Part shown: positions 1-37,471 of the stretch, one piece after another
Layout: each line of letters begins with the position of its first letter
Position numbering within the stretch: position 1 is the first letter of the stretch
NCBI GenBank assembly: GCA_029974925.1
Contig: JARKQH010000476.1
Coordinates: 1 to 37,471 of the forward strand
Origin: Verrucomicrobiota bacterium
GTDB lineage: Bacteria; Verrucomicrobiota; Verrucomicrobiia; Limisphaerales; UBA8199
Length of the DNA stretch: 37,471 bases
Reading direction: 5' to 3'
Notes under the pieces: model-generated
Databases searched by the model: none
What the model was told of the DNA's origin: nothing
Seen by the model: the letters and a program-made list of their open reading frames with translations, nothing else
Program-made: the position numbers and the translations under genes

Positions 1-278
1 GTCATCCGCCCCACGCTGCCCCGGCCATTGGTCGTCCGGTCCACCGTGCTGTCATGCAGCAGCACGTAATGACCATCCGCCGTCCGCCGCACATCCATCT
101 CGACATAGTCCGCCCCGGCGTCCGCCGCCTCGCGCAACGCCGTGAGGGTGTTCTCGTGGGCCCGCGCGTGATGACCCCGATGGGCGATCACGACAAAACC
201 ATTTCGCGCGGGGGGAAGCTCCGCCCCGACCCCGGCCGGGAGCATCGCCAGCAGCAGCAATCCAACCCATGTTCTCAT
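1..278 (-). CDS. Glycerophosphodiester phosphodiesterase, N-terminal part (cut by window edge)
   Basis: Reading the complement from the ATG at 278-276 gives 92 codons that run off the left edge. It begins with a signal peptide (MRTWVGLLLLAMLPAGVGA, cleavage probably before EL), so the product should be exported. The mature part has the GDPD hallmarks in order: IAHRGHHARAHENT (catalytic HRG and the metal-ligand E-N-T), then ADYVEMDVRRTADG (E-x-D metal ligands) and HYVLLHDSTVDRTTNG (the catalytic HD). Known family role: hydrolysis of glycerophosphodiesters to glycerol-3-phosphate and an alcohol, usually for phosphate or glycerol scavenging. All the N-terminal active-site residues are present, so it looks intact as far as it can be read. 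The C-terminal two thirds lie outside the window. No clear Shine-Dalgarno sequence precedes the ATG. Confidence 0.9.
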   Translation of the reverse strand, partial: MRTWVGLLLLAMLPAGVGAELPPARNGFVVIAHRGHHARAHENTLTALREAADAGADYVEMDVRRTADGHYVLLHDSTVDRTTNGRGSVGRM

Positions 279-340
279 GCCATCCACTCTAAACTCAATT
301 TTCCATAATGTCGCAGAATTGCGGTTGAGAGGCGAGGGCG

Positions 341-754
341 TTGATTCCTTGGAACCGAACCCTGGGCTATCCTGTGGAGCCCGGTTTCCCTGGGAGGGTG
401 CGCGAAGTGACCGCAACGCTCTCATGCATCCTGGGACTTGAGAGTTGGGTGGATTTGTTGCCGATTGACCTCGGCGCTCTTTCTGCCAGCCCAGATGAAA
501 AGGAGCTTCTTTCTCTCGCCGATGCACTGATGGCCGATCTCAAGAACAACTCCGTTAACCGAACGCTGAGCTTTCAGCACGATACGCTAACAGTGCAGTG
601 TATCTACCCCAAAACCAGCAAGCCCATTATTGACCGCATAGAGCAGGCACTTGCTCGCCACTACGGCTTTACCAACGAGGAACTGGACTCTCTCTTGAAC
701 TACGACATCAAGTTTCGCCTGAGCCTCGGCGCGGAAGGAGACGGCGAGGAATGA
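341..754 (+). pseudogene. C-terminal remnant of a type II (Eco57I/BREX-like) DNA methyltransferase
   Basis: The frame is open from a TTG at 341 with no good start codon. Only its second half, about residues 50-137, looks like protein. That half matches my memory of the extreme C-terminus of large adenine-specific type II/BREX-like methylases: YPKTSKPIIDRIEQALARHY followed by GFTNEELDSLLNYDIKFRLS (family form: YPK-SKPIIDEIDRVLA-HYGFT-EELDFIINYDIKYR). The catalytic SAM and NPPY parts are absent, so nothing enzymatic can remain. The stop overlaps the next start as ATGA (751-754), so the tail is still translationally coupled to the GGCT-like gene, as in an intact operon. I infer that a deletion removed the body of a restriction-modification or BREX methylase. 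The N-terminal 50 residues may be read-through of unrelated sequence. Confidence 0.6.
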
Positions 755-1353
755 GAATCGCCATTTTCGGCTGGGGATCATTGATCTGGGATCGGCGCGA
801 CCTGCCCATCACCGGGGATTGGCAGCGCGGCGGCCCGGTGCTCCCCATTGAGTTCGGCCGCATCTCCAGAAGCGGCGGGCGGGCCGGATGCCTCACCCTC
901 GTCATTGACGAGCAGTATGGCGCAAACGTCACCACCCGCTTCGCGCATAGCCCGCGCACCAACCTCGACTCCGCCATCGCCGACCTGCGCACCCGCGAAG
1001 GAACATCCAGCGGCCGGATCGGCTACGTGAACCTTGTCAGGAACACCGAGCGTGAATACGCCCGGCAGCAGCATCCCCATGCCTGCGACGCCATCAAGGC
1101 ATGGGCGGAGGCCCAGCGGTTGGAGGCGGTGGTGTGGACGGCCTTGCCCTCGAATTTCGAGGAAGTCGCCCACCGCCCCTTCAGCGTCGAGGCCGCAGTC
1201 CAGTACCTGAAGGCTCTGGTTGAACCGGCCAAATCCCGTGCGCTGGAATATCTCCAAAAAGCCCCGCCCGAAGTGATGACCCCGGTGCGCACCGCCGCGA
1301 TGGATGCTGGATGGTTGCAGGATGAGCCGGGATTTGCGAGAATGACACCATGA
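751..1353 (+). CDS. Gamma-glutamylcyclotransferase-like (GGCT/AIG2 fold) protein
   Basis: A 200-aa protein starting MRIAIFGWGSLIWDRRDLPI. The GWGSL motif right after the first strand resembles the YGSL substrate-binding loop of GGCT/ChaC/AIG2-like proteins. It continues with PIEFGRISRSGG and a conserved-looking GRIGYVNLV strand. True GGCTs release 5-oxoproline from gamma-glutamyl amines, but this subfamily is uncharacterised and the fold call rests mainly on the N-terminal motif. The start is set by the 4-nt ATGA overlap with the methylase remnant, and the end overlaps the MNT gene in the same way (1350-1353). It is therefore the second gene of a tightly packed four-gene run. Such proteins occur beside restriction-modification methylases, so an accessory role in that former system is possible. 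Confidence 0.65.
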   Translation: MRIAIFGWGSLIWDRRDLPITGDWQRGGPVLPIEFGRISRSGGRAGCLTLVIDEQYGANVTTRFAHSPRTNLDSAIADLRTREGTSSGRIGYVNLVRNTEREYARQQHPHACDAIKAWAEAQRLEAVVWTALPSNFEEVAHRPFSVEAAVQYLKALVEPAKSRALEYLQKAPPEVMTPVRTAAMDAGWLQDEPGFARMTP

Positions 1354-1661
1354 GCGTTGCCGAGTTGCCGATTCAAATTGACCGCGAGAAGATCGCCGAG
1401 TTCTGCCGGGCGCGGGGCATTCGCCGGTTGAGCCTGTTCGGTTCGGTGTTGCGCGAGGATTTCGACCCGCAACGCAGCGACGTGGATGTGCTGGCGGAAT
1501 TCGAGCCCGGCGCTTTGGAGGGCGTGGGTTTCCGCTACTTTGGCTATGCCGGGCAGTTGTCGGAAATCCTCGGACGAAAGGTGGACTTCTGTTCGCGTCT
1601 CAACCGGTACATCGAGGAGGCCGTGCGGCGCGAAGCCGTGCCGATCTATGAGCGTTCATGA
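1350..1661 (+). CDS. mntA: MNT-domain nucleotidyltransferase, antitoxin of an MNT/HEPN pair
   Basis: A 103-aa minimal nucleotidyltransferase. The core signature is LFGSVLREDF followed by SDVDVLAEF: the GS of the nucleotide-binding loop and the D-x-D metal-binding pair. The spacer between GS and DVD is 11 residues, one more than the usual ten. Known role in the MntA/HepT systems: the MNT protein AMPylates and neutralises the HEPN RNase toxin encoded immediately downstream. Here that neighbour overlaps by 14 nt (1648-1661), the standard architecture. The ATG overlaps the upstream stop as ATGA. The catalytic residues look intact. Confidence 0.85.
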   Translation: MSVAELPIQIDREKIAEFCRARGIRRLSLFGSVLREDFDPQRSDVDVLAEFEPGALEGVGFRYFGYAGQLSEILGRKVDFCSRLNRYIEEAVRREAVPIYERS

Positions 1662-2007
1662 TCCGCAAGCCACGTTGCGCCAGATTCGGGATGCCGCCCG
1701 GCGTGCGCAGGAAATCTGCGCGGACAAGACGCTGGAAAGCCTGCTGAAGGACTGGCAGGCGGCCGCCGCCTTGGAGCGGTTCCTCGAGATCGTGGGCGAG
1801 GGCGTCAAGCGGTTGCCAGCCGAGTTGCGAGATCGTTATCCCGCCGTGCCGTGGAAGGAGATTGCCGGTACACGCGACCACTTGAGCCAAGGGTATGACG
1901 ACGTGGATTATCAGGTGCTGTGGGACGCGGCAAAAGCGGACGTGCCCGTGTTGCTGGCCACCATTGAGCAGATGTTGAACGATTTGGACGAGGCTTCGGG
2001 AGAATGA
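1648..2007 (+). CDS. hepT: HEPN-domain (DUF86/HepT-like) protein with altered RNase motif
   Basis: A 119-aa all-helical HEPN protein starting at the ATG at 1648, inside the end of mntA. A longer in-frame extension upstream is only the shadow of mntA. The family motif region is visible as EIAGTRDHLSQGYDDVDYQV. Family members normally read R-[NDH]-x3-H-x-Y/F followed by a 'VD' segment. Here the Arg and Asp are present (R-D-H-L-S-Q-G-Y), but the position of the catalytic His is Gln (codon CAA, one base from CAC/CAT). A His does occur three residues earlier. Known HepT toxins are tRNA/mRNA ribonucleases that need this His, so the product may be catalytically dead or use the displaced His. Length and context are otherwise normal. 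Confidence 0.85.
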   Translation: MSVHDPQATLRQIRDAARRAQEICADKTLESLLKDWQAAAALERFLEIVGEGVKRLPAELRDRYPAVPWKEIAGTRDHLSQGYDDVDYQVLWDAAKADVPVLLATIEQMLNDLDEASGE

Positions 2008-2037
2008 AGTCGTCAGCGAAATGGGCCTATTCAGGAC

Positions 2038-2670
2038 CTATCCCAGGCTATCCATAAAATCTGGGATAGACCGCTGGCGGACGGGCTGGGACTGCTTGCG
2101 AAGCTGGCTGAACTGTAGGCTGCGCCCAAGCGATTCCAGAGCCTGGTCCTTGGCTCCGGGGCTGCGCGGGCCGGAGCAGCGCGGCGTGAACAGATCGCGG
2201 ATGGTATCGGTGGCCGGGTCGAAGCTCCACAGGCCGACGTTGGATTCACGGAACAGGGCGAGGTCGGCCTCGGCCGTGGCGGCAGGATCGGGCGGCAGGG
2301 CGACCACGGCCAGATCGGCGAAATAGCTGTAGCGGCAGGCTTGGGCGAGTCCCTTGGGCCAGTCGGCCAGCTTCACCTCGAACACCGTGAGCTTGCCGCG
2401 ATTGAGCAGGGTTTTGAGTTGCTCGATGGACAGGGCGCTGCCGTCGTCGGGGTTCGTGGCGTTCTGCCATGCAATCCAGACGAAATCCGCGATCCCGAAG
2501 CCGGAGAGGGCGAATTCCTTGCCGCCGGAGCCATCCGGCGCGATGGACGCGATGTACGCCTTGCTGAAAGATGAAACGAAGTTGGATTCGCCGCGCTTGC
2601 GGGCAAGCGACGCCGGCAGGTTGCGCCGGGGATGGCGCTGTCTGAATCTGAGCAACTGCGCCGTTGTCAT
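2038..2670 (-). CDS. PD-(D/E)XK nuclease-like protein of unknown function
   Basis: A 210-aa protein taken from the ATG at 2670; a TTG at 2682 would add MRIP. The middle shows a restriction-endonuclease-like core: GFGIADFVWIAWQ (an Asp at the start of a hydrophobic strand), then LTVFEVKLADWPKGLAQA (the E-x-K signature) and CRYSYFADLAVVALP (helix followed by strand). That D...E-V-K...Q-x3-Y pattern resembles MmcB-like and other PD-(D/E)XK proteins. The basic N-terminus (RFRQRHPRR, ARKRGESNFV) could bind DNA. It is divergent from the DprA-like gene, with only 60 bp between start codons. I do not recognise a named family, so the nuclease call is a fold-level inference. Confidence 0.6.
   Translation of the reverse strand: MTTAQLLRFRQRHPRRNLPASLARKRGESNFVSSFSKAYIASIAPDGSGGKEFALSGFGIADFVWIAWQNATNPDDGSALSIEQLKTLLNRGKLTVFEVKLADWPKGLAQACRYSYFADLAVVALPPDPAATAEADLALFRESNVGLWSFDPATDTIRDLFTPRCSGPRSPGAKDQALESLGRSLQFSQLRKQSQPVRQRSIPDFMDSLG
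2039..2068. terminator. Inverted repeat between convergent hepT and the PD-(D/E)XK-like gene
   Basis: Perfect 8-bp arms TATCCCAG (2039-2046) and CTGGGATA (2061-2068) with a 14-nt loop. It lies at the convergence point just after the hepT stop and over the last codons of the minus-strand gene. There is no clear U-run, so it could be a weak bidirectional terminator or chance. Confidence 0.35.
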
Positions 2671-2730
2671 CGGAATCCGCAAAGAGCTTAGTCAATCTGA
2701 TCAGAACCCTCAACGGCAAGATGACTGGTC

Positions 2731-3285
2731 ATGAACATCGAGGTGAGAAGCATCTCGGCGGCTGAAAGCGGCCTGGGCAAGGCGGGTGGCATATCGTTGA
2801 CGACCAACACGCCCGCACGCCTGTCGGTGCTGGGCGACCCGGCTCTGCTGCGTGGCGACAAGCTCGGTTTGTTCTGCTCTGTCCGCTGTCCCGGCGACCT
2901 GATTCTCAAGGCATACGACCTGGCCAGGAAGCTGCGGGATGACGGGGTGACGGTCATCAGCGGCTTCCACTCCCCCGTCGAGAAGGAGTGCCTGCGAATC
3001 CTCATGCGCGGCAAGCAGCCGATCATCATCTGCCCGGCCCGCAGCCTTCGGAACATGCGCCTCCCGCGGGAGTGGCGGGGGGCCATCCAACAAGGCCGCC
3101 TGCTTGTGGTAACCCCGTTCGTCGGATCGCAGAAGCGCGCCACGGCGGAGCTGGCGCGCGAGCGGAACCGATTCGTCGCCGCCGTCGCCGACCGGGTGTG
3201 CTTCATCCACACCGCCGCCGGCGGCGCGTTGGAGTCACTCGCCAATGAGCTGCGCCGGGCGGGCAAGTCCCTTGTGAGTCCGTAG
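2731..3285 (+). CDS. DprA/Smf-like (SLOG superfamily) nucleotide-binding protein
   Basis: A 184-aa Rossmann-like protein. It has the strand-loop-helix pattern LGLFCSVRCPGDLILKAYDL, then DDGVTVISGFHSPVEKECLR, which resembles the DprA 'GxARGID' loop with a shift. Next come QPIIICPARSLRNMRLPREW (position of the DprA 'G-lDv-YP' strand), GRLLVVTPFV and, near the end, VCFIHTAAGGALESLANEL. Canonical DprA loads RecA on ssDNA during transformation. This short form lacks the SAM and winged-helix domains, and its neighbours suggest an accessory or defence role; SLOG proteins often sense nucleotide signals. It is divergently paired with the PD-(D/E)XK-like gene. Confidence in the fold is good, in the function low. 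Confidence 0.75.
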   Translation: MNIEVRSISAAESGLGKAGGISLTTNTPARLSVLGDPALLRGDKLGLFCSVRCPGDLILKAYDLARKLRDDGVTVISGFHSPVEKECLRILMRGKQPIIICPARSLRNMRLPREWRGAIQQGRLLVVTPFVGSQKRATAELARERNRFVAAVADRVCFIHTAAGGALESLANELRRAGKSLVSP

Positions 3286-3503
3286 CCGGAAGGCACCAAG
3301 GCGAGTGACCACAGGTGGCGCTGACCAAGGTCTGTCACCTGACCTTGTCAGGACAAGCCGAAGGCGCGGGGGCCTCCCCGCGGGAGCGCCGTTGCCGTGG
3401 TCCACAGAGGTGTCCACGGAGCAGAATGCCGGCGGCGAGAGCCGGGGGGATAAGCCGCTGGAATCCGGGGGTGTTTGGGCTTATTAATGGGGTGGATTGA
3501 AGC

Positions 3504-3824
3504 GTGAGAACACACCAAGAGATTGAAGAGCGCAGTCTTGCCCTGGCAAAGGCGATCGTGGAGAAGATTGACCGGGATCCTGCGAGGTGTGGATTGGAAA
3601 AAGCCCGGGCGACCTGTCTCCGTTGGCACCAGCAGCGGCCGGCGCCAGGAATTTCCGAGTGGCTCAGGATTCTCGATCAGCCGTGGGAGAAAATACGGGT
3701 CGTGCTGTTGGATGAAGGCGAAGAGGGCCGAAGACTGCGGCAGAACGATCCTTTTTGCGGGATTCTGACCCCCCAAGAGCGCTGGGCCATTTACTGCGCG
3801 CATTATGAATCGCGCCGATCTTGA
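3504..3824 (+). CDS. Small partner protein of a DUF6036-type nucleotidyltransferase pair
   Basis: A 106-aa soluble protein read from a GTG at 3504 (MRTHQEIEERSLALAKAIVE). It matches my memory of a small protein paired with DUF6036/AbiEii-like nucleotidyltransferases in Verrucomicrobia and Planctomycetes: an N-terminal QEIEERSLAL helix, a W-L-x2-LD segment, and a C-terminal LRQNDPFCGILTPQERWAIY. The next gene starts 20 nt before its stop, so the pair is translationally coupled in the usual way for such TA-like modules. Which member is toxic is not known to me. This half looks complete. Confidence 0.6.
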   Translation: MRTHQEIEERSLALAKAIVEKIDRDPARCGLEKARATCLRWHQQRPAPGISEWLRILDQPWEKIRVVLLDEGEEGRRLRQNDPFCGILTPQERWAIYCAHYESRRS

Positions 3825-3990
3825 GCACTTGATCCGCGCTGCGGGCAGAGAAAAGGACTTGGAGTTTGTTCGGGCCCTCCTCCACCACCGACTGGTGGAA
3901 GCATCCGAGGTGGAGGCTTTGCTTGAGGAGTTCAAACCGGAGGAACGGGAGCGCGTTCGCGAGCGGCTGCGGTTTTGCGTGAGCCGGTAA
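3805..3990 (+). pseudogene. DUF6036-type nucleotidyltransferase with large internal deletion
   Basis: A 61-aa frame. Its start, MNRADLEHLIRAAG, is the N-terminus typical of DUF6036/AbiEii-like nucleotidyltransferases. Its remainder, REKDLEFVRALLHHRLVE onward, is their C-terminal end. The whole catalytic middle, including the GSQ nucleotide-binding motif and the acidic metal ligands normally around residues 20-110, is missing. The joint falls at an 'AAG' tripeptide, and the full-length proteins usually have a similar tripeptide before REKD. An in-frame deletion between short repeats is therefore plausible. I infer loss of nucleotidyltransferase function, which leaves the upstream partner as an orphan. 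Confidence 0.6.
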
Positions 3991-4038
3991 CGAGGCCCCG
4001 GGCGGCGGCAAAAGCCATGGTTGCCAACGGCACGGGGT

Positions 4039-4056
4039 TGACTCAGTCTGGAGTCA
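4039..4056 (+). promoter_or_regulatory. Inverted repeat touching the DUF192 start codon
   Basis: Arms TGACTC (4039-4044) and GAGTCA (4051-4056) enclose AGTCTG. The last A is the first base of the ATG at 4056. An mRNA hairpin here could limit ribosome access. It is short and may be chance. Confidence 0.3.
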
Positions 4057-4586
4057 TGAGGACCTGGCGAGTGGTGTTTTTCGCGGCGGCGGTGGCGGCG
4101 GTGGCGGCGAGTTGCGGACGGCCGGAAGCGGCTGGACCAGCGCCGGTTCCGGCCGGGGCGGCCAACGAGCCGCGGGCGGCCCAGCCCAAACTGCCGACCC
4201 TGAAGCTTTGGCTGGGGGCCGCCGAGTTGAACGCCGAGGTGGCACTGAGCGCCCTCCAGACGCAAACGGGGATGATGTTTCGAACGAACATGGCCGAGAA
4301 CGAGGCCATGCTGTTCGTGTTCGGGGGGCCGCACCGGGCGGCGTTCTGGATGAAGAACACGTATGTGCCGTTATCCGCGGCCTACATAGACCCGGAGGGA
4401 GTGATTCTCGAGATTCACGATTTGGAGCCGCTGAACACCAACGCGGTCAGCGCGGCTTCGAGCGAAGTGCAGTATGTGCTGGAGACGCCGCGGGGCTGGT
4501 TCTCGCGGCACAACGTGGGGGTTGGCACAGTGGTGCGGACCGAGCGGGGGAGTCTGCGGGAGACGTTCTTCAATCCACGGCGGTAG
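4056..4586 (+). CDS. DUF192 family lipoprotein
   Basis: A 176-aa protein. The ATG at 4056 is chosen over upstream in-frame starts because it begins directly with a lipoprotein signal, MRTWRVVFFAAAVAAVAASC, lipobox V-A-A-S-C with Cys20 as the likely lipidated residue. After a Pro/Ala linker comes the DUF192 core: GMMFRTNMAENEAMLFVFGG and AAFWMKNTYVPLSAAYIDPE, close to the family consensus GLMFR...ENEGMLFVF...FWMKNT..PLD..F. DUF192 proteins are small beta-rich proteins of unknown function, usually exported. The gene is followed convergently by the BNR_4 gene, with 42 bp between them. Confidence 0.88.
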   Translation: MRTWRVVFFAAAVAAVAASCGRPEAAGPAPVPAGAANEPRAAQPKLPTLKLWLGAAELNAEVALSALQTQTGMMFRTNMAENEAMLFVFGGPHRAAFWMKNTYVPLSAAYIDPEGVILEIHDLEPLNTNAVSAASSEVQYVLETPRGWFSRHNVGVGTVVRTERGSLRETFFNPRR

Positions 4587-4628
4587 CGGCGGCGAGGCGC
4601 GGCGCGGCACCGGGATAGATTTGGAAAA

Positions 4629-6887
4629 TCAGTTGCGGCCGGGGGCGGGGGCGGGGCCGATGATCTGGACGGGGGTGGTGAGGACTTCGCTCATGTCATA
4701 AGGCAGTTGCCAGACGCGGGTGCCATCCGAGTTGCAGAAGAACAGGCGGGAGGGAGTGAACTGGGTGGGGTCGCCATCGGCCCAAAAGGCAAAGAAGGGG
4801 TCTTGGGCGTTGAGCGGCCGACGGGCATAGGTGTGGTTGTAAAGGCTGTTGGTGGTGATCTGGCGGGTCAGAGTCCAGGTGAGTCCCTGGTCCACGCTGG
4901 ACCAGAGGGCCATTTCGCCGCCGGTCTGCCAGACCTGCGGGCCGTTCTGGGTGGGACCGATCACCAGCCAGCGGTCGGGCAGGATGTAAAGGCTGCCCAT
5001 GTCGTAGTTGTGGTCGGACTGGCAGACGGCCGAGAAGACCCATTGGGCGCCGGTCCAGCGGGCGAGGGTCCAGGTGCGGGGGTCGCCGGCGGGGCCGGGC
5101 TGGTAGTTGTGGCTGACGATGTAGAGGAGGACGGGGTTGCCGTTGGTGTCGAAGTTGAGGTCGCAGGTGTACATCAACTGGCCGAGGGAGGCGTAATCCT
5201 TGACGAGGGCGGGGTTGTTGGTGGTGGACAGGGGCAGCGTGAGAGGCAGGCCGGCGGCGGTGGTCCAGGTTGCGCCGTAGTTGGTGGTTTGGACGTAGTA
5301 AAGGTCGGTGCGTTTGTCCACGTCGCCGCCGGGGTGGCGGTTGAAGAAGGAGGCCACCAGGCCGTCGGCGCGGACGTTGCTGACCTGGTAATGGCCGCCG
5401 ATGCCGGCGAGTTTCTGGTGGGCGCTCCAGTGGATGCCATTGGTGCTGGTCTCCCAGTAGAGTTCGCGGCCGTTGGTGTATTTGGTGAACAGGTTGAAGA
5501 ACCCGAATCCCGGGAGGTAGCGGGGCTGCGGGTAGGTCATTTCGTCCTGCCGGATCAATTCGAACTCGGCGACACTGTAAGGCTGTTTGCTCCGGAATTT
5601 CCACCCGGGGCGGGTTCGGGCGCGGCCGCTGACGAAGACCCAGAGGTAACCCTGGTCATCGAGGGCCAGGGCGGCGTTATCGTGGGGGTCATTAACGCCC
5701 TGTTTGTCCAGGACCAGCGTGGGGCGTGGCACCTGGCCGGTGGCATGATCGTAATAGGACGCCATGATCAGGAGGTGGCGCTGGTCCTTGATGGTTCCGC
5801 CATAGACAAAGAAGGTCTTGTTGACGGCGGCGGCATGGATGGCGATGGGGATGTGGTTGGCGGTGTAGGTGCCGAGTCCGCCGGAGTATTTGTCGCCGTA
5901 TTCGGAGAACTGTCCGAGCGTGAACCAGATGCCGCGGTAGCCGTCGCTCCAGCCCTGCGGCGGCAATTTGGCGGCGCGGAAGAACTGCCGGGCGTTGGTT
6001 GCCGGCAGATGGGTAAACCAGAGGTCGCCGCCCTGGCCGGTGACGATTCCGGTCGGGCGCCAGCTTGCGGGGGCGAGGCCGGCCGCCTGCTCGATGAGAT
6101 ACTCGCGGTTGGTTTCGGCCGGGAACTTGAAGCGGAAACTGTTGTTGACAAAGGCTGGCGCCGTGAGCTCGAAGGGCGCGGGGACGACCAGCTCGCCGGT
6201 GATCACGAGATTGTCCACCTCGCCGTAGGTGCCGGCGACGCCGCGAATGCCGCCGAAGCGGACGCGGCTGAAGGGGGTGCCCTGGGGGTAGGTATTCCGC
6301 CAGGGGAGGTTCGTGGCGATGACGGAGCCGTCCACCTTGAGGTACCAACTGCCGAAGGCGGGTCCGCTCAGGTGATTGATCATTTCGATCCGGTGCCAGT
6401 TCGTGTCGAGGTCGCGGACGCCAATCCAGCTTGAGCCATTGTAATAGGCGAGCTTGTTGGAGACGGTTCCCCAGCCCAGAAGGCTGACCTCCCCGCCGGT
6501 GGTGGGCAGGAGGAAGACATCAAGGGTGCGGGAGGCGGCGGTGGAAGCCCGGGCGTCGAAGGCAATGGTCAGCTCGCCCGAGGAGACTTCCGGGAATCGG
6601 AGATAGTCGAGGTTATCCACGCCGGTTTGGGTCCGGCGGAGGACTTTACCGTGGGGGTCGGCCGGGCCCCAAGAGACGATCTGGGCGGGCGTGGCGCTGG
6701 CCGGCTGCCAGGTGAGCGAGCCATCCGTCACCGGTTGGAGACTGCCCACGGGGTAGATTTCGTCGTCCTCGAATCCGCCGACGTCACCCAAAACGACTTG
6801 TTGGTTGGTCTGGGCGGCAGCCAGGAGGGCGGAGAGAGCCAGGAGCGCAGCGGCGGCGATGGCAGAGCGGAGGGTAAGACAGTTCAT
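4629..6887 (-). CDS. Secreted BNR_4 repeat protein with N-terminal LamG-like module
   Basis: A 752-aa protein. The ATG at 6887 is followed by a clear signal peptide (MNCLTLRSAIAAAALLALSA...AAAQ). Residues about 31-230 form a beta-rich, LamG/concanavalin-like module (GGFEDDEIYPVG ... LDVFLLP ... YGEVDNLVITG) that recurs twice in the gene at 9009-11840. About 235-310 is a Verrucomicrobia-type tail module (REYLIEQAAGL...ARQFFRAAK). About 314-752 is a BNR_4 propeller: GYRGIWFTLGQ, TFFVYGGT, SYYDHATGQVPRP, DPHDNAALALDDQGYLWVF and YNHTYARRPLNAQDPFFAFW. BNR_4 includes ulvan-lyase-like enzymes (PL24/25) among many uncharacterised members, so polysaccharide lyase or binding activity is only an inference. 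It is the last gene of a four-gene minus-strand run. Confidence 0.85.
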   Translation of the reverse strand: MNCLTLRSAIAAAALLALSALLAAAQTNQQVVLGDVGGFEDDEIYPVGSLQPVTDGSLTWQPASATPAQIVSWGPADPHGKVLRRTQTGVDNLDYLRFPEVSSGELTIAFDARASTAASRTLDVFLLPTTGGEVSLLGWGTVSNKLAYYNGSSWIGVRDLDTNWHRIEMINHLSGPAFGSWYLKVDGSVIATNLPWRNTYPQGTPFSRVRFGGIRGVAGTYGEVDNLVITGELVVPAPFELTAPAFVNNSFRFKFPAETNREYLIEQAAGLAPASWRPTGIVTGQGGDLWFTHLPATNARQFFRAAKLPPQGWSDGYRGIWFTLGQFSEYGDKYSGGLGTYTANHIPIAIHAAAVNKTFFVYGGTIKDQRHLLIMASYYDHATGQVPRPTLVLDKQGVNDPHDNAALALDDQGYLWVFVSGRARTRPGWKFRSKQPYSVAEFELIRQDEMTYPQPRYLPGFGFFNLFTKYTNGRELYWETSTNGIHWSAHQKLAGIGGHYQVSNVRADGLVASFFNRHPGGDVDKRTDLYYVQTTNYGATWTTAAGLPLTLPLSTTNNPALVKDYASLGQLMYTCDLNFDTNGNPVLLYIVSHNYQPGPAGDPRTWTLARWTGAQWVFSAVCQSDHNYDMGSLYILPDRWLVIGPTQNGPQVWQTGGEMALWSSVDQGLTWTLTRQITTNSLYNHTYARRPLNAQDPFFAFWADGDPTQFTPSRLFFCNSDGTRVWQLPYDMSEVLTTPVQIIGPAPAPGRN

Positions 6888-7004
6888 AACATCAAAATTG
6901 CGGGGGCGGGAGTTGGTTCGAGCGTTCCGGCTGTGCTTCACCGGCCGGTGAACGATGGAGGGAAGCCGGTGGCGGTTCGGGGTTTTCCAGAAGGGCGGCA
7001 TTCA

Positions 7005-8990
7005 TCACTCATTGACGATGGCCGGCGTGGCGAAATCGCCGGTCATCGTGCTGGGCAGCCGCCACACATGGTCGCCGCGCTGGTTGGTGAAATAGAGGCG
7101 GGACTCGGAGGGCTCGCGCCCGTGGCCGTCGGCCCAGAGGGCGTAAAAATCCGGGTGGGCGTTTAGGGGGCGCCGGGCGTAAGTGTGGTTGTAGGGACTG
7201 TTGCGGGTAAGCTGTTTCACGCGAGTCCAGGACTCGCCCTGGTTGGTGCTGGTCCAAAGGACCATTTCGCCGCCGGGATTGTAGGGTTGCGGTCCGAGGT
7301 CGGTGGGGGCGATGACGCGCCAGGTGCCGTCGGGTTCGATGTAAAGGGAGCCGTGGTCGTAATTGTTGCCCGAAGTGGTGAAGGGGCGGCGCACCCATTC
7401 CGTGCCGGTCCAGCGGAGGGTCTGCCACTGGCGGGGTCCATTGGCGGGGCCGGGCTCGAATCCTTTGCTGGTGAGAAAGAGAATGACGGGCCGGCCCTCG
7501 CGGTCGAAATTGATGTCCTTGAGATAGACGAGCCGGCCTTCGGCGCGAGAATCGAACACCAGGGCGGGATTGTTGGTTTGGGTGAGGGGCAGCTCGAGGG
7601 GTTCGCCGCGGACATTGCGCCAGGTGCGGCCGAAGTCAGCGGTTTCAACATAGTAAATGTTGGCGCGGGTGTTGAGGCCGGTGGGTGAGGGATGAAAATC
7701 GAAAGCGGAGGCGACGCGCCGGCCCTCGCGCCAACTGACCTGGTAATCTCCCATTTCGATGCCGGCCAGCATCGCCGGGTCGCTCCAAGCAACGCCATCC
7801 CGGCTGGTCATGAAGAAGAGGCACCGGGTGGCGGAGATGCCCAGAGGCCGGCCGCCGCCGTAGCGGGTATGGAGGAAGAGGAAGCCCTGGCCGGGAACGT
7901 GCCAGGGTTGCGTGTAGGAGAAGTTGGTCACGAGAATGCGCTCGAACTCGTCTATGCTCCAGGGTTTGGCGCTGCGATGAATGTAGGAGGGCCGGCCCGT
8001 GCCATGGGACGAGGAAAAAATCCAGAGGTAGCCGCGGTCGTCCACCTGAAGGGTTGGATTGTCGTGGGCATCCTCCGTGTGTTTGTTGAGGAGGAGGCGG
8101 GGGCGGGGCACCTGGCCGGTTTTGTGATCGTAGTAAGACACCATGTGGAGCAACTCCTGCTTGTCGGAGGGATGCCGGGCCGTGGTGCCGCCATAAACGA
8201 AAAAGGTCTTCTGGACTTCCTTGCAGTAGATGGCAATGGGGGCGTGCTGCTGGGGGTAGGTGGCAAAGCCGCCGCTGTATTTGTATTTGAATTCGTCCCC
8301 GGTGGGCTGGTTGTAGTACCAGATGCCGCGGTATCCGTCCTCCGCCTCCAGCTTGCCGCCGGTTGGGGGCGCCTCGGCAGGGTGCGGCGAGGCGGGCGCC
8401 GCCGCCAAGGCGGCCGCGGAACCAAAGAGGAGCGGCGGCGGCTCTTGGGGCAGTTCGGCGAGGGTGTCGGCGAGGAGGTAGCGGCCGATGACGACCACGC
8501 CAGCGGGTTGGGTGACTTCGAGGGTGACCTGGTTTGAGCCGGGGGACAAAGGCACGTAGAACACGCGATTGAGAGTGTGCGTGCGGGCGGCCCGAGGCCA
8601 GACGTGGCGGCCAACGGTCACGCCATTGGTTTTGACCACCAAATCACTGCCGCCGGAGGAGACGGCGGTGAGTTCCACGCCCAGAACTTTGGGGCCGGAA
8701 AAACCGGTTTGGATCACCAAAGGGTGGTGGAGCTCCGCCTCGGCGCCGCCGTACAACCGGCTGCTCAGTTTCCTGGCCGCGGCCTGAGCCGACTCCAACG
8801 GCTGGTTACGCAAATCCAGAACCCAGGTTTCAGGCTTTTTGCCGCGCACGGTGACGCCGGGTTGGAAGCTCCACAAGGCGGCCGTCGCGGAAGCCGAGGC
8901 GATTCCAAGCAGACTGAACAGAATGAACCTTTGCGCGAGCGCCCGATGCAAACAAGGCCCCGCGAAGAACCACGAGAATAAAGCTGCCAC
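7005..8990 (-). CDS. Secreted BNR_4 repeat protein (paralogue)
   Basis: A 661-aa protein read from a GTG at 8990; a TTG at 8951 would leave a more compact signal peptide ending around ...SLLGIASASATAA. Residues about 30-200 form a beta-rich N-terminal domain with no clear match. About 218-661 is a BNR_4 propeller parallel to the downstream gene: GYRGIWYYNQPTGDEF, KTFFVYGGT, SYYDHKTGQVPRP, DAHDNPTLQVDDRGYLWIF, DHGSLYIEPDG, YNHTYARRPLNAHPDFYALW and DHVWRLPSTM. The ordered motifs shared with the neighbour point to tandem duplication followed by exchange of N-terminal domains. The intergenic gap to the downstream gene is 117 bp, and the upstream gene ends 18 bp before this start. Confidence 0.85.
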   Translation of the reverse strand: MAALFSWFFAGPCLHRALAQRFILFSLLGIASASATAALWSFQPGVTVRGKKPETWVLDLRNQPLESAQAAARKLSSRLYGGAEAELHHPLVIQTGFSGPKVLGVELTAVSSGGSDLVVKTNGVTVGRHVWPRAARTHTLNRVFYVPLSPGSNQVTLEVTQPAGVVVIGRYLLADTLAELPQEPPPLLFGSAAALAAAPASPHPAEAPPTGGKLEAEDGYRGIWYYNQPTGDEFKYKYSGGFATYPQQHAPIAIYCKEVQKTFFVYGGTTARHPSDKQELLHMVSYYDHKTGQVPRPRLLLNKHTEDAHDNPTLQVDDRGYLWIFSSSHGTGRPSYIHRSAKPWSIDEFERILVTNFSYTQPWHVPGQGFLFLHTRYGGGRPLGISATRCLFFMTSRDGVAWSDPAMLAGIEMGDYQVSWREGRRVASAFDFHPSPTGLNTRANIYYVETADFGRTWRNVRGEPLELPLTQTNNPALVFDSRAEGRLVYLKDINFDREGRPVILFLTSKGFEPGPANGPRQWQTLRWTGTEWVRRPFTTSGNNYDHGSLYIEPDGTWRVIAPTDLGPQPYNPGGEMVLWTSTNQGESWTRVKQLTRNSPYNHTYARRPLNAHPDFYALWADGHGREPSESRLYFTNQRGDHVWRLPSTMTGDFATPAIVNE

Positions 8991-9008
8991 GGCGGAAGAT
9001 GTCGCAGG

Positions 9009-11840
9009 TTAAGGCACCTCGGATTTTACGCGGTAGAACAGGCCGCCCGCGGGCGGATTGGTGTGGGTGACCGTCTTGAGGCTGCCGTCGCCCGCGATGG
9101 TTTCCAGGGTGGTCCAATTGGCGGAGCCCAGCGCCGCGGTCTGCTGAACCACGTAGTTGATTCCTGGCGAGGACTGGAAGGAGAAGGAGAAGGTCGAGCC
9201 GGTGTGAACCGGATTCAGCAGTGTGACGGGAAGTGCGACCAGCGGTTCAGGCGCTGCGGTGATGACCAGGTTGTCCACTTCGCCGTATTGGACCACGCCG
9301 CCGCGAATGGCGCCGATGCGGAGCGTGCCCACCGGGCTGACCACATAACGCCAGACCAAGCCCTGACCCACCAGGGCGGCATCCACTTTGAGATCGAAGG
9401 TGCCGGCGAGCGGGCCGCTGACGTAGCAGATCATTTGGATGTGGTGCCAGTCGGCATCCAGCGCGGTGACCGGCACCCAGGCGGTGCGGTTGTAGTAGTT
9501 CAGGGCGTTGGTTCCCCACATGATGAACGGTCCCTGGGTCCCGCCCGTCGTGCTGGCGGAGTTGAGCGAGAGGTCCAGCGTCCGGACATCCATCGAAGAC
9601 ACCCGCGCGTCCAGATCAATGATCACCGTGCCCGCGGAAACCGGGGAGAAGTGGAGATAATCGGTGTAATCGGTCCCCATTTGCATGCGGCGCAGCACTT
9701 TGCCATGCACGCCATCGGCCAGGTCCACAATCTCGGACGGCTCGGCCGCCGGCGCCCAGTAATAATCGGCGTTGGTGACGGCGGTGAGATACCCGATGGG
9801 ATACAACGAATCATCCGTGAAGCCGCCGGAGTCAAAGATCGTGATCGGGTTTTCCGTCGCGTAGAGGAGCAAGGAGGCATGAGTGGGCCCGGCGCCGTTG
9901 ACTGCCGTGATTTCCACCGTGTGGCGGCCGGCGCCCAAGGGGCCGTAGGAGACCCAGAGGTCGGTGGGCGAGCCGGTGACGGTGAGGCCGCTGGACACAT
10001 TCGAGCCATTGACCGACACGGAAATGTCCGAGGCGGAAATGGGCAGGACGGACGTGACCTCGAACTGCAGGCTTCGGCTGGGGGGCACCACCGCGTAGGA
10101 GGCGGGGCTGAGGTTGGTAATGGTTGGGGTCGGGAAGGCGTTCGGGTCTTCCGGCGCGGCCTTGACCACGAGGTTGTCAATGCGCCCGTACTCCGGCACC
10201 GGTCCCGAGCTGTGGGACTGGAAGCTGATGCGGGTCAGGGGGGTGCCGGGAACGGCGTTCCGCCACAACACTTTTTCCGCGACGGGACTGTTGTTAATCA
10301 GGAGGTCGAAGCGGCCGGCGGCCGCGCCGCTCAAATAGTTGATGATTTTGCAGCGGTGCCAGGCGGGCGGCAGGTCGGCCACGGGAACCCACGCGCCGGC
10401 GGCGGTGCTGTAATAGGCCAGTTTGCCGCTGACGGCGCCCCAGGCGATGTGACTGGCCCAATCGCCGGTGGCCGGCATGAGCGCGACGTCAAAAGTCCGC
10501 GCGGCGGTGGTGGAGACCCAGGCGTCGAACTCGATGGTGATCACCCCGGAGGAGACCGGCCAGAACTGGAGGTAATCGGTCCGCGAAGTGCCGGTGTTCA
10601 TCCGCTCGAGAGCTTTGCCGTGCTCGCCGTCACCGACGTCCACGACCGTGGAGGGCACGGACGCCGGGAGCCACGAGGCGGTGCCATGCGTCACGGCCTG
10701 GAGCGGTCCCAGGGGATACAAGTCGTCGCTGGTGAAGCCTTCCGAGTCGTAAAGGACAAAGGGGCTGGTGGCCGTGTAAAACCGCCGGGTCAGGCTGGCG
10801 GTGCCCGAGGCGTTGGTCGCGGTCAGCACCATGTCATAAACGGTATCGGCGGCCAGGCCCGAAAAAGAGACGGTTCGGTTGGTTTCCGGGCCGGTCACCG
10901 TCAGTTGGGCGCTGACGTCCGTTCCGTTGAGGGTGAGGCCGATGTTCGCCGGGTGAATCGGGTCGAGGGCCACGACATTGAACTGGATGCCGTTGGCGGC
11001 GGGGTGAATGGCGTAGGCGTTCGGGCTGACGTTGGCAAAGGCGGGGACGCTCCAGGGCATGATCGAGACTGAATCAAGATCAAAGGGCCGCGGCTCGGTC
11101 GTCGTGCTGGCCTGGATGCCGAAGTGGAGGTTGGTGCGAGAGTCGCCCGGCGAGGCAAGGTTGCGGAAACGGTGGGGGGCGCTGCTTTGGAAGGAGACGC
11201 TGGACGTTTCATCGAAGACCTTGACAAGGTAGGTCAGCTCGGCGGGCTTGACCAGGACCTCGAAGGAATAGACATGGTTGGGCACCAGGGGCACCAGCGT
11301 GTCCACGTGGTTCTCGAGGGTGAAATTGCCCGTGCCGTCCACGTTGTCAAACACCCAGAACGTCTTGCCGGCGACGGCGCCGGAGGTATGGGCGGCGCCG
11401 GCGGCCATGAGGGACCAACTGATGCTGGCATCGGTGCTGCCGCCCAGGCGGGGGGCGTTGCGTGCAAAAAAGTGAACCCGGTCGTTAAAGACGGTGAACG
11501 CCGTGTCAAAATCGGCCTCCGTCAGCCGGAATTTCCAGCGAATGCGATGTGGCGCGGTGACGGTAACCCCCTCGCCGGATTGGTACTGACGCAGGAGATT
11601 GCGGTATTGGCCGCCAGTGGCATCGTAGTGGAGGTAGGGCGAACTGCCATCCAGGGGATCGGCCGACTGAATGACAGGCGTGCCGAGGGTCTGTTGCCAG
11701 CCGCCCACCCAGCCGCCGCCGGCGGCGCCGGGATAGACTTGGTCGTCGAAATTCGATTCGATGGCGGCGCGGGAGGAGGGGAGCGCGGTGAGGAGCGCGG
11801 TCAGCGTGACGAGCGCTCGAACAAGAGTGGGATGTTTCAT
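9009..11840 (-). CDS. Large secreted modular beta-sandwich protein
   Basis: A 943-aa protein. The ATG at 11840 gives a signal peptide (MKHPTLVRALVTLTALLT...SSRA); longer upstream extension is out-of-character, basic, low-quality sequence. Modules by rough residue: 26-262 a LamG-like beta-sandwich (ESNFDDQVYPGAAGGGW); 270-357 an Ig-like unit; 362-560 module A (DSEGFTSDDLYPLGPLQAVT...YGRIDNLVVKAAP); 565-660 a second Ig-like unit; 665-863 module B (DSGGFTDDSLYPIGYLTAVT...YGEVDNLVITAAP); 865-943 a terminal module ending GGLFYRVKSEVP. A and B match the N-terminal module of the BNR_4 gene at 4629-6887. No catalytic motif is visible. I infer an extracellular glycan-binding or adhesive protein. Being 18 bp upstream of the next gene, it is probably co-transcribed with the BNR_4 genes. 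Confidence 0.82.
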   Translation of the reverse strand: MKHPTLVRALVTLTALLTALPSSRAAIESNFDDQVYPGAAGGGWVGGWQQTLGTPVIQSADPLDGSSPYLHYDATGGQYRNLLRQYQSGEGVTVTAPHRIRWKFRLTEADFDTAFTVFNDRVHFFARNAPRLGGSTDASISWSLMAAGAAHTSGAVAGKTFWVFDNVDGTGNFTLENHVDTLVPLVPNHVYSFEVLVKPAELTYLVKVFDETSSVSFQSSAPHRFRNLASPGDSRTNLHFGIQASTTTEPRPFDLDSVSIMPWSVPAFANVSPNAYAIHPAANGIQFNVVALDPIHPANIGLTLNGTDVSAQLTVTGPETNRTVSFSGLAADTVYDMVLTATNASGTASLTRRFYTATSPFVLYDSEGFTSDDLYPLGPLQAVTHGTASWLPASVPSTVVDVGDGEHGKALERMNTGTSRTDYLQFWPVSSGVITIEFDAWVSTTAARTFDVALMPATGDWASHIAWGAVSGKLAYYSTAAGAWVPVADLPPAWHRCKIINYLSGAAAGRFDLLINNSPVAEKVLWRNAVPGTPLTRISFQSHSSGPVPEYGRIDNLVVKAAPEDPNAFPTPTITNLSPASYAVVPPSRSLQFEVTSVLPISASDISVSVNGSNVSSGLTVTGSPTDLWVSYGPLGAGRHTVEITAVNGAGPTHASLLLYATENPITIFDSGGFTDDSLYPIGYLTAVTNADYYWAPAAEPSEIVDLADGVHGKVLRRMQMGTDYTDYLHFSPVSAGTVIIDLDARVSSMDVRTLDLSLNSASTTGGTQGPFIMWGTNALNYYNRTAWVPVTALDADWHHIQMICYVSGPLAGTFDLKVDAALVGQGLVWRYVVSPVGTLRIGAIRGGVVQYGEVDNLVITAAPEPLVALPVTLLNPVHTGSTFSFSFQSSPGINYVVQQTAALGSANWTTLETIAGDGSLKTVTHTNPPAGGLFYRVKSEVP

Positions 11841-11881
11841 GGGAGTGAGTTGTTTCGGGGTCAAGGGCTTAAGAAGTTGGG

Positions 11882-12652
11882 TCAAGGGAGCTGGTCCAGT
11901 TCTTGAAAATACTGCATCTGACGGACGGGGCTGGGCGCGGTGGCGCTGATTTTGGAGGTCAACGGGCCGGGGCGGGCCCAGCGAACCGAGGTGTCGCCGA
12001 ACAGGCGGTTGTAGCCCCGGCCATCGTGGACGGGGTAAATGAAGGCGTTTTCGATGCCGCCGCCCTGGTAACCGACGACGCCCACGAAATCGCTGTAGAT
12101 GACTTTCTTGACATAATCGTGCATTTTCCATTCGGCCGTGGACCCCATCGGCACGCCGTCCTCGTCCACCAGGCGGGCGGGGTAGGAGCAGCGCACGGAG
12201 GGGTTGGTCCAGAAGTTGTCCGGGGCGTCGTAGGCCAGCACTTCCTGGAAGCGGGCTTTGCGCGAGAGACAGTAAAAGGTGTGGGGAACCGTGAGATACT
12301 GGTTGGAATAGAGCAGGCCGAGGTTGCGGTACTGGTCGCTGTAACGGACCCAGTAGGTGGTGAAGGAGGAGGCCGTGCGAAACACGGTGGGGAGGCGCTC
12401 CTTGTTATCGCCGGCGTACATGCTCAACGCCACGCCGACCTGGTGGAGGTTGTTGAGACAACTGGTGCGGCGGGCGTTCTCTTTGGCGCGGCTGAGGGCG
12501 GGGAGAAGCATCGCCGCCAGGATGGCAATGATGGCGATGACCACCAGCAGTTCGATCAACGTGAAGCCGCGGCGCGCGAGGCGGGGAACCGCGCCCGCCC
12601 CGGGGCGCACGGTTGGGTTGCGGCGCGCAGCTATGGACCGGGGACGAGTCAT
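11882..12652 (-). CDS. DUF1559-type prepilin / type II secretion pseudopilin-like protein
   Basis: A 256-aa protein from the ATG at 12652. A basic leader ([18 protein letters not shown]...ARRG) is followed by the prepilin-peptidase site [19 protein letters not shown], with the conserved Glu five residues after the cut. Next comes [20 protein letters not shown], typical of the very abundant verrucomicrobial/planctomycete prepilin-like family. The C-terminal domain ends with the usual 'FGDTSVRW' element. It should be cleaved by a type IV prepilin peptidase and inserted in the membrane, then assembled or exported. It lies first in the minus-strand run with the secreted modular and BNR_4 genes, 41 bp before the next start. 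That placement suggests a role in the surface display or secretion of the same set. Confidence 0.9.
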
Positions 12653-12654
12653 AG

Positions 12655-12711
12655 TTCTCGAACCACAATCTAATCCGAGAATGGGAGGCGGTCCATAGCC
12701 CTTTCGGGCTA
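12655..12711. promoter_or_regulatory. Two inverted repeats in the divergent intergenic region
   Basis: The 94-bp gap between the divergent prepilin and sensor-kinase genes holds TTCTCG (12655-12660)/CGAGAA (12676-12681), and a tight hairpin TAGCCC-TTTC-GGGCTA (12696-12711). Either could be an operator or a 5'-UTR structure controlling one or both genes. No confident -35/-10 pair was found. Confidence 0.35.
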
Positions 12712-12746
12712 GTGCGTGGGACGGCGGTGAGATATACCATGGACGC

Positions 12747-14831
12747 ATGTGGGCCGTTGGCAGCAAGCGCATGGTTTTCCGGCTGGGAATCGCCCTGGCC
12801 TGGCTGCTGTGCGGCGCGGGTCCGGCCAGCGCGGCGACGGCCCCCGCCGCGGCAGACAGGCTGTCCAGCCCCGTGGTCTTGACCCAAGCCGCCGCTTTGC
12901 GGGCGCTGTCCCCAATGGAGGCGGCCAGCCGCAGACCGGTCAAGCTCCGCGCCACGGTCATCGGGTTGAACCCCTTGAGCCCGGCGATTTTTTTGCAGGA
13001 CGAAACGGGCGGCACCTTTGTGCGGCAGGAAGGCGTCTGGCCGGAGCAAGTCAGGCTTGGGGACGTGCTGGAGGTTGAGGGGGTGAGCTACGAGGGGCGG
13101 TTCGTGCCGGGGGTACAATCGGCCCGGTTGCGGGTGGTGGGGCATGGAGAGCTGCCGGAAGCCAGGGCGGTCACGTTCGATGACCTGCTCTCGACGCGGC
13201 ATCACTACGAGCGGGTCGAGTTGAGCGGAATCGTGCGGTCCGTTGCGCCCGGTCCGGTCGAAGGACAAACGGTGCTGACGCTGGCGGCGGGCACGAGGAA
13301 ACTGGAGGTGCGGTTGGTGGGGGTTGCTCCGCATGAGCTGCCGGCGTTGGTGGATGCCCGGGTGACGGTGGCCGGTGTGGCGGCGGGTTACATTAACGAC
13401 GCGCGGCAGATGGTCGCGCCCCAGTTGCATCTCAGCCGGTTGCAGGATTTGCGGGTGGACAGTCCTCCGCCGGCCGATCCCTGGCAGGTGCCGTTGGAGA
13501 CCGCGGCGAGTCTCTGCACCTTCAAACCGGAGGGTGTGTCCGGCCATCGCGTGCGGCTGCGGGGCGTGGTGACGCACGCCGAGCCGGGCAAAACGCTGTT
13601 TCTTCGCGAAGGCCAGCGCGGGCTGCGAGTCGAAACTTCACAAGCGGACAGCGTGGCTCCGGGCGACGAGGTTGAAGTGCTGGGGTTCCCCGCCATGGGC
13701 ACCTTCAGCGCCTGCATCGAACATGCGGAATTTCGGGTGATGGGCCGGGGCGCGCCGCCAGAGCCGGTGGCGGTGACCGTCGGGGAGGCCATGCGGGGCA
13801 CCAATGATGCGAACTTGGTGAGCGTCCGGGCGCGCCTGCTGGAGATTCTCAACACACCGGACGAAACCCTCCTGGTGCTGAGCGCCGAGGAGACGGCCCT
13901 CCGGGCGCGGCTGCCGCGGACGCGCCTGCCATTCCGGAAGGAAACCGAGTTGCAGGTCACGGGCATCTGCCGGCTGGGCGAGCCGAAGGTGCCCCACACC
14001 ATGTTTGGCGTCACACCGGGCACGCTGGAGCTGTTGGCGCGCTCCGCTCAGGACCTGCAGGTCGAGAGCCGGCCGTCGTGGTGGACCCCCGGGCGGCTGA
14101 TGGTGGCGGCGGGGCTTGCCGTGGGGTTGGCCGCCGTGGCGCTGGTGCGGGTGGTCTTGTTGCGGCGGCGGGTGGCCGAGCAGTCGGAAGTCATCCGCCA
14201 GAAAATCCAGCGCGAGGCGGCGCTGGAGGAACGCCAGCGGCTGGCCCGCGAAATCCACGACACGGTCGCGCAGAGTTTCTCGGGACTTGGTTTTCAGCTT
14301 GAGGCGGTGAGCGCGCGGCTGCCCGCGGCGGCCGAAGAGGCGCGGCGGCAGGTCGAGACGGCGCGGCAGATTGTGCGGCACGGGCAGGAGAGCCTGCGGC
14401 GTTCGTTGATGAACCTGCGGGCGCAGGAGCTGGAACGCGGGCGGCTGGCCGACGCGTTGCCCGAGCTGGCGCGGCAGCTTGCCGCCGGGACAGGGATTGA
14501 CGTCCGGTGCGCCGTGGAGGGGCCGGCGCAAGGACTGCCCGACGCCATTGAGAGCAACCTGCTGCGAATTGGGCAGGAATGCCTGACCAATGCCGTGCGG
14601 CATGGGAAGCCCAAGCGCATCGAACTGGAAATCCGCTACGCGGCGGAAGCGGTCCAGGTTCGCATCCAGGATGACGGAACGGGTTTTGACCCGGGGCAAC
14701 TCAAACGCGGCGGCTCAGGCCATTTCGGGTGGCGCGGCATTTGGGAGCGGGCCGAGCAAATTCGGGCCCGGGTGGACCTGGCCACGGCGCCGGGACAGGG
14801 CACCACGGTCACCGTCACCGCTCCCCTATGA
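12747..14831 (+). CDS. Sensor histidine kinase (HisKA_3 type) with large exported sensory region
   Basis: A 694-aa protein. An alternative start at 12771 ([20 protein letters not shown]) gives a neater signal peptide. Residues about 50-440 are exported and contain repeated OB-fold-like beta units ([46 protein letters not shown], each followed by a 'GD-vEV-G' turn). A membrane helix follows at about 451-472 ([20 protein letters not shown]). Then comes HisKA_3: [20 protein letters not shown] with phospho-acceptor His504. The HATPase_c domain has an N box ([13 protein letters not shown]) and G boxes ([18 protein letters not shown]). It phosphorylates the NarL-type regulator whose start overlaps its stop by 4 nt. 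The signal is unknown. Its divergence from the secreted cluster makes that cluster a candidate target. Confidence 0.92.
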
Positions 14832-15463
14832 GCCACCGGGATGCCAGAATCCGGCTGTTGCTGGTGGATGACCATCTGGTCGTGCGCATCGGTCTGCGGA
14901 GTCTCCTGGAGGTTCAGCCGGACATGCTGGTGGTCGCCGAGGCGGCAGGCGGGACCTCTGCCATCGCCGCCTTTGACCAGCATCGGCCGGATGTAACCTT
15001 GATGGACCTGCGGATGCCCGATTTGAGCGGCACCGAGGCCACAGCGGCCATTCGTAAAAAACACCCCGAGGCCCGCGTGCTGGTCCTCACCACTTTTGAC
15101 CACGACGAGGACATTTACCGGGCGCTCGAAGCGGGCGCCACCGGGTATTTGTTGAAAAACGCCGACAGCGAGACGTTGTTGGGGACGATTCGGGCGGTCC
15201 ATGCCGGCCAATACGTCCTGCCCGGGCCGCTGGCGGCGCGGCTGGCCCGCCGGCAGGCGGCGCCGGAACTCACCCCGCGGGAGCTCGAGGTGCTGCAGTT
15301 GATTGTCGAAGGGATGTGCAACAAGGAGATTGGCGCGAAGCTGGGGCTCTCGGAAAACACGATCAAGAATCACGTCAAGATGATCCTGGACAAACTGGGC
15401 GTGGCGGATCGAACCCAAGCCGCGACCACGGCGCTGCGCCGGGGCCTGGCGACGCTGGATTGA
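14828..15463 (+). CDS. NarL/LuxR-family response regulator
   Basis: A 211-aa protein starting at the ATG in the ATGA overlap with the kinase. The receiver domain (about 5-120) has the acidic pair in LLLVDDHLVV, phospho-acceptor Asp60 in VTLMDLRMPD, the switch Thr in VLVLTTFD and the Lys in GYLLKNADSE. A LuxR-type HTH (about 147-205) reads LTPRELEVLQLIVEGMCNKE, IGAKLGLSENTIKNHVKMIL, DKLGVADRTQA. It is a DNA-binding transcription regulator. The last 12 codons (TTALRRGLATLD) and the downstream 38 bp are duplicated at 16359-16435, on the far side of a TA cassette, but the gene itself is complete. Confidence 0.95.
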   Translation: MSHRDARIRLLLVDDHLVVRIGLRSLLEVQPDMLVVAEAAGGTSAIAAFDQHRPDVTLMDLRMPDLSGTEATAAIRKKHPEARVLVLTTFDHDEDIYRALEAGATGYLLKNADSETLLGTIRAVHAGQYVLPGPLAARLARRQAAPELTPRELEVLQLIVEGMCNKEIGAKLGLSENTIKNHVKMILDKLGVADRTQAATTALRRGLATLD

Positions 15464-15501
15464 AGCGGCGGCGGCCTTCAGGGCGGCGGCTCAGCGGCCG
15501 G
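15425..15501 (+). repeat. 77-bp direct repeat, copy 1 (regulator 3' end plus junction)
   Basis: From ACCACGGCGCTGCGCCGG to CTCAGCGGCCGG. It matches 16359-16435 with three substitutions and no gaps (74/77), offset 934 bp. This copy carries the genuine 3' end of the response-regulator gene and its stop. It also contains the antisense CGC-TGA that ends the TPR gene in copy 2, so the repeat is the ancestral convergent gene junction. Confidence 0.93.
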
Positions 15502-15624
15502 AGAATGCGCCCGCCCCGGGGCCCTGCCATTTCCGGGCTTTTACAGTCCCGGCCCCACGCGAGCATGGCCGCCGTTTCAGGACGTGACTCAGTCGGCCGC
15601 GGGCCTCGCGGACGCTTGCGAATG

Positions 15625-15650
15625 CTTCAACTTCAAGTTAAAGTTGAAGT
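15625..15650 (+). promoter_or_regulatory. Palindromic operator candidate before the Phd-like antitoxin
   Basis: Perfect 9-bp arms CTTCAACTT (15625-15633) and AAGTTGAAG (15641-15649) with a 7-nt spacer. An overlapping second palindrome ACTTCAA/TTGAAGT spans 15630-15650. It ends 4 nt before the ATG at 15654. It is a good candidate for the autoregulatory operator usual for Phd/YefM-family antitoxins. As RNA it would also sequester the start region. Confidence 0.6.
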
Positions 15651-15653
15651 CCA

Positions 15654-15902
15654 ATGAAGACCGTGACCATGTTGGCCTTTCGAAAAAACGCCCGCGGCAT
15701 TCTGCGGCGTCTGGAGCGCGGGGAGCGGTTCATCCTCTCGCATCGAGGACGCCCGGCGGCGCGACTCGAGCCCCTTGTTGCAGCCGGCACGGCCGACTTG
15801 GAAAAGGACCCGTTCCTGACCATTGGCCGGCGGGCGGTACGCAGCCCCAAAGGTGGAACCCGGCACCGGGACATTGACGGAGTCTTGTATGGCGGCGGTT
15901 GA
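15654..15902 (+). CDS. Phd/YefM-like antitoxin
   Basis: An 82-aa protein, MKTVTMLAFRKNARGILRRL, with the Phd/YefM fold pattern: a beta-strand, the 'FRKNARGILRRLERGERFIL' helix-turn and SHRGRPAARLEPL. These proteins bind DNA through the N-terminal half and neutralise the cognate toxin through the disordered C-terminus. The stop lies 14 nt inside the PIN toxin gene, so the two are translationally coupled. A palindromic operator candidate lies directly upstream. Confidence 0.8.
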   Translation: MKTVTMLAFRKNARGILRRLERGERFILSHRGRPAARLEPLVAAGTADLEKDPFLTIGRRAVRSPKGGTRHRDIDGVLYGGG

Positions 15903-16317
15903 CGTCTTCATGGACACGGCTGGTTTTCTGGCCTTGTGGGATGCGGCTGACGAACACCACGCGCGGGCCCTGCGTCTGCAAGCCGCACTGGTCCGCGACG
16001 GCCGCCGGTTTCTAACCACGGATTACGTTGTGGATGAAACGGCCACCCTGCTGCTCCTGCGCCACAGCCACGCCGCGGCGGCAGATTTCCTGCGGACGGT
16101 CGCCGCCAGCGAATCGCTGCGGCTGGAATGGGTGAGCCCGGACCGATTCCATGCCGCCACGGCCCTCTTTGCCCGCCATCACGACAAGAAGTGGTCCTTT
16201 ACCGACTGCGTCAGCTTTTACGTGATGCACGAGCTCAAGGTGCGCGACTGCTTCACCACCGACCGGCACTTCCGTCAGGCCGGCTTCAACCCGCTGCTGG
16301 AAGCACGGGGCCGGTAG
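15889..16317 (+). CDS. PIN-domain ribonuclease toxin
   Basis: A 142-aa PIN protein. The ATG at 15889 is chosen because it precedes the first strand directly (MAAVDVFMDTAGFLALWD). Acidic active-site residues are visible: the Asp in VFMDTAGF, the Glu in VVDETATLLL, the Asp in WSFTDCVSF, and a fourth in DCFTTDRHFRQAGF. VapC-like toxins of this type cleave tRNA or rRNA, and the four-residue set appears intact. It overlaps the antitoxin by 14 nt. With it, it forms the complete content of the cassette bounded by the 77-bp repeats. Confidence 0.88.
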   Translation: MAAVDVFMDTAGFLALWDAADEHHARALRLQAALVRDGRRFLTTDYVVDETATLLLLRHSHAAAADFLRTVAASESLRLEWVSPDRFHAATALFARHHDKKWSFTDCVSFYVMHELKVRDCFTTDRHFRQAGFNPLLEARGR

Positions 16318-16358
16318 GCGGGCGGGGAAAGACCGGGGCCCGCACGCCCCTGTTCCGA

Positions 16359-16435
16359 ACCACAGCGCTGCGCCGGGGCCTGGCGACGCTCGATTGAAGC
16401 GGCGGCGGCATTCAGGGCGGCGGCTCAGCGGCCGG
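16359..16435 (+). repeat. 77-bp direct repeat, copy 2 (duplicate of regulator 3' end)
   Basis: Differs from 15425-15501 at three positions (G/A, G/C, C/A). It encodes again the regulator's last residues TTALRRGLATLD and stop, here without an upstream gene. It also contains the genuine 3' end of the minus-strand TPR gene (stop complement at 16425-16427). Confidence 0.93.
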
Positions 16436-17414
16436 CGGGCGCTTCCGCCCGGGCCGGGGCGGCGTTGGTCCCCTTGGCCTCTTTTTCCCGTTCCTCAAGG
16501 TTCCGCACCAGGCGTTTCTTGAGGTCCGCATACATCGCGTTGGTCACCGCCGCGATATGTGCGCGGGCTTCGTCGAAGCGGCCGGCGTTCATCTTGAGCC
16601 GCGCGAAATGGAGGTGCACGCCCTCGCGTTCGATGGGGTCGTTGGCCACGTTCCAGGCGTTGGTCCAGGCCCGCAGGGCGTCCTCGGTCCGCGTGGGCCG
16701 GATGCCGTAATAGGTCTGGGCCACGTCCGAGGCCAGCGGGAAGTTGGTGGGGTCGAGTTTGAGGGCGTTGGAATAAAGCTGGAGGGCCTTGTCGAACACG
16801 GCCTGTTCATCAATGCCAAAGTACTCGCGGGCATCCTGGCGGAAGAGGTACACCGTCGTGCCGAAATTGTGGTAATAAACCGGTTCGTTGGGATTCAGCT
16901 CGATGGCTTTGGCGTAGAACTCGAACGCCTTCTTGACCGGGCCGGTGTGTCCGTAAATGTTGGCCAGGTTGTTGTAAATGGCCGGGTTGTTGGTGTCGGT
17001 CGCGAGGGCCTTTTCCAACTGTTCCTGCGCCTCCTCCTCGCTGGAGGTGTCGCCCAGGAAACTCGCGTAAGCCACACGGGCTTTCGAGTGATTGGGGTAG
17101 CGCCGCAGAAAGTCCTCATACGCCTCGCGCACGGGCCGGAGCCGCTCGCGAATCTTGAGATTCAAATCCGGCGCCGGCACGCCGCCGCCGTGCGCGGCAA
17201 ATTGCTGGTTGTCACGAATCCACTTGTCCACTTCCGCCTGCGCGGCGTCGTCCATCTCGAGCAGCTTCTCGTATTCGCGGGCTGCCGCGGCGTTTGTGGT
17301 GCCGGCAGCCAGGTCCGTTTCCGCCCGGGTGGCCCGACCGCCCGCATTCTTTTCGGCTGCGGAAGCCGCTCCGGCAAGAAGCAAGCCCAGAGAGAGCGCC
17401 AGCAATTGTTTCAT
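16425..17414 (-). CDS. Exported tetratricopeptide-repeat protein
   Basis: A 329-aa protein from the ATG at 17414, with signal peptide MKQLLALSLGLLLAGAASAA. It has several TPR-like helix pairs: YEDFLRRYPNHSKARVAYAS, LEKALATDTNNPAIYNNLAN, FYAKAIELNPNEPVYYHNFG and YSNALKLDPTNFPLASDVAQ. The C-terminus is charged and Ala/Glu-rich. TPRs scaffold protein interactions, and the partner is unknown. Its last codon and stop lie within copy 2 of the 77-bp repeat, so the gene end was part of the duplicated junction but remains intact. Confidence 0.85.
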   Translation of the reverse strand: MKQLLALSLGLLLAGAASAAEKNAGGRATRAETDLAAGTTNAAAAREYEKLLEMDDAAQAEVDKWIRDNQQFAAHGGGVPAPDLNLKIRERLRPVREAYEDFLRRYPNHSKARVAYASFLGDTSSEEEAQEQLEKALATDTNNPAIYNNLANIYGHTGPVKKAFEFYAKAIELNPNEPVYYHNFGTTVYLFRQDAREYFGIDEQAVFDKALQLYSNALKLDPTNFPLASDVAQTYYGIRPTRTEDALRAWTNAWNVANDPIEREGVHLHFARLKMNAGRFDEARAHIAAVTNAMYADLKKRLVRNLEEREKEAKGTNAAPARAEAPAGR

Positions 17415-17637
17415 CGCACCAGCATACCACAGCTTCTCTGGCGCGCACAACCGAACGTTGGCCGGGTGTCAGCCGTGCGCGAGGGCTTCTTTTTGGGCGG
17501 CAGGCCCGTACTCGCGGCAAAAGCATCCCCCTCACGCCCCTGTCGCCCGCCACCAGGCAAACGGGCGCGAGGCGCTTGCCGCCCCCGGCTTCCGCGATGC
17601 GGTTTGCCGTCAACCGGGTTTTCGCGGTGCGCGGTGT

Positions 17638-19578
17638 TTACTGCACTTGATATTGGATCACCACGCTGGAAGCCCCTTTTGTGATGCGGGTGATCCGGGT
17701 CTGGCGCGGACCGTCGAGGCGATAGAACTGGGTTTCGGCTCCCAGCGGCAGGGTGAAGGAGCCGCCGGTGACCATGCTGCCGACCACCGTGGGCGAGCAG
17801 GCGGCGTCGAGGAGATCAACGGTGTTAACCGCATGGACGGCCGCCGGATTGATCGCGAAGGCGCCGGGCAACGAGGACGAGGACTGGCAAACCATGGGGT
17901 AGAAGGCTTTGACGGCCGCGGGATTGCCCGGGTCATTGATCAATACTTCGCTGAGGTCGCCGAGGTTCACCGACGACAACTGAAGCAGGGCGCTGCCGCC
18001 CGTTTCCTCCCACAAACAACGGACCGGATAGAGGCCGGCGGCCTCGACCACGAACTCGAAGGTGGCGTTGGCTGTGCTGCCGGGGTTTTCCCACAGCACC
18101 ACGGCGTTGGGGTCCTTGAGGCTGGCGCCGGAATAGACCGCGGCGCGGTCGTCGGTGTTGATGCGGAAACGATGCACACCGGGGGTCAGCTCAAGATAGG
18201 TGAGCGCTTCGACCGCAATGTTGATGTAGCCGCCCGGGCAGAGGCCGGGGACGTTGGCCGGCGTGCCATTCTTGTTCCAATTAAGCACCTGCACGATGCT
18301 GGTGGCTGTGCGGTCAACGGGAATGGCCGGGGGAATGGCCAACTGTTGGAGGGCGCGGGCGAGGGAATTCTCGAGGTTGACGCCGCCGTTGTCGCTTTGG
18401 GCCATGCGCACATCGAAGCCGCGGATGTTCAGGCTGCCCACGGGGAGGCTGTTGCTGGCGAACAGGTAGGGATAGGCGACTGTCCAGGTCCAGGTGTTGG
18501 TGTGCCAGTTGTTCGAGAAATCGGCAAACGCCACGATATTGGTGTGTTTGCTGCCCCACGGAAGCAGGGTGGTAATGGGATAGGTCACGGTGGCGCCGCT
18601 GAAGTAGATGCCGCTGGCGGGTGGATTCTGGGATTTGGTGACTTGCGGCTCGATGGTCAGGGAGGATTGGGGGATCCAAACGCCGTCCAGCGCCAGATAA
18701 ATCCTGGTCGAGTCCACCATGGTGTCACGGTCCATGATGGCAACCGAAACCGTCGGGTAAACCGCCGTGGCCTTGCCGCCGGGAGGCGGCGAGAGGTCGG
18801 TGACAGTGGCGGGCATGGCTCCGGCAGCCGGCACAAACGCTTGATAATTGTCAAAGGTGGCTTCCGCCGCCTCGGTGGCCGAAGGGTAGGTTTGCTGGAA
18901 GACAAACAAGCCGCAAACGCCGGCGTTGTAGGTGTAGTCCACGCCGATGGCCGAGGCGATGGCATTGTTCGGCTCGGCTTTGTCGAATGCCTGGAATAAG
19001 AAAGTGTAGCCGTCGTGCGTGCTGACGACCAGGCGATAGCGGTGCGTGGGGTCGAAGGTGATGCTGCCCGAGCCGAGTTCGGCCACTGTGATCTGGCCCT
19101 CATTCAGCACGCGTGTGATGTAAAGATTGCGGTAGCCTGACGAATAAGTGGCCGCGTAACCGTCCGTCGTGCCCAGGCCGGCGTCCGTAATGTAATACAA
19201 GATCCCCGCCTCCTGGCGCCAGACCGCGTTCCAGCTCAACAGGTCGCACCCGACCGAGAACCGGCCGGAATAAGGCACATCCGCCCGGAAGCTTCCTCCG
19301 CGCGCATTCATCAGCCCATAGGGGTCGCCCGCGTTGGGCGGCGCATAAATCTTGTAGGCCTTTCCGCCTTCGCCGTCATCGGGAAAGGAGAAGGTGGCGG
19401 CCCAAATAGCCGGCAGGGAATAACGGGTCCAGCCATTGTCGTTGCCCGCGTTGAAGTCAAAGGATTGCGCCGCCAGGCGGAAGGCCGAGGCGCCGATCAG
19501 GAGCAAGCCAAGAGCCGCCCCCAGGGGGACACCGGTTGAAACGAAGGGTTTGAACATAGGGTTTGGTAAGGATTTCAT
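17638..19578 (-). CDS. Large secreted protein with PA14-like domain
   Basis: A 646-aa protein. The ATG at 19578 is favoured by a good Shine-Dalgarno (AAAGGA, 6 nt spacing); another in-frame start lies at 19608. The signal region is MKSLPNPMFKPF...LLLIGASAFRLAAQ. Residues about 40-260 look like a LamG/concanavalin beta-sandwich (DFNAGNDNGWTRYSLPAIW ... EATFDNYQAF). About 270-400 contain Ig-like strands, with W-T-W-T-V-A-Y near the end. About 440-560 resembles PA14 domains (YLELTPGVHRFRINTDDRAA ... AAGLYPVRCLWEETGGSALL), which bind glycans in many secreted proteins. The C-terminus ends with QFYRLDGPR...QYQVQ. Function unknown; an extracellular carbohydrate-binding role is inferred. Confidence 0.8.
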   Translation of the reverse strand: MKSLPNPMFKPFVSTGVPLGAALGLLLIGASAFRLAAQSFDFNAGNDNGWTRYSLPAIWAATFSFPDDGEGGKAYKIYAPPNAGDPYGLMNARGGSFRADVPYSGRFSVGCDLLSWNAVWRQEAGILYYITDAGLGTTDGYAATYSSGYRNLYITRVLNEGQITVAELGSGSITFDPTHRYRLVVSTHDGYTFLFQAFDKAEPNNAIASAIGVDYTYNAGVCGLFVFQQTYPSATEAAEATFDNYQAFVPAAGAMPATVTDLSPPPGGKATAVYPTVSVAIMDRDTMVDSTRIYLALDGVWIPQSSLTIEPQVTKSQNPPASGIYFSGATVTYPITTLLPWGSKHTNIVAFADFSNNWHTNTWTWTVAYPYLFASNSLPVGSLNIRGFDVRMAQSDNGGVNLENSLARALQQLAIPPAIPVDRTATSIVQVLNWNKNGTPANVPGLCPGGYINIAVEALTYLELTPGVHRFRINTDDRAAVYSGASLKDPNAVVLWENPGSTANATFEFVVEAAGLYPVRCLWEETGGSALLQLSSVNLGDLSEVLINDPGNPAAVKAFYPMVCQSSSSLPGAFAINPAAVHAVNTVDLLDAACSPTVVGSMVTGGSFTLPLGAETQFYRLDGPRQTRITRITKGASSVVIQYQVQ

Positions 19579-19584
19579 GTCAGG

Positions 19585-19590
19585 TCCTTT
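19585..19590 (-). promoter_or_regulatory. Shine-Dalgarno site deciding the 19578 start
   Basis: The complement reads AAAGGA-CCTGAC-ATG, 6 nt from the start codon. It is one of the few clear Shine-Dalgarno sequences in this window and supports 19578 over 19608. Confidence 0.65.
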
Positions 19591-19655
19591 CTTGGATAAG
19601 AGACTCATAATCGCCAGCCAGATTTGGACTGCAATTTACGGGTGACTCTGTTCCA

Positions 19656-19683
19656 CTTATAACAGGGGTTCCTACCCAGTCAA
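19656..19683 (-). promoter_or_regulatory. Sigma-70 promoter with extended -10 for the PA14-like gene
   Basis: On the minus strand: TTGACT (19683-19678), a 16-bp spacer, then TGT-TATAAG (-10 at 19661-19656, with the extended TGn). It lies about 80 bp before the start at 19578, which gives a leader of about 70 nt. It is the best vegetative promoter match in the window. The rest of the 326-bp gap (19579-19904) shows no gene. Confidence 0.6.
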
Positions 19684-19904
19684 GCGTTTATTAAGATTTT
19701 GTTGTGAGCCAGGGGGGCCCCGCGCATCAGGGGCCTGGTATGCGCGCCGCGCCGGCCCCCGGTTGCATTGTCCGGCAGCCAAGTTCCCCCCGGTCCGGGG
19801 TGGCGGATTTCATCCCCTGCCGCCCCGGTTCCCCGGCCCCTGCCCGAGCCGGCCGCGCGTGCGAACTCGACCTTCGGCCCGACCTGCCCAATACTCCGTC
19901 GCGC

Positions 19905-22436
19905 ATGAAACAGGAACCGTATCAGGTGGCCAATCTCCCGCAGCCGGCGCGTTCTGCCTGGCGCTCGCGGGCTGGACTTTGCGTGGTGCTGCTGGCCGCC
20001 GCCGGTGCCGCCGCCGCGCCCGCGCCGCGGCTCTACCAGAGTTCCGTGCGGCCGCACTGGTTTGACGGCAACAACCGGTTTTGGTACCGGAACGAGCTGC
20101 GGGGCGGGGGCCGCGAGTTCATCCTTGTGGATGCCGAGCGCGGGACTCGCGCGCCGGCCTTTGATCACGAGGCGGTGGCGAAGCAGCTTGGGGAGACGGC
20201 CCGCGCGACGCACCTGCCCATTGAACGCCTCGAGTTCAGCGCCGACGGGTGGGAGGTCATCCTCATCGGCCGCACCCATCGCTGGCGGCTGGAGCGGGCG
20301 TCGGGAAAGGTCGAGGCCGTGACGGGCGAGGCGGCGTTGCCAGGCGGTGAGGGGCTGCCCGCTCAGGGCCGGCCCCGGGCTTCAGCGCGCACCGGACAGG
20401 AAACCGAAATCCTTTTCGACAACCGTCTGGACCAGGAGGTGCGCCTGTTCTGGCTGGACAGCGAGGGGACGCGCCAGAGCTACGGCCGCATTCCACCCCG
20501 CAGCCGCCGGGCGCAACACACTTTTGGCGGCCATGTCTGGCTGGTGGCCAACGAGCAAGGCGAAACGCTCGCCGTTTTTGAAGCCACCGACCAGCCGGAT
20601 ACCGCGATCATTGACGGACGCCCGGCCCTGGAGCGCGAGACCTGGCCGGAACGGGGCCGTCGCCGGCCGAGGCAGACGGGCGTTTCGCCGGACGGTCATT
20701 GGACGGCGTTTGTCAGGGATTACAACGTGTTTGTCCGGTCGGCAACAGGCGAGGAGCGCCGTTTAAGCGAGGACGGGCGGGAAGGCAATGCGTATGGGCG
20801 GTTGGAGTGGGCGCCGGACTCGCGCACACTGGTGGCCTGGCGCGTCGCAGCCGGCGACCGGAAGGAAGTTTACCTCATCCGCTCCTCGCCTCCCGGCGGG
20901 GGCCGGGCGCAATTCGAGTCGCGCTACTACGCCCTGCCCGGAGACCGCTTCCCCCGGCATGAGCTGAACCTGTTCGACATGGCCGGGCGCAAACAGGTCA
21001 AGCCGGAGGTGGATGCGTTTGAGCACGAATCTGCAATCCCGCGGCTTCGCTGGAGCCGGGATGGAAGGCGCTTTGCCTGGCAGCAGGTGGACCGGGGACA
21101 CCAGCGGCTGCGGGTCATCGAGGTGGATTGCGACACCGGCGCGGTACGGAACATCCTCGATGAGCGGAGCGACACGTTTATCTGGACCACCCATACCGAG
21201 GCGCTGCGCCTAAACCTGGTCAACTGGCTCGAGAAAACCGACGAGATCATCTACGCCTCGGAGCGGGACGGCTGGCGCCACTTGTACCTGGTGGATGCGG
21301 CGGCGGGCCGGATTCGCAACCCGATCACGCACGGCGAATGGGTCGTGCGCGGGATTGACCGCATTGACGAAGACCGGCGACAGGTCTGGTTCCACGCCTG
21401 CGGCCGCATTCCCGGCCAGGACCCCTACTTCCTTCACTTCTACCGGGTAAATTTCGACGGCACAGGACTGGTGTCTCTCACCGAAGGCAACGGCACGCAC
21501 AGCCTCGAATTCTCTCCGGACCGGCGGTATTACCTCGACACCTGGAGCCGCGTGGATCAAGCGCCCACGGTCGAGCTCCGGCGCAGCGCCGACGGCCGCC
21601 GCGTCTGCCTGCTGGAGCAGAGCGACACTTCGGAACTCCTCGAGTCCGGCTGGCAGCCTCCGGAACCGTTCGTCGCCAAGGGCCGCGATGGCAAAACCGA
21701 CATTTATGGCATTATCTGCCGGCCGCCAAACCTGAATCCGGCGAAGAAGTATCCCGTCATCGAGAGCATCTACGCCGGCCCCCAGAACTCCTACGTCCCC
21801 AAGTCCTTCTCTATTGGCCCCCGCTTCCGGTCCTTGACGGAGGCGGGCTTCATCGTGGTTCAGGTGGATGGCATGGGCACGGCCAACCGGTCCAAGGCGT
21901 TTCATGATGTGTGCTGGAAGAACCTCAAGGACGCCGGCTTCCCGGATCGCATCCTCTGGCACAAGGCCGTCGCCGCCAGGTATCCCTACTACGACCTCAC
22001 CCGCGTCGGCATTTATGGCACTTCCGCCGGCGGCCAGAACGCCGCCGCCGCCCTCCTGTTCCATCCGGAGTTTTACCGGGCGGCGGTCGCCAATTCCGGC
22101 TGCCACGACAACCGGCTCGACAAGGCTTCGTGGAATGAACAGTGGATGGGTTACCCGGTGGGCCCGCATTACGCCGACTGCTCCAATATCGAAAATGCCG
22201 CCAGACTCCAGGGGCGCCTTTTCCTCGTCGTCGGGGAGCTGGACCGCAACGTCCCGCCCGAATCCACGCTGCGGTTTGTGGACGCGCTGATCCGGGCAAA
22301 CAAGGACTTCGACTTGCTGATCATTCCCAACGGCGGCCACGGCGCCGGTGGCGACTATTACCAGCGCCGGATGCGGGACTTTTTTGTGCGGCACCTGCAA
22401 GGAGAGCCTGCGGGGGGTGAGCGGCCCGATTCATAG
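19905..22436 (+). CDS. S9-family (DPP-IV-like) serine peptidase, exported
   Basis: An 843-aa protein. The ATG at 19905 leads into a signal anchor after RSAWRSRAGLCVVLLAAAGA; upstream in-frame sequence lacks protein character. Residues about 60-560 form a DPPIV_N beta-propeller (GVSPDGHWTAFVRDYNVFVR, RLRWSRDGRRFAWQQ, SLEFSPDRRYYLDTW). About 590-843 is the alpha/beta hydrolase domain. Catalytic triad: Ser707 in IYGTSAGGQNA (GTSAGG in place of the common GWSYGG), Asp780 in GELDRNVPPE and His812 in NGGHGAGG. Family role: removal of dipeptides or cleavage of oligopeptides in the periplasm or outside. The gene is convergent with a secreted serpin, 110 bp between stops. Confidence 0.93.
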   Translation: MKQEPYQVANLPQPARSAWRSRAGLCVVLLAAAGAAAAPAPRLYQSSVRPHWFDGNNRFWYRNELRGGGREFILVDAERGTRAPAFDHEAVAKQLGETARATHLPIERLEFSADGWEVILIGRTHRWRLERASGKVEAVTGEAALPGGEGLPAQGRPRASARTGQETEILFDNRLDQEVRLFWLDSEGTRQSYGRIPPRSRRAQHTFGGHVWLVANEQGETLAVFEATDQPDTAIIDGRPALERETWPERGRRRPRQTGVSPDGHWTAFVRDYNVFVRSATGEERRLSEDGREGNAYGRLEWAPDSRTLVAWRVAAGDRKEVYLIRSSPPGGGRAQFESRYYALPGDRFPRHELNLFDMAGRKQVKPEVDAFEHESAIPRLRWSRDGRRFAWQQVDRGHQRLRVIEVDCDTGAVRNILDERSDTFIWTTHTEALRLNLVNWLEKTDEIIYASERDGWRHLYLVDAAAGRIRNPITHGEWVVRGIDRIDEDRRQVWFHACGRIPGQDPYFLHFYRVNFDGTGLVSLTEGNGTHSLEFSPDRRYYLDTWSRVDQAPTVELRRSADGRRVCLLEQSDTSELLESGWQPPEPFVAKGRDGKTDIYGIICRPPNLNPAKKYPVIESIYAGPQNSYVPKSFSIGPRFRSLTEAGFIVVQVDGMGTANRSKAFHDVCWKNLKDAGFPDRILWHKAVAARYPYYDLTRVGIYGTSAGGQNAAAALLFHPEFYRAAVANSGCHDNRLDKASWNEQWMGYPVGPHYADCSNIENAARLQGRLFLVVGELDRNVPPESTLRFVDALIRANKDFDLLIIPNGGHGAGGDYYQRRMRDFFVRHLQGEPAGGERPDS

Positions 22437-22441
22437 TGTCG

Positions 22442-22490
22442 CCAGGTTTGAACCTCCTGGTTTTTCCCTCAGGGCGGGGCAGCTCCGCCC
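22442..22490 (+). terminator. Hairpins between convergent S9 peptidase and serpin genes
   Basis: CCAGG (22442-22446)/CCTGG (22456-22460) is followed by five T residues (22461-22465), acceptable as a weak intrinsic terminator for the S9 gene. A second hairpin, GGGCGG (22472-22477)/CCGCCC (22485-22490), lies just after. Both stems are short. Confidence 0.4.
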
Positions 22491-22546
22491 GGCGCTCTAC
22501 GCCGCCTCGGAGCAACCCGCCCGCTCCCCGTCAGGGGTCGGGGCGG

Positions 22547-23788
22547 TCAGCCCGCGGCGTTGGCGCCAACGGCGGGGTCACTCAGGCGTCCCAGGAACAG
22601 GATGGCGCCGGTGGCGTTGTGGCGGATGAGGAAGACAAAGGGATGATCGGCGCGAAAGACCGGGATGGATTTGGGGAGGGCGGCGCGCGTGGCCACGACG
22701 ATGCCCGTCGCGGCTGCGGCCTCGGTTCCTTCCTCGTTGACTTCGACAAAGGCTTTGTGGAAGGCGGCGGAAATGAACAGGTCCCGCCCGCCATTCATGC
22801 CGGAAAAGTCGGCTTGGGCCGGGTCGAAAGCGTCAGCCATTCCGAGGGTGATCATGGCCTGGTTAAGCTTCAGGCCGAATTGGGCCGTGAATCGGGGAAG
22901 GTAAACCTTGACGGTCTGATTGCGAAGCTGGCCGACCCAGTGGTCAAGGCGGGCGGCATCGAGCTGGCTTTCGAGCTCAGCAAGGCCGCCGGGCTTTTCC
23001 GGCAACAAAACGACCATGGAAAGGTCGCCTCCCCCGTAGGGCAGGGAGAGGATTTTGAGGCCGGGACTCTCGGCATAGCCGAATTGTCCTTCTTGCTGCA
23101 TTAATTTGCATTCGGTCTCGCGGCCCGAGGCCAGGTGGAAGGGAGCGGACTTGGTCGCTGCGGCGGGGAAGGGGCTGGCCCAACTGCCCTTGAAGTAGAT
23201 GGCGTTGCAGAGGACCAGACGGGTCAGCGAAGTCAAGGCTCCCGCCGGGATGAGGTCCCTGATCTTGTCCCGCGTCTGCCGCGCAACCCAGGAATTGATC
23301 CGGCCCCGTTCCGTTTCCCATGAGGATTTGAAGTCGGCGGGAAAAACCTGGGTGCCAAACTGGTTCTTAACCAGCGTCAGGAAATCCTGTTTGAACGGCG
23401 CGTCATGCTGCGGCCATAGCGAATTGGCCACCACCCACTGCACCTTGTCTTTGGCTTGAGCGGCACCGAGGCTCTGGTTGAGGGCGTGGAATCCCTGCGC
23501 AACCGCTTGCGCTTCGCTTTGCCAATGGAGGGCCTTGCGCATTTGCTCCGCAGTTGCCTCTTTGGCGCCGGCATAGGTCATGGCAAAGGCGGCCTCGATG
23601 CTGTAGGGGGAGTAGATGAGGTTGCCCTGTTCCCGCTGAACCAGCCGGTACAAATCAACCGCAAACCGGTTGTTGGCCTTGGTGATGGCCTTTGGGTCAC
23701 CGGCATGGACATTGTTCACCGCGTTTGCAGCCAGCGCCATGCCTGCGAGCGTGGCGCACGCTACCCGGTTCAATTTTATGTGTTGCAT
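22547..23788 (-). CDS. Secreted serpin (serine protease inhibitor)
   Basis: A 413-aa protein, normal serpin length, with a signal peptide (MQHIKLNRVACATLAGMALA...VHAGDP). Serpin landmarks: NLIYSPYSIEAAFAMTYAGA (helix B region), NAIYFKGSWASPF, LPYGGGDLSMVVLLPEK, KAFVEVNEEGTEAAAATG (inhibitory hinge with small residues) and HPFVFLIRHNATGAILFLGR at the C-terminus. The reactive loop continues IVVATRAALPKSIPVF. Counting from the hinge places P1 at the Arg of VATRA, and counting from the C-terminal side places it at the Lys of LPKSIP. Either way a basic P1 suggests a trypsin-like target. The Ala-rich hinge indicates an inhibitory serpin. Extracellular protection from proteases, or control of a local one, is inferred. 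Confidence 0.95.
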   Translation of the reverse strand: MQHIKLNRVACATLAGMALAANAVNNVHAGDPKAITKANNRFAVDLYRLVQREQGNLIYSPYSIEAAFAMTYAGAKEATAEQMRKALHWQSEAQAVAQGFHALNQSLGAAQAKDKVQWVVANSLWPQHDAPFKQDFLTLVKNQFGTQVFPADFKSSWETERGRINSWVARQTRDKIRDLIPAGALTSLTRLVLCNAIYFKGSWASPFPAAATKSAPFHLASGRETECKLMQQEGQFGYAESPGLKILSLPYGGGDLSMVVLLPEKPGGLAELESQLDAARLDHWVGQLRNQTVKVYLPRFTAQFGLKLNQAMITLGMADAFDPAQADFSGMNGGRDLFISAAFHKAFVEVNEEGTEAAAATGIVVATRAALPKSIPVFRADHPFVFLIRHNATGAILFLGRLSDPAVGANAAG

Positions 23789-23845
23789 GCACGATTAGAC
23801 GTGAAAAGAGGGGAACTGCCTCCCGTTAATCGGTGGCAAACCCAT

Positions 23846-23864
23846 ATACTTTGTTTAGAAAAGT
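23846..23864. promoter_or_regulatory. Imperfect palindrome sharing ATACTTTGT with the 24014 site
   Basis: ATACTTTGT at 23846-23854 repeats the left arm of the palindrome at 24014-24034. With AAAGT at 23860-23864 it forms a shorter dyad (ACTTT/AAAGT, 7-nt spacer). It lies 58-76 bp upstream of the serpin start, a suitable place for an operator. Confidence 0.4.
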
Positions 23865-24002
23865 TTTTAAGTTGGCGATTTATTTCGCACTTAACAGGAG
23901 TGATATAGACCACATATTCAGGCCTAAAGTGTTATATACAAACGCATTATGTATTATATTTATTTTGGCTTTAAGCTCTTTGGAAATTGAACAGGAAGGG
24001 GA

Positions 24003-24034
24003 TTGACACGGTCATACTTTGTAATACAAAGTAT
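24003..24034 (+). promoter_or_regulatory. Promoter with overlapping palindromic operator upstream of the BchE-like gene
   Basis: TTGACA (24003-24008, perfect -35) is followed 16 nt later by TACAAA (24025-24030, 4/6 to the -10 consensus). A near-perfect dyad ATACTTTG-TAATA-CAAAGTAT (24014-24034, 8-bp arms) covers the spacer and -10, as repressor sites often do. The binding protein is unknown and no regulator gene is adjacent. Confidence 0.55.
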
Positions 24035-24052
24035 ATCGGTCAGCGGCTGTTC

Positions 24053-24078
24053 CGGGTGGGTTCCAAGACCCCCACCCG
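24053..24078 (+). promoter_or_regulatory. Strong GC hairpin in the leader of the BchE-like gene
   Basis: CGGGTGGG (24053-24060) and CCCACCCG (24071-24078) form a perfect 8-bp stem with a 10-nt loop, ending 33 nt before the ATG at 24112. There is no U-run after it. It could be a leader structure affecting mRNA stability or translation. I could not match it to a cobalamin riboswitch. Confidence 0.45.
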
Positions 24079-24111
24079 CGGCTGGCCAGTGACCGGCAAA
24101 GCAAAGACATT

Positions 24112-25734
24112 ATGAGAGTTCTCCTTGTGAATCCGCCGCATCCGGCCATCGGCAGCCGCATCCCGAGCGAACATCTGCCGCCGCTGGGCTTGCTGTGCCT
24201 GGGGGGGCCGTTAATAGACGCGGGGCATGAAGTCAGGCTGCTGGACGCCGATTTTGGGCCGATGAGCCTGAGTGAAATTTTGGCCGAGGCGCTCCGCTAT
24301 AATCCCGATGCGGTGTTGCTGGGACATTCCGGTTCGACCTCGGGTCATCCCATGGCGATGGAGATCGTGCGAACGCTGCGTCCGGTCTTGCCGCAGACTT
24401 GGATTGTGTACGGAGGGGTGTATCCAACCTTTCACTGGCTGGAGATCATGGAACAGGAGCCGGGAGTGGATTTCATCGTGCGGGGCGAGGGGGAGGAGAC
24501 GGCGGTAAGGCTGATGGCAGCGCTGGAGCAGGAAGAACGGCTGGGGGTGGTGCCGGGGATCGTATTCCGGACGGGGAGGATGCCGGGGGTGAGGCGGCGG
24601 GTCCAGGATTGCGATGTGGAGGCCGGGGAAGCGCGGGCGACCGTGGCGGGGGTGCCGACCCTGGAGCTGGATGCGCATCGGGTGGGGTGGGAGCTGATTG
24701 ACCATCGGCGATACAGCTACTGGGGCGGCCGACGCGCCGTGGTGGCCCAGTTTTCGAGAGGATGTCCGCACGGCTGCCATTATTGCGGGCAACGGGATTT
24801 CTGGCGGGGATGGCGGCATCGGGACCCGGTGAAATTTGCCGGGGAGCTGGCGCGACTGCACCGGGAACAAGGGGTGGAGGTGATCAACCTGGCTGACGAG
24901 AATCCGACGGCCTCGCGGGAGGCGTGGCGTTGTTTTCTCGAGGCGCTGGTGGCGGAGGATGTGCCGTTGATCCTGGTGGGCTCGACACGGGCGAGCGACA
25001 TTGTTCGGGATGCGGACTTGCTGCCGCTCTACAAGCGGGCGGGCGTGGCGCGGTTTTTGCTGGGAATCGAAAGCACGGACGAGGCGACGCTGCGGCGAAT
25101 CCGCAAGGGAAGCACGGAGGCGATGGATCGGGAGGCGATTCGTCTGCTGCGGCGGCACGGGATCATTTCCATGGCGGCGTGGGTGTCAGGGTTTGCGCAG
25201 GAAACGGACCGGGACTACTGGCGGACGCTGCGCCAGATGGTTTCGTATGATCCGGACCAGGTGCAGGGCCTGTACGCGACGCCGCACCGGTGGACGGCGT
25301 TTGCGCAACAGGAGGCGCGGCGGCGCGTGATCCAGACCGACCTGAGCCGGTGGGATTACAAGCATCAGGTTCTGGAAAGTCCCCGCGTGCCCAACTGGCG
25401 GGTGTTGATGTGGATGAAGCTGACCGAGGCGGTCATGCAGTTGCGGCCGAAATCCCTCTGGCGGCTGTGGGCGCACCCGGACAGGGGGTTTCGGGCGGCG
25501 ATGAGATGGTATTACGCGATTGGGCGAAAGGTCTGGCCCTACGAGATCTGGCACTGGCTGTTCAAGGACCGGCGGACCGCCACGGGGCCGACGCTGGCGC
25601 GGTTTTGGGGGATGACAGAGCAGGGGGCGGTGGGGCCCTGGGGCGGCCGAACGAGGAGAGACATACAAGGGCTAGGCAAGACCGGGAAGCGGTGCGAGAT
25701 TGGCCCATGCAAACTACAAGTGACAAACCGTTAA
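24112..25734 (+). CDS. B12-binding radical SAM protein, BchE-type (anaerobic Mg-protoporphyrin ester cyclase-like)
   Basis: A 540-aa protein. Residues 1-140 form a B12-binding-like Rossmann domain ([62 protein letters not shown]). The radical SAM core carries the Fe4S4 motif CPHGCHYC (Cys218, Cys222, Cys225), then [36 protein letters not shown] and a BchE-type C-terminal part. It closely recalls proteins annotated as anaerobic Mg-protoporphyrin IX monomethyl ester cyclase in purple bacteria. The homologous part ends near residue 485, and the last 50 residues look like a tail unique to this protein. True BchE forms the isocyclic ring of bacteriochlorophyll. No other bch genes are seen here, so the substrate may differ. 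The stop overlaps wrbA by 28 nt. Confidence 0.8.
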
Positions 25735-26330
25735 CCCGGATCCTGGTGCTGTATTATTCGATGTATGGGCATGTGGAAACGCTGGCGGGCGCCATCGCCC
25801 AAGGGGCGCGCTCCGTTGAGGGGGTGGAGGCAACCGTCAAGCGGGTGCCGGAACTGATGCCCGAGGAGGCGGCACGCAAAGCCGGCGCCAAGGTGGACCA
25901 GGCGGCTCCCGTCGCCTCGCCGAAAGAGCTGGCGGATTACGACGCCATCCTGTTTGGCACGCCGACCCGGTTCGGAAACATGGCGGCGCAGATGCGAAAC
26001 TTTCTGGACCAGACCGGCAAGCTGTGGGTGAGTGGCGCGCTGGTGGGCAAGGTGGCCAGCGTGTTTGCCAGCACGGGAACCGGCGGGGGAAACGAAGCCA
26101 CCATCCTGACTTTCATTCCGACGCTGCTGCACCACGGGATGATCTACGTCGGCCTGCCTTATTCCTGCCCGGAGTTGTCGGATGTCAGCGAAGTCAAGGG
26201 CGGAAGTCCCTACGGGGCGGCGACCATTGCGGGGGCGGATGGCTCGCGCCAGCCGACCGCCAAGGAGCTGGCGATGGCCCGCTTCCAGGGAGCGCACGTT
26301 GCCCGAATCGCCGTCCGCCTGAAGGGCTGA
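25707..26330 (+). CDS. wrbA: NAD(P)H:quinone oxidoreductase, WrbA flavodoxin-like
   Basis: A 207-aa protein starting within the end of the BchE-like gene. It carries the FMN phosphate loop in [20 protein letters not shown], then [46 protein letters not shown] and [15 protein letters not shown], all typical of WrbA. Length matches the family (about 200 aa). It is a cytoplasmic two-electron quinone reductase that avoids semiquinone radicals. The 28-nt overlap suggests co-expression with the radical SAM gene. It converges on nuoD with a 6-bp gap. Confidence 0.93.
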
Positions 26331-26336
26331 GGCGGG

Positions 26337-27470
26337 TCAGCGGTCAATGTCGGGGATGACAAGGTCGAGGCTGCCCATGACGGCGAGGGCATCGGGCAGC
26401 AGCAGGCCGCGGCTGGCTTCCTCGAAGAGGCTGAGGTTCGAGAGGCAGGGGGTGCGGAGTTTGACGCGATAAGGGATTTCCTTGTTGTCGCTGACGATGC
26501 GCACCATGAAGCGGCCGCGGGCGGCTTCGACCGCGTAGCAATAGTCGCCGGCGGGGAGCTTGAGGACGCGGGGCACTTTGTCCGCCATGACCGGGCCGGC
26601 GGGGAGCTTGTCCAGGGCCTGCTCGATGATGCGCAGACTTTGGGCCATCTCCTCCATGCGCACGCGGTAACGGGCCATGGAGTCGCCCTCGGGAAACGTC
26701 GGGATGAGGAAATCGAATTCCGGATAGACCGAGTAGGGTTCGGCCCGGCGGACGTCGTAGGGGACGCCCGAGCCGCGGAGGACCGGCCCCGTGGCGCCGT
26801 ATTTGCGGCACAACTCGGCGCTGATGGGGCCGATATTCTCCAGACGTTTGCGGAGGATGATGTTGTCGGTGACCAGGTCGCGGTACATCTTGAGGCGCGG
26901 CCGCATGTGATGAACGAACTCGCGGGTGCCTTTGAGAAAGGCGTCGTCCACGTCGTTGTAGAGCCCGCCAATGCGGTAGTAGGAGTAGGTCAGCCGCGAG
27001 CCGGTGATGCCCTCGAGCAGGTCGAGAATCTTTTCGCGGTCGTCGAACGCGTACAGCAAGGGGGTAAAACCGCCGAGGTCCAGCAAGAACGCGCCCCACC
27101 AGACCAGGTGGCTCGAGATGCGGTTGAGCTCGGAGGTGATGACCCGGATGTACTCGGCCCGGGGCGGCACCTGGATGCGGGCCGCGCGTTCGACCGCGCC
27201 CACGAAGGCGTGGGTGTAGGTCATCGCCGACAGGTAATCAATGCGGCTGGTGTTGGGGAGGTACTGGGCGTAAGTGCGGTTTTCGCCCATCTTTTCCTGC
27301 ATGCGGTGGATATAGCCGACGACAGGCTCGGCGCGGACGATGTATTCGCCGTCCATGGTCATCTTGACGCGCAGGACGCCGTGGGTGGCGGGATGCTGGG
27401 GTCCGATGTTGATGACAAAGGTTTCGCGGCCCGTCTCCGCGTCGGTGGCAATGTTTTCCTTGACGATCAC
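26337..27470 (-). CDS. nuoD: NADH-quinone oxidoreductase subunit D
   Basis: A 377-aa protein starting at a GTG (27470-27468) that overlaps the nuoC stop by 4 nt. It has the 49-kDa subunit hallmarks: NIGPQHPATHGVLRVKMTMD, EPVVGYIHRMQEKMGENRTY, YLPNTSRIDYLSAMTYTHAF, RISSHLVWWGAFLLDLGG and the terminal DLVIPDIDR. NuoD forms the quinone-binding cavity of complex I together with NuoB. Slightly shorter than many homologues but complete at both ends. It is the last nuo gene here: wrbA follows convergently, so nuoE-N must be encoded elsewhere. Confidence 0.97.
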   Translation of the reverse strand: MIVKENIATDAETGRETFVINIGPQHPATHGVLRVKMTMDGEYIVRAEPVVGYIHRMQEKMGENRTYAQYLPNTSRIDYLSAMTYTHAFVGAVERAARIQVPPRAEYIRVITSELNRISSHLVWWGAFLLDLGGFTPLLYAFDDREKILDLLEGITGSRLTYSYYRIGGLYNDVDDAFLKGTREFVHHMRPRLKMYRDLVTDNIILRKRLENIGPISAELCRKYGATGPVLRGSGVPYDVRRAEPYSVYPEFDFLIPTFPEGDSMARYRVRMEEMAQSLRIIEQALDKLPAGPVMADKVPRVLKLPAGDYCYAVEAARGRFMVRIVSDNKEIPYRVKLRTPCLSNLSLFEEASRGLLLPDALAVMGSLDLVIPDIDR

Positions 27471-27961
27471 GAGGTGAAATCTTTTCTGAGAGGGTGATAA
27501 TCCGCGTCCTCGGGCAGCAGGAACGGCGTCAGGTTCGGATGCCCGGCGAAGCGGATGCCGAAGAAATCGTGGGTTTCGCGTTCATGCCAGTTGGCGCCGG
27601 GAAACACGCCGGAGATGGTGGGCAGCTCCGGGTTGTCGCGGGGGACGCGGGTGCGGACCACCGCGCGAAGGCCGGTGACCGGGTGGAAGAAGTCATAGAC
27701 AATTTCCATCTGCTGCTGGGCAATCCAGTCCACGCCGGTGATGGTGTCAATCGCGAAGCCGGCCCGGTCCATCTGCTCCGCCGCAAAGACCACCTGGTCG
27801 GGCGCCACGGTGGCGTCCGCGTGATAGCCTTTGAGCGCGTGGTCCACGCCCTGAAAGGGCAGGGCGATTTGCGGGAGGGGATTGGGCGGCGGCGGGGCCG
27901 ACGCGCCCGGCGGCGAGACGGCTGGCGCGGCGGGCTTGGGCTCGGGGGCGGGGGAACTCAT
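27467..27961 (-). CDS. nuoC: NADH-quinone oxidoreductase subunit C
   Basis: A 164-aa protein from the ATG at 27961, 5 bp after nuoB. The first 30 residues are Pro/Ala-rich (SSPAPEPKPAAPAVSPPGAS), an unusual disordered extension. The 30-kDa subunit fold follows, with the signature ERETHDFFGIRFAGHPNLTP and FLLPEDADYHPLRKDF. NuoC is part of the peripheral arm and contacts NuoD and NuoB. A separate nuoC rather than a nuoCD fusion is seen. Confidence 0.95.
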   Translation of the reverse strand: MSSPAPEPKPAAPAVSPPGASAPPPPNPLPQIALPFQGVDHALKGYHADATVAPDQVVFAAEQMDRAGFAIDTITGVDWIAQQQMEIVYDFFHPVTGLRAVVRTRVPRDNPELPTISGVFPGANWHERETHDFFGIRFAGHPNLTPFLLPEDADYHPLRKDFTS

Positions 27962-27966
27962 GGGGG

Positions 27967-28479
27967 CTATTCGGGTTTGACCACGGGCCAGCGGCGTTTG
28001 CCGGTGAGTTTTTCCTCGAGCTTCAGCAAGCCTTCGATCAGGGCCTCGGGCCGCGGCGGGCAGCCGGGAATATAGACATCCACGGGGAAGAGCTTGTCCA
28101 CGCCCTCGACCACGGCGTACTGGCCGGGAAAGACAAACGGCCCTCCGGAGATGGCGCAGTTGCCCATGGCGATGACCCATTTGGGCTCGGGCATCTGGTC
28201 GTAGAGAGTTTTGACGGCGGCGGCCATCTTCTTGTTGATGGTTCCGGCTACAATCATCACGTCCGCCTGCCGGGGCGACGGGCGAAACACCTCCGCGCCG
28301 AACCGCGCCAGGTCGAAGCGCGAGGCGCCGGCGGCCATCATTTCAATCGCGCAGCACGCCAGACCGAAGGTGAGCGGCCACAAGGAGTTGGCCCGGCCGA
28401 GATTCAACAATTCGTCCAGCTTGGCGAACTTGACGTAGGGGGCGCAGTCCTTCAGGAGCTGATCTTCTTGGGTTTCCAT
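27967..28479 (-). CDS. nuoB: NADH-quinone oxidoreductase subunit B
   Basis: A 170-aa protein from the ATG at 28479, overlapping the end of nuoA by 28 nt. The four ligands of cluster N2 are visible: Cys42-Cys43 in [12 protein letters not shown], Cys108 in [10 protein letters not shown] and Cys140 in [12 protein letters not shown]. It carries the terminal Fe-S cluster that passes electrons to quinone. Length and motifs are normal. Confidence 0.97.
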
Positions 28480-28850
28480 GCAAACACTTCCTTCTTCCAG
28501 GCATACACAATGACCAGCGACAGGATCCCCACGAAAATGAAGACCTCGACAAAGTCGCGAATCGGGAAAACCCGGTCGTAAACGACCGCCACGGGCACGA
28601 GGTAAAGCACGTCCACCGCGAACGCCACGAAGACCAGCGCGTACAGGTAATACACCGCGCTGTAACGAATCCACGCGTCGCCGATCGGCTCCATGCCGCA
28701 CTCGATATACTGATCCGTTTTGTTCGCGTAAGCCCGCGTGCGCCGGGCCATGATCAGATGAACCAGCACTATCGGACCCAGCGCGAACGCCAGTCCGCCC
28801 AGACAAAAGGCGAACAGATAGAACAGATCGCCAAATAAGACGTCTTCCAT
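28452..28850 (-). CDS. nuoA: NADH-quinone oxidoreductase subunit A
   Basis: A 132-aa membrane protein with three hydrophobic helices ([40 protein letters not shown] and [20 protein letters not shown]) and the conserved [20 protein letters not shown] loop. First gene of nuoABCD. NuoA sits at the junction of the peripheral and membrane arms of complex I. Confidence 0.96.
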
Positions 28851-29275
28851 GCTGCCAATCTCTGGAACCCGGGCTCGCGGGTCAACACAAATGGTGCCTT
28901 TTGGTTACCCTTTTTTGGCATGGGCACGGCATTAGCCGGTCAGGGCCGGAAGCGGTCTCCCCACCGCCCTGAGAGAACCCTGCCGCGGCGGCGTTTCGGC
29001 GAGGTTTTCTTGCGCGCCTCGGTTTTCGGGTTTTGGCACCTTGTTGCGAAGCACCCGGCAAGGAGGGTGGGTGGGGGCTGCCGATTGCCGGGGCGACTGA
29101 TGTTCACACTCGATTCGCAAAGAACAAAGCGGACGCGGTCATAGCGGGCGCTGCTCCCACGACGTCAAGAACTGTGATGTGTCGTCAAGGCGGGCGGTTG
29201 CGCCAGGACTGCACGTGGGCTGGTTGTGCTTCGGGGATTGCGGCTCGGGATGGAGGACGACTATGCTGCGGGCCG
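28851..29275. other. 425-bp region without a convincing gene
   Basis: This lies between the divergent nuoA and the acetyltransferase gene. It must hold the nuo promoter, but I see only a TTGACC-like hexamer on the minus strand without a good -10. GC-rich, with a few oligo-T stretches (CCCTTTTTTGG near 28915). Open frames here lack protein character. Confidence 0.5.
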
Positions 29276-29902
29276 ATGAGTGACCACACTTTGGCAGGCC
29301 GGCTGGGGGCGCTCGCGGCCTGGGTGCGCCAGTGCGGCTCGGTGTTTTGGCGCTGGGAAGCGCGGCTGCGGGGCGTGGAGTTTCAGGGCAACGCGACATT
29401 CCTGGGGCGGCCGATCATCAGCGTGGCGCCGCGAGGGCGGATTGTGCTCGGGGAGGGCGTGCGGATTGCGAGCGCGTTGCGAGCCAATCCGCTGGGCCTG
29501 GCGCAACCCGCGGTGCTGCGGGCGTTCGCGCCGGGGGCGGAACTGCTTCTCGGACCGGGAGTGGGGGTCAGCGGCAGCGTGCTGTGCGCCGGCAGCCGGA
29601 TCGAGGTTGGCGAGCAGACGATTTTTGGCGCCGGCGCCATGGTGCTGGACAATGATTTTCATTTTCCGGTGGGCCAATGGGGCTGGGGTGCCGACAGCGC
29701 GGCGAATGCGCGCCCCGTGATCATTGGCCGCGGCGTGTTCGTGGGCGCGCGGGCGATTGTGCTCAAGGGCGTGACGATCGGCGACCGGGCGGTGGTTGGG
29801 GCGGGGGCGGTCGTGACGCAAGACGTGCCGGCGGGGCACCTGGCGGTGGGGAATCCGGCGAGGATTATCGCCCGGCAAGCCCCGGACCAGCCCGAGAGTT
29901 AA
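29276..29902 (+). CDS. Hexapeptide-repeat (left-handed beta-helix) acyltransferase
   Basis: A 208-aa protein from the ATG at 29276; longer in-frame extension upstream is not protein-like. The central and C-terminal parts show hexad repeats ([LIV]-G-x4): GRIVLGEGVRIASALR, SRIEVGEQTIFGAGAMVLDN and IIGRGVFVGARAIVLKGVTI, then IGDRAVVGAGAVVTQDVPAG, ending with the usual GNPARII cap. DNDFHFP supplies the His commonly used for catalysis in sugar O-/N-acetyltransferases of this class. A surface-polysaccharide or antibiotic-type acetyl transfer role is possible. The substrate cannot be told, and no glycan locus is adjacent. Confidence 0.88.
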   Translation: MSDHTLAGRLGALAAWVRQCGSVFWRWEARLRGVEFQGNATFLGRPIISVAPRGRIVLGEGVRIASALRANPLGLAQPAVLRAFAPGAELLLGPGVGVSGSVLCAGSRIEVGEQTIFGAGAMVLDNDFHFPVGQWGWGADSAANARPVIIGRGVFVGARAIVLKGVTIGDRAVVGAGAVVTQDVPAGHLAVGNPARIIARQAPDQPES

Positions 29903-30125
29903 GGGACCGAGCAACCCGTTTCCCGCGCGGCGGGAGGTGCCAGCCGGGTTTCTTTTCCGAGTTGGGATGGCTTAATTCAGGCAGACGGGGTCGCCGCCGA
30001 CCGGCAAGCCGCGGGCGCAGCGCGGTTTTCAGGCTTGCCAGGGGTGCGGGTGGCATCTTCAATTTTGCGGATGCCGCTCCCTTTCGGCGGATGGCTTCGC
30101 CGGGCGGGAGGCGGCCGCGCATGCC

Positions 30126-31502
30126 ATGGCCAATGATTCACGCAACCAGCATCGCCCGCCCCGCATCCTGATCGTGGACGACGATGCGGGCCAGCGGAGC
30201 CTGCTGGACTCGTTCCTGAAGAGCCAGGGGTTTGAGACCGTCGTGGCGGGGTCGGGCGAGGAGGCGCTGGCGCGGCTGGCCGCCGAGGAGTTCAACATGA
30301 TGATCTCGGACGTGCGCATGCCCGGGATGTCAGGCTTGGAAACCCTCCGCCGCGCCCGGGCGCTCAACGCGGTGCTGCCGGTGCTGCTGGTCACCGCTTA
30401 TGCCGACATCCGGGAGGCGGTGGGCGCGATGAAAGACGGCGCGCTGAATTACCTTGCCAAGCCGATTGACCTGGACGAGCTGCTGGCGACCGTTCGGCAG
30501 GCGACGGGTCTTTCGCCCACCGCCCCGCTGAAGTTCGGCGCCGAACGGGAGGTGCCGCCGCACGTGGTCGCGCAAAGCCCTTTGATGCGGGCCGTGCTGC
30601 ACGATGCCTCGCTCATTGCCCCGTCGGACAGCCGGGTGTTGATCACCGGCGAAAGCGGCGTGGGCAAGGAAGTCCTGGCGGAAACCATTCATGGCTGGAG
30701 CGCCCGGGCTTCCGGACCGCTGGTGAAAGTCAACTGTGCGGCCATTCCCGAGACGCTGCTGGAAAGCGAGCTGTTCGGCCATGAGAAAGGCGCTTTTACG
30801 GGGGCGGTCTCCCAGCGCATCGGGCGGTTCGAGCAGGCGCGGGACGGGACGATTTTCCTGGATGAAATCGGGGACATGTCGCCCAGCCTTCAGGCCAAGC
30901 TGCTGCGGGTGACGCAGGACGGTTTGTTCAACCGCATCGGCTCGAACAAGGAACTGCATACCAACGCCCGCATTCTCGCGGCCACCAACCGCAACCTGGA
31001 GGAGGAGGTCAAGGCCGGCCGGTTCCGCGAGGATTTGTTCTACCGGCTCAACGTGGTTGAGCTGCACCTTCCGCCCCTGCGGGACCGGCGGGAGGATATC
31101 CTTCCCCTGGCCAACGCGTTCCTGGCCGAGTTCACCCGCGGGCGGGCCCGCTTTTCGGCCAGCGTGACGGAATGCCTGACTCGTTACTCCTGGCCGGGCA
31201 ACGTGCGCGAGCTGCGCAATTCGATGGAACGGGCGGCGCTGTTATCGCAAGGCGACGTCATCCTGTTGGAACACCTGCCGGCCCGGGTTCGCGCCGCGGC
31301 GTCCACGACGCCGTCCACGGCGGAGGGCGAGGCCGGGCATTTGGACGACATCGAGCGGCAGACGATTTTCCAGGCTTTGCGGAAACACAAATTCAACCGG
31401 ACGGAGACGGCGCGGGCGCTGGGCATCAGCCGGCGGGCTTTGATCTACAAGCTGCAGCGGTTTCGCGAGATGGGGTTTCAGGTGGATGCGGACGCCGGCT
31501 GA
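30126..31502 (+). CDS. Sigma-54-dependent response regulator (NtrC/ZraR type)
   Basis: A 458-aa protein. Receiver (about 12-125): [10 protein letters not shown], phospho-acceptor Asp62 in [10 protein letters not shown], the Lys in [13 protein letters not shown]+ domain (about 145-380): Walker A GESGVGKE, the sigma-54 contact loop [10 protein letters not shown], Walker [12 protein letters not shown], and [17 protein letters not shown]. Fis-type HTH at the end: [30 protein letters not shown]. It activates transcription by RpoN holoenzyme when phosphorylated. No partner kinase is adjacent, so it is an orphan here. I saw no clear -24/-12 promoter in nearby gaps. Confidence 0.96.
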
Positions 31503-31561
31503 AGGCACGCCGGCGGTCCTTTCCCTGGTGACCTCGTGGCGCAAGGTGGTAAACTGGAAGG

Positions 31562-34282
31562 GTGTTTAACGAAGAGTCCATGGCCGCGCGCGGCCGGGAT
31601 GCCATTCTCATTCGCGGCGCGCGCGAGCATAACCTGAAGAACCTGTCGTTGCGGATTCCTCGCGACCGGTTTGTGGTGGTGACGGGCGTCAGCGGCTCGG
31701 GCAAGAGCACGCTGGCCTTTGACCTCCTTTTCGCCGAAGGCCAGCGGCGGTTTTTGGACTCGATGAACGTCTATGCGCGGCAGTTTATCGAGCAACTGTC
31801 GCGTCCGGACGTGGACCTCATCAGCGGCATCCCCCCCACCGTCAGCATCGAGCAGCGCACCAGCCGTGGCGGGGGCAAGAGCACCGTCGCCACGGTCACC
31901 GAAGTGTATCATTTCATCCGGTTGCTGTTCACGAAGCTGGGGACCACCTACTGTCCCGATTGCCAGGTCCCCGTTCAGGCGCAGACCCGCGATGAGCTGG
32001 CCCGCCAGCTTCGCCGGGAACTGCGGCAGCGCGGTCCGTTGCGCCTGCTGGCGCCGGTGGTCAAACACCGCAAAGGGTTCCACACGGATGTGGGCGAGTG
32101 GGCCGCCAAACACGGCTATGCCGAGGTCCGCGCGGACGGCCGGGTGCGGAGCACGAAGGAGCCTCTGCGGCTGGACCGGTTCCGCGAACACGATGTCGAG
32201 ATCGTGACCGGCACGCTGGAAACGGCGCGGTCGCTGGACCTGGTTGAGGCGACGCTGAAGCTGGGCAACGGGACGCTGCTGGCGCTGGACCCGCAAGGGG
32301 GGGTGACGGTGCATTCGACCGAACGGGCGTGTCCCGCCTGCGGGCGCTCTTTCGAGCCACTGGACCCGAAACATTTCAGCTACAACTCGCCGCGCGGCTG
32401 GTGTCCGCGCTGCCGCGGGTTTGGCGAACTGTTTTATCTGCCGGACGTGGACCGCGGCGCGCGCGCCGAGGCGATTGAAGAGTCATGGTTTGAATGGCAG
32501 GAAGGCAGCCGCGAGATTTGTCCGGAGTGCGGCGGGGCGCGGCTCAACCGCCTGGCGCGCGCAGTGCGGCTGGAGAACGCCGATCTGCGCCTGGGGATGA
32601 GCCCCGGACGGACGGCGCCGACCATTGACACCCTTTCGGCCATGTCCGTGGAAGTGGCCGGCGAGTTTTTCCGGCGGCTCAAGGCGGTGGGGCGGGCGGC
32701 CATGATTGCGCGGGACATTCTGCCCGAGATTCGAGACCGGCTGAAATTCATGGGCGAGGTTGGGTTGGGCTATCTCCAACTGGGGCGGGGGGTTCCGACG
32801 CTGTCGGGCGGGGAGGGGCAGCGGATTCGCCTCGCGGCGCAGCTCGGGTCCAACCTCAGCGGCGTCCTTTACATTCTGGACGAGCCTACGATCGGGCTGC
32901 ACGCGCGGGACAACCAACAATTGCTCCGCGCGCTGGACCAACTCAAAGCCCGTGGCAACTCCATCCTCGTGGTCGAGCACGACGAGGAAACCATGCGCCG
33001 GGCGGACTACATCATTGACTTGGGCCCGGGAGCCGGCGTGCACGGCGGCACCGTCGTGGCTGCGGGCACCCTTCGTGAATTGGTCCGCCACCCGGCGTCC
33101 ATCACGGGGCAGTGCCTGCGCGCGCGGAGAAGGTATCCCACCCGCGGCCGGCGCCGGCCGGTGATTTCCCCCGCCGGAGGCCGGCAAGGGGCGGCCGGGG
33201 CGCGGCACGGTTGGCTCACGTTGCGACAGGCCCGCCGCAACAACCTCAAGAATCTGACGGTTCATTTCCCGCTCGGACGGCTGGTGTTTGTCACGGGAGT
33301 CAGCGGTTCGGGCAAAAGCACCTTGGTTCGCGAATGCCTGCTGCCGGCTCTGACCGAGGCGCTGAAAGCCAGGCGCGGCCGCTCGAGGGCGGGAGCGGAG
33401 GGCGGCGCAGACCGCGGGGGTGAGAGCGCCGGGGACTCCGGCCCCCTGGTGACGGGTTTTGATTCAATCCAGGCTGTTTATGAGGTGGACCAATCGCCCA
33501 TTGGCCGGACCCCGCGCTCGATCCCGGCTACGTACGTGGGATTCTTTGATGAAATCCGGCAGCTTTTCGCCCAGGTGCCCGAGGCCCGCCTGCGCGGGTA
33601 CGGGCCGGGCCGGTTCTCGTTCAACAGCCCGCAGGGGCGGTGTCCCCAATGCGAAGGGGCGGGCACGCTGAAGTTGGAGATGAATTTCCTGCCGCCGGCT
33701 TTTGTGCGGTGCGAAGTCTGCGGCGGCTGCCGTTTCAATCCCGAGACCCTCGACATCGAGTACCGCGGTCGGAACATCGCCCAGGTCCTCGAAATGTCGG
33801 TTGAAGAAGCGTTGGAGTTTTTTGCCAGCCTCCCCCGCATCCAGCGGGCGCTCCAAGCCCTGTGCGACACGGGCCTGGAATATCTGAAGCTGGGTCAAAC
33901 CAGCCCGACCCTCAGCGGCGGCGAGGCCCAGCGCGTCAAGTTGGTCACCCATCTGCTGGCCGGCTTGCGACCGGCGGAGCCGCTCGAGCGCCACCCGAGG
34001 CGCAACCTGTTTATTCTTGAGGAACCCACCATTGGTCTGCATATCGCCGACGTGAAACGCCTGGTGGAAGTGCTTCAGCGCCTCGTGGACTTGGGCCATT
34101 CCGTGATCGTCATCGAACACAACCTTGACCTGATTGCGGAAGCCGACTGGGTCATTGACCTCGGCCCGGAGGGGGGCGACGCCGGGGGGCGGATTGTGGC
34201 CGAGGGGACGCCGGAGGAGGTGGCGCGCAACAAAATCTCGCACACCGGCCGGTTTTTGCGCAAACTGCTGTCCAGATCATGA
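31562..34282 (+). CDS. uvrA: Excinuclease ABC subunit A (UvrA; possibly a paralogue)
   Basis: A 906-aa protein read from a GTG at 31562; the ATG at 31580 (MAARGRDAILIRGAREHNLK) is an equally good start. First ABC half: Walker A GVSGSGKSTLAFDLLFAEGQ, the UvrB-binding region (RLLAPVVKHRKGFHTDVGEW), zinc-finger pairs CPACGRSF/CPRCRGFG, signature LSGGEGQRIRLA and LYILDEPTIGLHARDN. Second half: GVSGSGKSTLVRECLLPA, CPQCEGAGTLKLEMNFLP, CEVCGGCRFN, LSGGEAQRVKLV and LFILEEPTIGLHIADV, with Glu replacing the usual Walker B Asp. Family role: damage recognition in nucleotide excision repair. The stop overlaps a 5' copy of the Uma2 start as ATGA. Its last 32 codons are duplicated at 34992-35087, beyond a TA cassette. 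Confidence 0.93.
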   Translation: MFNEESMAARGRDAILIRGAREHNLKNLSLRIPRDRFVVVTGVSGSGKSTLAFDLLFAEGQRRFLDSMNVYARQFIEQLSRPDVDLISGIPPTVSIEQRTSRGGGKSTVATVTEVYHFIRLLFTKLGTTYCPDCQVPVQAQTRDELARQLRRELRQRGPLRLLAPVVKHRKGFHTDVGEWAAKHGYAEVRADGRVRSTKEPLRLDRFREHDVEIVTGTLETARSLDLVEATLKLGNGTLLALDPQGGVTVHSTERACPACGRSFEPLDPKHFSYNSPRGWCPRCRGFGELFYLPDVDRGARAEAIEESWFEWQEGSREICPECGGARLNRLARAVRLENADLRLGMSPGRTAPTIDTLSAMSVEVAGEFFRRLKAVGRAAMIARDILPEIRDRLKFMGEVGLGYLQLGRGVPTLSGGEGQRIRLAAQLGSNLSGVLYILDEPTIGLHARDNQQLLRALDQLKARGNSILVVEHDEETMRRADYIIDLGPGAGVHGGTVVAAGTLRELVRHPASITGQCLRARRRYPTRGRRRPVISPAGGRQGAAGARHGWLTLRQARRNNLKNLTVHFPLGRLVFVTGVSGSGKSTLVRECLLPALTEALKARRGRSRAGAEGGADRGGESAGDSGPLVTGFDSIQAVYEVDQSPIGRTPRSIPATYVGFFDEIRQLFAQVPEARLRGYGPGRFSFNSPQGRCPQCEGAGTLKLEMNFLPPAFVRCEVCGGCRFNPETLDIEYRGRNIAQVLEMSVEEALEFFASLPRIQRALQALCDTGLEYLKLGQTSPTLSGGEAQRVKLVTHLLAGLRPAEPLERHPRRNLFILEEPTIGLHIADVKRLVEVLQRLVDLGHSVIVIEHNLDLIAEADWVIDLGPEGGDAGGRIVAEGTPEEVARNKISHTGRFLRKLLSRS

Positions 34283-34308
34283 GCCTGCCCTACGCGGAGA
34301 CGTGGTGC
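34187..34308 (+). repeat. 122-bp direct repeat, copy 1 (uvrA end plus Uma2 start)
   Basis: Matches 34992-35113 with four substitutions and no gaps (118/122), offset 805 bp. A weaker match extends 9 bp to the left. It contains the genuine uvrA 3' end, then ATGAGCCTGCCCTACGCGGA, a truncated copy of the Uma2 start that hits a stop at 34309-34311. Confidence 0.95.
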
Positions 34309-34383
34309 TGACAGCCGGAATGCCCGCCGTGCGGCGGCCTAAAATCGTTTGCGGGACGGAGGATGGAAAAGTAGTGTGTTAGC

Positions 34384-34602
34384 ATGAGTTCAGAGCAGCT
34401 TCTCTCGCAGATCGAGGCTTTGCCCGAAGAGTCCCGCCGGTTGCTGATGGAATTGGTTGCCCAACTGGCCCGGCAGGCTGGAAAACCTGTCACTCCGGCC
34501 CCGCCCCACCCGTTCAAGTTTGATTGGGAGGACGGATTGGCGGGGGCATTCCCCGGCGCCAGCTCGGTTGAGCTGCAGCACCTATCCAGCGAGTGGCGAT
34601 GA
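34384..34602 (+). CDS. Small antitoxin (DUF2281/VapB-like) of a PIN toxin
   Basis: A 72-aa protein. The N-terminal helix MSSEQLLSQIEALPEESRRL followed by LMELVAQLARQ resembles the 'LLEEIESLPPELQ-EVLDFV' start of DUF2281-type antitoxins. The C-terminus (FKFDWEDGLAGAF) is acidic and aromatic, typical of a toxin-wrapping tail. No DNA-binding domain is obvious. The stop overlaps the PIN start as ATGA (34599-34602). A short GC hairpin (34324-34337) lies upstream. Confidence 0.75.
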   Translation: MSSEQLLSQIEALPEESRRLLMELVAQLARQAGKPVTPAPPHPFKFDWEDGLAGAFPGASSVELQHLSSEWR

Positions 34603-34982
34603 ACTTCCTTGTGGATACCAATATCTTCCTGGAGATCCTTCTCGGTCAGCCGAACAAGGGGCGGTGCAAGAGTTTTCTCCAGGAGAACACAGGCCGTTGT
34701 GCCATCTCCGATTTTGCAGCCCATTCAATCGGTGTGATATGTTACCGGAGCCGCAGGCAGCAGGTTTACCAGGCCTTTCTCAGTGATATTTTTCCCGCGA
34801 CAACACTCCTCCATCTTGACAAGCAGGGCTATGCCGCCGTCCTCCAGAGTCATCAGCGATACGGACTCGACTTTGACGACGCGTACCATTTCACCCTGGC
34901 CCGGTCGTGCGGGCTCACGCTGGTCACGCAAGACAGCGACTTCGACCGCGTCAAGGCGGAAGTCTCATTGCGGTTTCTTTGA
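34599..34982 (+). CDS. PIN-domain toxin (VapC-like)
   Basis: A 127-aa protein: MNFLVDTNIFLEILLGQPNK carries the first catalytic Asp. CAISDFAAHSIGVI supplies the second acidic position as Asp where Glu is more common. GLDFDDAYHFTLARSCGLTL and VTQDSDFDRV supply the third and fourth. It should be an RNase of the VapC class. It is only distantly similar to the PIN protein at 15889-16317, so the two cassettes are not simple copies of one another. The stop codon is the last part of the inserted segment, and the duplicated uvrA tail follows directly. Confidence 0.88.
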   Translation: MNFLVDTNIFLEILLGQPNKGRCKSFLQENTGRCAISDFAAHSIGVICYRSRRQQVYQAFLSDIFPATTLLHLDKQGYAAVLQSHQRYGLDFDDAYHFTLARSCGLTLVTQDSDFDRVKAEVSLRFL

Positions 34983-35087
34983 GACTACGGCGGGCGGATT
35001 GTGGCCGAGGGGACGCCGGAGGAGGTGGCGCGCAACAAAATCTCGCACACCGGCCGGTTCTTGCGCAAACTGCTGTCCAGATCATGA
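34983..35087 (+). pseudogene. Duplicated uvrA 3' fragment
   Basis: 34 codons in frame, DYGGRIVAEGTPEEVARNKI onward to KLLSRS and the stop at 35085-35087, identical in reading to the end of the full uvrA at 34282 apart from the first codons. It has no start and is part of repeat copy 2. Confidence 0.9.
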
Positions 35088-35113
35088 GCATGCCCTACGC
35101 GGAAACGTTGTGC
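34992..35113 (+). repeat. 122-bp direct repeat, copy 2 (uvrA end plus Uma2 start)
   Basis: The second copy of 34187-34308. Here the uvrA tail is an orphan and the Uma2 gene that begins in it is intact. Confidence 0.95.
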
Positions 35114-35563
35114 GGTGAAATGGTGATGCGTTCGGCCCCGGGCCGGCGCCATGAAATCATCTGCGCCCGGCTGCATCAGTACATCCGCGCCAGCGTGGCC
35201 AATCTTTCGAGCACCCGCCTGCTTCCACCGCGGACGCGGATTTCCTTCCGGCCGGATTTGGCCCTGTGCCCCGATCTGGCCCTCGTGGCCACCGCCAATG
35301 ACAGACTTTGGCTCGCCGCCGAGATCGTCAACTCGGAGGACCACCGCCCCGACACCGTCGTCAAGAAACAGCTTTACGAGGAAATCCGCCTGCCGCGCCT
35401 TTGGATGATTGACCCGCGCTACGACAACGTCGAGGTCTATCATTCCAGCCCCTACGGCCTGGTGCTCAAGGGCATCCTCGCCGGCCGGGACGTTCTGACG
35501 GAGACCCTGTTGCCGGAATTCGAGATCGGCATTGCCAAATTGTTCGAAACTCCCGCGGTGTAA
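35084..35563 (+). CDS. Uma2-family (DUF820) PD-(D/E)XK-like protein
   Basis: A 159-aa protein from the ATG at 35084, inside repeat copy 2; 35090 is a second possible ATG. The Uma2 core is present: FRPDLALCPDLALVAT (the Asp), WLAAEIVNSEDHRPDTVVKK (E-[IV]-x-[NS] then D-x3-K) and QLYEEIRLPRLWMIDPRYDN. Uma2 proteins share the restriction-endonuclease fold. Their activity is largely unproven, and many copies occur in cyanobacteria and Verrucomicrobia. Before the TA insertion its start overlapped the uvrA stop, so it was translationally coupled to uvrA. It overlaps the GH5-like gene start as TAATG. Confidence 0.85.
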   Translation: MSMPYAETLCGEMVMRSAPGRRHEIICARLHQYIRASVANLSSTRLLPPRTRISFRPDLALCPDLALVATANDRLWLAAEIVNSEDHRPDTVVKKQLYEEIRLPRLWMIDPRYDNVEVYHSSPYGLVLKGILAGRDVLTETLLPEFEIGIAKLFETPAV

Positions 35564-36780
35564 TGAACAACTCCTGCCTGGGCTGGGGCGCCGCCTCGCC
35601 CCGAGCGCGACTGGCGGGCGGGTTCGCCCCGGCAGCCGCGGCCGGCCTCTGTCTGGTTGCTTTGGCCGCCGGGTGCGCCCGGCCGTTGCCGGATTCAACC
35701 GTCAAACCCGCCTCGCCGGCGCGGACCCTGGCCCCGCCCGGCCCGCCGCGGCCGGCCCGCGATTGGGTCCGGATTTCCGCCGACAGCCGGGGATTCGTGG
35801 CGGGGCGCGCCGAAAAGCCCTTTGTTCCCTGGGGTTTCAACTACGACCGGGATTACCAGATGCGCCTGCTCGAGGATTATTGGGAGGCGGAGTGGGACAC
35901 CGTCACGCAGGATTTCAGGGAGATGAAAGCGCTGGGCGCCAATGTGGTGCGCCTCCATCTCCAGTTCGCGAAGTTCATGCTGGGGCCGGACCAGCCCAAC
36001 CCCCACGCCTTGCGCCAGCTTGCCCGCCTGCTGGCGCTGGCGGAGGATACGGGCCTCTATCTCGACCTCACCGGTCTGGCGTGCTATCGCAAAGCGGAGG
36101 TCCCGGCCTGGTATGACCGCCTGGAGGAAGCGGACCGCTGGCGGGCCCAGGCCCGCTTCTGGGAGGCCATCGCTCGAACCTGCCGCCGCAGCCCCGCGGT
36201 ATTCTGTTACAACCTCATGAACGAGCCGGTCGTCCCGGGCTCCCCGCGAAAACCGGGAGACTGGCTCCTCGGGGAACTGGCCGGGTTCCATTACGTCCAG
36301 GCGATTACCCTCCGGCCGGGAGACCGCGCCCGGCCGGAAATCGCGCGCGCCTGGGTCGAGCAGCTCACGGCGGCCATTCGCCAACATGACCGCCGCCACC
36401 TCATTACGCTGGGCTTCCTGCCCAACAGCCTCGAGACCCCCGTGAGCGGCTCCGGCTTTCCGCCCGCGAAAGTCGCCGGCTCGCTCGACTTTGTGTGTGT
36501 CCACCTGTATCCCGGCCGGGGGCGGCTCGAGGCCGATCTCGAGACGCTCCGGGGTTTCGACGTGGGCAAGCCGGTTGTCATCGAGGAAATTTTTCCCCTC
36601 TCGTGCAGTCCGGGTGAGTTGCGCGAGTTTATTGAAAAATCCCGGCCGCATGCCGCCGGCTGGATCGGTTTCTACTGGGGCCAGACGCCGGAAGAGCTCG
36701 CTCGCGAAAAAACCGTTGCCGCCGCCCTGACAGGCCAGTGGCTGGAACTGTTCCAGGCCCTCGCGGTGGGCGCGCGCTAA
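35563..36780 (+). CDS. Glycoside hydrolase family 5-like lipoprotein
   Basis: A 405-aa protein. The signal region ends with LVALAAGCARP (lipobox L-A-A-G-C, Cys38), so an outer-membrane or periplasmic lipoprotein is likely. After a Pro-rich linker comes a (beta/alpha)8 GH5-like fold: PFVPWGFNYDRDYQMR, MKALGANVVRLHLQFAKFM, the acid/base motif FCYNLMNEPVV (Glu221), FVCVHLYPG, and the nucleophile region KPVVIEEIFPL (Glu341/Glu342), ending GWIGFYWGQTPEE. Both catalytic glutamates appear present. Beta-glucan or mannan hydrolysis is plausible, but the specificity is unknown. It begins in the TAATG overlap with the Uma2 gene, an odd operon partner for a repair gene line. Confidence 0.85.
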   Translation: MNNSCLGWGAASPRARLAGGFAPAAAAGLCLVALAAGCARPLPDSTVKPASPARTLAPPGPPRPARDWVRISADSRGFVAGRAEKPFVPWGFNYDRDYQMRLLEDYWEAEWDTVTQDFREMKALGANVVRLHLQFAKFMLGPDQPNPHALRQLARLLALAEDTGLYLDLTGLACYRKAEVPAWYDRLEEADRWRAQARFWEAIARTCRRSPAVFCYNLMNEPVVPGSPRKPGDWLLGELAGFHYVQAITLRPGDRARPEIARAWVEQLTAAIRQHDRRHLITLGFLPNSLETPVSGSGFPPAKVAGSLDFVCVHLYPGRGRLEADLETLRGFDVGKPVVIEEIFPLSCSPGELREFIEKSRPHAAGWIGFYWGQTPEELAREKTVAAALTGQWLELFQALAVGAR

Positions 36781-37471
36781 AGCCGGAACGGCTGCGAACC
36801 GTCACCGGCTCGGGAACCGAACGCGGAAAGGAAGTCCCGACAAACGCCCCGGGGATCCGGAAAGCTCCGCGGACAGAACGAAACGTGCCCGCCCCTGTCC
36901 TCGCGGCGGGGAGGCGCAGGACCCCCGGGAGGCCAAAAGGATGCCAGGACAAGGGGGGCGCGCGGCCCAACCTTCTTCCCGTTGGAACAATACGGCAAAA
37001 GGCGGCGGGTTGGCGGAGGGAAGTGCCCTTTTGGGGCAGATTTTGATCCAGAATTGACCGTAGCCCTGGCTCGCGGTGATCAGGAATCGGGGGGATAATG
37101 AGGGTATGCGGACACTGCCATTTCGGGAGACAGCGGGATCGGACGGCTTTCAAGCCGGGACAGCCAGGCTCCGCCGCTGGGGTGCGGCATGCCAGCGGCT
37201 GGCGAAGCAGCGACGGGAGTGGACGGCGGAAGCAACACTGAGGAGCCGCTGGGTGCGCATGGGAATCAATTTCGCGGCGCTGGTCCGCCGGCCAGCCAGG
37301 GCGGGTTGGTATTGGGAAAACATCCGGCGTGAATGGCGCCCCGACCGGCGAACCCAGGGCGTCGCCCGGCTGAAGAGCGGCGGGAACACACGCCGGGAAA
37401 ACGCGGCCCGGTGAGCTGCCACCTGTCGGTGCGGTGCGCCCAGGGCAGCCCGTGCCGGTGCAGCGCCGCCG
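36781..37471. other. 691-bp region with no convincing gene
   Basis: GC-rich sequence after the GH5-like gene. It holds a short hairpin, TGCCC (37024-37028)/GGGCA (37034-37038), followed by GATTTT, which might act as a weak terminator. One open frame on the plus strand is listed separately with low confidence. Nothing else is recognised. Confidence 0.5.
37106..37414 (+). CDS. Small hypothetical protein (doubtful)
   Basis: 102 codons from the ATG at 37106; an in-frame start at 37076 exists. The product is Arg- and Trp-rich (RLAKQRREWTAEATLRSRWV, GWYWENIRREWRPDRR) with no recognised domain, no signal peptide and no ribosome-binding site. Such composition can arise by chance in GC-rich DNA. Included only because nothing else occupies the stretch. 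Confidence 0.25.
   Translation: MRTLPFRETAGSDGFQAGTARLRRWGAACQRLAKQRREWTAEATLRSRWVRMGINFAALVRRPARAGWYWENIRREWRPDRRTQGVARLKSGGNTRRENAAR

What the first reader, a model, noticed from the sequence alone, without database searches (positions are those of the whole stretch)
3504..3990. DUF6036-type TA-like pair with the catalytic middle of the nucleotidyltransferase deleted
The 61-residue frame joins a recognisable N-terminus (MNRADLEHLIRAAG) directly to a recognisable C-terminus (REKDLEFVRALL) in frame, while the partner gene is complete. The junction at an AAG tripeptide suggests recombination between short repeats. It may reveal which partner can persist alone.
Basis: partly seen in the sequence, partly recalled or inferred. 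Interest (0 to 1): 0.5.

Follow-up and report, generated by a model that had tools for sequence, protein, structure and literature searches.

The report
Gutted nucleotidyltransferase beside intact partner gene
In this bacterial genome a two-gene module that looks like a toxin and its antidote has lost the working middle of the likely toxin gene while the likely antidote gene stays whole, and related genomes show the same one-sided loss repeatedly.

Summary
Window 3504-3824 encodes a complete 106-aa protein. Window 3805-3990 encodes 61 aa that join residues 1-14 of a DUF6036 (PF19502) nucleotidyltransferase in frame to residues 127 onward. About 112 codons are missing, with every predicted beta strand and the GSQ, E-x-D, D117 and K122 positions. 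Two relatives carry the partner (64-68% identity) followed by a full-length enzyme. No other match found has the window's form: a deletion relic, not a conserved short gene. AAG occurs at both ends in those relatives; the DNA similarity there is short (runs of 3 nt), so repeat-mediated recombination is possible, not proven. A survey of 293 genomes of the order shows that the upstream partner outlives the enzyme: 27 loci (window included) have an intact partner with a broken or absent enzyme, at most 4 the reverse. In three of six plasmid loci read, the partner domain follows an XRE-type or DUF6088-like N-terminus, a common antitoxin build. The enzyme model's best structural matches include MenT toxins, at modest scores. 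Best reading: a disarmed nucleotidyltransferase toxin beside an orphan antitoxin, of a family that no paper found in the held library names. Toxicity and neutralisation are inferred.

The parts
3504..3824 (+). Complete partner gene, 106 aa, GTG start; likely stand-alone antitoxin-like domain, all-helical
   Evidence: AlphaFold2 mean pLDDT 89.2 with six helices; same domain in the C-terminal part of the frame upstream of DUF6036 in six of six plasmid loci read
3805..3990 (+). 61-aa relic of a DUF6036 nucleotidyltransferase, start and stop kept
3805..3846 (+). Retained N-terminus, codons 1-14 (most of the first helix of the full-length model)
3846..3847 (+). Deletion junction after the AAG codons; codons 15-126 of relatives are absent
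3847..3990 (+). Retained C-terminus REKDLEFV... (47 codons) plus stop

Best explanation
This is the relic of a two-gene, toxin-antitoxin-like module. In intact relatives the downstream gene encodes a DUF6036 nucleotidyltransferase, which I take to be the toxin: it would add nucleotides to a cell component, by analogy with MenT toxins a tRNA. The upstream ~105-aa helical protein would be its antitoxin. In the window's lineage one in-frame deletion removed the whole catalytic core and left a 61-aa helical stub. The cell kept the harmless partner as an orphan antitoxin. Shown here: homology of both ends, the deletion, the intact partner, the one-sided loss in the order sample, and the partner domain fused to predicted DNA-binding domains on plasmids. 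Inferred: toxicity, neutralisation, the target, and any benefit of keeping the partner (it may only not have decayed yet).
For: Full-length enzyme in G058 and G081 behind a 64-68% identical partner. Survey of 293 genomes of the order: of 93 partner loci, 49 have an intact enzyme, 29 an intact partner without an intact enzyme (27, window included, once two contig ends are set aside), 2 a non-intact partner with an intact enzyme, 13 neither; ten further enzyme matches have no partner and two of them keep most of the core. 27 of 31 one-sided cases lost the enzyme; p 0.0025 against the length-proportional expectation of 0.625; 26 of 30, p 0.0035, without the window. If the partner were a potent toxin, such loci should be rare. 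Phylum sample, window left out: 3 of 13 partner matches lack a full-length enzyme match, 0 of 11 enzyme matches lack a partner (tables only). Plasmid loci: in six of six the frame upstream carries the partner domain in its C-terminal part; two have an XRE-type HTH and one a DUF6088-like N-terminus before it. Structural second look: MenT1 Z 7.0 over 142 residues, MenT3 Z 6.2, JHP933 Z 4.4. Among the closest relatives, G211:C48 has another in-frame internal deletion (49 codons) and G081 lacks the D of the E-x-D motif.
Against: No toxicity or binding data exist, and no paper of the held library holds the term DUF6036 or its accession. The structural match is modest: Z 7 lies in the range the tool calls common, an unrelated protein scores Z 5.7 over 60 residues in the same list, the model's mean pLDDT is 71.5 with residues 58-86 unreliable, and plain Foldseek found nothing at E <= 0.001. 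No Pfam AbiEii hit in the five full-length enzymes scanned. The window's partner has no DNA-binding domain. Leaving out nine loci of a divergent partner subfamily weakens the asymmetry to 18 of 22, p 0.045, or 17 of 21, p 0.060, without the window as well. Most genomes are drafts in many contigs, so some frameshifts may be errors; counts are not corrected for relatedness. G141 is a counterexample (partner cut, enzyme core intact), and G116 has lost the enzyme and has a stop in the partner too.
Confidence: 0.72

Rival explanations
1. The 61-aa stub is still a working small protein: the helices that remain bind the partner, so the deletion turned a toxin into a regulator or decoy.
For: Start, frame and stop are kept. 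The stub's C-terminus is no more diverged than intact homologues (0.53 identity to G058 and 0.51 to CPR1, 0.40 to G081, against 0.41 for G058-G081, 0.43 for G058-CPR1 and 0.30 for G081-CPR1). G211:C48 and G155:C111 also have in-frame internal deletions with C-terminal sequence kept.
Against: A recent deletion gives the same picture. One deletion in three is in frame by chance, and out-of-frame or 3'-truncated cases are commoner among those read. I saw no two relics with the same form among those read.
Confidence: 0.12
2. Roles reversed: the partner is the toxin and the nucleotidyltransferase the antitoxin, as in HEPN-MNT pairs.
For: MNT-type nucleotidyltransferases act as antitoxins in HEPN-MNT pairs (recalled); gene order alone does not decide.
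Against: 27 loci keep an intact partner without an intact enzyme. The HEPN motif R-x4-6-H (recalled) is not conserved in the partner family: the window and G058 have an R-x6-H string near the C-terminus, G081 does not. The partner domain is fused to HTH domains in two plasmid loci.
Confidence: 0.08
3. Assembly artefact: the deletion is a mis-join in a draft contig and the organism has the full gene.
For: The genome is a 487-contig assembly; reads are not available.
Against: Exact runs at the two ends are 3 nt in the two closest relatives, far below usual assembly k-mers (recalled); the joint is in frame; other relics occur in other genomes.
Confidence: 0.04
4. Neutral decay of a non-toxic accessory module; the partner survives because it is shorter and upstream.
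For: The enzyme gene is longer (about 531 against 318 nt). Both genes are broken or fragmentary in 13 of 93 partner loci. Without the divergent subfamily and the window the asymmetry is p 0.060.
Against: 27 of 31 exceeds the length-proportional expectation (p 0.0025). Three of four other orphan partners show no excess of amino-acid changes on their branches, though counts are small.
Confidence: 0.16

Closest known systems
DUF6036 (PF19502), nucleotidyltransferase of unknown function
   Same: Both ends of the window relic match full-length members; relative G081 scores PF19502 E 7.8e-9
   Different: The window protein lacks the catalytic core and is not recognised by the Pfam model
MenAT and AbiE nucleotidyltransferase toxin-antitoxin systems
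   Same: Two overlapping genes, partner first; the NTase model aligns best with MenT1, MenT3 and residues 57-195 of the S. agalactiae AbiEi antitoxin; MenT toxins pair with antitoxins of three independent families (PMC11375011, passages read)
   Different: No Pfam AbiEii hit in the enzymes scanned; partner fold has no clear PDB match; no toxicity data
Orphan antitoxins
   Same: Antitoxin genes without their toxin are abundant in Klebsiella genomes (PMC7192599, passages read)
   Different: There the search started from known Pfam toxin profiles; here the partner family had no hit at the cut-offs of Pfam, NCBIfam or PADLOC, and the corpse of the likely toxin is still in place

Membership tests
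DUF6036 (PF19502) | Match to the Pfam model above its cut-off | tested here: not met
   Window 61-aa frame: only a sub-threshold DUF5691 hit, E 0.026; full-length relative G081 36 bits against a cut-off of 23.6
DUF6036 (PF19502) | Descent from a full-length member (both ends homologous, same place in the operon) | tested here: met
DUF6036 (PF19502) | Nucleotidyltransferase motifs GSQ and E-x-D | tested here: not met
   Deleted in the window; of 18 invariant columns in alignment A1, R11, R127, K129 and D130 remain
Toxin-antitoxin system with NTase toxin (MenAT, AbiE) | Two overlapping co-directional genes | tested here: met
   Window overlap 20 nt; gaps -13 to +39 nt in 52 loci of relatives, measured between profile matches
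Toxin-antitoxin system with NTase toxin (MenAT, AbiE) | Toxin of NTase fold related to MenT/AbiEii | tested here: inconclusive
   VIA Z 7.0 to MenT1 over 142 residues; Foldseek E not significant
Toxin-antitoxin system with NTase toxin (MenAT, AbiE) | Pfam AbiEii model match in the enzyme | tested here: not met
   Five full-length enzymes scanned gave DUF6036 (one of them, L094, just below its cut-off) and no AbiEii
Toxin-antitoxin system with NTase toxin (MenAT, AbiE) | Antitoxin with DNA-binding domain | tested here: inconclusive
   Three of six plasmid loci read, one of them a DUF6088 hit just under the cut-off; absent in the window partner
Toxin-antitoxin system with NTase toxin (MenAT, AbiE) | Toxicity of one gene and rescue by the other | not testable with these tools
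   Needs expression
HEPN-MNT | Conserved R-x4-6-H in the partner (motif recalled) | tested here: not met
   Not conserved in alignment A2

The most novel reading that the evidence does not exclude
DUF6036 and its partner form an unrecognised, widespread toxin-antitoxin family with a portable antitoxin domain, and lineages disarm it by in-frame deletions that leave a helical stub which still binds the partner and has been taken over as a regulator or as protection against plasmid copies.
Probability: 0.1. Interest if true: 0.65.

Novelty: new variant of a known kind. Interest (0 to 1): 0.42.

Why it matters
The window alone is an ordinary gene relic. Followed up, it gives a natural genetic test of an uncharacterised gene pair: across species the enzyme is lost while the partner stays, which points to the enzyme as the harmful half before any experiment. 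It also points out a partner domain, without a hit at cut-off in the three libraries scanned, that sits behind different DNA-binding domains on plasmids, and so gives a clear target for a toxin-antitoxin assay.

Tried and rejected
Considered and rejected: (1) a conserved 61-aa gene: no other match has this form. The short C-terminal fragments in G046 and G166:C33 look alike in length, but G046 has no partner and no recognisable N-terminus, and G166:C33 lies at a contig end and keeps the native residues before its RPKD. (2) MNRADLEHLIRAAG as a drifted copy of the segment before REKD: MAFFT placed it there, but it matches the true N-terminus at 11-12 of 14 positions and lies at the right place in the operon. 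(3) Long exact repeats at the junction: runs of 3 nt in the two closest relatives. (4) HEPN-MNT: see the membership test.

Led nowhere: viral contigs (both families) and phages (enzyme only) gave no relative; PDB profile searches with both families gave nothing meaningful; Foldseek gave nothing at E <= 0.001 for either model, and for the partner the second look gave best Z 4.2 to an OTUB1-UBC13 complex; PADLOC and NCBIfam had no hit at their cut-offs; the promoter scan found none and the one terminator-like site is at the chance level; the age of the orphan state could not be separated from selection. Values for G116 are misaligned because of an in-frame stop and are not used.

Rows dropped or moved before counting: G267 and G166:C121 (contig ends) were set aside; locus L125 was moved from 'enzyme broken' to 'intact' after reading it. 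G063:C1 and G050 were counted generously as enzyme without partner. The contig-end rule was applied only to the partner-intact, enzyme-missing rows.

Full report
What is there. The window has two overlapping co-directional frames, 3504-3824 (106 aa) and 3805-3990 (61 aa). Neither is recognised by Pfam, NCBIfam or PADLOC at their cut-offs. Searching 97 genomes (own included) with each brought in G058 and G081, in which a partner of 64% and 68% identity is followed at once by a full-length enzyme of 177 and 182 aa. Pfam names the G081 protein DUF6036, a nucleotidyltransferase of unknown function (E 7.8e-9). The 61-aa frame equals codons 1-14 of that enzyme joined to codon 127 onward. The 112 missing codons hold the GSQ motif, the E-x-D motif, D117 and K122 and all four strands of the predicted fold (between residues 21 and 112 of the L006 model). 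What remains would be helices only.

Is it more than chance, and is it a gene? The profile of full-length relatives hits the frame at E 1.1e-9. Its C-terminal 47 codons are 53%, 40% and 51% identical to G058, G081 and CPR1, while the intact copies are 41% (G058-G081), 43% (G058-CPR1) and 30% (G081-CPR1) identical to each other. So the stub shows no extra decay: the deletion is recent, or the stub is still constrained. The genome gave no second copy of either gene at the thresholds used.

The junction. In both close relatives the residues at either end read AAG. At DNA level the 24 nt ending in these codons are 13/24 identical in G058 and 12/24 in G081, more than in 99.1% and 96.8% of random in-frame pairs of the same gene, with exact runs of 3; over 40 relatives with both sites the mean is 9.25/24 with a mean run of 3.2. 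Recombination between short imperfect repeats is possible but not demonstrated.

Which partner persists. In 293 genomes of the order, 76 have the partner (93 matches) and 63 the enzyme (79 matches). A script classified the DNA around all 93 partner matches and the ten enzyme matches without a partner (loci); I read the frames of 20 loci, 15 and 7 of the 9 enzyme-only stretches. Partner and enzyme both intact: 49 (48 by script, one moved after reading). Partner intact, enzyme not: 29, of which two lie at contig ends, leaving 27, the window among them. Partner not intact, enzyme intact: 2 (G141 clear, G009 borderline). Both not intact: 13. Of the ten enzyme matches without a partner, two keep most of the core (G063:C1; G050, a divergent one). 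So 27 of 31 one-sided losses hit the enzyme; p 0.0025 against a length-proportional 0.625, 26 of 30 (p 0.0035) without the window, 18 of 22 (p 0.045) without nine loci of a divergent partner subfamily and 17 of 21 (p 0.060) without both. Several losses cut the enzyme within about its first 40 codons while the partner reads through cleanly. G211:C48, close to G081, has another in-frame internal deletion, of 49 codons; G155:C111 has a third. In a 240-genome phylum sample, window left out, 10 of 13 partner matches have a full-length enzyme match beside them (one from position 20), one a partial one and two none, and all 11 enzyme matches have a partner (table only). These counts are not corrected for relatedness.

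What the pair does. On plasmids 59 records carry a relative of the enzyme, 29 of them predicted conjugative. In the six loci that I read, the frame upstream carries the same partner domain in its C-terminal part (in one, L095, that frame is not annotated); in Hydrogenophaga and Mycolicibacterium it follows an XRE-type helix-turn-helix and in Methylovorus a DUF6088-like N-terminus, just below Pfam's cut-off. That DUF6088 resembles AbiEi antitoxins is recalled, not shown here. A changeable DNA-binding part in front of a constant domain is how many antitoxins are built (recalled). The enzyme model, of moderate confidence, aligns best with the AbiEi antitoxin (residues 57-195) and MenT1 (Z 7.0 each), then MenT3 (6.2), ANT(2'') (5.4) and JHP933 (4.4); an unrelated protein scores 5.7 over 60 residues in the same list, and Foldseek itself gave no significant match. 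MenT toxins modify tRNA and are paired with antitoxins of three families (PMC11375011, passages). I conclude that the enzyme is most likely the toxin and the partner the antitoxin, with toxicity and target inferred. The reverse assignment conflicts with the many intact partners without enzyme.

After the loss. Pairwise omega between an orphan and its nearest paired partner is 0.054 (G200-G221), 0.067 (G284-G291) and 0.37 (G286-G248, few changes); paired-paired values in these genera run from 0.069 to 0.232. Branch counts (nonsynonymous, synonymous) of orphans are 5 and 11 (G291), 1 and 7 (G221), 1 and 2 (G248), 5 and 11 (G211), against 1 and 9, 3 and 5, 4 and 3, 7 and 8 for the paired sister; only G291 has more amino-acid changes than its sister. 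The window's own partner branch has 13 and 9 against 7 and 8 for G081 with CPR1 as outgroup, and 13 and 14 against 5 and 12 with G058 as outgroup, but 13 and 14 against 12 and 11 for G058; synonymous sites are near saturation there. So a mild speed-up in the window cannot be excluded. Either the losses are young or orphan partners are still useful; the data do not decide. Orphan antitoxins are common elsewhere (PMC7192599, passages).

Known or new. The word DUF6036 or its accession occurs in no paper of the held library, and no solved structure matches by profile. Loss of a toxin with survival of its antitoxin is a known kind of event; this gene family and partner domain appear undescribed within the libraries searched.

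Noticed in passing
G081:C182 (L010) and CPR1 (L002): Full-length enzymes that lack acid residues of the E-x-D motif: EAA in G081 and QAH in CPR1, so some full-length copies may also be dead.
   Followed up: partly
L092 (Methylovorus plasmid), 2501-3271: The DUF6036 enzyme is fused to a C-terminal KfrB domain (PF18790, E 8.4e-13).
   Followed up: no
L054 (G227:C985): Positions 2-79 of the partner profile are followed at once by positions 84-170 of the enzyme profile, as if one deletion broke both genes.
   Followed up: no
L113 (G141:C380): The rare reverse case: partner cut internally while the enzyme core is intact.
   Followed up: partly
L091 (Alicycliphilus plasmid pALIDE01): The DUF6036 pair lies directly downstream of a gene annotated as an AbiEii/AbiGii toxin family protein.
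   Followed up: no
window 2731-3285: A short 184-aa protein with a DprA-like domain (PF02481, E 3.4e-7) just upstream of the pair.
   Followed up: no
window 4629-8990, minus strand: Two adjacent large proteins, each with a BNR_4 match.
   Followed up: no
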